From positions 682,001 to 746,000 of the forward strand of contig JARKIF010000012.1 in the NCBI GenBank assembly GCA_029378245.1: a stretch of DNA of 64,000 bases, in the 5' to 3' direction. The notes under the pieces were generated by a model. The model worked only from the letters and a program-made list of their open reading frames with translations. It had not been told where the DNA came from and searched no databases. This stretch comes from Roridomyces roridus (Eukaryota; Basidiomycota; Agaricomycetes; Agaricales; Mycenaceae). Below, piece by piece: positions 1 through 64,000 of this stretch (positions within the stretch are counted from its first letter, which is position 1; each line of letters begins with the position of its first letter). Both the position numbers and the translations under genes were made by a program.

Positions 1-330
1 TGTACTGGAACCCCTCGCCCTTGACATAATTGTCAAAGCCAGTGGAAAGAATGAGCTTGATGTGCTCCGGAGAAGCTGCAAAGATAATGTCCCTCCACAG
101 CAACCTAAAATTGACCACAGGTCCCATTTCCGTGAGCGACTCTTGAATACCATCACCTAAAAACAGACATTTAGCGCTCCGCGGGAAGGATGGAGCGCTA
201 GACTCACCGGGGTACCCGAATTTGCGACCATCTCGGATTTTCTTCAAGACGTCTATCTTGCCGATGGAGCGGCCTGGCACGACGGGTACGAGACGCGCGC
301 CAAGAGCGCGCGCACATGATTGATTTCGAA
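1..330 (-). CDS. Cytochrome P450 (CYP63-like), 5' part, runs off the window
   Basis: Reading the minus strand, two exon pieces match the start of the full CYP63-like gene at 16883-19579. The first (about 203-330) encodes an ALGARLVPVVPGR-like stretch and ends RKFGYPG at a GTGAGT donor. The second (1 to about 158) encodes GDGIQESLTEMGPVVNFR and continues through an EHIKLIL-like segment to the window edge. Such enzymes are haem monooxygenases anchored in the ER. No exon for the N-terminal membrane anchor is visible upstream: the coding frame runs into a TAA about 24 nt before the first recognisable codon, and no ATG is available in that frame. The anchor exon may lie behind an unseen intron, or the gene may be a truncated paralog. 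The rest of the gene, with the haem motif, lies outside the window, so its integrity cannot be judged. Confidence 0.7.
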
Positions 331-764
331 TTTGGATTTAAGCGGGCGGTAACGCGGTTGCTTATCCTCGTCGCATTACTGAGATCCAAACAAACCACAA
401 GGCTGCCCGCCCGCAATAGTTAGTTCAATCGGCGTTTGAGCGCGGGAAGCAGATCTTCAACTGCCATGACTTAAAATCACTTGGACATCAGCCGTTATGT
501 CGTTCGCTGGCATTTCCCCCTTCCATCCCGCCCGAGGCGGAGAGACAACAAAAAAAGCCCCAGCGTTGATTTAAGCGCCTGTTATACCCCACCCGTCGCC
601 CGACCTCGGAACGGATGACGGTGAGTTTGATTTACATCAAAACATGCCTCCGCCTCGTGTACATACCTGCACCATGCTGCCCCTCAATAGACTGCCTTCC
701 TCCCCATGCGATACACCACCCCCCAGTACCCCCACACACATAGCAAGACAAAATCTTTACGAGC

Positions 765-1942
765 ATGACTTCATACGGAACAATGTCCATGTCGACACCG
801 TTACCCCCGGCAATGGCAGGTGCCATTAATATTGGCAACGGAGGTAAGTCGCGCCTTCCAGCCTTCAGCCTCCTTTCTCCACTCATCCCCGTACGTAGCA
901 CGATCCGAGCACACGACCACACACGAAACACCGCGCACAGTGACATCCCCTCCTCTCCGGGACGACTTTGACGCGTTCACGACCACGCAGACCCAGACAC
1001 ACAAAACCCAGCGCTGGTCCAGCACGACGCGTGCTGCAACACCAGCTGTCGTGGCGTTGCGTGACCAGCTCGAGGCTATGACAGCCACCCGAGCCACGAC
1101 GCCCATGGGAGACGAGCTGCCTGCTGGGAAACGCCGCACGAGGCATGGAGCTGTGGATGACCCCATCGCTGCACGCCCCCTCCGTCGCAAAAAGCGGATT
1201 AAACCGATCAGGTGCGTTATCTTGACACTTGTCCTTGGTCGTCGTTCTCATCCATGTCAGCCCTGCAGAGGACCGCGGGCTGGACTTTACGCTCGTCACG
1301 CATCGCGTGCTGGAAGACGGTCCAGAGCGCACGGTATCTCTTTCGACGTGGCGCGAACAGGCGGTGGAGGAGGAGATTGGCGGGGACGCCATGAGCGTGT
1401 ATTATGTGCGTCCAGAGGACCTTGACTGGGGATGGGGCGATGGCATTCCGATGGCAGCACGCGAGGAGATTGTCATAGTCCCGTTCCCAGTCGAGGCACC
1501 GTGGAAGGTCGATGAAAAGGACACCAGTCCCAGCTCAGAGTCGGGAGAGGGCTCTGCACCGCACACGTCTACTCCAAGGGGTAGCGGCAATACCCTCGTC
1601 CCACCCGCTGGAGAATTCCACCCCTTCCAAGCGACGCGCTCAAAGTCGGGGTCCATCATAAGCAGCATCCACCTCACACCTCAGCCTCTTCCTCTGCATC
1701 CACCGTCTCCCCCTCCTCCTCCTGCCGATGAAACCCTCTCCGACATCCTAGCCACTTGCGAGCCACCTCTAACCCACCTCGAGCCTGTCCTCGCACGCGT
1801 CGGCATCCTACGCACAGCGCACCTCCACGCCGTCGGCCGTCTTTCGGACGCACCGAGGGCAGAGGTCAGGGACGCTGCGCTGAAGCTGGGGGTGACGGTG
1901 CTGGAATGGGCCATGTTGTTGGATCGGATACGTGCGTTGTAG
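765..1942 (+). CDS. Unrecognised protein, three exons, about 357 aa
   Basis: Exons 765-843, 899-1211 and 1261-1942 join in phase (1+2 nt, then 2+1 nt). Introns are GTAAGT...GTAG and GTGCGT...GTCAG, 55 and 49 nt. I do not recognise the family. The first half is rich in Thr, Arg and Ser, with a basic patch PLRRKKRIKP near residue 130 that could be a nuclear signal. The middle contains an acidic and aromatic stretch (RPEDLDWGWGDG). A proline run (PPSPPPPPADE) precedes a predicted helical C-terminal segment (DILATCEPPLTHLEPVLARV to the end) of about 80 residues. That tail is the likeliest folded domain. The matched splice phases and continuous coding support a real gene; function is unknown. The ATG at 765 is chosen because it joins in phase; ATGs at 783 and 789 are also in frame. 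Confidence 0.6.
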
Positions 1943-4417
1943 CCTTTGCTTTGCTTTCTTTGCTGTATCGCTGCTTTCATGGACTGTAGTCTGTATGAGT
2001 AGGATGGATTTGTTGTACTGCTGTACTTACCTAGAGAAAGAGAGTTCTTTGGCGATGAGCTTATTATGTGTCGGGCGTGGTCTAGGGCGGGACTCGATGT
2101 ATGTAACGACGATGGAGGTCATACCAGTCCATGCAAGTGGCTCAACGCACATCTTCAGCCCCTGCGAGTCGAAAGCGACGCAAGTCGAGGAGATGGCAAA
2201 GGGAAAGAAGAAGATGAATCGATTGGAGCGACAGATTCTGGACGAAAGAGGACCAAGACGAATGTGGTGGTTCGCAGAAGAAATCCGGAGCATGTTGCCC
2301 AAATTGGGTGATCTCTCTCTTTGTCGTTTTCCTATGGACAGTAGTAGGAACTCTCAAGCCAGTCTCGAGGTGCTTAGTACTTACATACCCTCAGATCCTT
2401 CTTTCCGACGACCTGAAAAGGATAATCTCTCGCCGACGACCATCGCTGGCATCTTCCGCAAAACGCCTTCCTGAGTCCTGGTGGATGATTTGGGGGCTAA
2501 AGATTTAAGACGCCGGACAAGGACGTGCGAGAGGCAGGGGAGAGGCTCTTAAAGTGGATACTTAGTTGTGCTGCCAGTGGGGCCTGCGAATGTGCGTATG
2601 TGCGTATGTGCTGGGCGGGGACAGATTCAGGGAGTGGATGATGGCGCGGACCGGACGGAGTATGTTGTTTGATCAGCAGCTAGAAATTGTTGTCCGATCG
2701 CGACAGAAGATCTCGAAATGCTTGACAAAAAAAATGCTGGCTAAAAAAAACAAAACAGGAAAGGTCCAGACCGTCCATTCAACAAAACATAAACCGCGCG
2801 CAGTACTATATGAGACGGTCTTCCTGGCCACTTAAGAGGTTTTCGGTGTCGGGGCAGCGATTCAGGCCATGAGCGACGGAATGAAGTACCCAGGGTGATA
2901 ATCTGGACTCCTACGAGCAGAACGAGCCCCCAGTCGACCGATTCCGTCAAGTTTTGCTGACATGAGAAATATTTTGCGGAGGCAGGTCCAAAAATGGCCT
3001 GCCCGGCTAAGTTGGCCATGCGTGGGAATCATTCCTGTCTGCCACGGCGCATCGTCGCTCTCGATTCCTGGCGATTCGCCAAAGGTCTAACTTGGCTGCA
3101 GGGCCCCAGAGGCCTCTTATTCAACTCATGAATGCACATTTCTGGCTCTGTTACCGTACATCACACTGAATATTGACAATGAGCACCTCACCCGAGCAGC
3201 AGGCTGTGCGCAAGCGTAGATAGGCGCGGAAACCACTCAGAGCATGATAATATCGTTCCCCAATGCATCTGCAGGACATATGTAGTCGGGCTGGCCCCTA
3301 GTGAGCCGCGACGGTGGGCTCTAGTGTTGGGGAGAGGAGAGGGACGGAGGGCTAGAGCAGTGATACTCTTCGCCACTCGGCGTCGAGTGGAGACGGTCGG
3401 GGAGTCGACTTTGGGGCTTTTCAATGACCATAAAGCCCTGTGAGGGTCGGGAGAAGCGACAAGTGTGCCGAAAAGAGCGGGAAGGTGTGATATGCTGTCC
3501 CGCCTCCCGCCAGCTCATCAGCTGCCGACGCCCATGAACAGCCACAGTAACGAAGGAGAGGGTTGAGAAGATGCTAATATTGCATTTAAAGACGGTGGGA
3601 GAGGGTGGGGTACATGTGGTGGTCGTGTTTTGATGTGGTAGAAAAGTGGGCAAAACACGTGTGACGACGAGCCCCCGCCCGAAGCCGTGACGGGGTATAC
3701 AGACAAAGTGAGCAGGGTACATCGAGGAGAAGGTTCCACGTACGCACCTTGGTAGCCATTTACGCCGCCGTGGTCCCCCATCCCCTCATAAAATCTCGCC
3801 ACGTTCGGCATGCGGAAACTGGGGTCGAGTAGCAATCGGCTCCAGCGACGGGAATTCAAGCTGGCTAAAATCATATTAGTATCGCCAATAGCATGCCTAG
3901 AAGGTCCTTACAGACCGTGCAGAGTTTGAAGATGGTACCAGAAAAACTGGGTCCGATACAAAGGTGACGATCTGACGCGCTGAGTGCTGGAATTCGCTGC
4001 TTCAGTTGGAATCTTGGCCGATATGGTGGAAGTTGGGGTAGAACAGGTGGCCTGATCGTTGAGGAGCAGATAGCCCGGGGTCCGCTGAGTGTAAGAAGCC
4101 CCAGAGGTCCCGAATTGGTGGGGTGGTCGTCGAGAAAGAGTGAGTCAAATGCAAGCGACACCATGGGCAAATTAAGAAATCACGTGTTACGGCCCTCCGC
4201 CCCGATTGTTGACAGGCACAACATCACGTCAACTGCGTCAATCAAGTCCAATTTCGGTTCGCGACGAGCTATGTACATCCCTTCCAACCTTCCAATATGC
4301 GACTACATTGAAGCAAGAATATGCGATCAACAGGCTTGTATGGAGTAAGTGGCCAGGTAGCCTGTGCGGCCAGGTGGGGGGTCTCATATAGTATTATCCA
4401 TAGGAGTAGTATTGGCT
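1943..4417. other. Gene-poor stretch with weak coding fragments
   Basis: No gene can be modelled here. On the plus strand 2113-2310 reads like coding sequence (a Lys/Arg-rich piece with RLERQILDERG), but no matching exons or start were found. On the minus strand 3750-4170 holds a plausible short intron, with a CTAAT branch-like motif before a TTTTAG acceptor near 3871. Flanking peptides are readable in more than one frame, so this may be the worn end of a gene. The rest shows nothing I can name. Confidence 0.3.
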
Positions 4418-4500
4418 TCCTCCCCAGCGAATCGAACCCCGGTCCTAAGACTGCGAGTTCGACCTCAGGGCAACACTGTTACCACTGAACCAGGGAGTCG
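4418..4500 (-). repeat. tRNA-derived or decayed tRNA-like sequence
   Basis: On the minus strand this stretch has a good A-box-like TGGTTCAGTGG and a B-box-like GGTTCGATTCG about 55 nt apart, as in RNA polymerase III promoters of tRNA genes. A T-arm with one mismatch can be drawn. The acceptor stem is imperfect, and I could not fit a normal anticodon arm. It may be a tRNA pseudogene, the head of a tRNA-derived SINE, or an unusual intron-bearing tRNA. Confidence 0.35.
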
Positions 4501-4608
4501 GTGGTATGATCCAATGATTATAAACTTTATGCAGCTGCTCTGGGACGTAGTTGCCGTATATTTCGTGTTAGAGTGAGACTAATTGGAAGTGCGCGAGAGT
4601 TGCTTTAG

Positions 4609-4768
4609 CTATTAGAATAAGAACTCAGTCTTCGCGCACAATGGTCGAACGGAGTCTATAATATTCACCTATTAGAATAAGAACTAGAATACGAGTTAGA
4701 ATGAGAGAAAGGAAAACAGAGAAGAGTCGCTCACCTCAGTCTTCGTGCACAATAGTCGAACGAAGTCT
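4609..4768. repeat. Two interspersed short direct repeats
   Basis: The 17-mer CTATTAGAATAAGAACT occurs at 4609-4625 and 4669-4685, exactly 60 nt apart. A 34-nt unit beginning CTCAGTCTTCG occurs at 4624-4657 and 4735-4768 with three mismatches. Each 34-nt unit itself has a weak inverted symmetry (GTCTTCG / CGAACGAAGTC). Function is unknown; it could be a relic of a repeat element. Confidence 0.7.
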
Positions 4769-4943
4769 GAGGGGAGACGGCTCAACGGTACAGAATATAT
4801 AATCTATGCAGAAAGATATCCGATGCTAAACCCGATACTAAGAAAAGAAGAAATAGCACCCATGTCCATATACCTCGCAATACCGTTCTCCTCGCATTCA
4901 CAAGAGTACGCATCCCTGAACATTCAGGTCCCCGTGCAGGTTC

Positions 4944-4982
4944 ACCAGCATTAGTTACCAGCATTAGTTACCAGCATTAGTT
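4944..4982. repeat. 13-bp tandem repeat, three perfect copies
   Basis: ACCAGCATTAGTT is repeated three times without interruption at 4944-4956, 4957-4969 and 4970-4982. A degenerate GCCAGG follows. It lies in non-coding DNA just upstream (plus sense) of the SFM1 pseudogene fragment. Confidence 0.9.
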
Positions 4983-5129
4983 GCCAGGAGCAGCCAGGTA
5001 CCGCCAACATTTCGATCCGATTGCCACCCTCGAGTGGTAAAAAAGCTCGCAGACGGAGGTATTGCCATTTTGGGCCTGCGATTGTTGATGAATACGTACT
5101 CTAATCGCCTATCAGTCACCTCTTGTCTT

Positions 5130-5315
5130 TCACCATCGCACTCTAGCTCGACCCATGGCGGGATCGCTTTCGCCGTGTCATCGTCGTCTTCCATGTGCTC
5201 TGTACATTTTTTTTTGGCGTAGGAGGCCTCTGGGAGACGCATGGGCCTCCCGATCACGTAGACGAATCCCAGCCAAAAAACGAGTGATGGGACTTATCAC
5301 CACAACGCTCCGTGA
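5130..5315 (-). pseudogene. Truncated inverted copy of the SFM1 promoter and 5' exons
   Basis: On the minus strand this segment matches the promoter, exon 1, intron 1 and most of exon 2 of the intact SFM1 gene at 12143. The same MEDDDDTAKAIPPWVELE peptide is encoded. The copy is dead: the stretch holding the start codon (a TTCCTCCACCACCAT block) is missing, and the splice donor GGTGAGG has become GGGAGG. Homology stops abruptly just after the ELE codons. It also extends upstream of the gene, where GTTGCGGTGACAAGTC corresponds to GTTGTGGTGATAAGTC. The copy lies 7 kb away in opposite orientation, beside the 3' end of the M28 protease gene. Confidence 0.85.
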
Positions 5316-5395
5316 GCAAGCCACCAACCGGCAGCCTCTCGCATTAATTTTATCTTTCTACGTACTTACTCTAAATGAATTACAATACTAGCTTC

Positions 5396-8300
5396 TCAGA
5401 CGAACGCAGCCCCAGCAACGCACCCCAACAACACAGCATCCACAGAGCCACCCATCTTCGTCTCCAACCACCCATCCAATTCCTCAAAAAGTTTCATCGC
5501 AGGCCCACCCTCCATCTTGACCGCCTTCTTGGCCGGCCACATCCCACTCTCCTGCAACCCAATAAAATTAAACGCAATCTTCTCGTTCCCCGTCTCGGGA
5601 ATCGCGATAGTCAGATCAAGCGTCCACACGTCCACGCCGTAGAACGACGCCTCCTTGACGTGGTGTCTCGCGTACTCGGTCGGCGGGTTGTCATCGAGGT
5701 TCCACTTGAGGACGTGCGCGTCAAACGCAATCACAGTCCAAATGAGCCCGGGGTGGTGGATTTGCAGCGTAAAGCTACGCGTCCCGGCAGTGAAATCCAC
5801 TACATCGTTAACCGCCTCGAGCTTGAAGCTCGTAAAAGGCGAAACATACCCCGGGCTCGGGGGAAGGCTGATTTTATACGGAGACAAGAACTAAGGACTG
5901 GGTCAGATTCAAGTTGAAAGAAAGAAAGGAGGGACGTACAGAAGAGAAGGGATAAAGTGGATCCCAATCCGAATTATGGTCGTTCATTTTAACAGCCAAA
6001 ACATCCGTCTGAGGCGCAAACTCTGCGGCAATATCACGCACAAGCTGCGGGAAGCCAGGAGCCCCATCCGCAGTCGCAAGGTGCAGCGTATGTTCCTGAG
6101 TCGTCGACTACATCCAAAATATCCGTTAAATAACTAACCCTTGGATAAGAAGACTAGGACGTACGTTCTCCAAATGAATGACAAACAACCTCTTCTGATG
6201 CTCCGCATCAAACACATCGCGCTGTGCGTATACAGCCACGTCCATGAGTACAACGGCAGCCAGCACGAGCACGAGCGCGCGTAGAGTCTTGCGCCCAAAA
6301 CGGTGCGCAAAGGGGATGGCCAGCGGCAGGGCCTGCGCACCGAGGACGGAAACCAGCGTGCCGACGATATTATCCGCAGGCACGCTACCCATCCGGCCAG
6401 TCTGTAAATCGAGGTTCATCATTAGGACTGAAGAAAAAGGCAGTACGTACAAGCGGCACAAACACCTCGAGCGTCGGCAGAAGCACGAGCGTCCCCGTCA
6501 ACAAGGTGAACCACGAGCCGAGGAGATACGTCCACAGGGACACCTCGCCCGCTCGGGTCGTCAGTACAAAGTCGTTCACGAGCATCGCGACAAAGATCGA
6601 AAGCGACGGGATGAAAAACAGCGCAGCACTCCCGATGCCGAACAACTGAATAACAAACGCCGCAGCGGACTGCATAAGCAGAATCGCCGCATACGCGCTC
6701 TTCTCGTCCGTCGCCGGGACCAAGAGTTGCGAGCCGAAGGCGCCTATACACAGATTAAGTTGAATTTAAAAGAGAAAAGAGAAGGAACAACGCACCGAGT
6801 AAAGTAGCAGGCACATACAACCCCATCGCACCAAAATGCTCTCCAGCAAACCAACTCATACCCTTGCCCAAAACCTCCCGCATCACCAACGCCAATACGT
6901 TCGACAAAACAACAGCCCCACCCAATCCACCCAGAGCAGCAATCGCCCCGTTCCTTAGCCCCTTGCCACCGTCCCCCCTAGCGACAAGTACAGCACCCGC
7001 AAACAACGCGCCATACAACACCTTGGCCGTCGAAACACGGTACATGAAGAAGTGGTACATAAGCCCAAAGTAAACCAACCCCATCTTCTTGTGTTGCTTG
7101 TCGATCTTCTGCAGGCTCGGGATGGCGGAGCCCGGCGCGGCGAGGTGTTTGATGAGCGCGAGGACATTTTCGCCAAAGTTTTGGGCGACGCCGGGTTGAA
7201 TGTTCTCGACGAGGTCGTTGCGCATATGGTAGATGTAGCTGTTTGCTACGACTGCCATCTGGAGACAAGAGTCGGATTTGCACTGAGATCAAGAGATTGT
7301 TATTACTTACGTCTAAACCAGGGACGGAGAGGTATTCCTCGAATTGGCGGAAATCGGTGTCGGACAGCATGACGCCCGAGTTGAACACGTCGTTGGCAAA
7401 TATCGTACCGAATGGTCTGTCGAGGAGAATGAAATAAATTGCGTGGATGCAGAAAAAAAACTTACCGCGGAACATGCGAGTACGCCTCGACCATTTCCTC
7501 GCTGGTCGCTTGGAAGAGCAATTCCCGGCCAGTCGAACCCGCAGCTGCTCAATGATCAGCAAATTTCAATGGGAGATGTTGAGCCCCACCTTCGAGATTT
7601 ATGACAGCGCGCACACTGATATAGATTCGGGGTCACCGGGGCAACGTCAAACAAAAAGTGTCAAAAAACGCACGTATCCGCAATGGGGTGCTGCGTCGAA
7701 AAAAGGTGTGAGCCGTCCTGGAGGGATTCTTCCGCGTGATTGAACACTGGAACGGTTCAATCAAGAACTTCAAGGGCGGATGGACAGACGGACAAAATAT
7801 GACAGCATGTGCGGGTTCCCATCCGGGAGTGTCGACAAGGACGCGTATACAATCGAGCATGATGCCCACAGATAGCGCATCGTCGGCGGCACCCGGACTG
7901 GGGAGTGTGCTGTCGAGATGGGCGTTCAAGAGTAACGCATGCTCTTTTCCGGCCTCTGTGCCGTCGGAGAGTCGGACAACGATGTTGGTGAGGTCTGAGA
8001 GGATGAGAACGAAAAAGAGCTGGTAGAGGACGAACGCACTTTGGTAGCTCTTGTACAACCGCTTGCTCATCATGTCAAAGCGATGGGTCCCGCTGCCCTG
8101 CTGTCTCCACACCTCGCACTCGAGCTTCCGGCCACTCTCCTTGACGACGCGCTCACAATGACGTTGAGCCTCCTGCGCCTGCTCGAGCATCCAGGTATCT
8201 GCCAACGCATGCTCATATGTGCCGACGGTCCTGTATCCGATATCCTCTGAAAGGTGCTTGACAAAGCCAAGAATGCGTGTCTCGGAGAGTTGGGGGAGGT

Positions 8301-8538
8301 TGGTGAGCGCGTCAGTTCTGTAGGAGACGTTCGGTAAGGGTAAAGAACGGATGGAAGGACGCGTACAAGTCGGTTTTTGGTTCCGCAAGAGCTGCAAATC
8401 CTGTCAGTTTGTGACGGTGAAAAGTGAGGGTGACGTACTGTAATGTTGCTGGATAGCGAGAGCAATGGCCAGGAGAAGAATTGGCCCGATAGCTAGGAGG
8501 GAAGGCGCGATACCCCACTTTGGTGAGAAGAGGCTCAT
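5396..8538 (-). CDS. M28-family membrane metallopeptidase (vacuolar or ER type)
   Basis: This is a multi-exon gene for a zinc aminopeptidase-like protease with many membrane segments, of the PFF1/ERMP1 kind that works in the vacuole or ER membrane. The start ATG at 8536-8538 opens MSLFSPKWGIAPSLLAIG, a first membrane helix. The M28 zinc-ligand motifs follow in order and look intact: NAHLDS, GAADDALS, NHAEES, SDTDFR and YIYHMRND. About eight hydrophobic segments follow, then a lumenal C-terminal domain ending GAAFV. Intron placement restores the catalytic region: FNHAEES follows a GTCCGT intron, and LEAAGSTGRELLFQATSEE spans another. The length, near 850-900 residues, suits the family. It is divergently arranged with the F-box gene at 8754 (215 bp between the two start codons). 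The 3' end faces the SFM1 relic. Confidence 0.85.
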
Positions 8539-8753
8539 GGGAGGAGAGGTACCGGATCAGATCCGAGTCGATCATATTCTACCCGAACCCCGTTTTGCTC
8601 CCGTCCATCCAGCTCGGGAGGCGGAGATTGCAAGCCTTTCAATTTGGACACATACGAGCCAAGTATACAAGTTTATCGGACGTCCTTGACCACCGCCATC
8701 GCACACAGAAGAAAACCTGACCACAATCCTCCGCTCGTCCCTTTACACCTCTC

Positions 8754-9942
8754 ATGCGTGATGCTCAAGAGCTCTACAAACGCATCGAAGAGCTCTCCGA
8801 AACGATAGAACGGCAGAAGGATGTTCTCAGGAGCCTCGAGCGTCAGAGGAGCGATGCGCAAGGCGAGTTGAACGCCATCCTCGACCCCATGGCGAGGCTC
8901 CCTCTCGAAATCTCCTCCGACATTTTACTGGAATCTCTTCTCTCGACCCGGAGCATGAAGTCGTCCACCGTGTTGCTGGGCGTCTGCCGCCGATGGAGCG
9001 AGATCGCCCTTGCAACCCCTTCTTTGTGGACGCACATCTGCAACAACGGTCTTCCCAACAGATTTCGTGGTCTCGTCGAGATGTGGCTTCCTCGGTCGCA
9101 GGACTACCCGCTCGTCCTCTCCCTGCATGGCATGGACCTGGCACCGTTCACGGACCTCATCCATGGCATGGGAGACCACGCACGGCGGATCCAAAATCTG
9201 CAACTCGTGCAACCCGGAATGGGATTTCACAAATCGCTAGAATGCGCACCAGAGACCCCGCTGATACCTCTTCCCTGGTTACAGTCCCTGTCGGTCGAGG
9301 GACCCGCCAAGGAAATGGAATTCAGTGTCAACTCGTGGTACTACGTCTTGCGAAGCCTGCCGAACCTCGTGAGCGGGGGTTTCAAAGGCTCGATTTTGGG
9401 AGGGAATCAGAGCTGCGAGATCCCTTCTTCGCTCCAGCACTTGTATCTTGGAGAACCGACGGAATGGGATCGCGCCTCAGGGGCTCTTCGCCAGCTCACA
9501 TTACCCTCGCTTCGCACCCTCCACATCAGCATTTCCTATGAACCGCAGAGATGCGTTTCTCATTTGCGCGAGTTCTTAATCAGATCCTCTCCGCCTCTGC
9601 GCTCGTTGTACCTTGGATTACCCCTTGGTAGAATGTCTACGCCTGGTGCCCCATCTCGAGGACCTCGTAATGACAGAAGAAAATCACAACCTCGCAGCCC
9701 TCTTCCGCATTCTGTCTGAGGCAGATATCCTTCCAGAGCTCGCCTATCTAGGTGTCCGAGCATGGCCATGGATCGTCGAGGATGGAGCCGATCCCATCCT
9801 CGAGGTACTCAGAGACCGACGCCCGACGCTTCGCTCGTTCCACCTCGCCATTGATCAACGGTGGCCTGACTATGAGGCTCTCGAGCACCAGTTTATCGAA
9901 TCCTTTCGTACGTTGGCAGACGGAGGGATTATTGTGAGATGA
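8754..9942 (+). CDS. F-box/LRR-like protein with a one-base frameshift
   Basis: An N-terminal coiled coil (about residues 5-45, RIEELSETIERQKDVLRSL) is followed by an F-box-like segment (LPLEISSDILLESLL ... CRRWSEIALATPSLW). Irregular leucine-rich repeats follow. This arrangement is typical of Agaricomycete F-box-like proteins, which usually bind SKP1 in ubiquitin ligases. The frame from 8754 runs to about 9612 (LREFLIRSSPPLRSLY). The natural continuation (LDYPLVECLRLVPHLEDL) is in the next frame and runs to the stop at 9942. One extra base near 9612 explains the shift. No GT-AG intron of suitable phase exists there: the only candidate is 24 nt and keeps the wrong frame. Either the gene has recently died or the base is a sequence error. 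Divergent from the M28 protease. Confidence 0.7.
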
Positions 9943-10796
9943 AGAACAGGTGAAGTATATTCATTGAGGTGGGTTGGTATTTATACGTACTACTTATCTA
10001 CAATGTGAAATGAGTAGGAAGTGAAACAGGGCAATGGTTGACATAGTCACATAGGGGAGTGGAAATAGAGATAGGGAAAACCAATTAGGATCTGTGGAAT
10101 AAGTAATTAAGATGGAAGGAAGAATGTTGAGGCAAGTGGAATATGAATGAGAAAACCCGGGTGCGTGTTTGAACATGATCACATGTACGATCGGTTCTCC
10201 TACAACAGGGATGCACATCTCGATTCAAATTGGAGAACTCAACGAGCCGACTTTGTTATAATGTAAAGTGAGCCCTTGCACCGCATGTGAATCGTCATGT
10301 CTTCAAGTCTGACCACAGACCGCAGAGAGCAGTATATGAATTGTGTACCCGATTCTCGGATTGATAATACCTCTGGTGGAATAACGGTTCTTGCATTCAA
10401 GGACTTGCCCTCGTGGCCCCCAAAAGTACCCATATCTTTCCGCCATTGAGGTTCTCCAGCGTCATCGGAACGTTTCCAAGCAAAGAGTCGCCAGCTCGAG
10501 CACACATCTGTCGATGGAAAAGGGAGGTGCTCATGACCGTGACGATCCGGGAAAGACATTTTGTCCGAGACTGCACAGCTGCACCGCGGGAACACCTTTC
10601 TTTTCAGCGATTACGCAAAGGTTGGTGCAGATGCGCTTGCTTGCGTTTGCAGAGTTGTTAGAACGATGTTTGCTGGGGGGTTGCAAGGTGTGGATCTCGT
10701 GTATATGTCTGCAGAAGTTGATCGAGAGGAGAATTTCGATTACTAGCATTATTTATGTACAGAACAACTCTTTCTTCTTTCTTGAATTCAATTTTG
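9943..10796. other. Intergenic stretch without a supported gene
   Basis: Several overlapping short frames exist around 10239-10595 (minus) and 10391-10843 (plus), but none has a recognisable motif or splice pattern. It separates two convergent F-box-like genes, and their 3' flanks probably lie here. Confidence 0.4.
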
Positions 10797-12050
10797 CTAC
10801 CATCCAGGCGGATCTTCCTCCAGTTCCGTGCCAAAAATCCTAACCACCTCGTATCCGCCCACACACGTCTGCATCCTGAGAGCCATCCCATCCTGTGCGA
10901 GCGCGCGAAACGTCTCCATCGACGCCTCCCCGGGCGATGCCCTTAGCAGTAGATTAAGGGATTCAAACCGCTGCGTTCGAAGGACATTAAAAAACGGATG
11001 GAATATGAGTTCAGAATCATCGGCGCTTGCACCACGGACGTCTACCTCCAGGTGTTTGAGCCCAGGGAGGATGTTCGCCGGGAGGAGCGCTTGGATTTCG
11101 TTGGTGAAGGTTTTGAACCCGCCGACAACGAGTTTGAGGTGCACGAGCGAGGCGCTGAAGGGTAGGTTGGTCAGGTATCCTTGTAGCACGTCGGCATTGC
11201 TCTGTGCCACGGTGCTGAGCGTGAGGGAAGATAGCCCGCGCCCCTCGAGCCATGCGCGGATCTTGGATGGAATAAGGTAGTAGAACGCGTAGACCTCCTC
11301 GATATGGAGGGTCTCCAGCTGCGGAAGAATGAGCTCTGGAGCGAGCATAATGCTGTGCGCGGTGAGTGTGAGTGACCGGAGGTGGTGGAGGGTATAGGTC
11401 GAGGGGGAGACGGTAGTGGAGAATGCGATACGGAGGTTGACGAGGGCTGGGCAGCGGGCTATTGGGTTGGCGCTCCCCTTGAAAGGATAGGGATGAAAAT
11501 GCAAAGTCGTCAATTGCGCCCAAGGCAGATGGACTGAATGGAATTCGAGGGCAGATATCCGGGCTTCACGCAGCATCGGGGCATCTCCAATCACGATACG
11601 CTCGGCGGCGGTGTCGCGGGAGCCCGGCCAAATCGAGAGTCGTTCGAGGACCGGGAACGGCCCTCTCACACGGCTGAACACGCTACGTGGAAGGCGAAGG
11701 TGGATCGCCCGCAATCTGTGTGCTTGTATCATGATGAGCTCTAGCAATTGGGTGGCCTTTTCGGTGTGGACCGAGTTGAGGGTGACGTCCAAAAGACGAT
11801 CTCCCGTGCGTGAAAGCCAGAGTTTGAGTAGTTCGACAGATCCTGTGGTAAAGTGGATGGAGGTCCACAGATCCGGCGTATCCAAGCACACATCTCTCCA
11901 TCGGCGACATATGTGAGTGAGGAGGAGAGGCGCTTCTCGCGGGGAGGGTTTTGCAAGGTATGCACCGTGGTATTGGAGACAGAGCTTGAATATGACTGTA
12001 CAGAGCTCTGTGGGCAAGCGCAGGGCGACAGCCATCGAGTGGGGAAACAA
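10797..12050 (-). CDS. F-box/LRR-like protein, single exon, about 417 aa
   Basis: One uninterrupted frame begins MFPHSMAVALRLPTELC. Residues 10-60 form an F-box-like module (LRLPTELCTVIFKLC ... LLTHICRRWRDVCLDTPDLW), with the HICRRWR...TPxLW signature common in Agaricomycete F-box-like proteins. The rest is a leucine-rich solenoid (LTTLHFHPYPFKG, LRSLTLTAHS, LETLHIEEVYAF, LVHLKLVVGGF, LKHLEVDVRG). The C-terminus (RIFGTELEEDPPGW) is polar. By family it would recruit a target to an SCF ubiquitin ligase; the target cannot be told from sequence. Its start lies only 92 bp from the SFM1 start, in divergent orientation, so the two probably share a promoter region. A second in-frame Met at codon 6 is an alternative start. 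Confidence 0.8.
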   Translation of the reverse strand: MFPHSMAVALRLPTELCTVIFKLCLQYHGAYLAKPSPREAPLLLTHICRRWRDVCLDTPDLWTSIHFTTGSVELLKLWLSRTGDRLLDVTLNSVHTEKATQLLELIMIQAHRLRAIHLRLPRSVFSRVRGPFPVLERLSIWPGSRDTAAERIVIGDAPMLREARISALEFHSVHLPWAQLTTLHFHPYPFKGSANPIARCPALVNLRIAFSTTVSPSTYTLHHLRSLTLTAHSIMLAPELILPQLETLHIEEVYAFYYLIPSKIRAWLEGRGLSSLTLSTVAQSNADVLQGYLTNLPFSASLVHLKLVVGGFKTFTNEIQALLPANILPGLKHLEVDVRGASADDSELIFHPFFNVLRTQRFESLNLLLRASPGEASMETFRALAQDGMALRMQTCVGGYEVVRIFGTELEEDPPGW

Positions 12051-12142
12051 TGACGGAGCAATACGATGGCGGTCTTAGACAAGAACGTTGCGGTGACAAG
12101 TCATCAAAATGCCATCGCTCGTTTTTGGCTTCCTCCACCACC

Positions 12143-13184
12143 ATGGGATTCGTCTACGTGATCGGTGAGGCCCATGCGTCTCCCGAAGGCCTCTTAGGCC
12201 AACTTTAACATCTACAGAGCACATGGAAGACGACGATGACACGGCGAAAGCTATCCCGCCATGGGTCGAGCTAGAGTATGCGGTTCGTGCCACCATCCCA
12301 GCCATCGTCCTGACTCTGTACATCCGACCAGCACATGCGCACACTCGCAGGCCCCAGCGCGACCATCAACTTTACGAGTCTCTCCGCTGCCTCTCGCACG
12401 TCCTTGTCTGGCGTCTTTACCCCCAACTCGTCTTTGGCGGAAGCCAGGTGCCACCAGGAGGGTGTTTTGGATCTTATGAAGGCACAGTCGTTGGATAAGG
12501 AGAAAATCTGCTTGCTCGATCCTAAAGCGGAGCTGCCGCTTTCTCCGGAGGATGGCGATGGGCGATTTGAGTGGTTTCTGTTCGGGGTGCGTGGTGTCTT
12601 CCTCTTTCTTCTTTCCGCACTCTCTCATCTACTGTATTAAGGGCATCCTCGGTACGTTGTAGACTTTTTTAAGTACGCGTCCCCTCACTCACTTGAGCCG
12701 GGCACTGCAGGCGATGACCCGCCGCGCGACCGTACCTCCGAGCTTCGCGTCATGGGATTCCCGACACGACACCTCGGGCCTGTGCAGATGACGACAGACA
12801 CCGCGCTGGGAGTTACCAAGCTCGTCGTCGAGGATAAAAGTGCGTCTTGCCTCTGCCGTCCGTCCTGCCCTTCTGCTGACGTCAAGTTACAAATTTCAGT
12901 CCCACTCGACGAGATACCCTACGTCGTATGTTCCCGCGCTTTCCACTTCCCGCGCCTCCTTCGTTGACGATCTCCTCGCCTGTAGAACCTCCCTACGATC
13001 ACCTTCAATGCAAAAGAAAGCGTGGAGATGCCTTTCCGTACGTCTCTCCTCACCTCTTACTTGCAGAGATCGGACTCTGACTCGGCGCTTAGGCTACATC
13101 GCAAAATCCAACGGAGAGCCTCAGCTTCCTCCTGGCATGCGCGAGCTCCTCCATGAGGATTTGAATAAAAGCTTCGACTTTTGA
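12143..13184 (+). CDS. SFM1: SPOUT protein-arginine methyltransferase SFM1 (DUF431)
   Basis: SFM1 methylates an arginine of ribosomal protein uS3 (Rps3) in yeast; it is a SPOUT-fold, SAM-dependent enzyme. The gene has a tiny 22-nt first exon (12143-12164, MGFVYVI). It is followed by exons starting at 12218 (EHMEDDDDTAKAIPPW) and 12332 (HMRTLAGPSATINF). Four more short introns follow. The family core is intact: ICLLDPKAELPL, FLFGGILGDDPPRDRTSELR and HLGPVQMTTDTA, which build the SAM-binding knot. The end is MPFRYIAKSNGEPQLPPGM and a short tail. The length is normal for the family. The upstream F-box-like gene is divergent, 92 bp away. A broken inverted copy of its 5' end is found at 5130-5315. 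Confidence 0.92.
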
Positions 13185-13772
13185 GAACAAAATGTAAAAA
13201 TGTATCTACACTCAGATCGATTATTCTTGAATCGGCTGGTTACACCTCGGCGCCCTGGCCGCTTGATCTTTACCCTCTGGCCAGCTTCCCTGCTACAGGT
13301 GCGTGATCTGATTTCGAGGCTGCAGCCGTCGACGCGAGAGGTGTGTCTACCCTGCTTTCTTATTGATTGATACGTTCAAGCAGTAACTCCAAAGAAATCA
13401 CGCAGTCCGTTCAGCCACAAGCCACGTTGGAAAGACGAAATTATTACGAGAGGCGGCCAGTCGGTGTCTCCGCCACCGACACGCATTCTACTCGCGAGAT
13501 TGTTGCTCAAGCTCGGTGATGCTTTGACTTTTTTGGTTTTCGATGCCAAGCTGCGAGTCATGTCCGGACTTCGAACTTCCAAATTCACCTTGTGACCTGC
13601 CAGGAAGCAATGGTTGGTACCACATGTTACCCTCCAAGAAGGATGCAAGACAGACTTGACTTCTTTGGAGTCGGGCGCTTTAAGAGTGCCACCCGCGACA
13701 TTCTGGCGTACGGTGTTAAATAGCACAAAGATGGAATCGGATGGGTGTCTTCCAGTGCTCCCTCAAATTCAA
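13185..13772. other. Intergenic, SFM1 3' flank and esterase promoter
   Basis: No coding evidence. The minus frames here are isolated, without motifs. The AT-rich part just after 13185 likely holds the SFM1 3' untranslated region. The last few hundred bases should carry the promoter of the esterase, but I see no clear TATA box. Confidence 0.4.
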
Positions 13773-14848
13773 ATGCAGTTCCTATTACAAGCCGTCTTGT
13801 TGTCCCTTTCCGGGCTTGCGTTCGCGCAGAGTGCGATTTACGGACAATGTACGTGGAATAGACGACATGGATTCTGGCCAAATTTTTGATGGTTCGTTCG
13901 TCCAGGTGGTGGGATAGGGTGGACCGGCGGTACGACATTCCTCAGATTCTTAGTCGGCTTGAGTTTGATTTCTTGCAGCCACTACTTGCGTCTCCGGAAC
14001 GACGTGTCAGGTTTTGAACTCCTACTACTCTCAGGTCTGTGTTGGATATCTGTTTCAACGCGATGAGTCAAACGACTCTGTTAGTGCCTCCCCGGCGCCG
14101 TCACTACGCCAACCAGCCCACCCACGACCACGACGGGGACCACGACTTCAAGCGCACCGTCGTCGACCGCCACTGGGCTCAACATCCGTCTCCTTCCTCT
14201 CGGAGACTCGATCACCTTCGGGCTCACCAGCACGGACGGAAATGGCTACCGTAACACACTCCACAACCTCCTCTCGCCCGGAAACACGGTCGATTTCATT
14301 GGGTCGCTCAAGGCGGGAACGATGGCGGACAATGACAACGAGGGTCACTCTGGGTTCACCATCACCCAGATTGCGGGCACCGCGAGCAACGCCCTGGCGC
14401 TCCCAGCGCGTCCCAACGTGAGATATGTACTCCTAGATGCCACCACAGACACTTAATACTCTTGCAGGTTGTCCTCCTCCTCGCCGGGACGAACGACATG
14501 GCGCAAGGAATCACCTCCAGCGCCCCAACCAACCTCCAAAACCTCATCAACCAAATCTTTACTGCATGCCCCGACGCCACGCTCGTTGTAGCCAACCTCC
14601 CCGCATTGCCCCTCGCGCAAGCAGCCGTCAACACCTACAACACCCAGGTAGCGTCCATCGTCAGCACTCAAGCAGCCGCTGGCAAACATATCCTGCTCGC
14701 GGATATGGCTTCGGTCATTATGGCCTCCGACTTGACTGACGGCGTCCACCCTACCAATGCTGGGTATGTCAAGATGGGGAATGCTTGGTTCCCTGTGATC
14801 CAGCAGGCCATTGCAAAGGGGTGGATTAAGGCTCCCGTGAATGTGTAA
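13773..14848 (+). CDS. CBM1-containing acetyl xylan esterase, family CE3 (SGNH hydrolase)
   Basis: A secreted enzyme that removes acetyl groups from xylan. The start at 13773 gives a signal peptide (MQFLLQAVLLSLSGLAFAQ). Exons 13773-13848, 13906-13929, 13979-14034 and onward rebuild a CBM1 cellulose-binding module (SAIYGQCGGIGWTGATTC ... CQVLNSYYSQCL) with its conserved cysteines. A Thr/Ser/Pro linker follows. The catalytic domain has SGNH blocks: LLPLGDSITFG (nucleophile Ser), the EGHSG motif, VVLLLAGTNDM (Asn) and DGVHPTNAGY (Asp and His). The CBM sits at the N-terminus. The downstream neighbour, convergent 54 bp away, also encodes a secreted protein. Family assignment rests on the RLLPLGDSIT...NGYRN and DND/EGH pattern of CE3; a generic GDSL esterase is the alternative. 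Confidence 0.88.
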
Positions 14849-14902
14849 TATTAAGTACAGAATTCGGATTTTTGTATAGTATTTGGAGTGGAATGGAATG
14901 CT

Positions 14903-15478
14903 CTACGAGATCGTTGTCTGGCAATTATCCGCTACCGCCTGCTGTACACTCGGCAGCGCAGCCACAATCGACGCATTCGCGCTTTGCACCGCAGCCGTTG
15001 TATTGGCGTCAAAGCTATCCGAGTGCATCAGTTTTTCCCTCATCAAAACTTGAAGAGAACCCAACATACTCAAAAATGTTGTTCAAGAACCCCTGCGCTG
15101 CCTGCAGCCCGGAAAAGATTGTCTGGAACGAATCTGCCGGCGCAGGGGGCTCGCCGTCCAAAAGACTGAGTGAGATCTGCTCCGTGCCATTGTTCGCATC
15201 AAGTAGGGCGAGCTGCGCTTGCAATAAATTGCGGGCACTGCCAATGTCGTTCGCAGTGTTGATCGGACCGAGCGCAAACTGCGCCGAGGTGATGGCTTCG
15301 ATGGCGGCTACGTTTGCTTTGCTGCATGAAGGGGCGAGGACCGCGCGCTTGTGAAGGGGAGCTGCGAATGCGTTGGGTGGAACAAGTTGGGGGACACTTG
15401 GAGAGAGAGATCAAACCGACCTGCCCAGACGTGGAGCATGCACAGAAGAGAGACGAGAGTGAAGAAAACGCGAGGCAT
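14903..15478 (-). CDS. Small secreted protein, uncharacterised, about 155 aa
   Basis: The start at 15478 gives a signal peptide (MPRVFFTLVSLLCMLHVWA). A GTCGGT...CGCAG intron follows, then a mature chain starting APLHKRAVLAP, where KR looks like a Kex2 cleavage site. A second intron (GTATGT...GGATAG) splits the codon between NNIF and DANTTAAVQ. Ignoring it would cause an early stop, so the exon joining matters. The protein ends VADNCQTTIS. The body is mostly helical, Ala/Leu/Gln rich, with only two or three cysteines after the signal. I do not recognise the family. A good TATA box lies 75 nt upstream of the ATG, which suggests strong regulated expression. It is convergent with the CE3 esterase. 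Confidence 0.7.
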
Positions 15479-15552
15479 TTGGAAAACACTTCAAGTGTGG
15501 ACACCAGGTCGGAACGGAAGAGAATGAGGTTGGAAGTAGAGAAAGGAGCGAG

Positions 15553-15560
15553 TTTTATAG
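15553..15560 (-). promoter_or_regulatory. TATA box of the small secreted protein gene
   Basis: CTATAAAA on the minus strand, 75-82 nt before the ATG at 15478. Position and sequence suit a core promoter. Confidence 0.6.
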
Positions 15561-15788
15561 CAAAGAGTTGATTGGATAAGATACGCTTCATATCGGGGCT
15601 GCCTACAACCGATATCAAGCCTATAAAATTGGCCCTCTTTCGCATGTAGATCACACACTGTGCTACATTTATGCGGGGATCGAATGGAATTAACAGGCGT
15701 GTCTGGCTGAACGCTGTACTTCGGTCGCGATGAGAACACGGATGAAGCGATGCAACCTGTTCCGGGCCCAAAACAACACAGATCTGAA

Positions 15789-16726
15789 TCAGTAAGAGCC
15801 TGCAGCTACTTCCACACTCTGCATAATCGCAGCCCCCGATGACCTGCGCGCAAGTCAACACAAGAATAACAAGCAAGCAGAAAATTCAAGCTTACGTTCC
15901 AATCCGTTCAGCCCCAACCTTGAACATCTCGACACACTTCTCAAAACTACGAATCCCGGCCGACGCCTTGACCTTGACGCCACTTTTGTAATGCACCGTC
16001 TTGCGCATCAACAAGACATCCGCAACACTCGCCCCACCGCCCGAGAATCCCGTGCACGTCTTGACAAACGCGGCTCCGGCCTCTGCCGCCATGAATGAGC
16101 CAGCGATCTTCTCTTCGTCGTTCAAGAAGACGGTTTCGAGGATGACTTTCACGGGAGTCCCCGCAGCCGCCTCGACGACTGCACGGATGTCGGATTGCAC
16201 GAGTGTGTAGTCGCCACTTTTGAGAGCGCCGATGTTGATGACCATGTCAATCTCCTTGGCGCCGTTTTTTATCGCATCTTGGGCTTCGCTGTAAGGTATC
16301 TGTTAGTCGGGAGCAGAGGAAACGGGCGACAATTACTGACAATGCTTTGACTGCTGTCGTACCCGCACCGAGAGGAAACCCGATAACGGCGCAAGGAATT
16401 GAACCGCTTCCCTCCAGTCTTCGCGCAACCTGCGGGATATTGGCGCCATTTACACAGCATGACTATAAAAGTTCTCAGAGTCCCGCCACTTTCACTTTCA
16501 CGAAGTTAAGCCGCACCTTGAACTTGTATCGGATAGCTTGATCGCAAAGCTCGTCAATCTGAGCCGGCGTCGACTCGGGCTTGAGGAGCGTATGGTCGAT
16601 TGCGAGGGCAAACTGCGCATCGGGGGAAGTGATCGATGAGAATTCGTTTGGTGGCAGTGTGAACGCGTCGTCGGCTAGTACTTGTTGGATCTTGGCCTTG
16701 ACACGGAGAGACAGGTCTGAGTCCAT
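15789..16726 (-). CDS. Deoxyribose-phosphate aldolase (DERA)
   Basis: Cleaves 2-deoxyribose-5-phosphate to acetaldehyde and glyceraldehyde-3-phosphate, in deoxynucleoside breakdown in the cytosol. The start MDSDLSLRVK at 16726 is chosen because family homology begins just after it (FALAIDHTLLKPESTPAQI). Introns join CVNGANIP-like, GFPLGAG and EIDMVINIGALKSGD segments. The Schiff-base lysine lies in KVKASAGIRS, and the second active lysine in FVKTCTGFS, where most relatives have KTSTGFS. A stop follows GAERIGT at 15892, but a GTAAGC donor there leads to a last exon at 15789-15843 (SSGAAIMQSVEVAAGSY), which completes the usual C-terminus. Enzyme length and all active-site lysines look intact. 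The gene shows no obvious operon-like or cluster context. Confidence 0.9.
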
Positions 16727-16882
16727 TTGAGAAAACCGAGGGATGAGGTGGATGGGAAGAAGGAAGCAAGGTGTCAAAGAAGCCGCATGATCTGCGTTGA
16801 TGGAAAGCCGGCAGCATTGATAGGAGTATTTTTTATTTGTACAAAAGTTCAACTGCATAATTTCTGAGCATTCTCTCGTCCA

Positions 16883-19579
16883 TTAAATCATCGGATCCGC
16901 CTCTTTCGCCCGAATCCACATCCCATCCTTGAAACCCACATTCAGATCTTTTTTCACTGCGACTGGGAGAGAAAAAAGACTCACCTGGGTGTACATAGTA
17001 AGATGGAGCGCCGGACGGAATCTATCCTTGCCCTTGCGCCCCGGCAAATTCTTCCAATCCTTCGGCGGCCGCGCCTCAGGGGCGAATCCCTCCTCGTCCA
17101 ACGTGAACGAAGAGAAGGCTTGTAACAGCCGGACGAGCATAAAGGACATTTCGTTGTACGCAAACTGGGGGTGGTTAGTGTCTAATTAGGTTCGTGGCTC
17201 CGGAATAATACCTGTTCTAGAGCAGGGTTTCAGTTCCATTTCAATGCGAGCAGAAGAAAAGGTACTCACGGCCTAAACAAATTCTGGGCCCGGCGTTGAA
17301 TCTGGGTGAAAGATTCGGCGACATGTTTCTCATGCAGATTGTGACTGAGGACTCACGGAAGGAATTGGAAGGGGTTCGGGAGGAGATACTTCTTCAACCT
17401 CTCATCGAGGAACCTCTCCGGTGAGAACTCCTCAGCTGTGAACCGCATCAATCAACTTGACCCGGTGAAAGAACAAGAACGGACCATCAGGTCCCCAAAG
17501 CTCTTTGTTACGATGCATGAAGAATACACCGTACGGCGTTCTGTTCGTCGACCAGATCTCAGTCAAGGCAGACTAAAGGAAGAATGACCACGAACTTGCT
17601 TCCAGCCGGGATGTAGAGCGGTTTTTCGTTCGGATCGGGAGAAGGCCAGGTGGTGGAATGGATGCATTCCCTATTTTGAGGCAATTACCACCGGCACTGT
17701 CATGGCACACAGAACCATACCTGGTATTAAACGGACTGGAACCCAAATCAGGGCAAGTATCGAAATTGATAGTGAAACTCACACAGAAGGATACAATCTC
17801 ATCGATTCTTCCGAGGGCATGAGAATGAAACACCCATCTCCAGTCAAGTGACTGACCGTTGATCACAGCTCGGAGGAACTTGATATCTTTGATGTCTTCG
17901 TGTGTCGGCCGCCGAGTCGGGCCGACGTGCTCCAGAATTTCTTCGCGCAGTTTGGTGCATACATCGGGGTAAATCGACAGGCTGTGGTCGTGAGTTTGGT
18001 ACCAGAAGGATGGGAGGGAGAAGGAACGCACAAGTAGATGACGATGGTCATAACATGCATCGTGGTGTCTCGTCCGGCTGTTCGCTGTCAGATTGTCGGA
18101 AAACTCCATAAATAAGGACGGCACACCAAGCAGGATGTTGAGGCTGGGAAACGTTATTGAGATGCATCAAAAAAATCACAAAACTCACGTCTCGTCCTTC
18201 AACACTTTTGGGTCTGATGTCGACTGTAGCAAATCATCAAGAAGTGTCTCCGCCTCCACTTCGGCCGCCGCTTCCTTCTTCAACAACTCGGCAGTCCGTT
18301 TCTTCTCCACCGCCGCGCCAATTATGGGATCCAAATACGCGTTGACAATCTTCATCGGCGCCGCCGTCTTGTCGCGGAACATCTCAAACAACGGCCAGAC
18401 GAATCCCAAATGCTCGCGCTCCGCAACGTTGACCATAGCCTCGTTGAACGCCTCCACAAATTTGTTGGCCGTTTCCGCACGCGCGTCGTGCGACTGCGGC
18501 GGCGGAAACGCGACGTTGTGTGCGTAGGGAATGTTGGCCTTGAGACTGTCCACGCACACCCCAAAGAGAAATTCGGTCGCAGAGTCCATCGTGAACCGCC
18601 CGATTAGGTCCTTCGAAGCACTCTTGAATCAAATTGAATTGAAGGCTAACTGCAGAGACGCACCTGGAAGTTGACGGAATAGCCACCAGCGAAACGCTGC
18701 TTCATAATCGCAATGACATCGTCTGCGTGTTGGTCGAATATGTCAAAGTGGCTGATTTTGTCGCGGGCAAAGTATGGGCGTGTCATTCCGCGATGAAATT
18801 TCCACATTTCGCCTGTGGAGATTGTGAGTACCTCAAGGCCTATGGGATTCTACCACGCACCGTCGGAATTGAACACTCCAGACTTGGACGACAGTCAGTT
18901 GGGTTGAAATGAATAGACCAAGAAGGCACGCACTCCCAGTACACTGTCCATTCCATATTGGAAACGCTCCCCTTTGAAAAAATGAGCAGGTGTAAAACGA
19001 GTACACGAAAAAAGCACCTTTCACATAATTGCCAGAATCAGCCGCGAGTATCAGCTGAATGTGCTGAGGCCAGGTCTTCCGAACGTCTTCAGAATACTCA
19101 GCTATCACAGCGACAGACACTTACCGTGAACATTATATCCTGCCACAATACTCTGAAATTAACAACAGGGCTCCCCGTCGCATCGAGACACTCGGCCATC
19201 CCATCACCTGCAAATGCGCATGAGGTCCATCCGGCCACCCAAACACAAAAGACTCACCGGGATACCCAAACTTGCGATTCCAAGCCATCTGGGGCAAGAA
19301 CCCAACATTCCCAACTCCAAACGACGGCACAAGGGGCACGAAACGAGCGCCCAGCGACGCAGCCTCGGCGCGATGGCGAGCGTTCTTCCGCAAGTTCCGG
19401 TACACAAGGTACACCGGTAGGCTGGCGGATGCGAGAAGTAACGTTGCCCACACCGGCACTTTGGTCCCCGCGCGCCGGGATGCATAATGCACACCCAAAC
19501 CGACTAGGAGAGGGAGGCTGAATAGGCGGGGCAGCACCCGCGCCAGGAAGAGCACTCCCGGAGGCAGGATTTTCGACAT
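16883..19579 (-). CDS. Cytochrome P450, CYP63-like, complete, many introns
   Basis: ER-anchored haem monooxygenase of a family expanded in wood-decay and other Agaricomycetes. The start [20 protein letters not shown] at 19579 opens the usual proline-rich leader and membrane anchor. Key motifs rebuild cleanly across introns: [16 protein letters not shown] C-helix, I-helix AGRDTT (after a GTGTGC intron), ExxR as [15 protein letters not shown]-like region, and the haem loop [18 protein letters not shown] with its cysteine. The QQ of the haem loop depends on a 5-nt exon, AACAG at 17212-17216, between two ordinary introns. The C-terminus ends [10 protein letters not shown]. At least a dozen exons are needed. 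A partial paralog lies at 1-330. Substrate cannot be inferred; CYP63 members elsewhere oxidise alkanes, fatty acids and aromatic compounds. Confidence 0.85.
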
Positions 19580-19910
19580 GATGGATGAGGAGAAGCAGTT
19601 GCGCACCCACGCCGGTGTACGCGTTCTTACCCCAGCTTACCCCACACTGAGGTCTTTTCACATGTGTTGCTTGATGTCGAGGCAGATGACCGTACTAACA
19701 ACTGCAACCGAAAGATGCGCGCCCTGGCGCGGCGGCCGTGGAATATTTTTTCAATTTGAAAAGTACGTGCAAGCAGAAAAGAAAACTATTGAAGCGTTTT
19801 GAGGGGAGCCGTGTGCTTTTTGAGCAGTCAAGTATAGCGAGGGCCAGTGGGGAGAAATGGACAGATGTACCGGACGTGAGATCAGGACGGAGATGCAGTC
19901 CTGTCACCCG

Positions 19911-19937
19911 CCTCGGCCTCCTCGGCCTCCTCGGCCT
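19911..19937. repeat. 9-bp tandem repeat, three copies
   Basis: CCTCGGCCT repeated three times without interruption, inside or just beyond the decayed ankyrin gene. On the minus strand it reads as a run of Arg-Pro codons, not a plausible domain. Confidence 0.85.
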
Positions 19938-19942
19938 CCTTG

Positions 19943-20752
19943 GAGATCCCTTCGACGTACATACGCCACGATTGCTCTCCTTCATATCCGCCGCATCCGC
20001 CAGTCCTGACAGGAATGCCAGAACAGCCTCCATCGCACCCTCCTTGGCCCCAGATCGCATCAACATCCTCATCATCTCCCGAGGATGCGCGAGCCCTATC
20101 GCACTACAGAGCAAGGTCGCAGAGTGCGGCCCCCCAACACCAGCTTCCATTCAACGGTACGGCCACCTCCGCAAGCGCACCGCAAAACCGGGGGCTGTAC
20201 CATGGTGCCCAATGTGCTCGGGATCGTCGCCATGTCCGAGCAGCCACTGTACGAGTCGGATATCCCCATAAAAGGCTGCGAAGGGGGCGCCTTTTCTTGC
20301 CCGCTGCGAGTGAAGGTGCCGAGCAGGAGCTCCATGACGTGATAATGGTGCCCCGTAGCAGTCAGCTGGAAATGCTGATAGTCGTCCTCGGCCCACTTCG
20401 CCGGAGGGAGGGAGCTTGACGATGTCGGCATTGCCTGCCTCGCTGGCAGCGTGAAGTGGCGCGTCAAATGGACCTTTGGGTCATCGAATGAAGCGGGGAC
20501 CGTGAGTTTTCCACCAGGGAGGTCGCAGCCCAAAGCAGACTTTCGATTATGCGAGGGCAGGGAGTATCGTGTGGAGATGAAGGCAAACGCATTGAGAGAC
20601 GTGACAGGAAGAAGAGTAGCAATTTGGGAGGGATTGGGACAAAGCAGCCAGTCGATTAGCATTGTCTCATACAGAATGCATGGATTTTGAGTATGTCCGT
20701 AGGCGGGCTGCGGACCACTAATCTGCATGCCCGGTCGTGAAGTATCAAACAT
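19943..20752 (-). pseudogene. Decayed ankyrin-repeat gene, copy 1
   Basis: Fragments on the minus strand match, in order, the intact ankyrin gene at 49204-50199, but in shifting frames. Near 20580 the peptide LLPVTSLNAFAF corresponds to the F-box-like lead-in. Near 20250-20390 an ankyrin unit (GDIRLVQWLLGHGDDPEHIG) is readable. Near 20000-20110 the C-terminal block (GLAHPREMMRMLMRSGAKEG ... LSGLADAADM) corresponds to GLTHPQGE ... LTPLADAADK of the intact gene. No single exon structure joins these pieces without stops, so I call it a pseudogene. A heavily spliced live gene is less likely. Confidence 0.6.
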
Positions 20753-20782
20753 CGTCCATGCTGCGTGAAGTGAATGAGTTGG

Positions 20783-21620
20783 CTATCCGCACTCGATTCG
20801 GACACACTCACGCGGGAAAAATTCCTTCCTTACGTCCGGTATCGCCTTCTCCGTCTCCTCGGATATCTGCTCGACCCTCGCGAGCAGCTGGTCCCCAGTC
20901 ATTTCCGCCAATTCAGCCAACTTGTCCAAGTGCTGAAAAACGGAAATCGCGCTCTCCTTGCGCGCCCCATGCAGCACGAGAAAAGCCACGACGACCCTCC
21001 GCGGACGGTGGACCCCCTTCAAGCCAGCCAGGATGGAGGTTCATGACCACCTCAGCATTGGCCCCATGCATGAGAAAAAGCTTCACAGCTTCCAGCCGGC
21101 GCAGAGGCACCGCACACCCCCAGCGCAGCCCAGTGCCGCCACGCCGCTCTGCATCTGCACAGTGGGCCAGGAGCCATCGGGCCAACGACGACTTGTCCTG
21201 CGAGGTAGCAACGTGGAGTACGTTTGAGTTGGTGCCACCGAATCTCCGCGAGCAAGGTGAAGCTCCATGACGTGATAATGCTCTTTCGGCGCAGCAGTGG
21301 AAAGACTGGTAGTTGTCCGGCTCATAGCCCCAGCTCGCCGGGTTCTGCGTCAGAGGATCGGCGCCGGGACCGAGGAGCGTGACGATCTCGAGACTGCCGG
21401 CTTCCGCGGCGGCGTAGAGCGGGGTCTCCGACCAGGGCACTCCATCACGGTCTAGCTTGATAGAATAGGGTGGTGAAAGCAGTTTAATGGGTGGGCGGGA
21501 TGCTGCTGAGTTGGGCGCCTAGCTCTGAGTGATGCGACAGCCGGGCTCGAGGAGTTCGTAGAGACGAGAGGTCTGCGTCCAAGGATGAGATGGAGAGTAC
21601 AATCGGGCGAGTTAGACGGC
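20783..21620 (-). pseudogene. Decayed ankyrin-repeat gene, copy 2
   Basis: This lies directly upstream (minus sense) of copy 1 and shares its plan. At about 21520-21590 the peptide QTSRLYELLEPGCRITQS mirrors QTCHRLYTVLDPEFQARIT of the intact gene, then hits a stop. At 21390-21470 an IKLLSPPYSIKLDRDG...ETPLYAAAEAGS stretch follows. Ankyrin units continue (LHVATSQDKSSLARWLLAHC; LEAVKLFLMHGANAEV). At 20800-21000 the C-terminal block (FLVLHGARKESAISVFQHLD) matches the end of the intact gene in another frame. Stops and frame changes separate the pieces. The two adjacent copies suggest a tandem duplication before decay. Confidence 0.6.
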
Positions 21621-22761
21621 GTCCGTGAAGAATCACCAAGAGAGTTTTCCGCTCGTGTCCAGTCGTGGGTCCAGGCATCCTGGCTATTCTCAGTACGACC
21701 CGGGATACTGGGGAGCATTCGTACTGAATCGTACCTTGCGCCTTTGAATGTATCCTCTTCCCGTGGTCACTTGGGAAGAGGGATTTTCCGGGAGCCTGCG
21801 ACAGTCGAGGACCGGGTCCGCTGAGGCCCGAGAGGGCTGGACCGTCGAGGAAGAGGCAGTCACATGGAGTTGCGGGTGAATCCCTACGAGGAGCGACTTG
21901 GAGGAGAGTATACACACGCAAAACGACTGACGCGTCGCTGGATTTGGGACGAACTCATGTCGGCGTACTTTTATTCCGTTGGATGCCATTCACAGACATC
22001 ATGGGTGGCGCTTCCTCGTCTGCGAGCGTCTGGCGCTGTCTGTGGGTGCCCACCAGCTTTCAAGCCAGACCTTGGCAAGTCAGTACCGACATCGCTCCCC
22101 CGACATTTCGAATCAATACGTACTTTTCGGTGGAGCCAGGCAATATTGGCGAAAAATCAGAAATGACCGTCGCTGAGGTGGGCGCCGCCGCGGGGGTGGG
22201 ATCGGCGTATCGGCCGACAAGCCTTCGGTCTGCCGTATGAGACTCGGGACACGGGAACGACAAAGCTGACACACCGTGTGCTCTGGAACATGGAATCCAT
22301 CTCCATCCCAAAGCCAGACCGAGAGAGTAAGTACAGCAATTATCAGGCGCGAATGGCGTGGTTCATCTTGGCCTTTGTCTGCACCACGGGCGCTTCATTC
22401 ACGCTCTGAGCCCGGTCGGAGCGTTCTAGTAGGCATTCAATACTTACGGAAAGAGTCACGTTGGACCAGTGGGACACGGACTGTCGTGAAAAAGGTCAAC
22501 ATTGAACAGATGGGCGGAGCGGTATGCTTAAGACGTACCATGAGTGGCTCCTGGACTGTGTGAGGGAAAGACGATTGCAACGAGCCTCAGGGAGGCCCTG
22601 TAATCTGAGCTGACTTGCCACTTGAGGGACTGGTTGCCAGTTAAGTAACACAAATTGTACAATTTTCTGTGCGAGTACCTATCCTATCCTATCCTCCCTC
22701 TCTTCTGTCCAGTAACACTCCGATTAGCCACAAAGGACGTCCCCAGCCCAACAAAAAGATT
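21621..22761. other. Unresolved stretch with one coding-like fragment
   Basis: On the plus strand 22002-22240 encodes a convincing peptide (RCLWVPTSFQARPW ... TVAEVGAAAGVGSAYRPT) that ends at a stop. No start, upstream exon or family could be assigned, so it may be the tail of a dead gene. The rest shows only short overlapping frames. The last 100 nt hold the 3' flank of the F-box gene at 22762. Confidence 0.3.
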
Positions 22762-24021
22762 CTAGAGCGAATCCCTCGTAAACGCAGCGAAGCCCGCCTG
22801 AATTTGAAACTCCTCCTCGGGATACTCCATCCACAACCCATCCTCTTTCTTCCATGCAGTGTGATCTACGACGATTTGAATTATCGTGCAAGAGGCGCAC
22901 TGGCTGACATACTATTACCGATACGACATGCTCTCAAAGAACCGATGACACCAGCGTCGACTTTACTCCGAACGAACTTCCAGGCTTCAAGTTTCTGCAG
23001 CTGGAAGTTCGTATGCACTACCGACATATCATAGTGACACTCCAACGCGAGATATTGGAGTCTTGAAAAACGTGGAAGAGTGCGACAGGCGTTATGGACA
23101 TCATCCTGCGGATGCGAGGTTGAGACTCGGAGACCCGTTTGAATTAATGGAAACATTTACTATTCTCCTGACCCGTATGCAGAGACTCGTCGTATGTTGC
23201 ATATGCTGAGAAAGGGACTGAAGGACGAAGCCGAAGAACCAACTGTCGACAAGATCTTGGTAGGATACGAATGGAGCATCGGAGCTCGTCAGAGCTTTGA
23301 ACGCAGACACGGTTTGGTCAATTGAGTCGTAAGAGGTGCCCGTATCCAACCAGATCAATCGCATTGCTGGGAGTTTCGGGGAAACGATGCATTTCAAGAC
23401 GTGCGATGGGGCTTCAAGATGCACGAGGTTGGGAAGGGTAATAGCTGGGATGTGATAGCTGGCACTGCCCAAGCGCGCGGTCAAGTGGGTTATAGTCGTG
23501 TGACGCGTCAGAAATTGTACCACCTCGGCGCACGAAGACAAGATATGCAAGTCACAGATCACGAGTCGAGGAAAGGTGAGGAGGGAGAGTGTGGGACAGA
23601 GGGCGGCGCCGGAGATATGGAGCTTCTCAAGGCAGCTCATGAGCTTCATTGCCTCGACTAGCAAGTCCAAATCACGCTTTGAAATAGTCTTGTCGAAGAG
23701 CGTCTCTCTACACGTCGAATTTAGATTGACCCATTCGTCAAATGTAAGCTTTACGCACCTTATGGTCAACGACCGTATCGCGGAGCCTCGTGTCGGACTT
23801 GAAACCAATCCGGAGCAAAAAGCGACGAAACGAGCTCGATAAAGGACAAGCACAACGGCGCGGTTCAGGAAAGGTAAGGTGAGACTGTGGAGAAGCTTCG
23901 ACACGGAGCAAAGGGATGGAAAGTCGGCTTCCTCCACGTTGTGGATGACTTCGATGAGCAGCTCGTTGGGCAGGTGCATAGCCGACGAGAGCGCCGTGCG
24001 TTGGCGACGCGTCAGGACCAT
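22762..24021 (-). CDS. F-box-like protein, tandem copy A
   Basis: The start at 24021 opens MVLTRRQRTALSS, then an F-box (HLPNELLIEVIHNVEEADFP ... SVSKLLHSLTLPFLNR). Leucine-rich segments follow (FPRLVICDLHIL, LPNLVHLEAPSHVLK). An intron before about 23100 leads to an exon with LPRFSRLQYLALECHYD, and another to the end (HTAWKKEDGLWMEYPEEEF ... TRDSL). It is about 1.7 kb from, and clearly paralogous to, the next gene, with the same start, exon order and last exon. By family it is an SCF substrate adaptor. Exon borders are inferred from the alignment of the two copies; the frame through the last introns is not fully certain. Confidence 0.72.
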
Positions 24022-24551
24022 GGTAGTGAAGAAAGAAGCGGTGACCTCGGGATCAGCTGCAGTCACAAACAAACAATAGTCTCTTTTACAGACCCTCGAC
24101 GCTCCGCAAGCTCCGCGAACAAACAACGCTTGGTACCAAAAAGGGAAATATCTCTCTTCGTGTAAACACACTCTCTGCACACGGAACCACCTCACAGTTT
24201 ACATAGATATTTCCTCCAAAGTGCGTGTCCTTTTCTGTACACTCAATCAAGGAGGCACAGTGCGGGACGGTGCATACAACTTCAAGTGAAATTCAAACTT
24301 CCGCGCCGATGTAGGCCTGTCTGAGAGTTCAAGCGTCTATTTGACTGAATACGGGTGATTGCCCAAGTCGGAGACTCAGAATCTCGGACATGAGAAAATA
24401 TCACACTTTGAGTCAACGCAAACTGTGAGCAAATTGACTCAGAAACTACAGTTAGTAGTTTATCTAATAAGAGTACCTATCCTTCCCTCCTCCTCCATTC
24501 CCATTCCGATGCACCACAATAAAGCATATGTGTCCGTCCGTTCAAAAGTTT

Positions 24552-25821
24552 CTAGAGCAAATCAACCATAAACGCATCGAGCCCCGCCTGAATCTGAAAC
24601 TCCTCCTCGGGATACTCCTCCCACAACCCATCCACTTTCTTCCATGCGGTGTCTTCTGATGCGGATGAATGAGCTGGCAAAATTCAGGCAGCGACCAAGG
24701 TCAAACGCACGGATAGGACATGCTATCAAAGCATTGATGCTACCAGAGTCAACTTTGTTCCGCACGAGCTCCCAGGCTCTGGCAAGTCTTTCCGGAGTTG
24801 GTGGACGACGGTAGTCACATTGCAGAGCAAGATACTTGAGCTTTGAAAAGCGCGGAAGATGCGAGAAAAGGTGAATGCTACGTTTCTACAGCGGACATGA
24901 TTTTAGGAGTCCATCATTTAGGATCGAACACCAACCATGTCTCGAGCCCGTACACCGAGACTCGTTGTATGTTGCATGTGCCGAGAAAGAGAATCAAGGA
25001 CAGGGATATAATCCGTTTCCCTCATGTCGAAGAAATCTTGGTAGGATATGAATGGGGCAGTGGGGCTTGTCAAGGCTTTGAGCGTCGTTACAGTCTCGTC
25101 GATGAGGTCTGCGCTGGGTACGCCCGACTTGTCTGACCAGAAGACTCGCATCGCCGAGATCCTCTGGGAGACGACGTCCTTGAAGACGTGTGATGGAGCT
25201 TCAAGATGTCTGAGGTTGGGGAGCGAAATCGCCGGCATTGGGACCGAAGGCTCGTAGCCCAAGCGCACGGACAGGCTGGTTAAAGTCTCGTGGCGGCTCA
25301 AAAATTGTTTCGCCGCGGCGTAATGGGAGGGATGAATCTCGGTAACGGCCATTTTGCAGGTCACAAGCTGAGAAAACGTCAGGAGGGAGAGTTTGGGGTA
25401 TAGGGCGGTGACGGAAAGATATAGGGTCTCGAGACTGGTCATGGTCTGCATAGCTCTGACCAATAAGCCCAATTCACGCTCTGAGACGGTCTGGAGGTCT
25501 GATTGTCTATAAATGAGGCTGAGAGAGAGGCCGATTACGGGATGCAAAGCATACGCACAGTAAAGCGAACGATTTGATAGCGGAGCCTCGAGTCGGATTC
25601 GCGATCAAAGCCGAGCAGAAAGCGACAAAAGGATAACAGTCAATGAAGAACACGACATGGCGGTTCAGAGTGGGCAAGGTGAGGTTGCGGAGAAGCTTCG
25701 ATACACGGCACAGGGATGGAAGGTCGGCTTTGGGTACGTTCTCGATGATTTCGATAAGCAACTCGTTGGGTAAGCGGGTAATGGAAGAGAGCGTCGTGCG
25801 TTTACGACGCGTCAGGACCAT
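24552..25821 (-). CDS. F-box-like protein, tandem copy B
   Basis: This is a paralog of the gene at 22762-24021 in the same orientation. The start at 25821 gives MVLTRRKRTTLSSITRLPNE, then the F-box (LPNELLIEIIENVPKADLPS ... LLRNLTLPTLNR). The first exon ends FALLCV at a GTATGC donor with acceptor TTATAG near 25507. The LRR part includes LETLYLSVTALYPKL and LPNLRHLEAPSHVFKDV, close to the copy A sequence. The last exons carry LPRFSKLKYLALQCDYRRP and TAWKKVDGLWEEYPEEEF, ending at TAG 24552-24554. Both copies share a GTACCTATCC motif shortly beyond the stop, so the duplication unit includes the 3' flank. Roughly 530 bp separates the start of A from the stop of B. Confidence 0.75.
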
Positions 25822-26251
25822 GGCTCAGTGGCTGGCTGTCCTACGGGGTGGCGGCGTCGAAATCGCTACGATGGTCGTGATGAAGAAGAAGCGCGTCAAC
25901 AATCGCAAACAATCAACGCTGTTGAACCAGAAAGGAAATTTCTGGCGTCAACTTGGCAAGCCCCATTCAAATAATTATTTGTATTACATTCTACAACAGT
26001 ATTGTTCGGCTAATCGTTGTCCAGTTTGCCATAAACGTCCACGCCCAATCTAAAGGCAACGAATTACATAATCCCCCCGATGCAGTGGACGAGGCGACCG
26101 AGGTTTTCGCCAAAGTATGCGATCGGTTTATTGTATTTTGGGGTCCGCGGGCAAGGCTTGAGTAGAATATATTAGTTCCGATCGCATCGATCAGATGGGA
26201 CCCCAGGTTCTGCCTCTCTCTTTTCTTCCCATATAAAGACAACTCGCTGAG

Positions 26252-27408
26252 ATGGGTGCACCAGCAAATGCACCTCGAAGTCTTAGATCTTTCCTCGTCG
26301 CTGTGGTCGTCCTTTCCATCCTACCCATCTATCTCCATGGATGGATCACGTCTCGCCCTGTCCTCTCAAGCATCCTCCCCGTCCCATCCAAGACCTATGT
26401 CATCTCCCTTCCGCGGCGCACCGACCGACGCGAAACGATGGAGCATCTGCGAGAGCGCCTCGGCGTCGAGTGGTCGTATTTCGACGCTGGCGAGGCAGAC
26501 ACTCCTCTCGTTGGCAAGATTCTCGACCAAGTCCATGCCGTCCGCAAGAACGCCCTCTTCCAAACGTTCGGTGGACTTCCCGCAAAGAACGGCTCGGAGC
26601 GCATCGTCATGCCATTCGAATGGCCAGACGCAGACACCCCCATATCTGCGACGCCGTTCGAGGACCTCGAGTTCCCGGCGCCATCGTCCTGGGTTGGCGA
26701 CGAATACGAGGACAAGGTCGATCTTATGGTGTCCCGGGACGACTTCACCCTCACTCGCTACAAGGCGGGCTTGCATCCGTTCGAGTATATGAGCCGTGGC
26801 CCCATCGCTTGCTACCATTCGCACATCACTCTAATATCCGAGACCGCCAAGCGCGAGTTCACGGGAGAGCCGTCGTTGATCTTGGAAGACGACGTTGATG
26901 TGGACAGGGACATCAAGGAGCAGCTCAGCGCAGTTTGGCATTTGCTGCCCACAGACTGGGATATGATTTTCCTCGGTGCGTCCTCTTGTCCTCTTTTCCC
27001 TCATCCCTCTGACGAGTCAACGCAGGCTTCTGCTGGGCCCACGAAACGAAATACACTGGCATGGACGCTGGGATGCCCCTCGACGGTTCTGAACCACCAC
27101 GGATTCGGTTGTTCCCATCCAACGAACCCCTCTGCACCCACGCCTACGCCGTCTCGCCCATTGGCGCGCGCCGCCTCCTACGCTTCCTCGACCACCCGCC
27201 CTTTGCGTACTCGCGCTCAATCGACCAGGCGTTCAAGTATCTCATTTCGCACGGCCAGATTCACAAGGCGTTTACGGTCATTCCGTCCATCGTTGCGCAG
27301 TACAGGGGGGAGAATTATGAAAGTGATGTGATGAAGAACTTGCCTGATGTGTGGGATTGGAGTTTGAAGTATGGAATCCTTGCTTCGGAGGCGAGAGACC
27401 GTGAATGA
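26252..27408 (+). CDS. Glycosyltransferase family 25, type II membrane protein
   Basis: Two exons, 26252-26975 and 27026-27408, join at G|GC to give DMIFLGFCWAHE. An N-terminal membrane anchor (residues 12-32, FLVAVVVLSILPIYLHGW) suggests a Golgi or ER type II protein. The GT25 start motif TYVISLPRRTDRRETMEHL lies just behind it. A DxD-like SLILEDDVDVDRDI is the expected nucleotide-sugar and metal site. Further family features are SRGPIACYHSHITLI and CTHAYAVSPIGARRLL. GT25 enzymes transfer galactose or other hexoses to protein or glycans; the fungal acceptor is unknown. The length, about 368 residues, is normal. Its start lies about 430 bp from the start of the divergent F-box copy B. Confidence 0.88.
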
Positions 27409-27697
27409 TTCCATACTTCGGAGAGTGTGAAATGTATTAGTCTCTCGTAGACAGAGCTCTAGATCATCTACATACTTGAAGTGAAATGTAATAGTTTTGT
27501 ACATCCGTTTCCGTTTTGAACGTTTGAACATCCATCGAAATTCAAGATTGGTTGAACTGATGTGGTTGATTCTACACAACCTCATACTGAAAAATCGCGT
27601 CGACCTTGGCCGCCGACGCCGACTTCTTGTCAAACAGATACCCAACCAATCTCCCACCAGCCTCCTGGCAAGCTCAATCCCCACAACGCGCTACAAA

Positions 27698-29920
27698 TCA
27701 AATCATCCCATATAGCGCGTTATACTCCCGCTGTATTTCTTCCAAGTAATGGTCTGCGTCACGAAATCTCAGAAATCAATAGATGATGTAAAATGTAAAA
27801 CTCACCCGCAAGCGGACTCGTCATCGCATACGACGCCAAAATGAGGAGCCCATTCTGCACATCAACACCAAGCAAGCTCTCATCTTCCCCAGCAACCGCC
27901 CACTCTGAACCCCTCAACATCCGCAAGTTCTGTATCTCACCGATGAGCACGCGACACGCCAGAGCGCACATTGGCGCGTACATCGCATCCGCGTTCCCCA
28001 CCAGAGTCAATGTCTCCTGGACTGAATCTATGGCGGGAGGAGTCGATGGACTCGCAACGAGATATCCCAATATCCCACGCGCGGCGCCAACGCACTTGGT
28101 CCGCGCACCCAAATCGACTGGGGAAGTACGGTTGACAGTGATAGAAGCGGCGGCGATCAACAGGTAGGTATGTGTGAGTTCAGTATCCGCCAAAGAATAT
28201 CCCGGGATCGTAGAGGTGGATTCGAGGCTTGTGCGGAGTGCGTTGATGCGCAGGTCGAGATCGGTGTAGGATGTCATGTACGCTGAGAATTCCCGTCGGT
28301 GCCAGGTCGAGATCTATCAAAACTTTGTGTGAGTGGAATGGATAGATGCGGAAGAGTGGGACGTACTGGAGGGCCATTGGCCAGCAAAGCGCAGGGAGCG
28401 ATGAAGTAGAACAGCGGCTTGAGCCTGAGCAGCGGCGACTGCAGGAGCAGCGATATTGCCATGTTCCTCGGCCAGAAACCGTCGAACTACATCCCCTCCT
28501 CCTCCCCCTATCTCTTCCTCGCCCTGCATCAACTCGTATTCAACCATCTGCATCGGCCATGGCGTGGTGATTTCGGACCCCGCAGAATCGAGGATGCAGG
28601 CGTTTCCCGAGTCCCCAGAGGCAAGTGCGAGGTTCAGCTCCACTTGGAGGGACGTCACGCTCCAAAAACATCGGATTCTCTCCCCTTGTTCGACAGGATT
28701 CTGCGCCGGTCTGAGGGAAATATCCTCGAAAAGGGTACGAGATTGTAGAGTCATTGCCGAAGGAGAGCCGAGTTTATGAAGGCGATATCCGAGCACGAGT
28801 GTAGCCGCATTACTGGCGTGCACCTGCGCCACGAGCAGCCGTTTGTGCACGAGAAAGTATTTCGATATCAAGACGTGTGCTTGTATAGTCTGTAGCGAGT
28901 GCAAGGCGTTGTCCTCAATCGGCGTAATGTGTGTTTCCGCGGTGGAGATAAAGTGCAGGGCACGGCGCAGGAACTCGGGTTTCAACTCGACGAGAGAGTT
29001 GACGAGCGAGAGGTGTGCACCCCAGAGGTAGACGGCATACAGAAGAGCGAGCGACGGGCGAGCGCTGTGTTGGTAGGCAGTCGGCGGCTGCAAAGCTGCC
29101 TGCTTGAACCGCTCCAGATGTAAAAAGAAGCCCAGCTGTACTGCGTTGGGAATGAAATGGTCCAGCCTGCATCCCAATGAGAAAACAAGACACCACCAAG
29201 AACATTCCACTCACAGTACTCTGATGGTTTCCGCATGAGGTTCCTTGGACAGAATTATAGTTGAATCTCAAAACAATGTGTGAGTCACCCACCTGAGCAT
29301 CGAGTAAATCTCTAAACGAATGCTCCGACTCCGGCGTTCCTAGCAACAAACAGTATCAAACCAGGAATCTCGACAAGGACGCGCATCATACCAGAGGAAA
29401 ATTCACTGAAGATCGAGGCAGGCGGGGAAGAGTCGGGATTGAATCCGGTGGGAGCTTGTTGCCAGTAACCCTGCCATGCGGATGGACCTGGGATGCCCTC
29501 AAGCTCAGGTTCGCCATGCCCGTGCCAGTACTCTTGGCCCAGGGGAGGCGTAGACGGGAAACTGTTCGTATAGATACACGGGTCATCTTTCGGGACACGC
29601 GTACAATTTCCGCACACAGGGCGCTACAGAGGGAAGGTCAGAATATATACTACACAAGGACTTCGACTTTGAACACTCACGACTCCGTCGCATCTCTGAA
29701 ATACCTTGAGTAAAAGAGAAGACCGCAGAGAAAAATAAATGGCGCACGATCTTCAAATGACTGGTTCACAAAAGTCAGACCAAACGATTGGTAACGACTC
29801 GCAATCCGAAACTTACCGACAATTCAAACAGGCTTGACCCCGCTTCAACGGGGTAGTGCGCGGCTTCGGTGGACGAAAGCGCTTAGGTTTGTTAGCGGGT
29901 GCTTGCGTTTCCATAGACAT
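27698..29920 (-). CDS. Zn2Cys6 transcription factor with fungal middle homology region
   Basis: A nuclear DNA-binding regulator. The start at 29920 gives MSMETQAPANKPKRF, then TTPLKRGQACLNCR. The zinc cluster is rebuilt from small exons: 29817-29920, a 13-nt exon 29748-29760 (HLKI), a 15-nt exon 29681-29695 (RCDGV), then from 29623 RPVCGNCTRVPKDDPC. Spliced this way the spacing is C-x2-C-x6-C-x5-C-x2-C-x8-C, a perfect binuclear cluster. Any other joining breaks it. The middle region contains LDHFIPNAVQLGFFLHLERF and SLALLYAVYLWGAHLS, typical of the fungal-specific factor domain. A Gly-rich acidic loop (GEEEIGGGGGD) follows. The last small exon (HYLEEIQREYNALYGMI) ends at 27698. Targets are unknown. 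The carboxylesterase gene lies just upstream on the same strand. Confidence 0.82.
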
Positions 29921-30295
29921 GAGGTTGCGAAGGGAATGTTGTCAGCGCAGCCCGAGCCATCCATTGCGCACACTTTGAGGACGGGCTCAGTGGGTCTCGG
30001 TGGGTCAACACCCCACCAAGGCGCTTGCGCGCTGACCAAGGCATACCTGTCATCGTGGTGGATCGCTGCGTCGATCCCCAGGTAACGCGATGCAGCGCGT
30101 CCAGGAAGTGAATAAGGAAGCAGTGCGCCATCAATTTGATGCGTACTTGGAATCAGGGCTGTGCATCAACAACTCGGAAATGGGTGGGTCAGGTGGGTCA
30201 AGTCGTTGGGCGGGGCACGGAAGTAGCTCATATCCGACCGGTATGAAAAGTACACGTTCGGAGCCCGAGATACAACAGCAGATATTTACAAAAAT

Positions 30296-32357
30296 TGGTT
30301 CCAAAGAACATCGCAAGTGTTATCCTGGCGCGAATAAGTTGAGAGTCAAAACACCAATGAACACACAAGAAACGCTCACCAAATCCTCACTCGCAACCGC
30401 CTGCACAAAATTCCCCGGTTCCACATTCCCATTGTACGCTAATTTCGCGTAGGTCTTGGCCGGCGGCCCAGGGATGTACTTTGGCCAATTCAGCGCAGGA
30501 GACTCTGAGGGGTTCTTGATAAAGTTGGCGATGGCGGTTTGGAACGTGGTGGACCAAGTAACTTCAGCGGGTGTCGCGGTAGAGCGGATAAACGTTCCGA
30601 ATAAAGGACCAACTACGAATGCGTTGAACTGACGAGGAGAGCCAGCTGTTGGGGGAATCTACTTACTTTCGGAGGAATGCCACGCTCCTGCATCAGGGAA
30701 TTTTTGTAAATCGGCAAATACAGCGCCTACGGGCATGTATTAAGTAGCATGAAAAACCTGTCAACTTGAACTCACCGTACGAGTAGCGAAAAACGCTGCT
30801 AAAACCGGCATTAACCGTCGCTGCACTCCACAAATCCGCCGGGCTGTTTTACGAACATCAGTCGATCCAGAGACATGAAGATCCACATACCATCGAAACA
30901 TAAGATCCGTGAGCGAATCGATAATAACCTGAGAATCGTTCTGTGCTGTTGGGTACAGCGAGCGCACAAAATCAGGCGAAACAGCTGCGCCAGGGAGTTC
31001 TCCCTCAAGAAACGCCGTCAGGTTGGTCATCCCAACAGTAAACGCGCTGCCGTCGTCTTGCATGTTTCCCAAGAGGATAGGCACTTTGGCAGCCGAACCA
31101 TCGCGGATGCGTGCAAAAGGGTCGGCGAAGGCGGTAACACTATTCCAGGTATCAGTCATGTATCCTGAGAGCTTTGGAGGAAACTCACTTGTCAGTGACG
31201 GGTCCGAACGAGCCACTCAGAGGTCCATTGGTAAAATTCCGAATAGTCAATGCAGGGACTCGGCGCAAGCACTCGAGACGTGCAGGCCCGGGAGACTGGG
31301 AACATCCGACGGCGGTGGCAAACCCGTTGAATGATGTAAATGACGGAGTTACTGGTGACGAGACGGGAACCCCGGACAACAGCACCCCGGCACGGAAGGT
31401 CGCGTTAACACGGTTCCGCACAATGGCTGAAGCGACCGAAACGGAACCCGCAGATTGCCCCTGAACGTCGAGGTTCAGTCAAAAGCTTCAGTCACTGGCA
31501 GAGACATGCACCATTATAGTCACTTGACGCGGATCTCCTCCAAACTGCGCAATATTCAGTTGCACCCAGTCCAAGGCCAACTCTTGATCAAGGAACCCGA
31601 GATTATTCTGCGCAAGTGGGAGATCCGGGGACGAGGGGAAACCAAAGACATTGGTCCGATAGTTTATTGTGACCACGACGATATCCTGATTCAAAGCAAG
31701 GGATGTGCCATCATAGCCAGGGAGCGATCCAGTCCCAAAATTGAGTCCCCTAAGTGACAGTTGACATGAGGTTCTTCGAAGGCACGATTAGACAGAACCA
31801 GACGTACCCGCCGAATAGCCAGAGTACCACAGGTTTTTTCTCCTTCGTATCCGTAGACGGAGCCCATACATTTCTATTATACTCTTCAGCCAAACGAACA
31901 TTGGGAAGGCCGCAGAGAACTTACAAGAACAGACAATCCTCATTCTCGGACGCAGGCGGAGGATTATTGAACACAGACTGCGTAAATGCACTCGTCGCAA
32001 AAGCGAATTGTTGCAGGCAAGCAGGACCGAGGGTAGTGACATTTTGAGCTTGGGCGGAGACGAAAGGTACGGGAGGCTCCCAACGCAACTGCCCTACGGG
32101 GGCTTGGCCGAAACGCTAGGCTAGAATCAGTACGACTTCGAGGGTGTGTGTTGAATGAAGTGAGCTCACCACTCCTTTAAAAGACATCACTAGCGACAGC
32201 CGCGTCAGTGGATACCCAAAGTCGACCCGGGTTCGAGACATACCTCCATCCTGCTCGACCCCATGTAGCTGGCCCGAGGTAGTGGAGATGACAATAGGAG
32301 ATGTCTGCGATGCGACACCAAGGACAAAAGACGCGAAGAGGGCAATGGAGCTCAGCA
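30296..32357 (-). CDS. Secreted type-B carboxylesterase/lipase-like protein
   Basis: An alpha/beta hydrolase of the cholinesterase and fungal lipase family. The start at 32357 gives a signal peptide (MLSSIALFASFVLGVASQ). Family landmarks follow: VMSFKGVRFGQAPVGQLRW, ENEDCLFLNVW, DIVVVTINYRTNVFGFP and NLGFLDQELALDWVQ. The nucleophile elbow TIMGQSAGS is restored by a GTGCAT...GTTCAG intron. The acid is probably in LLGNMQDDGSAF (Asp in place of the more common Glu), and the histidine in DAGAWHSSEIP. The final exon, reached by a GTGAGC intron, adds DNTCDVLWNQFL, the usual cysteine-containing end. The length of about 540-560 residues is normal. Substrate is not predictable. Confidence 0.87.
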
Positions 32358-32829
32358 TCGTTATTCCTTGCAGAACCAATTCGTGCGTGTTCTAGATACT
32401 TATACCCATGCCACCGGGCACTACTGAGCCGGAGGTCTTCCTCTTAGAGTGTGAGACTTGAGTTAGACACAAGTCTTGAGGACACCTGCGCCTTTAGACG
32501 GCTGAAGAATGTGTCGGGGTGCAGAAGGAGTGTGCCGCCGCCGTGCCGGCTGCGTTGAAATTCCATTACTGGGAATGTTTTCTGGGAGCCAGTTGGAAGA
32601 AGAACACCGTGTAAGCGTTTCCCGAAGATGGAAGCAGGAGGTAAGAGGCATCATTGATGGCACCACTAGACTGGAGATTCAGCCATATATTCAGAACTGC
32701 GATATACAACAAGCGCGTAAATAGATCAAGATGTAGTCTTTTCGAACAACAATGTCCCCATTACCCTAAGTTAGATAAGTATAGACAAGTAGAAGACGCA
32801 AATTTGAAAGCAAGGAAGGAAAGAGGCCA
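32358..32829. other. Intergenic
   Basis: Holds the esterase promoter (a GGTATAAGTA-like TATA on the minus strand near 32396-32405) and the 3' flank of the next gene. No coding evidence. Confidence 0.45.
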
Positions 32830-34826
32830 TCAGAGCAACGCGACAAAGACATCGTCAAGGAAGGTCCAAGCAGGCGCAGCACCACCCTGGAACGCAAGGA
32901 CGTCACTGCCCGTGCCGACAACGTTGAACTGCTCCGGGGTGTACTGCTGGAATCCCTTGACCGTCCCGACCACCTTGTTATTCCACAGCACATTCACGGC
33001 TGCCGGCGCCTCAAGCTGCTCGCCCGAGAACGCGTTGGAGACGAAGACCTGCACGACGTAGTTCTTGCCATCCTCCGTCTTGAGGGGCTGGGCGGGCGTG
33101 AGCGTGCCAGAGTCGCTGTCGTCACCGAAGGCGGCGCCGAGCAGACCCGAGCCATGGCCGGTGTGTGCGTAAGGGGGGAAGAAGAAGATCGTGGCATCCT
33201 CATCGCCGCCGGCCTGGGAGGTGCCGACCCAGTTGGTGTACGAGGGCTCGAAGCAGAAGTCATCGCACTCGGTGAAGCCCTCAAAGCCACCATCGACAAC
33301 GACAGACTTGCGGGCGTATCCACGAGAGAGGGTGACGACGAGGTCGCCCTGGCCAAAGTTCACCGCAGTCGATTCGTCCGCGACGAGGTAGTACTGCGTA
33401 GGGAGCGGGTTAGCGACAGTGGGCGGCGACAGTGCAAGGACGCACCATGGAGCAAGTGTAAGGTAGTGGGCACGCCGTCGACGACCGCACGCCAGATGTT
33501 AAAGTATTGGCACACGCCGCCAACGGGGTCGTAGCCGCGACCATTGCAAAGAGTGGCACAAGCTTCGGGGTCGTAGCGGTCCAGGAAGGCGAAGCCCATG
33601 TACTGCAGATGGCGTTAGTGATGAAATGGCAGAGAAACGGACGGAGGAAGAATGAAGGATGTCTCGAAGGTAAGGTATCGGAGGATACCGAAGGGAGTAG
33701 GGGGGAGAGGTGCAAGGGTGTAAAGACGGAGAGGTGCAAGACGGAGAGGTCGGAAGAGAGGTAATGGACATGCGGAAGGAAGGAAGTCCCGGGCCGAGTG
33801 GAAAATACGATGTACAGAAAGCAAGATGGAAGCATAGGGGCAGAGAGGGAAGAAAAGAAGGCAAGAAAGGATCGACGCACCCCAGGCGCATTGTTCGCTC
33901 CGCCCGTGGGGCCAAACACGAGATCATACCCTTCGGGGGTCGGAGGGTCTGTGAGATCCTTGGCCGCCCAGCCACTGCTCTGGGTGATGTATGTGAGAGG
34001 TACCGGCTCATCGCCGACCTGCAGCGGGGTTAGATGGAGATTTGCCGCGTCATGGCACGGACGGACCTGAGGGTATGACGCCTGTCCGCCGAAATTGGTC
34101 TTCTCAGGTAGTATTGTGGATATCGCCGTACGCCGCACACTTGAGGTTGGACTTTTCGGAGAAGACAAAGTCGAGGAGCTCGTTATTGAATTCATAGTAC
34201 AAGTTGACGAATTCTGCGCACGGGGTCAGTTCATGAGATGAGGATAGAAATAGCCAAACACACCGCAACCGTCGACCTTGTCAGCAGAAGGCGAGACAAT
34301 CCTTGACGTTGTACGTCGCGTTGTTGACCACCGTGTAAGTCAAATAAGCCGTCCCTGCACGGCAAAGTCAGTGAAAGAACGCGTCATGAGTGTGGGAGAC
34401 ATACCCTCAATGGACGCATCGTGAACGCCGGCGGCCTTTGGGGCAAAGACCTCGATGTACTCGCCCGGCTGGGAGGTCTGACGCTTACGACGGCGGCTCG
34501 AGTCGGCTACGCTGGCAACGGTGGAGTTGACAAGGTCGCCATCCACGGCGGTGACAGTGGTGGCCGGGACGTTGTCACTGGGGGCGGCAGTGACGGGGAC
34601 GGCACTCTTCTGATTGACCTGACCGGCGGTGTCGGCAATGGCATCGTTGTCAGGCGTGGGGGCGGGTGTGTCATCCGCGGGCTGGTTCAAGTCGCCTTGC
34701 TTGCCAGGGGGGACGATGGCAGAGGCCGCTGGTAGTTAGGGTGAGCGGCAAGGAAGAGATGTGATGGGTGGAAAACGCACCCAAGAGAAGAGAAGCAAGC
34801 GCAAGGAGACGCGTCGGGGAAGGCAT
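32830..34826 (-). CDS. Large secreted protein with apple-like cysteine segments and a beta-rich end
   Basis: The start at 34826 gives a signal peptide (MPSPTRLLALASLLLAASA) across a GTGCGT intron. A low-complexity stretch (DDTPAPTPDNDA) follows, then a dibasic cluster SSRRRKRQT that looks like a Kex2/furin-type processing site. Two cysteine segments follow, each with a C...C...VDGC or ACATLC...GVCQYFNIWRAV pattern. They resemble PAN/apple-like modules of basidiomycete secreted proteins. The C-terminal third starts GFEGFTECDDFCFEPSYTNW and is a likely jelly-roll domain of the carbohydrate-binding type, ending FLDDVFVALL. An intron of 278 nt at 33603-33880 is five times longer than the others in the window. 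I recognise the architecture but not a function; cell-wall or extracellular matrix roles are plausible. Confidence 0.72.
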
Positions 34827-34887
34827 TGAGAAGGAGAAGGAGAGTGGGCAGTGGGAGTAGGATGTCGACAGCAAAATGTAACGCTGG

Positions 34888-34895
34888 CTTTTATA
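34888..34895 (-). promoter_or_regulatory. TATA box of the large secreted protein gene
   Basis: TATAAAAG on the minus strand, 62-69 nt before the ATG at 34826. Confidence 0.6.
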
Positions 34896-36071
34896 CGAAC
34901 CTTGGAACGAACTTGGGGCCCGGCGCGTGTCGTACATGGCTGCTCCGAGAAGGGGTACTGATGCCGGCGTGAAGTGGACTTTGTTCGTTCCTGCGGGTTT
35001 AGCGGCAAGATATTAAACTCGTGCTTTTGGCTATGTAGATTCCAGACGTCGTCGGGGCGTGATCTTTGCGATCTGTTGCTCTGGGTTGACCAGGGATCGT
35101 CGGAGGTAGAAACTCTGACGAGTCACCCTGGGCTACCACATCTCTGGAGCAAAAGAAACACCCAAAAGAAGGTCAGGAAGGCAGAGACTGAGTATGGACG
35201 TAGACATACAGCGTTCCGAGTCCAAGTTTCCTCGACATCCAGACAGGTCCACAGTCCAGAAAAGGCCCAGAACTCAAGATGTGACTTGACATTTGCATGA
35301 GCTGTAGGCGTGAAACCCGCGGTGGTGTCAAACGTTTTCCGGACAGATGTGGATGGCGCGGAGAGCAAGCAGGCATGTCTTATGTAATCCCTGATGGACC
35401 GCTTGCCACCGTCCGCCACCGCGCTCAAGGCTGGCTGCTTCTGTAAACCAAGCTCCCGCTTCTTCCCCCTGCTCGGCTGGAACGCATTCCTCTAGCAGTG
35501 CTGATAACCAGAAGATGCTGGCAAGACAGGCTTGATGCACAGGCCCTGGCGGCATGATTCTTGCGCGGCCGTAAATTAATATCGTCCTGCCTCGTGCGCG
35601 CTTCCAGGCCCGACGAAATCTATCATCAGGGCTTAGTGCGCCAGCACCCCGGCCTCGTGGATCTACATTGGACCAGAATACGTACTACTGTGGCTCCAGG
35701 GTCGTGTTGTCTTTTCGAGTCCACAAAGTGCTCCCCTGAATTTCTTAGCCCCAAGTTCCATAATTGAATTCCGCACTTGTTTCGCACCGAAACTTTCAGC
35801 CGACGTCTGTCTTGTCCCCCGTTGCTGCACTGCATTCCTGACTCCTCATCCGTTTCACGGGAAGAAAGTCGGAGTTGAAGCTGAAGCTCCCGCGCCCTCC
35901 AGAGCCCCTGAACCTTGCCTCCCCACTCCGCACTTCTCTTCTTGAACTGAAGACCCTACCTTCGGCCCTTGATCTCAATCTGTGGGGGTAGAAAGCCACG
36001 CTGTCCATCCAAAGTCAACACAAAACTCTGAACGGTGAGTAATACCGGACCGTATAGCGCCCAGTGTCCGA
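34896..36071. other. Gene-poor stretch
   Basis: Only short unrelated frames. The minus frames at 35123-35428 and 35328-35555 have no motif or splice context. I see no gene here. Confidence 0.35.
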
Positions 36072-37219
36072 CTAGCTGCTACCGACGCCTGTAGTACAGG
36101 TGCCCTTGTTCCTTACACTCTGAACGAGCCACCCGCACGTAGGCTCACTGCGGCTGATCCCTGCTGACGGATGCAGAAGGCTATTCTCAGCAACTTCATT
36201 CTTCCCATCCTTCCATTTCGAAGGATCGACAACGCCAACTGCCGCATACGGCGTCCACAACAGGCAAGTCACAGTTGTTGAACTGGTTTTGTTTCGGACT
36301 GACAGTACTATGTCATAGGACGACGTATGTTGCCTGGACTTGGGTAGCTGGGTCAATTACTGCCGGAGCACTGTCTCCGAGAATCCCGTTCCCATGTTTT
36401 GAATGGCCAGCCCTGGTAACCGCCTCAAACCTGCAGATTTTGATGTCGGCCAACTCACTTGCCCTGCTCCGGGGTCTTCCCTCTCCCGCAACAACCCTGG
36501 GTAATGTGTGCCCATGACACGACATTGTACCTGTGATACGACGGCAAGTTGTACCCTCCGTCCGGTGATCGTGGACTCGGATGTAATCATGCATTGTATG
36601 TATGTCTACCCTCTCATCAATGCCGCCGTCGGAACCGTCGGGAGGTAACAACATACCCGCTGTATCACAAAATCGAGCATTGCCAAGCTGCCTCAATTGT
36701 TTCAGCTTGTACCCCAACACTGGGCACATTTCGCCGCCAGGAGCCAGCCCCAGGCCTAAGATGCGTTCTATCTCGTCAGCTTTAGGTGACGCACTGCCCA
36801 TAGACTTCTGACAGATTGAGCAACGAACAACTTTGTAGTTTGATTCAGGCGGACATTCGCGCGGGCAACTTTCGCCGTTGAGCTTATATTTATTCTGCTT
36901 TCCGTTGTGCACTCACGATTCCGGGCTTCGCAGCAGAAGCCGACTCGGACTCCGTATCTTTTTCCATCCAGGGAATTCTGGCATGAGCGAACCATCTTCC
37001 ACCAAGCATGTACAATCTCGCTTCTCTAACCAATTTCTTATCGCCACACTGCACATTTTTCCTGTGCACATTTCTACCATTCTTTGAATCTGAGGTGCAA
37101 GGATGGTGGTACTCATCCCGCCTCGTCGGATGGCTCCCGATGCGGAAGAAGAAGAACTCAAATGCAACTTCCCTCGCAGGCCATTCATTCATAAAATGTG
37201 CGCAGTCCCGACCCCGCAT
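36072..37219 (-). CDS. Possible Cys-rich multi-exon gene, unrecognised
   Basis: Peptides on the minus strand look coding but cannot be joined with certainty. The upper piece ends TESESASAAKPGI before a GTGAGT donor near 36920. A 34-nt intron ending ATATAAG would lead to LNGESCPRECPPESNYKVVR and CSICQKSMGSASPKADEIER, with two CxxxC/CxxC cysteine pairs. A GTATGT donor near 36645 and a lower piece (VGVVDPSKWKDGKNEVAEN) follow. The proposed intron is shorter than others here. Cysteine spacing hints at a metal site, but no known domain is claimed. A relic is equally possible. Confidence 0.25.
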
Positions 37220-40200
37220 GGAAGTTACTAATATATATGGCAGAGGTGAAGAAAGACTTCACGAAATTCATTACAATAGAAAGGCGAGTAAGACAAGCCC
37301 GCACCCGCATGGTCACGGCCGACAGATACGTAGACAACAGCTTGATTGGTCACTCATTTCGGAATTTCCTTCTTCAGGGATGACCTATGCCTGTCGTCCA
37401 CTTTTACTGGCGCAGATCCGGGATTAAGAAGAAGGAGATCAAGATTTCATCCCGCAAATCGGTCGGGGAGGTGGTGTCGATCCCTCCCCGCCCGACAAGG
37501 CGCAGATTTAATGGATGTACGTCTGCACGCAGATGAACTTGAGAAGCACTATTCACCATGCAGAGATAACCCGTGTAAAGAGATCCGAGGGCCTTTGTGA
37601 AAGGAGGAGCTCGGTCGAATGTACGATCCGAGATGAATTTCTCATGATAGAAACTCTATCTCGTTGAACTATCCCCAAATCCGAGGCATCCTTCAATTAC
37701 ATCACTCCGCACCTGTTCAAACTTGCTACCCAATTAATTCAACCTGTACAGTGCATCGCTTGGCATGGTTCGACAAATTCCTTTTGCACGACCTTCTGTA
37801 AAACCAGATCCCTGGTACATTTTACGTAACCTTGGCCCTTGGTATCATGCGGCGTCCAATAAGGAGGACACCGCCCCTCCGCCGGGTGGTGAGCGGAACT
37901 ACGAAGTAAGTAGCCTACTTACTTGCTTAGCATCCGCACGGTCCGCACCCGAAGTACCTGTGCGCGGGCCAGAAACTTTGTTCTGAACCAGGTCGGCTGG
38001 GTCTCAGTTTACAAGTTAACTTAGCGCTGAGCATTCTGTTTGAGGCCGCCGCCGCGGGACCACGAATATGAGCCTAAAACCAAGGACGCCACCGTGCATT
38101 CAGAGGTGGCAGTGGCAGGAATCATACAAACTGTTGGTCCTCCCGCCGAACGTCCTCCGCCGAACTATTATGATACAAAGATTGTATCGCTTCGTTGTCG
38201 CTTCGACACCGCGCGGCGTTGCATCAGACTCGAACGAAAGGTTTTCAAGAACAAGTTGGCGAAATTGGTCAAATAAGGGAGAGTCAAGTTCAAGGTGGCA
38301 CGGTGGTATTTATTTCACTGCGAGTACGCGCTGAGGCAAGTTCACACGTTTCTGAGGTTTTTTATTCTAGCCAGGATCCCAGGAGAAGGGAAGAGAAAAT
38401 CAAACCCGACTCAAAGATACAGCTGCCGCCAAATCATTTCCCAACCAGGCCATAAGTACAAGAGAGACTCAGCAGTGATAAGGTCACATCATATCAGCAG
38501 GATCAGTGACCAGGTCACCAGACTAATGGAGTGCCATAGGATCCAGAAAAGCGCGTCGCGGACGCGACCGACGCGTGATACGGTGGTACGAAGAGGTGTT
38601 TTTAAACTCCGACCACAACACCAAATTTGATGGCCAATGTACCATCGGTTGATGGTGTTGGGTAATGCGTCAAAAGGCCGCTGTAACTGGACTGATTGCC
38701 TGGCGGTCCGTTCGCATCCCGCCCGAGTGATTGCCGAACAGCCAGCGACGGTCAGCTTCGGATCCGAAAGCCCGGTTGTGTCAGTGTCCGCCCGATCCCG
38801 CAGAAGTACTCAGCATTTCGAGTAAGCATCCCCTCTGTAGGCTGGAGCAATTTAAACGTCGAATTGCCTCCGGCCGTTTGAATAGAATCCTTCAAGTTTT
38901 ATGTCGGATATCGGACCGGGTGATGAAGCAAATGATGTCCGCGCACTCCGGATTCTGGTTTACGGGCGTCGGGAGCTCTTGAAAGACGATTTTCAAGAGG
39001 ACGGTGAATTTCGTTCTGGAAAGTCAACCAGGCTGATGCCGACGATGTTCGGCAGCGGGGAGCTACGGCATGTTGAGATTTTTAATCAGGGATTTGAACA
39101 TACATATTTTACACGGCATGGTCCCACGCTGTCGTGCCTCCTTCGAAGGAGCGCAAACAAATAAGTATTGCCCAAATACGCACTCAAGCTGCTTGTAGTT
39201 GAATATCTCCTCCAGTCGCCCGCGTCCGGAAGACGAGGCCCACCCAGCTCAAAAGGAGCGACCCACAGCTCACTTGCGAGCCGAAAGCAAGCAATTTGGA
39301 TTCAGCGGGTACAACAACTCGCACAGCATCATGAATATATTGGTGATGCGGGGTATCCGGCGGACGTTGACTGGAATCGCATGCAGTAACCACCCGACTC
39401 CCGTCTTCAGTGCTAGGATGTGAAGCAAGTCCATACATACGGTTGCATCGTCCCGGATTCCGGTTCTCAACAAAGGTTAGGTGGATCAGTCTTACAAAAG
39501 CTGACAAAATTTGCAAGGCGCAATACTGGCGCAATGGTATTTACTGTATAGGATTGTCAGGCTGCAAAGCACGGAGACAGAGGATGTATTTCTGGAGAGT
39601 GCCAATCCGGCGATCCCGAAGACTCAAATGATCATAATCAACATTTTCGAAAGTCAAGGCGCGCGCCTAGGCCCAGCGGCCTCCTTCATTATCTCTGGCG
39701 AGTCTCAGCCTCCCGGCTATCCGGATTCCGAACAGAATTGATATCCAAGCTCAGGCGCCGCGGACCTGTCTACGTCCTCTGTTGCAAATCGCAAGAGTCG
39801 GAGTCTGGACACTAGTTGGATTCCCTCCTCGGAAAAAGATCTTCGAGGACTTGGCAAAAATTCCGTGGATCTTCGAAGATCTTCCTCCGGTAAAAATCTT
39901 CCCCAGCTCAGCGAACGCTGATTCCGCTTAAGCTCTTAACGCTGGAGCTCGCCTCGCACCATCGGACGAATAAATGCTCCGTTCAATGGTGGCTCGCCAG
40001 GATCACACTTTCCTCAAGCAACGGCGCATGGTGCCACTGACGTCTGGGAAACCATTCCGGGCGGCATTACGACAAATTCTTGTGGGCCCGCCTTAGCAAT
40101 AAACATCACCATACGCACCGCCTTCGAAGTGGGTTTTTGCGGATACTCCGAGAAGCCCGCACCGCTTTGGGACTTCGAGGACGTCTTTGTTTTGCCGGTA

Positions 40201-40438
40201 CTAGCCCAGAGACCTGTGTATATTAGTTTGAGGTGATGACATTTTCGTCCGACCGGACTGATGTATGTATTGCTGAGGCTTCATCTCATCCTCCAAGCTT
40301 ACCTCCAGAGGTCGACGTCTCCGCTATACAACGAAATAATACTTAAGACATCCCACACAGGACTGTCATCCTCATACCCAGCTTCTCCAGCAACAAATCC
40401 AACCGACAATCCTCGCCTCACACTACAGAATTAGCACA
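37220..40438. other. Gene-poor stretch, possible repeat relics
   Basis: Over 3 kb without any gene I can support; the frames are short and show no motifs. A perfect 14-bp palindrome GATCTTCGAAGATC lies at 39868-39881, inside a longer GATCTTC-rich patch (39836-39892). The DUF6593 promoter should lie in the last 150 nt. Confidence 0.4.
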
Positions 40439-41136
40439 ATGCTCAACCCATACACTCAAGCTTGGCAAAACGGACAGTCAAACTCAAACAGCCAAAATTG
40501 TCGTCCTTCCATCTTCGGGGCTCTCCCCTACTCCACCCCCGACGGCGCCACCCCGACATTCTTCTCCTTCCGCTTCACGTCGTTCAACCCAAACGTGTTG
40601 AACTGCGTCATACTCGGTCCCCAGTCCCGCCCGTACTTCCGCATCGTGACAGACACGCCCCTCCCCGGCGTGTCGGTGTTGCAGAGCTCGAATGGCCAGA
40701 ACGTGGCGTTGGTGCAGTGGCATCGGCACCCGGAGATCGAGATTCGGGGAGTCGTAAATAGACAGCGCACCTCCGCCGCGTTGAGTTTATCCAGAGACCA
40801 GACGTTCGTTGGATTCCTCCTATTCTATCCGCCGGATCACTCACACGGTATTTTGAACAACAGTTCGAGAAGTATGACCGTGAATAGGACGACGATGACT
40901 TTCGTACCGCGTCAGGACAACTTTATTTGGGTGGGTTCAATTCTCTTCTTGTCGATACAAGTCACTCAGGAATCTAGATCTACGACGGAGACTCACAGAC
41001 TGACATCCTCGGCCGCATTTCGCGAGCCCAGGATTCCATCCACCTCGAATTGACGGGCGAGGCGATTCACAGTGGCCTGCTCGAATCGGCTGTCATGGCC
41101 GCGTTCCTCCTGCAGTGCGGCAGGAATATAGATTGA
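40439..41136 (+). CDS. DUF6593-domain protein
   Basis: A protein of a family common in Agaricomycetes and of unknown function. The start MLNPYTQAWQNGQSNSNSQN is followed by the DUF6593 pattern: TSFNPNVLNCVILGPQSRPY, FRIVTDTP, ALVQWHRHPEIEIRGVVNRQ and RTSAALSLSRDQ. A GTTCGT...CAACAG intron then joins DQT to SRSMTVNRTTMTFVP. A second intron (GTGGGT...ATCTAG) joins DNFIW to IYDGDSQTDILGRISRAQD. The end, ESAVMAAFLLQCGRNID, is the family's typical C-terminus and fixes the stop at 41134-41136. Skipping the last intron would give a spurious stop. The predicted fold is a compact beta structure related to tubby-like proteins. Length is about 198 residues. It stands alone between gene-poor DNA and the split F-box gene. 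Confidence 0.85.
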
Positions 41137-42021
41137 ATGTCATGAGCTCTAGCTCTTAGTATAATCGCTCAACTATCTACTCTATTCGTATTTCAACCCT
41201 GTTGTGTAGTTATGATAATACATAAGCTAGTCAGACGAATTCGTCCATTTTGCAACATGCCGAAACGGCCTTTGATCTCCGATGTGAGAAATCGAAGCAT
41301 ACAGGATGTTCAACGTTCAACCACGCCATTATGCGGCCTCTCGGCCGAAAAGAGACGTTAGATACTATTCGTGGAAAGATTCCGAATGTTATGTAACGCA
41401 AATGCAACGTTGAACGTTCACCATAAGCCGATCAAACGATTTTCCCCGCTCACGGCACTCCGCCAACTTACAGAAATCCTTGTTCAAGCTCCAAGTACTA
41501 TCTCATCGGAGTCGTGAATTCGGTCCGGAGGCCGTATCCCAATCCCCGTTCCCGCGCGCTAAGCGCTAATCACGTATCTACCCACTGGCACACCGGGTTG
41601 CTCAATTGCTGAAACGGCACAAATCCGGTTTCCTGGCCAGCCAGTCCAGTCAAGGAATGAGCTCGGGGGCCGGAATCTAAGCGAGGACTCGAGTCCCGTA
41701 CATATGTTTGATTGAAAGAATATCAGAATATTTCGCGACTGGAAGTTTGAACATCGGGACTCCACTCGGGGTAGCTGCCTCGGTGTCCCGTATTAACAGC
41801 GCTTAAGCGGTCGTGTCCATCCGAAATCCTCCGAGAACACTTGCTTGTTCCGGCCGCCCTGAAAACAGTCTTTGGAGACTCCGGCAAGAAGCGGAGAGCC
41901 ACTTGAAACGCATAAATCCATTGGATAGAATCGAAACAAAGAAGTTAGTGTTGCCATAATCATAATGAACCCGCCCGCTACACGGAGAACCCCGGTCCAA
42001 CCCCAACCGACGTACGCCAGC
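41137..42021. other. Intergenic with a short inverted repeat
   Basis: GTTCAACGTTCAA at 41308-41320 is mirrored by the related GTTGAACGTT block at 41409-41418, about 90 nt apart. A minus frame at 41793-42152 encodes a hydrophobic stretch next to the F-box C-half, but it lacks family support. Confidence 0.4.
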
Positions 42022-43135
42022 TCAAAGGTCCAGGCCAATAAAAGAAACGCGAAGGAGGGAATCCTGTGAACCAACATTAGTGAGCAGGTCTCGAAAATAA
42101 CCACAAGGCTTCTGGTTGCACGCACGTAGCTCATGCACCTCAAATACATCACGCGCCCTCGAGCGCGGAAGTATGCCTTCAGTCGATGACAGCGCTTCCT
42201 TCAACCAATCAACCGTACTCTGCGCCTCGGCTGCTACCCTCCCAGAGAACCCCCTCCCCCGCGCACGAGGAGTTCTATACGCGAAACACGTAAAGCAGAG
42301 CGAGCGCAATGCGTCGCCGGCAAGGTGTGGCTGATTGAGCGCGGCGTCCAGCGCGGCGAATGGGAGGTATTCGAAAAGGATGCTGGGGTGGAACTCGCCG
42401 TCGAACCCGCCTACACGGAGGTCAATCGTTATGTGGGCGAGCGAGTTGGGGCCGAGGGTGCTGAGGACGAAGATGGTCCATGGGAGTGGGTTGGAGTCTG
42501 CGGAGATGCCGAGGGATAGGCGGAGGTCCGTAAGATTGCGGAGGCCGCTGAGATTGATGTAATTTGCGGGAGTGGGCCAGCCTGGGAGTTGCATCAGCAC
42601 GGAAGGCACAGTGGAGGACAAGAAGTAAATGTACTGGAGTAGATGGGCTGGAGATGCAGCGATTCGAGCGTTTCACTGACGTGATTCAACAACGATTCGA
42701 CATGGGGCATGTCGTCCATCGGGTGAAAGCCGAGTCGCAGCTCGCGGAGAGCACGAAAGGTCGGGATGGTGATGGCCCATGAGAATACGCTTGGGAGGTA
42801 CACCGTGTCGAGTACGGTCAGAGATTCGCAGCTCTCCGGCCACGGTGCCGCCCCCACTTGTTCGGTAAGCTCCGCATCAGCGCCAATATCCCCCGCCCGG
42901 GCAATCTCGGAAAGCTTTATTCTCCTCGGACTCTTGCAGCCCCTGAAAATGGAGATATCCGCCAGTTCGAAGCCAGTGAGGTCCACATCAAGCATCGCAG
43001 GAGAGTTGATGAGGCGGTGAATCGAAATCTGCAAGATCTCGGGGAGACCGCTCCAAGATTCACTTGCCAGACGGATGTGCAGACTCTGCACTCGTGCCGG
43101 GCGCACGTCAGCGAGCATATCCAGTAGAGTAGGCA
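42022..43135 (-). pseudogene. F-box/LRR-like gene, C-terminal half (3' of the insertion)
   Basis: The minus strand encodes leucine-rich segments: LLDMLADVRPARVQSLHIRL, FRALRELRLGFHPMDDM and LESLHLQPIYSS. A 54-nt intron (GTACAT...CTCCCAG) joins to WPTPANYINLSG, and coding ends DSLLRVSFIGLDL at 42022. There is no F-box and no convincing start of its own. The missing N-terminal half lies at 48825-49195 on the same strand. The two are separated by the 5.7-kb element and share the 7-bp repeat. Joining them after removing the element and one repeat gives the in-frame junction DETLP-T-LLDML. The split gene cannot make its normal protein unless the insert is removed. Confidence 0.85.
43129..43135. 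repeat. Target-site duplication, left copy (GTAGGCA)
   Basis: GTAGGCA immediately left of the element, identical to 48825-48831 on its right. The 8th flanking base differs on either side, so the perfect duplication is 7 bp. Confidence 0.8.
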
Positions 43136-43260
43136 CACCAGTGCATGGGGGAATGATGTATCACCAATGGCGAAACAGCACAAGTAAGTGATGCATGATT
43201 GGTGCTCCCTGACCGCTGACCGTGATGCATCACTCACCACTGGCATTTTTGGCCATACCA
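43136..43260 (+). repeat. Left terminal inverted repeat
   Basis: About 100-125 bp pairing with 48700-48824. Similarity continues past the palindrome with CACTCACCACTGG, against CACCCACCACTGG on the right. Confidence 0.8.
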
Positions 43261-43617
43261 CAGTGAGGAGACCATCGTCTACGCTGCCTGCCACAATGAG
43301 CTCGAAGGTTCCGTTTTGGGAAGGTCATCACACGTCATTCCTCGGTGTGATCAGCGGCAACAAAACATCGCTCTTCGTCCCCATCAACGATGAGCTCGCT
43401 GCCACCATGCAAAATTTTCATTAAATACGAATAAAATCTGTAAAAATTCCTCGAGCTCGTAGCAGAACACTCAAATGCATTCACGGCTGTACTATCCCGT
43501 GAAAAGTGTAGGAAAATGCAGGAGTAGTCGTCTCGGCACGGACATACAGGGTGCCATGTGTGGAATTCTACATGAATCGACAGATCGTGCTACACGGCCG
43601 CGGGTACTTAAGCACGT

Positions 43618-44330
43618 CCTAGACCCAGTCGAGCTCCAGCTTGCGCCCGTGCCTTCGCCCTGGATCCTCGCCCGCGTTCCCGTCCGCTACACTTGCCTCC
43701 GTCGTCTTCGCCCTGCTCACCGCCCACGCCCACACCAGCGCCCGCAACCCGCCCGCCACACCCGTCCCACTCGGTCTCGTCTACGTCTGCGTCTGCGTCT
43801 GCGTCTGCTCTCACCCGCACCCGGATCTGCAGTAGCCATCGTCCTTGACTTTGCCAACGCAGTAAAGCTGGGAATGGACGAGGACGGTGACGGTGACGAG
43901 CGAGGACAGGAGTGAGTTGAGGGCGAACGAGGCAGATCGTGTCTCCCACAGCTGCAGCCTAGCGGCATAGGAGCGAGGACGGCGAGACGCAGCTGGCCTG
44001 ACACGTACGTCGTCGATACCTGCGTAGTCGCAGCCTCCAATGGGAGGGTTTCGTGCACGGGGCGGGGACAGGGACGGAGATGGGTGCGCTGGTGTAGCTG
44101 CGTGCACCGTAGCATCACAGCAAATGGGAATCGGTGGATGCGTCGTCCTGCTTGCATGCAGCAGACGGCAGTCAGGTCCAGGGCAGTCTGCGAGCGAGGC
44201 AGACCGAGGGCGTTGTCGGACGAAAGAGCTGGAAGTGAAGCCGGGGCTTTTGAGGGAAGGCGAGCGAGTGGCCACGACAGGGCACGGGGTACGACCGTGG
44301 GATGGATATGGCTTGCTTCATCGCAGGAAG
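43618..44330 (-). CDS. Candidate membrane-protein gene inside the element, GC-rich
   Basis: The minus strand ends in a natural-looking C-terminus (GRRHGRKLELDWV, stop at 43618). It is preceded by a hydrophobic helix (GVAGGLRALVWAWAVSRAK) and, upstream, another one (LNSLLSSLVTVTVLVHSQLY). A GTGAGA...CGTAG intron that contains the (GTCTGC)4 microsatellite could separate them, but the phases I tried do not join cleanly. An intron upstream near 44000 (acceptor GTGTCAG) is also likely. I infer a worn or mis-modelled multi-pass membrane protein of host origin. Family unknown. Confidence 0.35.
43787..43810. repeat. Hexanucleotide microsatellite (GTCTGC)4
   Basis: Four perfect copies, within a probable intron of the candidate membrane-protein gene. 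Confidence 0.9.
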
Positions 44331-46629
44331 TGAGGCTCAGAGGTTCCCGCCGAGTGCCTATGGGTGAGACTCCGCGTACGAGACCCAGCGAGCCTCGATT
44401 GCTCGACGGCTGGAACGGCGTAGTTTCCTGGGTGAAAAGTCAGTTATGCGGCATGGGAGTAGCCCAAAACCCTCGGGGCGGCGTGGCGGAGTGCATCTGG
44501 GTAGTGCTCGAAGAGATTCCGGCGGTTTGGTCGGGATGACGGAGCTCAGCGCCAGCATACGTGGCGGACATCGACGTAGCTCTGGCCACCCAAGTGAGGG
44601 TCTGAGCTGGCTAAGAGACGCACCCTAAACCCTGAACATGGTTATCGTCCATCTCCCGGCGTTTTGAGGCAGTTTAAGGTGCGTAGGAGCTCACACGAAA
44701 GCGAGGATGGTGGTGGGAGGAGAGATGATGGCAGAGGTACAGCCACAAATTGCCCATTTCTGGACGACTCCGCGAAACTCGCAACCCTTCGTATAGTACA
44801 GGAACATTCTGAATTCACTAGCGGAACAAATCAATCGTTTCAGAAATGCATGAGGATCTGGTGAGAACTCGGGGATTTGCGAAATTCCACTGTGTATTAT
44901 CAGCATAAGCGGAAATTGTTAGAGAATCGACTCGGCACTGGGTCTAGTGATTTTCTATTATATGGTCCGAGCTCCACGTCGTTTACGTGTATATGGGCCA
45001 TATGAGCAATGCCTGTCCGCTTTCGTGGTCAGAATGTGCACTTGCAGAAAAGTAGCTGGCTTCTAATCAATGCCTGCTTTCAACACTCATAATTTTTACT
45101 ACGCAGCAATTGGTGCTTAATGGCACCTGCAGGCAACGTCTACTCACTTCAAAGATTCATTTTCAACTTGGGACTTCGAAATTCTGCGCGGTCAAAAATC
45201 AGGTTTGAACTAAATGCATTTTATCTAGAGACCTGTATTGCGGATGTAGCTCAACGAAGCAAGAAAAGGGCTCCCTTGGATAATCAGAAAAAGAAGATAC
45301 AAGTTGCCCGGCAGTTTGTTGAGTCTGAGGAAAGATATAAGGCGAACATTTGTGGGTGGTCGGTAAGTGTTAGGCAGCATTAGCGAGTATCATTATGCTC
45401 GAAGGTCGGTTTCGAGCACTTTAGTGTTCCTCTCTCAAGATAATGTTCAAAACTTGTTCATATCGATTCAAATTGACTCTATAGGGGTCTAGAAACATGT
45501 GTGGATGAACAACGAACTGCCTAGGGCAGTCTGGTTCACGAAAATGTGTTGAATGAGGGAAGATCAAAGGCTTTCGCAGCCATTCCGGTCCGCTCCCTCC
45601 TTTTTGAAAGTAGAATTGAGATTCCCCACCATTGGGGAGATGCCTTATGTGGCCCGACACCGTAGCTCCTACAAGAGATGGCCGGGTTACCGTGCAAACG
45701 CTGAGAAGTTGAGATCGGCCCGTCGGGGTGTGCTTCGGCAACTCCGGCATGACAGCCGCTAGCTCGTCCCTGGCAACCGCATCGTGGCAGATTGATATCG
45801 GATGGGGTGATGCCGTGGACGCCGAAGCGATGTAACGCGGATTGTGGCTTTCCTGTCTACAGACCATTGAAGCTCTCAATTTAAAAATGGTATTGAGCTG
45901 GAATGAAAGCTGATGACGGTAGTACGTAGTGAAGAATGGACGAGAGTATGTATGCTGGGAGGGAGAAGAGGGTGCGTACCAGCAGCGTTTCTACGCTACA
46001 ACAGTACACGGGATCAACGAGGAACACATATACTCCGGCTCAAAAGAATGTCCGCAACGTGCAGGGTATAGGTGGGGATGGGACGACCGCGCGCGCTGGA
46101 AAGGGAAGCGAGCCCGCGCAGGGTGCTGGTGTCCAGTGGTGTGCGGCGACTGGAATAAGGAACCATGGGCGGAAACCATAATGGCAATACTTGGGGAAAG
46201 GATGAAGTCCGGGAGGATGTGATGATGTGGACCAGGGTAAAGGAAGAGGAAGGCCGTCGCTCGAGCGAGTACAGCGCAGGGTCCTATATGCCATCGGACG
46301 TGCTGGCCGCAGCCGTGGTCAGAGCGGGTGTAGCAGATGAGCCGTACTGGCGAGAGCGGGAGCGGGGAACGGGGCCTAGTGCGAAGAAGGGCCCAATGGC
46401 CAGGCAGGCAAGAGCCCTAAAGACGAATCCTGTCGAGCGACATCAGACGGCCTGTGCACCGCAGAAACGGACATTGAGGACGATATGGAGGCTGCGGGGC
46501 AATGGGTGGTGCACAGAAGGTACTGAAATAGGCGTTAGACACGAGAAATCTGGTCCCGACCGAGCACGGGCAAAGCAGGTCGCAGGGTGAAAATTGAGCG
46601 GGGCATCACAGCTGAAAGACTGGTCGTAC
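44331..46629. other. Interior of the element without a clear gene
   Basis: One minus frame at 45421-45879 (about 152 codons, ending RYEQVLNIILREEH) could be coding but shows no motif. Around 46000-46590 the minus strand is Pro/Ser-rich in several frames and could hold later exons of the gene at 46630, interrupted by stops. No transposase signature was seen. Confidence 0.3.
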
Positions 46630-46909
46630 GCACCTGAGTTTCCGCAGCGTTCGTCCTGACGTATCCACGTCTGCGCGCCTCCAGCTACGAGCCCAATTGC
46701 CCCGATACCGATGCGGAAAATGAGGCCAGTGTTCCCCAATATGCCCGGCTGCGCACGGGAATTTGAGCTATTGAAACGCGGGTTTTGCGGCGGGCGTGCG
46801 ATATGTTGGTGCTGAAGAGTGATTCTACCGAGTTGTGAGGGCAGGGATTTTCCAGGACGAGCGGAGGAAGGATTCCAGTCGAGGGGCGAAGCGAGGCAAG
46901 GTAGAGCTA
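46630..46909 (-). CDS. Candidate small membrane protein, 5' exon, inside the element
   Basis: The minus strand reads ARPPQNPRFNSSNSRAQPG, then a hydrophobic helix GLIFRIGIGAIGLVAGGAQT and WIRQDERCGNSG. It ends at a GTGCGT donor near 46634. The polar Pro/Asn-rich head, single helix and following WxRQDERCGNSG give the impression of a conserved host protein rather than a transposon protein. Later exons toward 46000 cannot be joined without stops, so the copy may be a captured fragment. The start codon is not settled. Confidence 0.35.
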
Positions 46910-46917
46910 ACATGTGT

Positions 46918-46992
46918 AAACACATCAGCAAAACTAAAATGATCTGGTGGATCTGGCAGCAGATCAATCAGACGCGCCAGACCGCCAGAACT
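46918..46992 (+). repeat. Nested inverted repeat, left arm
   Basis: CATCAGCAAAACT followed by an ATCTGGTGGATCTGGCAG block. The partner, inverted, is at 47880-47957 (CATCAGCAAAACT, then ATCTGGTGAGATCTGGCA). The arms bracket about 0.9 kb holding the gene at 47100. No target duplication was found. Confidence 0.65.
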
Positions 46993-47017
46993 GCATATGG
47001 CAGCATAATGACACGCC

Positions 47018-47043
47018 TGGCGCCAGAATCAATTCTGGCGCCA
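47018..47043. repeat. 26-bp near-perfect palindrome
   Basis: TGGCGCCAGAAT, a CA spacer, then ATTCTGGCGCCA: 12 bp perfectly inverted with a 2-nt loop. Related GGCGCCAG occurs near the other nested arm (about 47872-47879). Confidence 0.9.
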
Positions 47044-47099
47044 CAAATACACTAATGGGGGAGTAACAAAAGCTATTAAATTTGGGAATTGTAGACGGA

Positions 47100-47411
47100 T
47101 TACAGGGGAACGGCGTCAACGGCACCACTCTCACGTTTGCCGAGTAAGGCCGCGCCCCCGGAGAGGATCGCGTGACGCAATACGGGCATGGGAAGGGAGG
47201 AGGGACGCAGCGCAGGGCTCGAAACGACTAGGACACAGAACGCCGCACTACATGAGCCAGGGTGTGAGAATCCGAAACGGGAATAAACTGGTGGACTCAC
47301 GCTTCGCCCGCCTCGCATCGCTCGCCTTGCTTCGCCCGCCTCTCGGCACACCCTTCCAATCCTTCGACGACGGTCTTCTGAGTGAATTGATCCCACGTCA
47401 GCGCCGTGGCT
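47100..47411 (-). CDS. Candidate host-like gene, 3' exons, inside the element
   Basis: Two exons join in phase. Exon 47301-47411 encodes ALTWDQFTQKTVVEGLEGC and AERRAKQGERCEAGEA. A 53-nt intron (GTGAGT...CATGTAG, 47248-47300) follows, then exon 47100-47247 (AAFCVLVVSSPALRPSSLP ... ALLGKRESGAVDAVPL). The clean splice and codon sense argue for a real protein-coding origin. Upstream coding continues toward 47930 (a hydrophobic LIFGFQGTLLVSGLLG-like segment), but exon joining there is uncertain. It lies between the nested inverted repeats. The family is unrecognised. Confidence 0.45.
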   Translation of the reverse strand, partial: SHGADVGSIHSEDRRRRIGRVCREAGEARRAMRGGRSVSPPVYSRFGFSHPGSCSAAFCVLVVSSPALRPSSLPMPVLRHAILSGGAALLGKRESGAVDAVPL

Positions 47412-47879
47412 AGAGCAGCTGCCTAGAAGGCCAGAGACCAGAAGAGTTCCTTGGAAACCAAAGATAAGGGCTTGACGGCGTGAGGCGTGAGGCGAGAGCC
47501 GAGGCATCAACAGCAGGATGGATCCAAGGGTCTTCAAGTTGTCTTAGATCTTGAAGGCGTCGAGACAGAGGGATTGAGACGAAATTGAAGGGTTGGTGTC
47601 GTCGCGCGAGGGGGGAGAGGGAAGAAGATGAGGGCAGAAGACAAGTGGTGCTGCGGGCGTTTGATCAACAATGGCGTGATTGTTAATCGGACACCGATCT
47701 TCCGGACCACGTGCGTTCAGACTTGTCATTTTCAAGAATTCCGTGGCTTCCAGGCACCTCCAGGCAGCGAGCAAGAGGACCTCACGATGACTCTCAAAGC
47801 ACAGAACGATCGCACGGCTTGACACAGACAAATTTCTGTCAAGACTGTCAAAAACATTTTCGGCAGCTCCTGGCGCCAT

Positions 47880-47957
47880 GTCAACCAGACGGATCAGATG
47901 GTGCCAGATCTCACCAGATGCGCCAGATGGATTGAGTTTTGCTGATGCCACCTCGCA
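47880..47957 (-). repeat. Nested inverted repeat, right arm
   Basis: Inverted partner of 46918-46992; see there. Confidence 0.65.
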
Positions 47958-48699
47958 AACTAAGAGGGCAATGTATCCAGACACAGGGGTGTATTGAGCT
48001 CCTCTACTTCTCTGTCCTATCTAGCCACAGACCAAGCACGGTAGATCCAAGTCCGAGCCTTTCCCGAAATTCCGCCTACGGAATGGAGTCTCTGGCCCGA
48101 CGATCGATTCCAAGTTAACGTTGCTTTCACCGTTCCCGCGGCCGACAACACAAGTTGCAACTGGGTCTGGGACTTTATTGGGGAGAACGACTGCTGGATG
48201 TTGAGCCAATCGAAATTTCAACTTTCGAGTTTCGTTGAGTGCGTTTATCAGTTGGGTGACATTTTCCGAGCTGGCGCAGCTAATTTGGCGCTGCCGTGAG
48301 ACTTGAACCAACTATTCCATCCCAAAGTCCTCTCTCAAACTAAGTTGCCCTGTCGATGTCGCCCAATACTCCCCAAAGTGGTCAATCTCCTGATTTCCCA
48401 CCTTACTTAAAATTGATTTATCTCTCGACGCATTCGAGTTCCGATAAAACGGTCACCGGAGGGCTAAGTCTCCCTTATTACAGCTCCATATTTTGCAGTT
48501 GAAAATCTACCGCTAATATGGGCGGCGGTAGCCTACGGCACTCGGCGGCACTGGGTGTCACGGTGCCGCTGTCACACGGTAACTTTACCGCCGAGAGATT
48601 GCGGTAATGGCGGCATCGGCGGTACCGGCGGTAAATTCACCATGCCCACGCGGACCATCAATCGCGAGACAGTGGTCGGGAGGGTGCGCGAGGGCGGCC
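47958..48699. other. Right interior of the element, GC-rich hairpin patch
   Basis: No gene. From 48508 to 48632 the motif GCGGTA and its complement recur at least six times. TACCGCCGA (48586-48594) pairs perfectly with TCGGCGGTA (48616-48624). Such clustered subterminal repeats are common in TIR elements. Confidence 0.5.
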
Positions 48700-48824
48700 A
48701 CGGTACGGGTAAAACCCAGTGGTGGGTGATGCATCACGGTTAGTGCCCATGGACCACGAATCATTCATCACTTACTTGTGCTGCTTGGCCACTGCGTGAT
48801 TAATCAATTCCCCATATACGCCTG
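48700..48824 (-). repeat. Right terminal inverted repeat
   Basis: Pairs with 43136-43260. Ends ...ATACGCCTG next to the right GTAGGCA copy (48825-48831). Confidence 0.8.
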
Positions 48825-49195
48825 GTAGGCAAGGTTTCGTCGTGGGATATCCATTTGATGGACAGTGGCAGCATAGTCGTCCACGTCGGTCCAGCGAGGA
48901 GCGTCACATGGCGGATGTACGTTGCGATGTAGGGCGCCCCCGTAAGCACTTCGCACAGGACAGAGCAGTCCGTGCGGGGTCGATCTCTCCGCGGTGCACT
49001 GAGGCCTATGTGCTCGAAGAGGTACGTGCGGCTGATTGGGAGCCACTGCCTGCAAACGAGTGACGTCTTTTGTAGTGCGTCGAGGTCGTAGCGGATGTTC
49101 TCGATGATGAGCTGGATGAGCTCGGGAGGCAGTCTTGGAGGTGAATCATCGTGAGGTGGGGGCAAAGGAGCATCAACGATGGGCGCGTTCGCCAT
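48825..49195 (-). pseudogene. F-box/LRR-like gene, N-terminal half (5' of the insertion)
   Basis: The start at 49195 gives MANAPIVDAPLPPP, then a clear F-box (RLPPELIQLIIENIRYDLDA ... TSLVCRQWLPISRTYLFEHI). The first part of the repeat domain follows (YIRHVTLLAGPTW). Coding runs DETLPT straight into the right end of the element and stops soon after. The other half is at 42022-43135. An empty-site reconstruction keeps the frame exactly. The start of the ankyrin family gene's 3' end lies only 8 bp away (49204), same strand. Confidence 0.85.
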
Positions 49196-49203
49196 GCCCG
49201 AGT

Positions 49204-50199
49204 TTACCTGTGGTTGTCGTCGATTCCCATCTCCAGAAACTGTTCCTCCGTTTTATCAGCCGCGTCGGCCAACGGAGTCAAGTACTCTAAAACCGTCTTC
49301 ATCGCAGCCTCCTTGCTCGCTCCATACGCAAGCAACATCGCCATGAACTCTGCCCTTCCCTCGGTAGATGGAGGCTCCGAACTGTCCTCGCCTTGGGGGT
49401 GGGTGAGCCCCATCGCGAGATACAGCAAATTGGCCCTATACGGCGGCGTATGTCCATAACTATCATCCCGAATCCATCCACTATTGAGCGGCACGGCTGC
49501 CTCCGCCTTGGCTCCGTGCTCCAGCAGCATTCCCATCACCTCGAGACGGCGTGCACGTAGCGCATATCCCAGAGCGGTGCCGTATTCCCCCACGCACTCC
49601 GTATCGGCACCACGTTCGAGGAGGACTCGCACCGTCTCGAACCGGCCGACGGCACACGCATGATGGAGCGCCGTTTCTGGGACTTTGTATCCGTAGGGCT
49701 GATTGATCGGGGCGCCATGGTCGAGCAAGAGCCCCAGTATTTCCAGCCAGTCGTCGAATACCGCCAAATGAAGGGGCTGGAAATTATCTATGCCCGACAC
49801 GGATCGGGGATCAGCACCTCCGGCGAGGAGCATCGCGACAATTTCCGTGCTTCCCGCCTGCACAGCGGCGTGGAGAGCCGTCAAGCTGCCCGATCTAGAC
49901 CCGGGAGCCTCGTTGGGATTCACGAGGTGCGGAGGCGCCAGCAGCTTGGAGACGACGTGCGGCTTTGATTCTTTCGCAGCCCACAGCAGAATCCGTTTCC
50001 CCAGTTCAGCTGTGATGCGCGCTTGGAACTCGGGATCGAGGACCGTGTAGAGACGGTGGCAGGTTTGAATCAGCGCATTGAGCGATGCTGTGTCCAGAAA
50101 CGAAGCAAAGAGGGAGGACGCTGGTGAAGTAGCACTTGTCCATGAGGTACGGAAGCAAGAGGGGTCGCGTGGCTTCGTACGGCAACCTTTTCTTCCCAC
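49204..50199 (-). CDS. Ankyrin-repeat protein with F-box-like head
   Basis: The coding frame is intact from the F-box-like tail (SLFASFLDTASLNALIQTC, HRLYTVLDPEFQARIT) through six or so ankyrin repeats: LTALHAAVQAGSTEIVAMLL, PLHLAVFDDWLEILGLLLDH, TALHHACAVGRFETVRVLLE and ALGYALRARRLEVMGMLLEH. A longer last unit follows, and a C-terminal block LTPLADAADKTEEQFLEMG closes the protein. The frame is open to 50199, but the head before SPASSLFAS makes poor sense, so the true start is probably in an upstream exon near 50310, behind an intron ending near 50110. It would act as a protein-interaction scaffold, perhaps in an SCF-like complex. Two decayed relatives lie at 19943-21620. Being so near the element-split F-box gene is probably coincidence. 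Confidence 0.8.
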   Translation of the reverse strand: MGRKGCRTKPRDPSCFRTSWTSATSPASSLFASFLDTASLNALIQTCHRLYTVLDPEFQARITAELGKRILLWAAKESKPHVVSKLLAPPHLVNPNEAPGSRSGSLTALHAAVQAGSTEIVAMLLAGGADPRSVSGIDNFQPLHLAVFDDWLEILGLLLDHGAPINQPYGYKVPETALHHACAVGRFETVRVLLERGADTECVGEYGTALGYALRARRLEVMGMLLEHGAKAEAAVPLNSGWIRDDSYGHTPPYRANLLYLAMGLTHPQGEDSSEPPSTEGRAEFMAMLLAYGASKEAAMKTVLEYLTPLADAADKTEEQFLEMGIDDNHR

Positions 50200-50404
50200 A
50201 GAATAATATAAGTACCAAGTTGAAAATACTTATTCCTTGTCAGTGACATTGCCGTAGTGTGAGTTTGTAGCCGAATCAGTGCCGTGTTCAATTTCTGGCC
50301 ATCGTACACCAGATTCTCAGGGTTCACTTCAAGAAGAAACAATTATTGGCATATAGTAAGCTAGCAAAGCAAATGAGTAAACTAAATGTCCGTGCCGCAA
50401 GGCC

Positions 50405-50910
50405 TTAGATCCCATACCCCTGGATAGTGAACTCGGGGCTGAAGTCGCCCCAGTCGCCGAACACTGTGTAATGTCAGTTTCTGATAGTAAGGACCGAGAA
50501 GGAGAGACCCACAGTTTAGCTGATAATCACTCCCTTCGACAACAAGAGGGACCTTGACCTCAATCCGCCCAAGGAGGATGTCAAAGTTCTCTGCGAGGAT
50601 CACTGGTGTGCGACTGTCAGCCGTTGAAAGTCCTGCATTGAGGCGGGGAGCACACACGTGGAGTCGTAACTCCATCTTTGCGGAGGAGAATCCGTCCGAG
50701 CTTGTTGGTGATCTGGGACGGGGCTTCGGAGGTGTCCCACGTAACATTGTGCGTCTGCCCCGAGAACCAAACGGTCCCTGCGTGCGGGTATGTGACGGGC
50801 GGTGTGAACACCGTGCGGGTCGTGCGCGTGAGGGGCGTAGCAGATGCGCTGGCCAACACAGAGGCCACAAAAGCGGCGGTGGTGGCGAAGAAGGTGGATG
50901 TGAATTTCAT
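50405..50910 (-). CDS. Kre9/KNH1-like secreted protein, paralog 1
   Basis: A small secreted beta-sandwich of the Ser/Thr-rich, GPI-type Kre9/KNH1 family, here without the Ser/Thr tail or GPI signal. The start at 50910 gives a signal peptide (MKFTSTFFATTAAFVASVLA). The core follows: VFTPPVTYPHAGTVWFSGQT, NVTWDTSEAP, TNKLGRILLRK, ENFDILLGRIEVKVPLV and VEGSDYQLN. Introns split after TTP (GTGTGT) and after QLN (GTGGGT). The last exon reads FGDWGDFSPEFTIQGYGI. Unlike the paralogs at 57330 and 60074, the intron after NVTW has been lost. The mature chain is about 120 residues. Roles in beta-1,6-glucan or wall assembly are known for Kre9/Knh1 in yeast; for these short forms the role is inferred only. 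Confidence 0.85.
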
Positions 50911-51589
50911 GGTGAGAGCCGAAAGAATTAGAAGGGTTGGAAAGTAGAAGTAGAAGTAGTGGATTAGAGAAGGCCTTTGAGATGTGATGAGGTGGTCAGC
51001 TGCTGGACGATCCTCTTATACGCTGGAGGTACAGGCATCTTGTTCAACCGGGACCGGCAGTCTGTTTGCCCGGAAACTAATACCTCGTTCCGTGTACTTC
51101 GGGCTGCCCAAAGCATATATATGTTCAACCGGGTCCCCGTAAATATTACTAGTTTTCAATTTCGTCCTGCGACCCTGGACCTAGACTGACTTTGAACTGG
51201 CTCAGAAGATTTTTGTGAAGCTCACCATTCACGAATCACCAAGAATTGTAACGGATGTAAGTGTCAATTCATTCCAAGTACAATTTGTTCACTTTGGTCT
51301 GATGACGGTCTGAGACTATTGCCGATGTTTCACCTCGGTGCGCGAGACTCGGAACCCTATAAGACCTCGGTCCACACCAGAGCCGGAGCTGCTGGACCGT
51401 CAAGACAGCCATTCCAGGAGTGATGGACCAGGCCCTCCGAGTTCTATGACCTGTGATTGCCATCATTGATCGCTTCTCACGGTTGAACAACAGATATCAA
51501 GTTGTGATCCATGATTGATTCGGTGTTCAATACACATGTGTAACTGAAAATACAGCAACAAAAATGCCAACCACAAGGCCATTCGTCTC
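50911..51589. other. Intergenic
   Basis: Contains the promoter of the KNH1-like gene (GTATAAGAGG on the minus strand near 51011-51020) and the 3' flank of the CVNH gene. No coding evidence. Confidence 0.4.
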
Positions 51590-52129
51590 TCATATGTCCA
51601 TATTCAAGGGCAGGACATTACCCCATTCTGATTCGTCAAAATCGTGTCTATGGGTCGAATAAGCACGGATGAGATCAAATACTTGTACACTCACTCAGGT
51701 CGATCGTCGAATTCACCAACCGCTCGCGAAGAGTAAAACACTCGGCGGTGAGGGTCACACTGGTGGTGGTGACGAGGAAAGTGCGGTCCGGGCACGTCAG
51801 GCTGAAGTTCCCATTAGACTCACTGGAAGCCAACATTGAGGTCAGGTTGGAGGACAGTTAGACGAAGGAGAAACTCACGCAATGAGGACACCATTTTGAT
51901 TGGCAATACATGAGTCAAGACCGATGGAGGACTCGACCTCAGTGCCAGCCAAGGTCTGACAAGTGGCCGTCAGCGCGGCGGTCAGACTGTTTATATTGAT
52001 ATCGGTGCAAGTGGCGAAGAAGTCTGAGTCAGCAGCGCGTTTTGCGTGCCTGCATGTGTCCATGGGAACACCACGGGAGCCCACCAGAAAGAGGGTGCAT
52101 ATGATGGAGAGGAGTAGAGGGAACATCAT
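51590..52129 (-). CDS. Secreted CVNH (cyanovirin-N homology) protein
   Basis: A small lectin-like protein with a signal peptide (MMFPLLLSIICTLFLVGSRG). A CVNH domain of two matching halves follows. The first is ADSDFFATCTDININSLTAA ... LDSCIANQNGVLI. The second, after a GTGAGT...CTTCCAG intron, is NGNFSLTCPDRTFLVTTTSV ... LRERLVNSTIDL. A last exon (GTGAGT...AATCAG) gives a short end, KWGNVLPLNMDI. The internal FxxTC...C / LxxxIGxxNGxL-like symmetry is the CVNH signature. Family members bind mannose-rich glycans. The pair of cysteines in each half is largely kept. A TATA box lies 70 nt upstream. Its neighbour on the same strand is a KNH1-like gene; both are secreted. Confidence 0.75.
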
Positions 52130-52198
52130 AGTTGATCGCCGGCTCGCGAGCAGAGGATGGACGAGCAGGGACAGGTCCGCCGCAAATTGAGAGCCCAG

Positions 52199-52206
52199 TT
52201 TATATA
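52199..52206 (-). promoter_or_regulatory. TATA box of the CVNH gene
   Basis: TATATAAA on the minus strand, 70-77 nt before the ATG at 52129. Confidence 0.6.
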
Positions 52207-52643
52207 CCTTGTGCTCTTCTCATAGCTCCGCTCATGGGACGAGAGCTTAGTTGGGCTCCCGCCCTGCGCTTCTCATTGGCCAGCGAAGCCCAGGAAGCGA
52301 TGTAGGCGCTGGAGAAGATAGATAGCGACTGGGCCCGGCCTTTGGACGCGCCGGAAGTCAGGGCCATTCCGTGTACGCTGCTGTTGGTCTCCCGTTCTGT
52401 CCAGTGATTTCATTGGTAAGTGAAAATAAACGCGAGAACCGCGAGAACAAGGAGGGTCGCCGCTGTCATGACTCGGGCCGAGTCCGCGACACGACTGTTC
52501 TTAGTTCCCATTGCCCCTGCGGCATTACATTCAGGTCATCTGCACACTTTCCAAAGAAATGTATTCGTGAACAAATCATTACAATTAATAAGTATATATG
52601 TTACAAGTCCACTGTACATTCTAGTTTCCGAGTAAGCAGCAGT
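52207..52643. other. Intergenic
   Basis: CVNH upstream region and 3' flank of the A-T-R reductase. No gene seen. Confidence 0.4.
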
Positions 52644-55600
52644 TCACTGAATGAACTTCTTTCCTCTCCAATATTCCATCCAGCGCCGCGCATCGTTCGC
52701 GTTCAGGGATTCCAGCAACCTCATCGAGTCACTCCACTCTTGTGCCTTGACCGTCGAAAATTCGGTGTTGGCTTGACCGGCCTCCGCAGCCGCGAGGAAA
52801 TCAAGTATCTTGATGCCAGGCTTGAGGTGTGGTGAGTCAAGAGATTTTGTGTAACTGCGAGTTGACTCACAATATTTTCTAGATCTTCAGCAGTCGCAGT
52901 AGGCACCCGATCTCGGATATCCTGCACCCACTCAGCAAAAGGTTTGAGTGGAACCTTCACAGAATCCGCCATGCTGGACATGACGAGGTCCCAGGGAACC
53001 GGCCGCGGGTGCACCAAGTTGATTGCAAAAGGCGGAGTTGTCGTGGTGAGGGCTGCGTCGACGATGGCGCCAGAGACAGCCTCCGCCGGGAGCCAGGCGA
53101 CGACGCTAGACGGATCGGACGGGAAAGCGCCGAGTGTGAGGCTGGATTTCACGATAGCTGGAACCCAGTCTGTGGTCGACCAGGCTCCGTTGGTCGCGGC
53201 ACCGCTGACTTGGCCAATTCGGAACGAGGTTGCCTCGAGTCCAGATGCGGCGAGTATCTACAAGGTCGTGTCAAAAATCGAGATTGAATCGCAGTAAAGA
53301 AGACCTACCCGTTCAGATGCGTATTTACCCTCGCCGTACCCGTTGCCAATAGTAACACTCGCGTCGAGCTGCAGCTCCTCGGGGAACGGACCAAGAGATT
53401 GATCCCAGCCTTGTGCCGAGGCGATGGAAGATGTGAACAGAAAACGGACAGCGTTTGGAGAAGAGCGCGCCAAATCGATCAGGTTGCGCGTTCCTTTGAT
53501 ATGCGACTCGAAAGATGACAGCTTCTTGTTGAAATCGAGCATCCAGGCATTGTGGATGATGACGGTGACCTTGTCGCGAAGCTGGCGAAGAATGAGTGAC
53601 ATTTCGGGGCATACAATTAGAACTTACCCCTGTCAGGACGTCGGCGGGTAGTGAAAGATCGGACTTTGCCGTGTCACCCTCGAGATATACGAGTTTGGCA
53701 GAGGAGAGAAGCTCCGTATTCAGACCCCGATCGACAAAGGCATCGTGCTGCCGTTCGGAGATGGCTGTCCGTCCTCGCCTGTTGAAAGCATAGACGCGCT
53801 GAACCGAAGCAGATTCCAGCAACATTGCAAGAATATGCGATCCGAGCGCTCCCGTCGTTCCAGTCAAGAGAATAACCGCATCTGAAGATGGAGGCGTCGT
53901 CGCAGTGGGTGGAATGGGTACGTCAAATCCATGGCTGTATTTTGCAATCATGGCCTCCACGGCTGCTTTGTGATCGTCGAGGGAGTCGGAGTCGGAGACA
54001 GCTGCGTCCCCGCCTCGCACCAGCTGCACTATCGCGGTTGTCAGGTCCGAGATAGACGGATGCGAGTAGGCAATGTTCTGCGAGATCTTGGCAGCCGCGT
54101 CCTTGTGCTCCGAGTTCCTCAGCGCGCCCACGATGCGGTGTCGCAGGAAAGTCGCGTTCAGACTGTCGAAGCCCTGGTCGAAGAGATCATCGCCGACGCG
54201 GATGGGGCGGTCGGCAAGTTGGCTGGCGTGCTTCATCAACCAGGGCTCTAGGTCGTTCTCCGTCCACGAGACTGGTGGCTCGACGTCGCTCCCGGCGTTG
54301 CTGCTGGCTTCGATCGTGTTGTATCTGGAATTAAGTCAGCCATGCATCAAAGAAGAAAGGTAGGAAAACTCACAGAGCGTCAATCTCAGCGTTATACAAA
54401 GCCCAAGTCGCCTTCTTGATCACTGTGCCTTTGGGTGCACGCACCATAGGCTTGCTGGGTTGTGTGACCAAGATCATCTCCTTGTAAATCCGTGCAAAGG
54501 AAGGCGCGTTCTCGTTGGCCTCCTGGACTACTGGCCTGATTATTTGTTAGCATTGCATACACACTCCCTCGAAACCGCTCACCAGATCAGATTCCGGTAT
54601 TCAGCCAGCTGCTTCTCGTCCGACGGATCCACTTTCTGGTGCGGGTGCGGTTCGATGAGCACACCGATCTGGTTGCGCTCGCGTCCAAACATTATGGCGC
54701 CGCGGATGTGTGGGGACGACATCATCACATCTTCCATTGGTCCAGGGACGGTCTTCTCGCCGTTGGCCATGATGAGTACGTCGTCGAGACGCCCGACACT
54801 GGTGTAAAATATTGTAAGTTGATATAATGGCAGATGGAAAAGGACGTACATTTTGAACAAATCAGGTTTGGTCGGATGGCGCTCGAACAAATCCTTGGTC
54901 GAGTAGCCCTTGGTATCGGGCAGATTCTCGACAGCAACTTGGTGGGTCTCTGGTGTCGTCTGAAGCAATGGTCTTAGAAAAAAGAAAGCCTCAGAAATAA
55001 GGAAACTGACCAAGAACTGGCACTCGAAAGTCCCATCGCCCTGTGGCATCCACCGAACATGCACCCGGTCACTGAATCGCAACCAGGCCCATTCACCCGC
55101 GTCTACCTCCTCTTGGTGACGTTTGACGATGCTCGGGGCTCCAACTACCGAAAGAATCAGCGTCTGCCATCAAGGAATAGAAGATGCTAGATGCTCACAT
55201 TCGGTCGCCCCATACATGGGCACCAGATTCACACCCTCCTTGACAAGCTTATCTCCAACTCGTTCCGACAGCGGTCCACCCGAATACGTTAACAAGTTCA
55301 ACGTCTTCAGATACTGGACATGCTTCTCCTCCGCGGCCCATTCCAGAATCATTGCAGGTACCGCAACGATCCCGTTCGCCTTTGATCTTTGGGCGTTCTC
55401 GATGGCGTTTTCAGCTGTGGGAACGATAGGGATGCGGTACTCCATTGGTGTCGAGACGGAAGTGGGCGGATAAATGCATGCGGTGCCGCCAGCGAGGACG
55501 GGGAAGATGAATTGTTCGACCATGGCGAGGGCGTGGAAGGAGGGGAGGGCACCGACGGCTTGGCGGGGTGCAAGTTCGCGGGATTCAAAGACGGCGTCTG

Positions 55601-56394
55601 TGAATTGGTTTACACGAATTCCGAGTTGAAGGGAATGGTGGAGCTTACCCATGGCAGCGTAGTGGAGGAGCGTACGATGTGTTTCCGGGATCGATTTCGG
55701 GAAACCAGTGCTGCCTGCGAGTATTATTTAGAAGGCAAAAACGAGAGGGTTGTTTTACTTACCGCTGGAGTGCAGATACATTGCAACTGTGTCCAAAGGC
55801 GTCTGTGTGGCGGGACTGGGGTACGGGATAAACTCGTCTGAGGGGGATTCATCTCCGAGATGCGGGTAAAGCTGCCCCAATAGCGGGATCTCTTCGACGG
55901 AGAGATCGTAGGGCACGCTCGAAACTGTGAGGTCCGCCGAGATGGCGTCCGTCAGTGGCCCAAGCGAGGCCTTGGTGATCAATAGATGATGCGACTTGGT
56001 GGTGTTCAGGAGATGCAGGACCGCGGCGGATGAGTTGCGGTTTGAGATGGGGAAGGGCTTGAGAATGGGATCAAGACAGGTATGCGGTGAATCTCGGAAT
56101 AAAACTTACCACGATACCAGCCTTGATGCAGCCAGCGACGAGCGTCTGATAGATCAAGGAATCCGTCAATGCGATGATTGCGAACACCTGTCCTTCCGGG
56201 CCCAGGCGCTGAGGCCGGAGGATGTGGGCCACGCGGTGGGCCGCTCTAGCGAATTCAAAGTGACTGATATCGGTGATGTTGCCCTGGGCGTCTGCGAACG
56301 AGAACGCAGTACCGCGGTTGTTGTGAGAAATGTGGAAATCGATTATCTCGTCGAGGCTGAGAGTGCAGTCGAGAGGAGGGAGTACGTTGGACAT
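52644..56394 (-). CDS. NRPS-like adenylating reductase (A-T-R), aminoadipate/aryl acid reductase type
   Basis: A multidomain enzyme that activates a carboxylic acid, holds it on a phosphopantetheine arm and releases it as an aldehyde. The start at 56394 gives MSNVLPPLDCTLSLDEIIDF. The adenylation domain has MYLHSSGSTGFPKSIPETHR (P-loop), YSGGPLSE, VPMYGATE and VGRLDDVLIMANGEK. The carrier domain has DDLFDQGFDSLNATFLR, with the serine that takes the cofactor. The reductase domain has VILLTGTTGALGSHILAML (NADPH site) and VTIGNGYGEGKYASER, with the YxxxK catalytic pair. The last exon ends EYWRGKKFIQ. About eleven introns. The domain order lacks condensation. Relatives make aryl aldehydes or act in lysine biosynthesis; the substrate cannot be read here. 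A TATA box lies 80 nt upstream. No tailoring cluster is evident next to it. Confidence 0.9.
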
Positions 56395-56473
56395 TCTGCT
56401 TGATTATTGGTTCTTGGGTTAGGCTGAGTTGGTTGAGTAGTTGTTGAGTGCCCTTGACTGTCGCTCGTGAGCT

Positions 56474-56481
56474 CTTTTATA
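56474..56481 (-). promoter_or_regulatory. TATA box of the A-T-R reductase gene
   Basis: TATAAAAG on the minus strand, 80-87 nt before the ATG at 56394. Confidence 0.6.
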
Positions 56482-57329
56482 CCACAAGACGTCCGCCGAG
56501 GAACGGTACTGACGCTGCCTGAACTTGTCGGCTTCGGTCATTAGGGATGGGCGAACCGAGCAGCGGACTAAAGTTGACACTGCTTGCCGAAGGTCGGGGG
56601 TCGTTCCATTGGCCACAAGACGCCGGTTCTATATTTGCTGTGAGAAAAGGCTGATATATCTCGGGAACGTGACCTGGGCCGACAGACGCCCGTTGCGGCG
56701 ATATGAGGCGGGCGACGGTATCGGTTCACTTGGGTACAAGGCTACGCCGAGCAGGTGGAAAGCTGAGGCCATGACGAAAATACCAGGAACCAATCGCCCG
56801 AGCTCGAGAAATCCTGCACCCGACCCTATTTGGTCTTGATGTAAAGTTCCGTGGAGTGCCATTCCTTGGTTTTCACTGCACTTGGACTGGACGGTAGACT
56901 CGGGAGAGTGGCGAGAGCTGAGACTCGGCGGCCACCATTGGAATCGGATACTACCCACGGCGCGGCGCGCCCAATGACATGCTTGCTTTGAATCGAATGT
57001 TGAATAATATGGACCCAAAGGAACTGAGTTTGCTAGCATTCGAACGAAGCATGAGCGTCCCAATCGCGTCAAGGCTGGAACCAAGATGACAACAAGATGA
57101 GGGATGAGGAGAACGTGGCCTTTGATCCGGTTATCATAGATCCACGGTCATGTGCCATCAATGATGTTGAGTCACGCACGCAACACGCGTCGAGCTTCGC
57201 CAACAAAAAAATGAGAATAATCGCGTCAAATATTTGGATGTAAAAGCAGAGGTCATGGTAGGGAGAGCCCATGCTCGACGTCAGGTTCGCCCCGAAATTG
57301 TGTCCTTCATCACAGCTTCAGCCTTCCAT
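56482..57329. other. Intergenic without a supported gene
   Basis: Frames here are short, in conflicting directions and without motifs. It carries the reductase upstream region and the 3' flank of the next KNH1-like gene. Confidence 0.4.
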
Positions 57330-57917
57330 TTAGAACGAAGCCCCAGAGCCCGTAATGGTGAATTCCTGGCTCAAGTTGCCTGAATCACCGAACACTGTTC
57401 ATTCCGTCAGTCCAGCCGCCATCTCGTCATAGAGTACTATGAACACAAAAACGCACAATCAATCTGATAGTCGCTGCCCTCGAAGACGAGCGGGACGGTG
57501 ACTTCGATGTGCCCCAGAAGGATACTAAAGTTTTCCGCGAGGATGACTGTAGATTAGGATGTCATTTAGTGGCGCATTCAGGGATTCGTAATATAATAGA
57601 AAGATAAAATGAGAGGGACGCACGCGGAGTGGTGACTTTATCCTTGACGAGGACCAGCATGCCGACAGCGTCAGTGATTTCTTTCGGCGGGTTGGAGATG
57701 TCCCTGTGGGCACATATCAGTCAGTCCATTTCCATCGCAGGGAGAAAGAGATATAGTGGCCATACCAAGTGACGGTCTGCGTCTGTCCCGAAACCCAGAC
57801 GGTCCCGGTGGTGGGCGAGGTGACGGGGGGATCGAAGACGTCGCGACCCTCGAGGGGAGTAGCAGCAGCGCCGAGGGCAGTAACGAGCAAAGAAGCGAAG
57901 ACGGCGGCGAACTTCAT
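57330..57917 (-). CDS. Kre9/KNH1-like secreted protein, paralog 2
   Basis: The start at 57917 gives a signal peptide (MKFAAVFASLLVTALGAAA), then TPLEGRDVFDPPVTSPTTG and TVWVSGQTQTVTW. Three introns follow at the family positions. After TW (GTATGG...CCCACAG) comes DISNPPKEITDAVGMLVLVK. After TTP (GTGCGT...CTACAG) comes LILAENFSILLGHIEVTVPL. After QID (GTGCGT) comes LFGDSGNLSQEFTITGSGAS, ending at TAA 57330-57332. The protein is about 125 residues mature and lacks a GPI signal. A strong TATA box lies 74-80 nt upstream. Its intron layout is the same as the plus-strand paralog at 60074, so the pair probably arose by duplication. Confidence 0.88.
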
Positions 57918-57990
57918 TGTAGAAAGGTCGATGGAGTTGAAGCTCGGGAGAGTCCAAGAGTGGATTGGAAAATGGTGGGTTGGAAGCTGC

Positions 57991-57997
57991 TTTTATA
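57991..57997 (-). promoter_or_regulatory. TATA box of KNH1-like paralog 2
   Basis: TATAAAA on the minus strand, 74-80 nt before the ATG at 57917. Confidence 0.65.
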
Positions 57998-58541
57998 GCA
58001 TTCTCGGGAAATTTATGCCGTGGTTAGTTTTCTGAGTAATGCCTTGGAGCATTTCCCCCAACTGTCTCGCCGGAGCGGGCTTTTGATAGCGATTTGACAG
58101 GTCCAGCTGCCGGTGAGCCGGGAATTCGAAGGGGGCTTGCATTGCTGGGCATAGACGTTGATCTGATTTCTTTCTCTGCACCTGCACCCTTATTTCTCCA
58201 GGTTGAACAAAGGCAAACTCCCAGTATGCGACTCCCTGAATCATGGATACGTAGGGCGGGCGGCAAGTGCTGCGTCCGAATTCGAACCCAGAGGCTTAGT
58301 CGACCGGCGAAGGCCGAGATCGGATGTCCACCTCGCTAATATCCTAATTCTAACGACGCGGCAAACTTGCAAACGGCGATTGGACTGTAAATTTGTGGCA
58401 AGTGTTCCAGCCCACGGCGGCGGCATTCAGTCGCCGCATACTTGGAAATTTTAAGATTAATATTGTCATTTCCGGAGCTCCAAACATTGCAAATAGATTC
58501 GACTCGGACAGCGCGTCGAAAAATCAGAAATGGAAGTAAGC
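57998..58541. other. Intergenic
   Basis: Upstream region of paralog 2; beyond that only short frames. No gene seen. Confidence 0.4.
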
Positions 58542-59036
58542 TTATACATACGCCGTCAGGTTCAAACTTGATTCACGCTTGCTGCCGGTCACCCGAGAGT
58601 GAGACCCATCAGTAATCACATCCGAGTCCCACGGTTCGACGGCAGAGATCAATGGTTGAGATTTACAGCCGGAGGATTCATTGGGGCACGGATTGAGTAA
58701 ATACAGTGATCTGAGATCGTTGGGCGAGAATGCCGCAGCTAGACCTTCTACATACTTGGGCACGTTGAAACCTGTCCACATTCGCTATTAAAAGCAAACG
58801 TGACGGCGTGATACTCACTTCGTGGTGCTGCAGGCCGTCACGGAGATGCCGGTTCGTTCGGAATCCACTGGATTATCCGTATGCGATCGAGTACATGCTG
58901 CGGTTGGGTCGAACTGCGGATGCCGATCTTGGAAATGAAGATTCCTGGTTCGATTGATGCTATAACGTGAACGCCGCACTCATATTTGTTGAATCGCCCG
59001 TGGGCCGTTACTGTTGTGTTCCTAGGTATAAGCTGC
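58542..59036 (-). other. Coding-like fragments, unassigned
   Basis: The minus strand reads PRNTTVTAHGRFNKYECGVH near 58960 and KYVEGLAAAFSPNDLRSLYL near 58740, separated by a GTGAGT donor near 58815. The pieces could be exons of one small gene or a continuation of the degenerate KNH1-like copy just upstream. No family recognised. Confidence 0.25.
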
Positions 59037-59460
59037 TCAATTCTGCGCAAGGATGTGCAACGCAGGTATGAGCTGATATTTGCACCCTTCCGTTCCGAGG
59101 AAGACCTTAACTTCGATGTGTCGATTCCTAGCGCGTGACGTTAATCCAAGTTGAAAGAATTCGAAAAGCAACGCACGCGGAGGGGTATCTTTATCCTTGA
59201 CGAGGAGCATCAGTCCGAGAACGAAAATTTTGTGAGTAGTGAGAGGCGTGACAGCACCAACTGGAAGCACCGAAGGTGGCGGCAAGGCAAGCTTCATGGT
59301 GTCATCTGGTCTAAACACCTTGCCAAGGGTTGAACTGGAATTCTGCACTTCGAAGCCCGAAGGTATAATGGAGAAATTTGCGACTCGGCTCCTATTGGGG
59401 CCAGCCCTTGCAATCTGTGTTGAACCCACCATTTCCGAGGCTCGGAGACACACATACACA
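59037..59460 (-). pseudogene. Degenerate Kre9/KNH1-like paralog
   Basis: The minus strand contains GLMLLVKDKDTPPRALLFEF near 59185 and HIEVKVFLGTEGCKYQL near 59090. These align with MLVLVKDKVTTP...LILAENF and HIEVTVPLVFEGSDYQI of paralog 2. The signal peptide exon, the PPVTxPxxGTVWxSGQT core and the intron between the two blocks are missing or changed. I read it as an eroded fourth copy lying between paralogs 2 and 3. Confidence 0.6.
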
Positions 59461-59959
59461 GTTTCGCGTAAGCAATGTCATTCGGTCCGATGCCGATGGA
59501 TCACCTGACCCAGCCTCTCTGCACCTCCCGCCACCGCCGCCGCCCCGCCGCCCAACGGCCACCCACACTCGCCGACGTTTCAGCCCAGCCCCACTCTCAG
59601 CCATGCCTCAGACCCAAACGCACCCCGAAACTCTGCACACCCCACGCCCAGGGGTCCGAAGCAGTGCAACGGGCATTCCATGCCGCTATTCTCCCAGGCT
59701 CGCTTAAGGAAGTTCCCCCTCCGTACTGCGAGCTTTCCATTGCTGGTTAGGCCCAGGCCATTATTGACCGTGTTCAGGCCCCGGTGCGGTTCTCTTATCG
59801 ACTTTGGTGGCTGCCGGGGTGAGCCGAGGGCCATCTTGGCTCCACCCGGACCTCCACTGCCTCGCTGCCGTGCTTCTATTCCTGTCAGCAGGCCCGGAAC
59901 ATGAAGTAATTAGCACCACCCACGGCGATCCCTGTCCATACCCCGAAGCGAACCAATTG
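59461..59959. other. Intergenic, C-rich on the plus strand
   Basis: A CCGCC-rich patch at 59525-59575 and short frames only. Upstream region of paralog 3. Confidence 0.4.
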
Positions 59960-59967
59960 TATAAAAG
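59960..59967 (+). promoter_or_regulatory. TATA box of KNH1-like paralog 3
   Basis: TATAAAAG on the plus strand, 107-114 nt before the ATG at 60074. A pyrimidine-rich leader (TTTCTTTCTCC) follows, as is common in highly expressed fungal genes. Confidence 0.65.
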
Positions 59968-60073
59968 CCTCCGCTCGGCTCCAACCATTCTCCAGCACCT
60001 TTCCGCTCATCTGCATTCTTCGTTCTCCACATCTCATCTCGTTTCTTTCTCCTTACCACCCACGACCCTCGCA

Positions 60074-60620
60074 ATGAAATTCACCTGCGCCGCCCTCTTC
60101 ACCGCCCTCCTCGCCGCTGCGGCCAACGCGGCCGCTGTGCCTCTCACGACCCGCGACGTCTTCACCCCGCCTGTGACGTACCCTCATGCAGGCACCGTCT
60201 GGGTCTCCGGACAGACGCACAATGTTACTTGGTGCGTTCTTTTTGCCTCTTGTCCGATGTGTTCGATCTCACTCGTCTCAGGGACACCTCCAACGCCCCC
60301 GCCCAGATCACCAACAAAATCGGGATGATCTTCCTCCGCAAGACTGACTTGACGACTCCCTGTGCGTTTCCTTCCTTCAGGCAGACTGAGACTGAGACTG
60401 ACGTCATTAGTGATCCTCGCCGACAACTTTGACATCCTCCTCGGCCGCATTGAGGTCAAGGTCCCGCTCGTCGTCGAGGGCAGCGACTATCAGCTCGTCT
60501 GTGAGTACCTCCACTCGCATATTTCTCGGACTTGAACTGAGGCGAATCGGAATAGTGTTCGGCGACTCGGGTAACTTTAGTCCCGAGTTCACCATCCAGG
60601 GTTCCGGCATTGCGTTCTGA
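60074..60620 (+). CDS. Kre9/KNH1-like secreted protein, paralog 3
   Basis: The start at 60074 gives a signal peptide (MKFTCAALFTALLAAAANA), then TRDVFTPPVTYPHAGTVWVS. Exons 60074-60231 and 60281-60361 are followed by two more. They join as THNVTW-DTSNAPAQITNKIGMIF, then LRKTDLTTP-LILADNFDIL, then LLGRIEVKVPLVVEGSDYQL and FGDSGNFSPEFTIQGSGIAF. Stop at 60618-60620. The protein is closest in sequence to paralog 1 at 50405 (shared PPVTYPHAGTVW, LLGRIEVKVPLVVEGSDYQL and SPEFTIQG), yet it keeps the extra intron that paralog 1 has lost. Mature length is about 125 residues, secreted, without a GPI signal. Wall or matrix function is inferred from the Kre9/Knh1 family. Confidence 0.9.
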
Positions 60621-61406
60621 GCGTGTCCTTCCCTCCACCCAATACGATTCACGACCTGTTCGACAATTCAATTCACGCAACGCTATCGACGAACACTGCA
60701 TCACGTTGGACTTTTTCATGGACTTGTACTCGGACCTTTTGACCTCTTACATCAATTTGTACCCACATTAATTCTCATCCTCACACGCATCCATGTAGTA
60801 CACCCTCGATAGTCATCCATCTGTACACATCTCTCCATCCAGCTTTCCGAGTGTACTACAAACAAATTCATTCGTGTCTTCGGTTGACATTATGGGGGTT
60901 CGTGGCATCATTTGCGAATCTCTTCCGACCTCCATCTTGCCACCAACTGCTTTTCCTGGGGTTTTCCGAATGCCTTCGCCGCATAGCTCGACTGAGGCGC
61001 GCACGCGAAGGCGATGCAAAAAAACTGAAGCCCCGGTGCCTCTGTCTCGACTCTTGTGGCCTCGGATGCATGTTCGTGTTCATCGAGCCTCTTGCGCGGC
61101 AGCTGTTTTCTCCTTACCCGTGGCGGTAGAGCCCGGTGTTTCCTCTCGCCAAAGATCCCGTCGCAGACCTGACCCACAGTTCCTCTGAATCGGGGAGAAA
61201 GAACTTCTAAGCAACAGGGTTGTATGCGCACTCTTACACTCTTTCATCACGACCGGGCCGGTCACCAAGTGGGAAGCTCAAGTCATCGCCGACAAAACGA
61301 GGCTCAGACGTGGCCGCAGCCTCTTGTTCAAATTTCATACACAGATACGTAGATGCACGCATGGATTTTCCTATACATACCAGTGAGCGCAGAACTAACA
61401 ACAACC
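60621..61406. other. Intergenic between convergent genes
   Basis: 3' flanks of the KNH1-like gene and the aldo/keto reductase. No coding evidence beyond short frames. Confidence 0.4.
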
Positions 61407-63021
61407 CTAAGCATGCCCCCAAACAGGAACCGGCAAATACGGCTCCTCGAGGTACTTCATCTCCTCGTCCGTCAGCTGCAACGAGACCGCAGCGATGCAA
61501 TCGGCGAGCTTGGCTGTTGAAGTCGAGCCGATTACGGGCGCTGTGATCCCTGCGTGGCATAAGTATCTTAGTTCAGGAGAGGGAGGGGAGAAGGAAGGAA
61601 AGGCAAAGGCAAAAGAAAAGAAGAGACCCCACCATCTTTCTTCATACTCCACGCCAACGCAACCTGTGCCATCGACACCCCACGTTTCCCTGCGACCTCC
61701 TCGACGCGCTGCACGATGGGCGAGAAGCCGCCGTTTTCGTACACACCGATCAACCTGCGCAGAGTTTTTAGCCAAGACGATTCGGAACAAGGAGAGAGGT
61801 CATACGGATCTCCACTCCCACGATCCGTCTTGCTCTCGCCGCCTTTTTGCGCTGCGAGCGGGCGCGTTACGGTCCCACGCGCGAGGGGCGACCAGGGGAT
61901 GATGCCTACGCCAAAGTGCTAGAAAATTTTGGTTCAACATGGGATGCGCATGTGAGCGAGGGAGGGGGAAAGCGGACCTTGAGAGTAGGGAACATCTCGC
62001 GTTCTTCCTCGCGATAAACGACATTGTGGTGGTTCTGCATCGAGATGAAGGGTGTGAGGTTGTGTGTGATTGCGTAGTCTGGAGTCAGTTGAGAATTAGC
62101 ACGTTCAAAGAGCAAAGAGAGATGGAGCGCACTCTGCATGATGTGGACTATTCGAGATCAGATTATCGACCAAAAGACAGAAAGGATGAAGCGTACACTG
62201 ATACGCCCAGCACGAGCTCATGCCGATGTAGCGCACATATCCCGCCTTGACTACGTCGTGCAGGGCTTGCATCTGTCGGACCGCGTGAGTTTACACTGCA
62301 GCGCACGAGAACGGACGCACAGTCTCCTCGATAGGCGTATCGTAGTCAAACCGGTGGCATTGCAGCAAATCGATATACTCGAGTTGCAGCCGCTTGAGGC
62401 TGTCGCGCACCGAATCGAATATGTGCTGTCCACAGCCAGTGAGTCCGTGGATACTAAGACCCGACCTGGCCGAAGAGTACGTACCTTACGACTGAGCCCG
62501 TACTGATTCGTACTGCGGCCGCCGTCAGCCTCTGAGCGCTTCTTCCAGGGCGCGTAGCGGAATGTGATCTTGGTCATGACGACGATTTCATCGCGGGGAA
62601 TGTTGTGCTGCTTGATCGCCTTGCCCAGGATCTCTTCGGATTGGCCGTCGGAGTAGATCTATGGCTGAACTTAAGCTGCAGACAAGGACAAGGGAGAATG
62701 AGAACGAACGGCAGCGGTGTCGAACGCGTTGATGCCTGCGTCGTACCTATCCAAGCACTCAGTTACAGTGTCCGAGTAGCCACGTCGACGTACGCAAACT
62801 TGATATGCTCGATCCCAACCTCTTCAGGCAGAATCCAGCTCTGGCCCGTCCACTCAGGCGAGCCGTAGCTCATGCATCCAAGGATGAGCTTGGATACCTT
62901 GAGCCCCGAGTTTCCGAGGCGGACTGCATCGGGCCTCAGACTATGTGGACTCGACGCGGCGAAGGTACACACCGTATTTCATTTTCTTAGGGTCCGGGAC
63001 GGGAGTCGTTGCACTTGCCAT
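61407..63021 (-). CDS. Aldo/keto reductase
   Basis: An NADPH-dependent carbonyl reductase of the aryl-alcohol dehydrogenase type. The start at 63021 gives MASATTPVPDPKKMKYV, with an intron (GTGTGT...GATGCAG) before RLGNSGLKVSKLILGCMSYG. The catalytic and fold landmarks follow across several short introns: DAGINAFDTA with the Asp, IYSDGQSEEILGKAIKQ with the catalytic Tyr, EIVVMTKITFRYAPW with the Lys, and LLQCHRFDYDTPIEETM with the His. Then come YAITHNLTPFISMQNHHNVV, FGVGIIPWSPLARG and the cofactor loop APVIGSTSTAKLADCIAAV. The end is LEEPYLPVPVWGHA. Length and residues are normal. A paralog begins at the window edge (63634-64000) on the same strand, with a tRNA gene between them. Confidence 0.88.
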
Positions 63022-63367
63022 GGTTCTTGCTTCGAGGGGAGAAGGTGGGTGTAAAGAGGCCCGCCGCAGGTTTTATCCTGCTCGGCTTTTACGTACGGAT
63101 GCTCTTGCCACGAGCCAAAGCAAGGCATCAGTCGCAGTTTGAGTGGCACTGGAAGAAGGCGTACGGCGGCACGTGATAGAGTACAGCCACTTTGAACGGC
63201 GGGCACCGGTGGCGGCCGCAGTTTTTTTCTTCTTTTTTTTCACCATCGCACTTTGCTCATGGAAAAAAATGCACATCTTCGGTGCGATCCGAGGATGCGT
63301 TGGATCGCACTGAAGATGTTCAACCATAGACATAGTCCTGGTTCATCATGTGCCATCACTCATCGTC

Positions 63368-63465
63368 GCTTTGGTGGGGTAGTGGTAACCTGGGTCGTTG
63401 CCATGATTAAGGTTGTTCTAGTTCACTTAATCGACCCGCCGGGGGTTCGATTCCCTCCCAAAGCA
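63368..63465 (+). tRNA. tRNA-Gly(GCC) with a 27-nt intron
   Basis: A full cloverleaf can be drawn. Acceptor GCTTTGG pairs with CCAAAGC (7 bp perfect), with A as discriminator. The D-arm is GGGT...ACCT. The anticodon stem GGTCG pairs with CGACC. The loop is TT-GCC-A, and the T-arm GGGGG-TTCGATT-CCCTC. The anticodon GCC is at 63400-63402. A 27-nt intron at 63404-63430 sits one base after the anticodon, the canonical position for nuclear tRNA introns. Confidence 0.93.
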
Positions 63466-63633
63466 TAAGCATAAGCAATTTGCTGCCTTTTTGTTTTCCT
63501 GTTACCCCATAGCACCTCTTCCTTGTTTGTACTCTGGACCCACTCTTGAACATTTTGTTCAATGCCAAATCAATTCAGTCACTCTTCCTAAATACCTACA
63601 TCCTTTACTCTCGCTATTCCCTCGCGCCCCTCC

Positions 63634-64000
63634 CTACGTATGCCCGAAAACCGCGATCGGCACATATTGTTCCTCAAGGTACGTCTTCTCCTCAGCCGTC
63701 AGCTCCAGATTCACCGCCGCTGCGAGATGAGTTGAATCAGAAATACTTGGAAGCGGAAAAGTTTCTAACCGATACAATCCGCGAGCTTCTCGAGCGAAGT
63801 CGCACCGATGATGGGCGCCGTTACACCTAAATCCTCATTCAACCATCGGGTGGGTTTAGGTATTGAATCTAACGCACCATCCTTACTCATAGACCACGCA
63901 AGCGCGATTTGCGCCATCGACACACCACGCTTCTTGGCGATCTCCTCGACGCGGTTGACGATGGCTTCGTACCCGCCTTTGTTATACGCGTTGACCCATC
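63634..64000 (-). CDS. Aldo/keto reductase, 3' part, runs off the window
   Basis: The minus strand carries the C-terminal third of a paralog of the gene at 61407-63021. It reads WVNAYNKGGYEAIVNRVEEI, AKKRGVSMAQIALAWSMSKD, an intron, then GVTAPIIGATSLEKLADCI. A 50-nt intron (GTTAGA...TCGCAG) follows, then AAVNLELTAEEKTYLEEQYV and PIAVFGHT, with the stop at 63634-63636. Intron positions match the first copy. The N-terminal catalytic part lies outside the window. The pair looks like a tandem duplication. Confidence 0.85.

Follow-up and report, generated by a model that had tools for sequence, protein, structure and literature searches.

How did the two halves of what looks like one F-box gene of the mushroom Roridomyces roridus come to lie several kilobases apart on the same strand? 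The locus is part of contig C24 of an assembly of 90.8 Mb in 501 contigs, and was analysed within a stretch of 64,000 nucleotides, hereafter the window. An earlier note on this DNA had read the intervening sequence as an element with terminal inverted repeats flanked by a direct GTAGGCA duplication, and the exact coordinates that it gave for both are borne out (Table 1). The element, read on the plus strand, is bounded by 5′-CACCAG..CGCCTG-3′.

Table 1. Features of the split F-box locus and of the inserted element, in window positions
Feature	Position	Strand	Remarks
C-terminal part of the F-box gene	41978..43135	-	introns 42582-42634 and 42064-42125
Left 7-bp target duplication GTAGGCA	43129..43135		read from sequence
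Inserted element	43136..48824	+	5,689 bp; non-coding as far as tested
Left (CACC-type) end	43136..43243	+	TGATnnATCA palindromes at 43154 and 43223
Nested element	46923..47947		1,025 bp; termini 5′-CATCAGCAAAAC..GTTTTGCTGATG-3′; PlavakaB-like
Other repeated DNA	47948..48650		703 bp
Right (CAGG-type) end	48717..48824	-	TGATnnATCA palindromes at 48727 and 48797
Right 7-bp target duplication GTAGGCA	48825..48831		read from sequence
N-terminal part of the F-box gene	48825..49195	-	start codon at 49195; first 7 plus-strand bases are the right target duplication

When the element is deleted and the flanks are joined with one GTAGGCA, they read ...DETLPTLLDML... in frame, as that note had proposed. 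In the inserted copy, translation of the N-terminal part would continue into element sequence and end at 131 residues. The deposited gene model FB45DRAFT_71994 (341 aa) covers 43118-41978 only and is identical to the spliced translation of the C-terminal part; this public model is therefore the stump of a gene split by a transposon. The gene had been taken to end at 42022, whereas it actually ends at 41978 and its C-terminal part contains two introns. An apparent frame change in this half, considered as a frameshift acquired after insertion, is an intron, the same one as in the deposited model. As for the F-box/LRR label given to the gene, the N-terminal part matches the F-box-like family PF12937 below the curated cut-off (E 8e-4, 19.5 bits against 24.3), and the C-terminal piece submitted to Pfam matched none of its families, which leaves the LRR half without profile support. 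An ankyrin-repeat reading frame (window 49204-50229) lies directly upstream of the F-box gene on the same strand and is duplicated together with it near 598 kb of C24.

The unity of the two halves is established by an uninterrupted copy of the gene. On contig C499 the locus lacks the element, GTAGGCA occurs a single time and the two halves form one reading frame, the sequence on either side being near-identical to that of the window. The 474-aa translation of this copy matched 13 proteins, of which one has a precomputed PF12937 assignment and some are named F-box domain-containing. One of the 13 is the deposited C-terminal fragment of the window locus itself; the remaining homologues, all from Mycena, cross the junction ungapped at that point (12/12). 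Neither a lack of spanning homologues nor an alignment of the halves to different genes, the two outcomes that the earlier note had named as contrary to its reading, was thus encountered. F-box genes are numerous and this contig has a paralogue at a distance of about 125 kb, from which one could argue that halves of different genes were joined by chance or rearrangement, the flanking repeat being a coincidence. Faced with the uninterrupted C499 copy and the continuous homologues, by which a fusion of two genes is refuted, and with the same termini flanked by other 7-bp repeats at five more loci, such an origin is vanishingly improbable. We therefore treat the two halves as one gene.

The empty site was also found, in the same assembly, at the paralogue just mentioned: the gene pair is present again on C24 near 598 kb, in inverted orientation, and this copy lacks the element too, a one-base deletion breaking its frame. 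As neither C499 nor this paralogue has the element, the site was originally empty. C499 is most likely the other haplotype. To the right of the site it is 99.3% identical to the window over 5.6 kb and 99.4% over 5.3 kb (10.9 kb), with 0 differences in 48832-49084, and there are two in 42022-43135, the 1,114 bp directly to the left. Against these values stands an identity of just 95.8% over 4.5 kb further to the left, where the beginning of C499 is a rearranged repetition of this stretch. Together with the existence of the inverted gene-pair paralogue, it could mean that C499 is a second copy born of segmental duplication and no allele, in which case the insertion need not be heterozygous. Considering the near identity at and to the right of the site, and the copies of the element on C467 and C334, which likewise have single matching contigs, as expected if the assembly holds parts of both haplotypes, we judge a duplication unlikely and retain C499 as the probable allele. 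The insertion had been called fairly recent; its presence and absence between near-identical copies supports this wording as a relative statement.

The F-box gene is also peculiar at its start and upstream of it. Fourteen differences between the window and C499 are crowded in 49085-49222, beside a gap of some 125 bp at about 49227, the adjoining sequence being almost identical. Within this cluster (49085-49227), the paralogue shares the state of C499 at 8 sites and that of the window at the other 6. Such a pattern has perhaps arisen by gene conversion, or reflects a polymorphism of long standing.

The element belongs to a repeat family. The search for other copies with the same ends, which the earlier note had recommended, yielded six complete ones: those of the window, C212, C467, C401, C334 and C135. 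The 15-bp termini are the same in all six, and each copy is flanked by an exact 7-bp duplication whose sequence is different each time, which places the insertion beyond chance. A near-identical uninterrupted site exists in the assembly for five of them, the window's included. The joined flanks of the other five copies were searched against the assembly, and sites were detected at C412 for the C467 copy (99%), at C452 for the C334 copy (100%), at three places for the C401 copy (100%), whose target is itself a repeat, and at ten for the C135 copy (97-100%), which (C135 489670-509558) sits within a high-copy repeat of a different kind. For the C212 copy the same search gave no empty site, the best match being partial and at 81%. 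This last copy, 3,980 bp long, is the closest to that of the window (98.9% identity over 3,790 columns). A sister subfamily, with an interior 72-77% alike, displays the 7-bp duplication at four of six loci inspected; one locus has none and at one the right end was not located. In the C334 copy the left end is interrupted by an insert of about 5.9 kb (L033 845-6759); this insert is bounded by GGCTCAT..ATGAGCC and by an 8-bp repeat, ATGCATCA, which places it inside the palindrome.

The window element is a non-coding, non-autonomous member of this family. Ten of its longer reading frames were compared with family profiles and none reached the cut-off of any family; a match to a cytomegalovirus family below threshold (E 0.0017, 18.1 bits for a cut-off of 23) was taken as chance. 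Among the reading frames of at least 60 aa in the C212 copy, none aligns over its full length without stops in every one of the six other copies compared, so that a protein-coding interior is supported neither by the profile tests nor by the comparison of frames across copies. Structured RNA was also looked for, with no Rfam match within 42000-50300.

The earlier note had described a single inserted element. A family member it is, and a second mobile element with about 700 bp of other DNA is nested inside it. This nested element has CATCAGC..GCTGATG ends and is repeated elsewhere in the genome at 77-99% identity; with the adjoining 703 bp (about 1.73 kb in all) it replaces 37 bp present in the C212 copy. 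No match to it is found at that place in any of the other five complete copies, hence the nested DNA either entered the window copy later or travelled with it. The nested element shares its termini, CATCA..TGATG, with PlavakaB as given in the relevant passages of PMC12730594, and two copies elsewhere have flanks fitting a 2-bp duplication (AA, AC). Unlike PlavakaB, no transposase was seen in the nested copy, and no duplication is visible around it because its right flank has been replaced.

What do the members have in common that a transposase could recognize? The two ends of the window element are inverted repeats, 84 nt at 83%, or 100 columns at 83% in a longer alignment (E about 1e-26). Of the landmarks reported earlier at mirrored distances, the 18-mer CAGCACAAGTAAGTGATG does occur 40 bp inside the left end and 41 bp inside the right one; for the palindrome GTGATGCATCAC the distances are 86 and 87 bp and not 90-99 bp. 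In the five copies with both ends tested, the inverted repeats are imperfect, about 100 bp long and 81-84% alike. The ends follow a shared design, 5′-CA, GGGG, then TGATnnATCA palindromes at fixed mirrored distances, these being, counted inwards, 19 and 88 bp in the left end and 19 and 89 bp in the right one for the copies with both ends tested, where the motif is found elsewhere just once, inside C135. Five TGATnnATCA sites are present in the 64-kb window, four of them in the element ends, against a mean of 1.24 and a maximum of 5 in 50 simulated runs. In the sister subfamily the motif stands at 19, 55 and 89 bp, some sites being lost.

An end pattern built from both subfamilies, which says nothing on the frequency of other end types, has 74 matches in the genome at no more than one mismatch, 34 of them exact, and none with the reversed control. 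All facing pairs (23/23) associate one CACC-type with one CAGG-type end and are 2.1 to 19.6 kb long; some of the pairs duplicate each other, and 28 matches are unpaired. Among the KDZ matches listed, five ends lie within 3 kb of one. All five are of CACC-type and at each the KDZ is inside and on the opposite strand, where 0.83 at most, an upper bound, would be expected at random (Poisson P 0.0017). KDZ domain matches number at least 160 genome-wide, many of them having a near-identical partner on another contig. Eight further pairs of ends (CACCTTAT.. and CAGGCCAT..), 2.1-5.1 kb apart and matched at one mismatch, form a third group, on C1, C90, C112, C211, C223, C326 and C465.

The link with KDZ is most direct in the long member, C135, of 19,582 bp, which has the same termini and its own 7-bp duplication and contains Pfam domains CxC2 (E 6e-33) and KDZ transposase (E 1e-35). 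About 2.3 kb without long reading frames separates these two parts, so the transposase gene looks interrupted; inverted repeats of 14 bp or more bounding the insert were looked for and none was found. Among elements with these ends no intact autonomous copy or active source was seen. The KDZ domain of C135 could in principle belong to another nested element. Its geometry beside the end is repeated at C13, C57, C112 and C279, the last two not being independent since they look like copies of one another. The C401 copy also contains a nested insert, of about 6.6 kb (L012 5389 to L013 5039), and a 23-base stretch at the end of this insert recurs in the DNA separating CxC2 and KDZ in C135 (L030 about 6460).

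C135 also has a TET-like reading frame, which matches Pfam at E 0.02, below the cut-off, and in which HxD, the motif of the AG type, is present, so that it is not of the PE type. It has 169 relatives, nearly all hypothetical Mycena proteins among the 120 listed; of 17 compared with Pfam, 7 match Tet_JBP at E ≤ 0.1, the best at 4e-6. Searching solved structures (PDB) by sequence, with the single reading frame or a profile, gave no match to CcTET. The predicted model of a Mycena relative, P0005, which is 60% identical to the C135 frame (mean pLDDT 84.6), has CcTET as its best structural match (E 1e-11, TM 0.50-0.56, 16-18% identity). The C135 frame would thus resemble CcTET by fold only, through this relative.

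Which known transposons are the closest? Kyakuja elements, KDZ transposons of Agaricomycetes, are characterized in the passages devoted to them in PMC12730594 by 7-bp target duplications, 5′-CA..TG-3′ termini and TET genes. The present family has the same duplications (6/6) and termini (6/6), and its long member combines a KDZ transposase with a TET/JBP-like frame, weakly matched in Pfam. On the other hand, the Laccaria families Kyakuja-1_LB and Kyakuja-2_LB have no terminal inverted repeats according to these passages, unlike the ends studied here with their imperfect inverted repeats of about 100 bp (83%). In addition, no transposase was found encoded in the window element, unlike in the Kyakuja described there, and the palindrome arrays have no mention in the same passages. 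Zisupton shares with our family the KDZ superfamily and terminal inverted repeats, and differs by 8-bp duplications (PMC12730594, in its part on this group), compared with 7 bp in 6/6 copies here. The element is therefore a Kyakuja-like KDZ element, not a proven Kyakuja: duplications and termini fit, the TET-like frame appears to, the absence of inverted repeats does not, and Zisupton makes 8 bp. In the open-licence literature, PMC12730594 was the single paper found on non-autonomous Kyakuja or KDZ elements in Basidiomycota, and none was found on KDZ transposases and subterminal sites.

Duplications of 7 bp are also produced by hAT7 in rust fungi, as stated in the corresponding part of PMC12730594, and no intact transposase copy was seen with the present ends. 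The mover could accordingly be a transposase of another superfamily, such as hAT7, with the KDZ of C135 as a mere passenger. This is quite improbable given that the KDZ-adjacent ends, among the matches listed, are of the same type, side and strand, and that 5′-CA..TG-3′ termini with 7 bp correspond to the published Kyakuja description in that source. We consequently favour a KDZ transposase.

It is very probable, in our opinion, that a KDZ-mobilised non-autonomous transposon inserted in the F-box gene on one haplotype. The earlier interpretation is largely right. A DNA transposon without its own transposase was cut or copied into the gene, duplicating 7 bp of target and breaking the reading frame about one quarter of the way along the protein; this insertion, its duplication and empty site, the family and the common ends are all read directly from the sequences. 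It would most likely have been moved in trans by a KDZ-type (Kyakuja-like) transposase from larger elements with the same ends, which appear to carry a TET-like dioxygenase gene as well. This transposase probably recognizes the two unlike ends via the TGATnnATCA sites at fixed distances, the palindromes being its putative binding sites. A broader proposal, for and against which we are evenly divided, is that Kyakuja-like KDZ elements possess an undescribed end code. CACC and CAGG ends would be obligatorily unlike, with GGGG and TGATnnATCA phased at about 19, (55) and 88-89 bp as transposase dimer sites. The transposase gene would always be near and point at the CACC end, and non-coding families of 2-5 kb, carrying the code alone, would still be inserting, and be heterozygous, in R. 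roridus today.

Transposon insertions whose empty site can be seen are ordinary. What gives this one more interest is that non-coding families are tied to KDZ and have a common asymmetric, palindrome-bearing end design, which is somewhat new. The locus provides a checkable insertion with its own empty site in one assembly, and exposes a deposited mushroom gene model as the remnant of a split gene. It links non-coding repeats to KDZ transposons, a class known mostly from proteins. With the end pattern, such elements can be searched for directly, and it predicts concretely the sites at which their transposase would bind.
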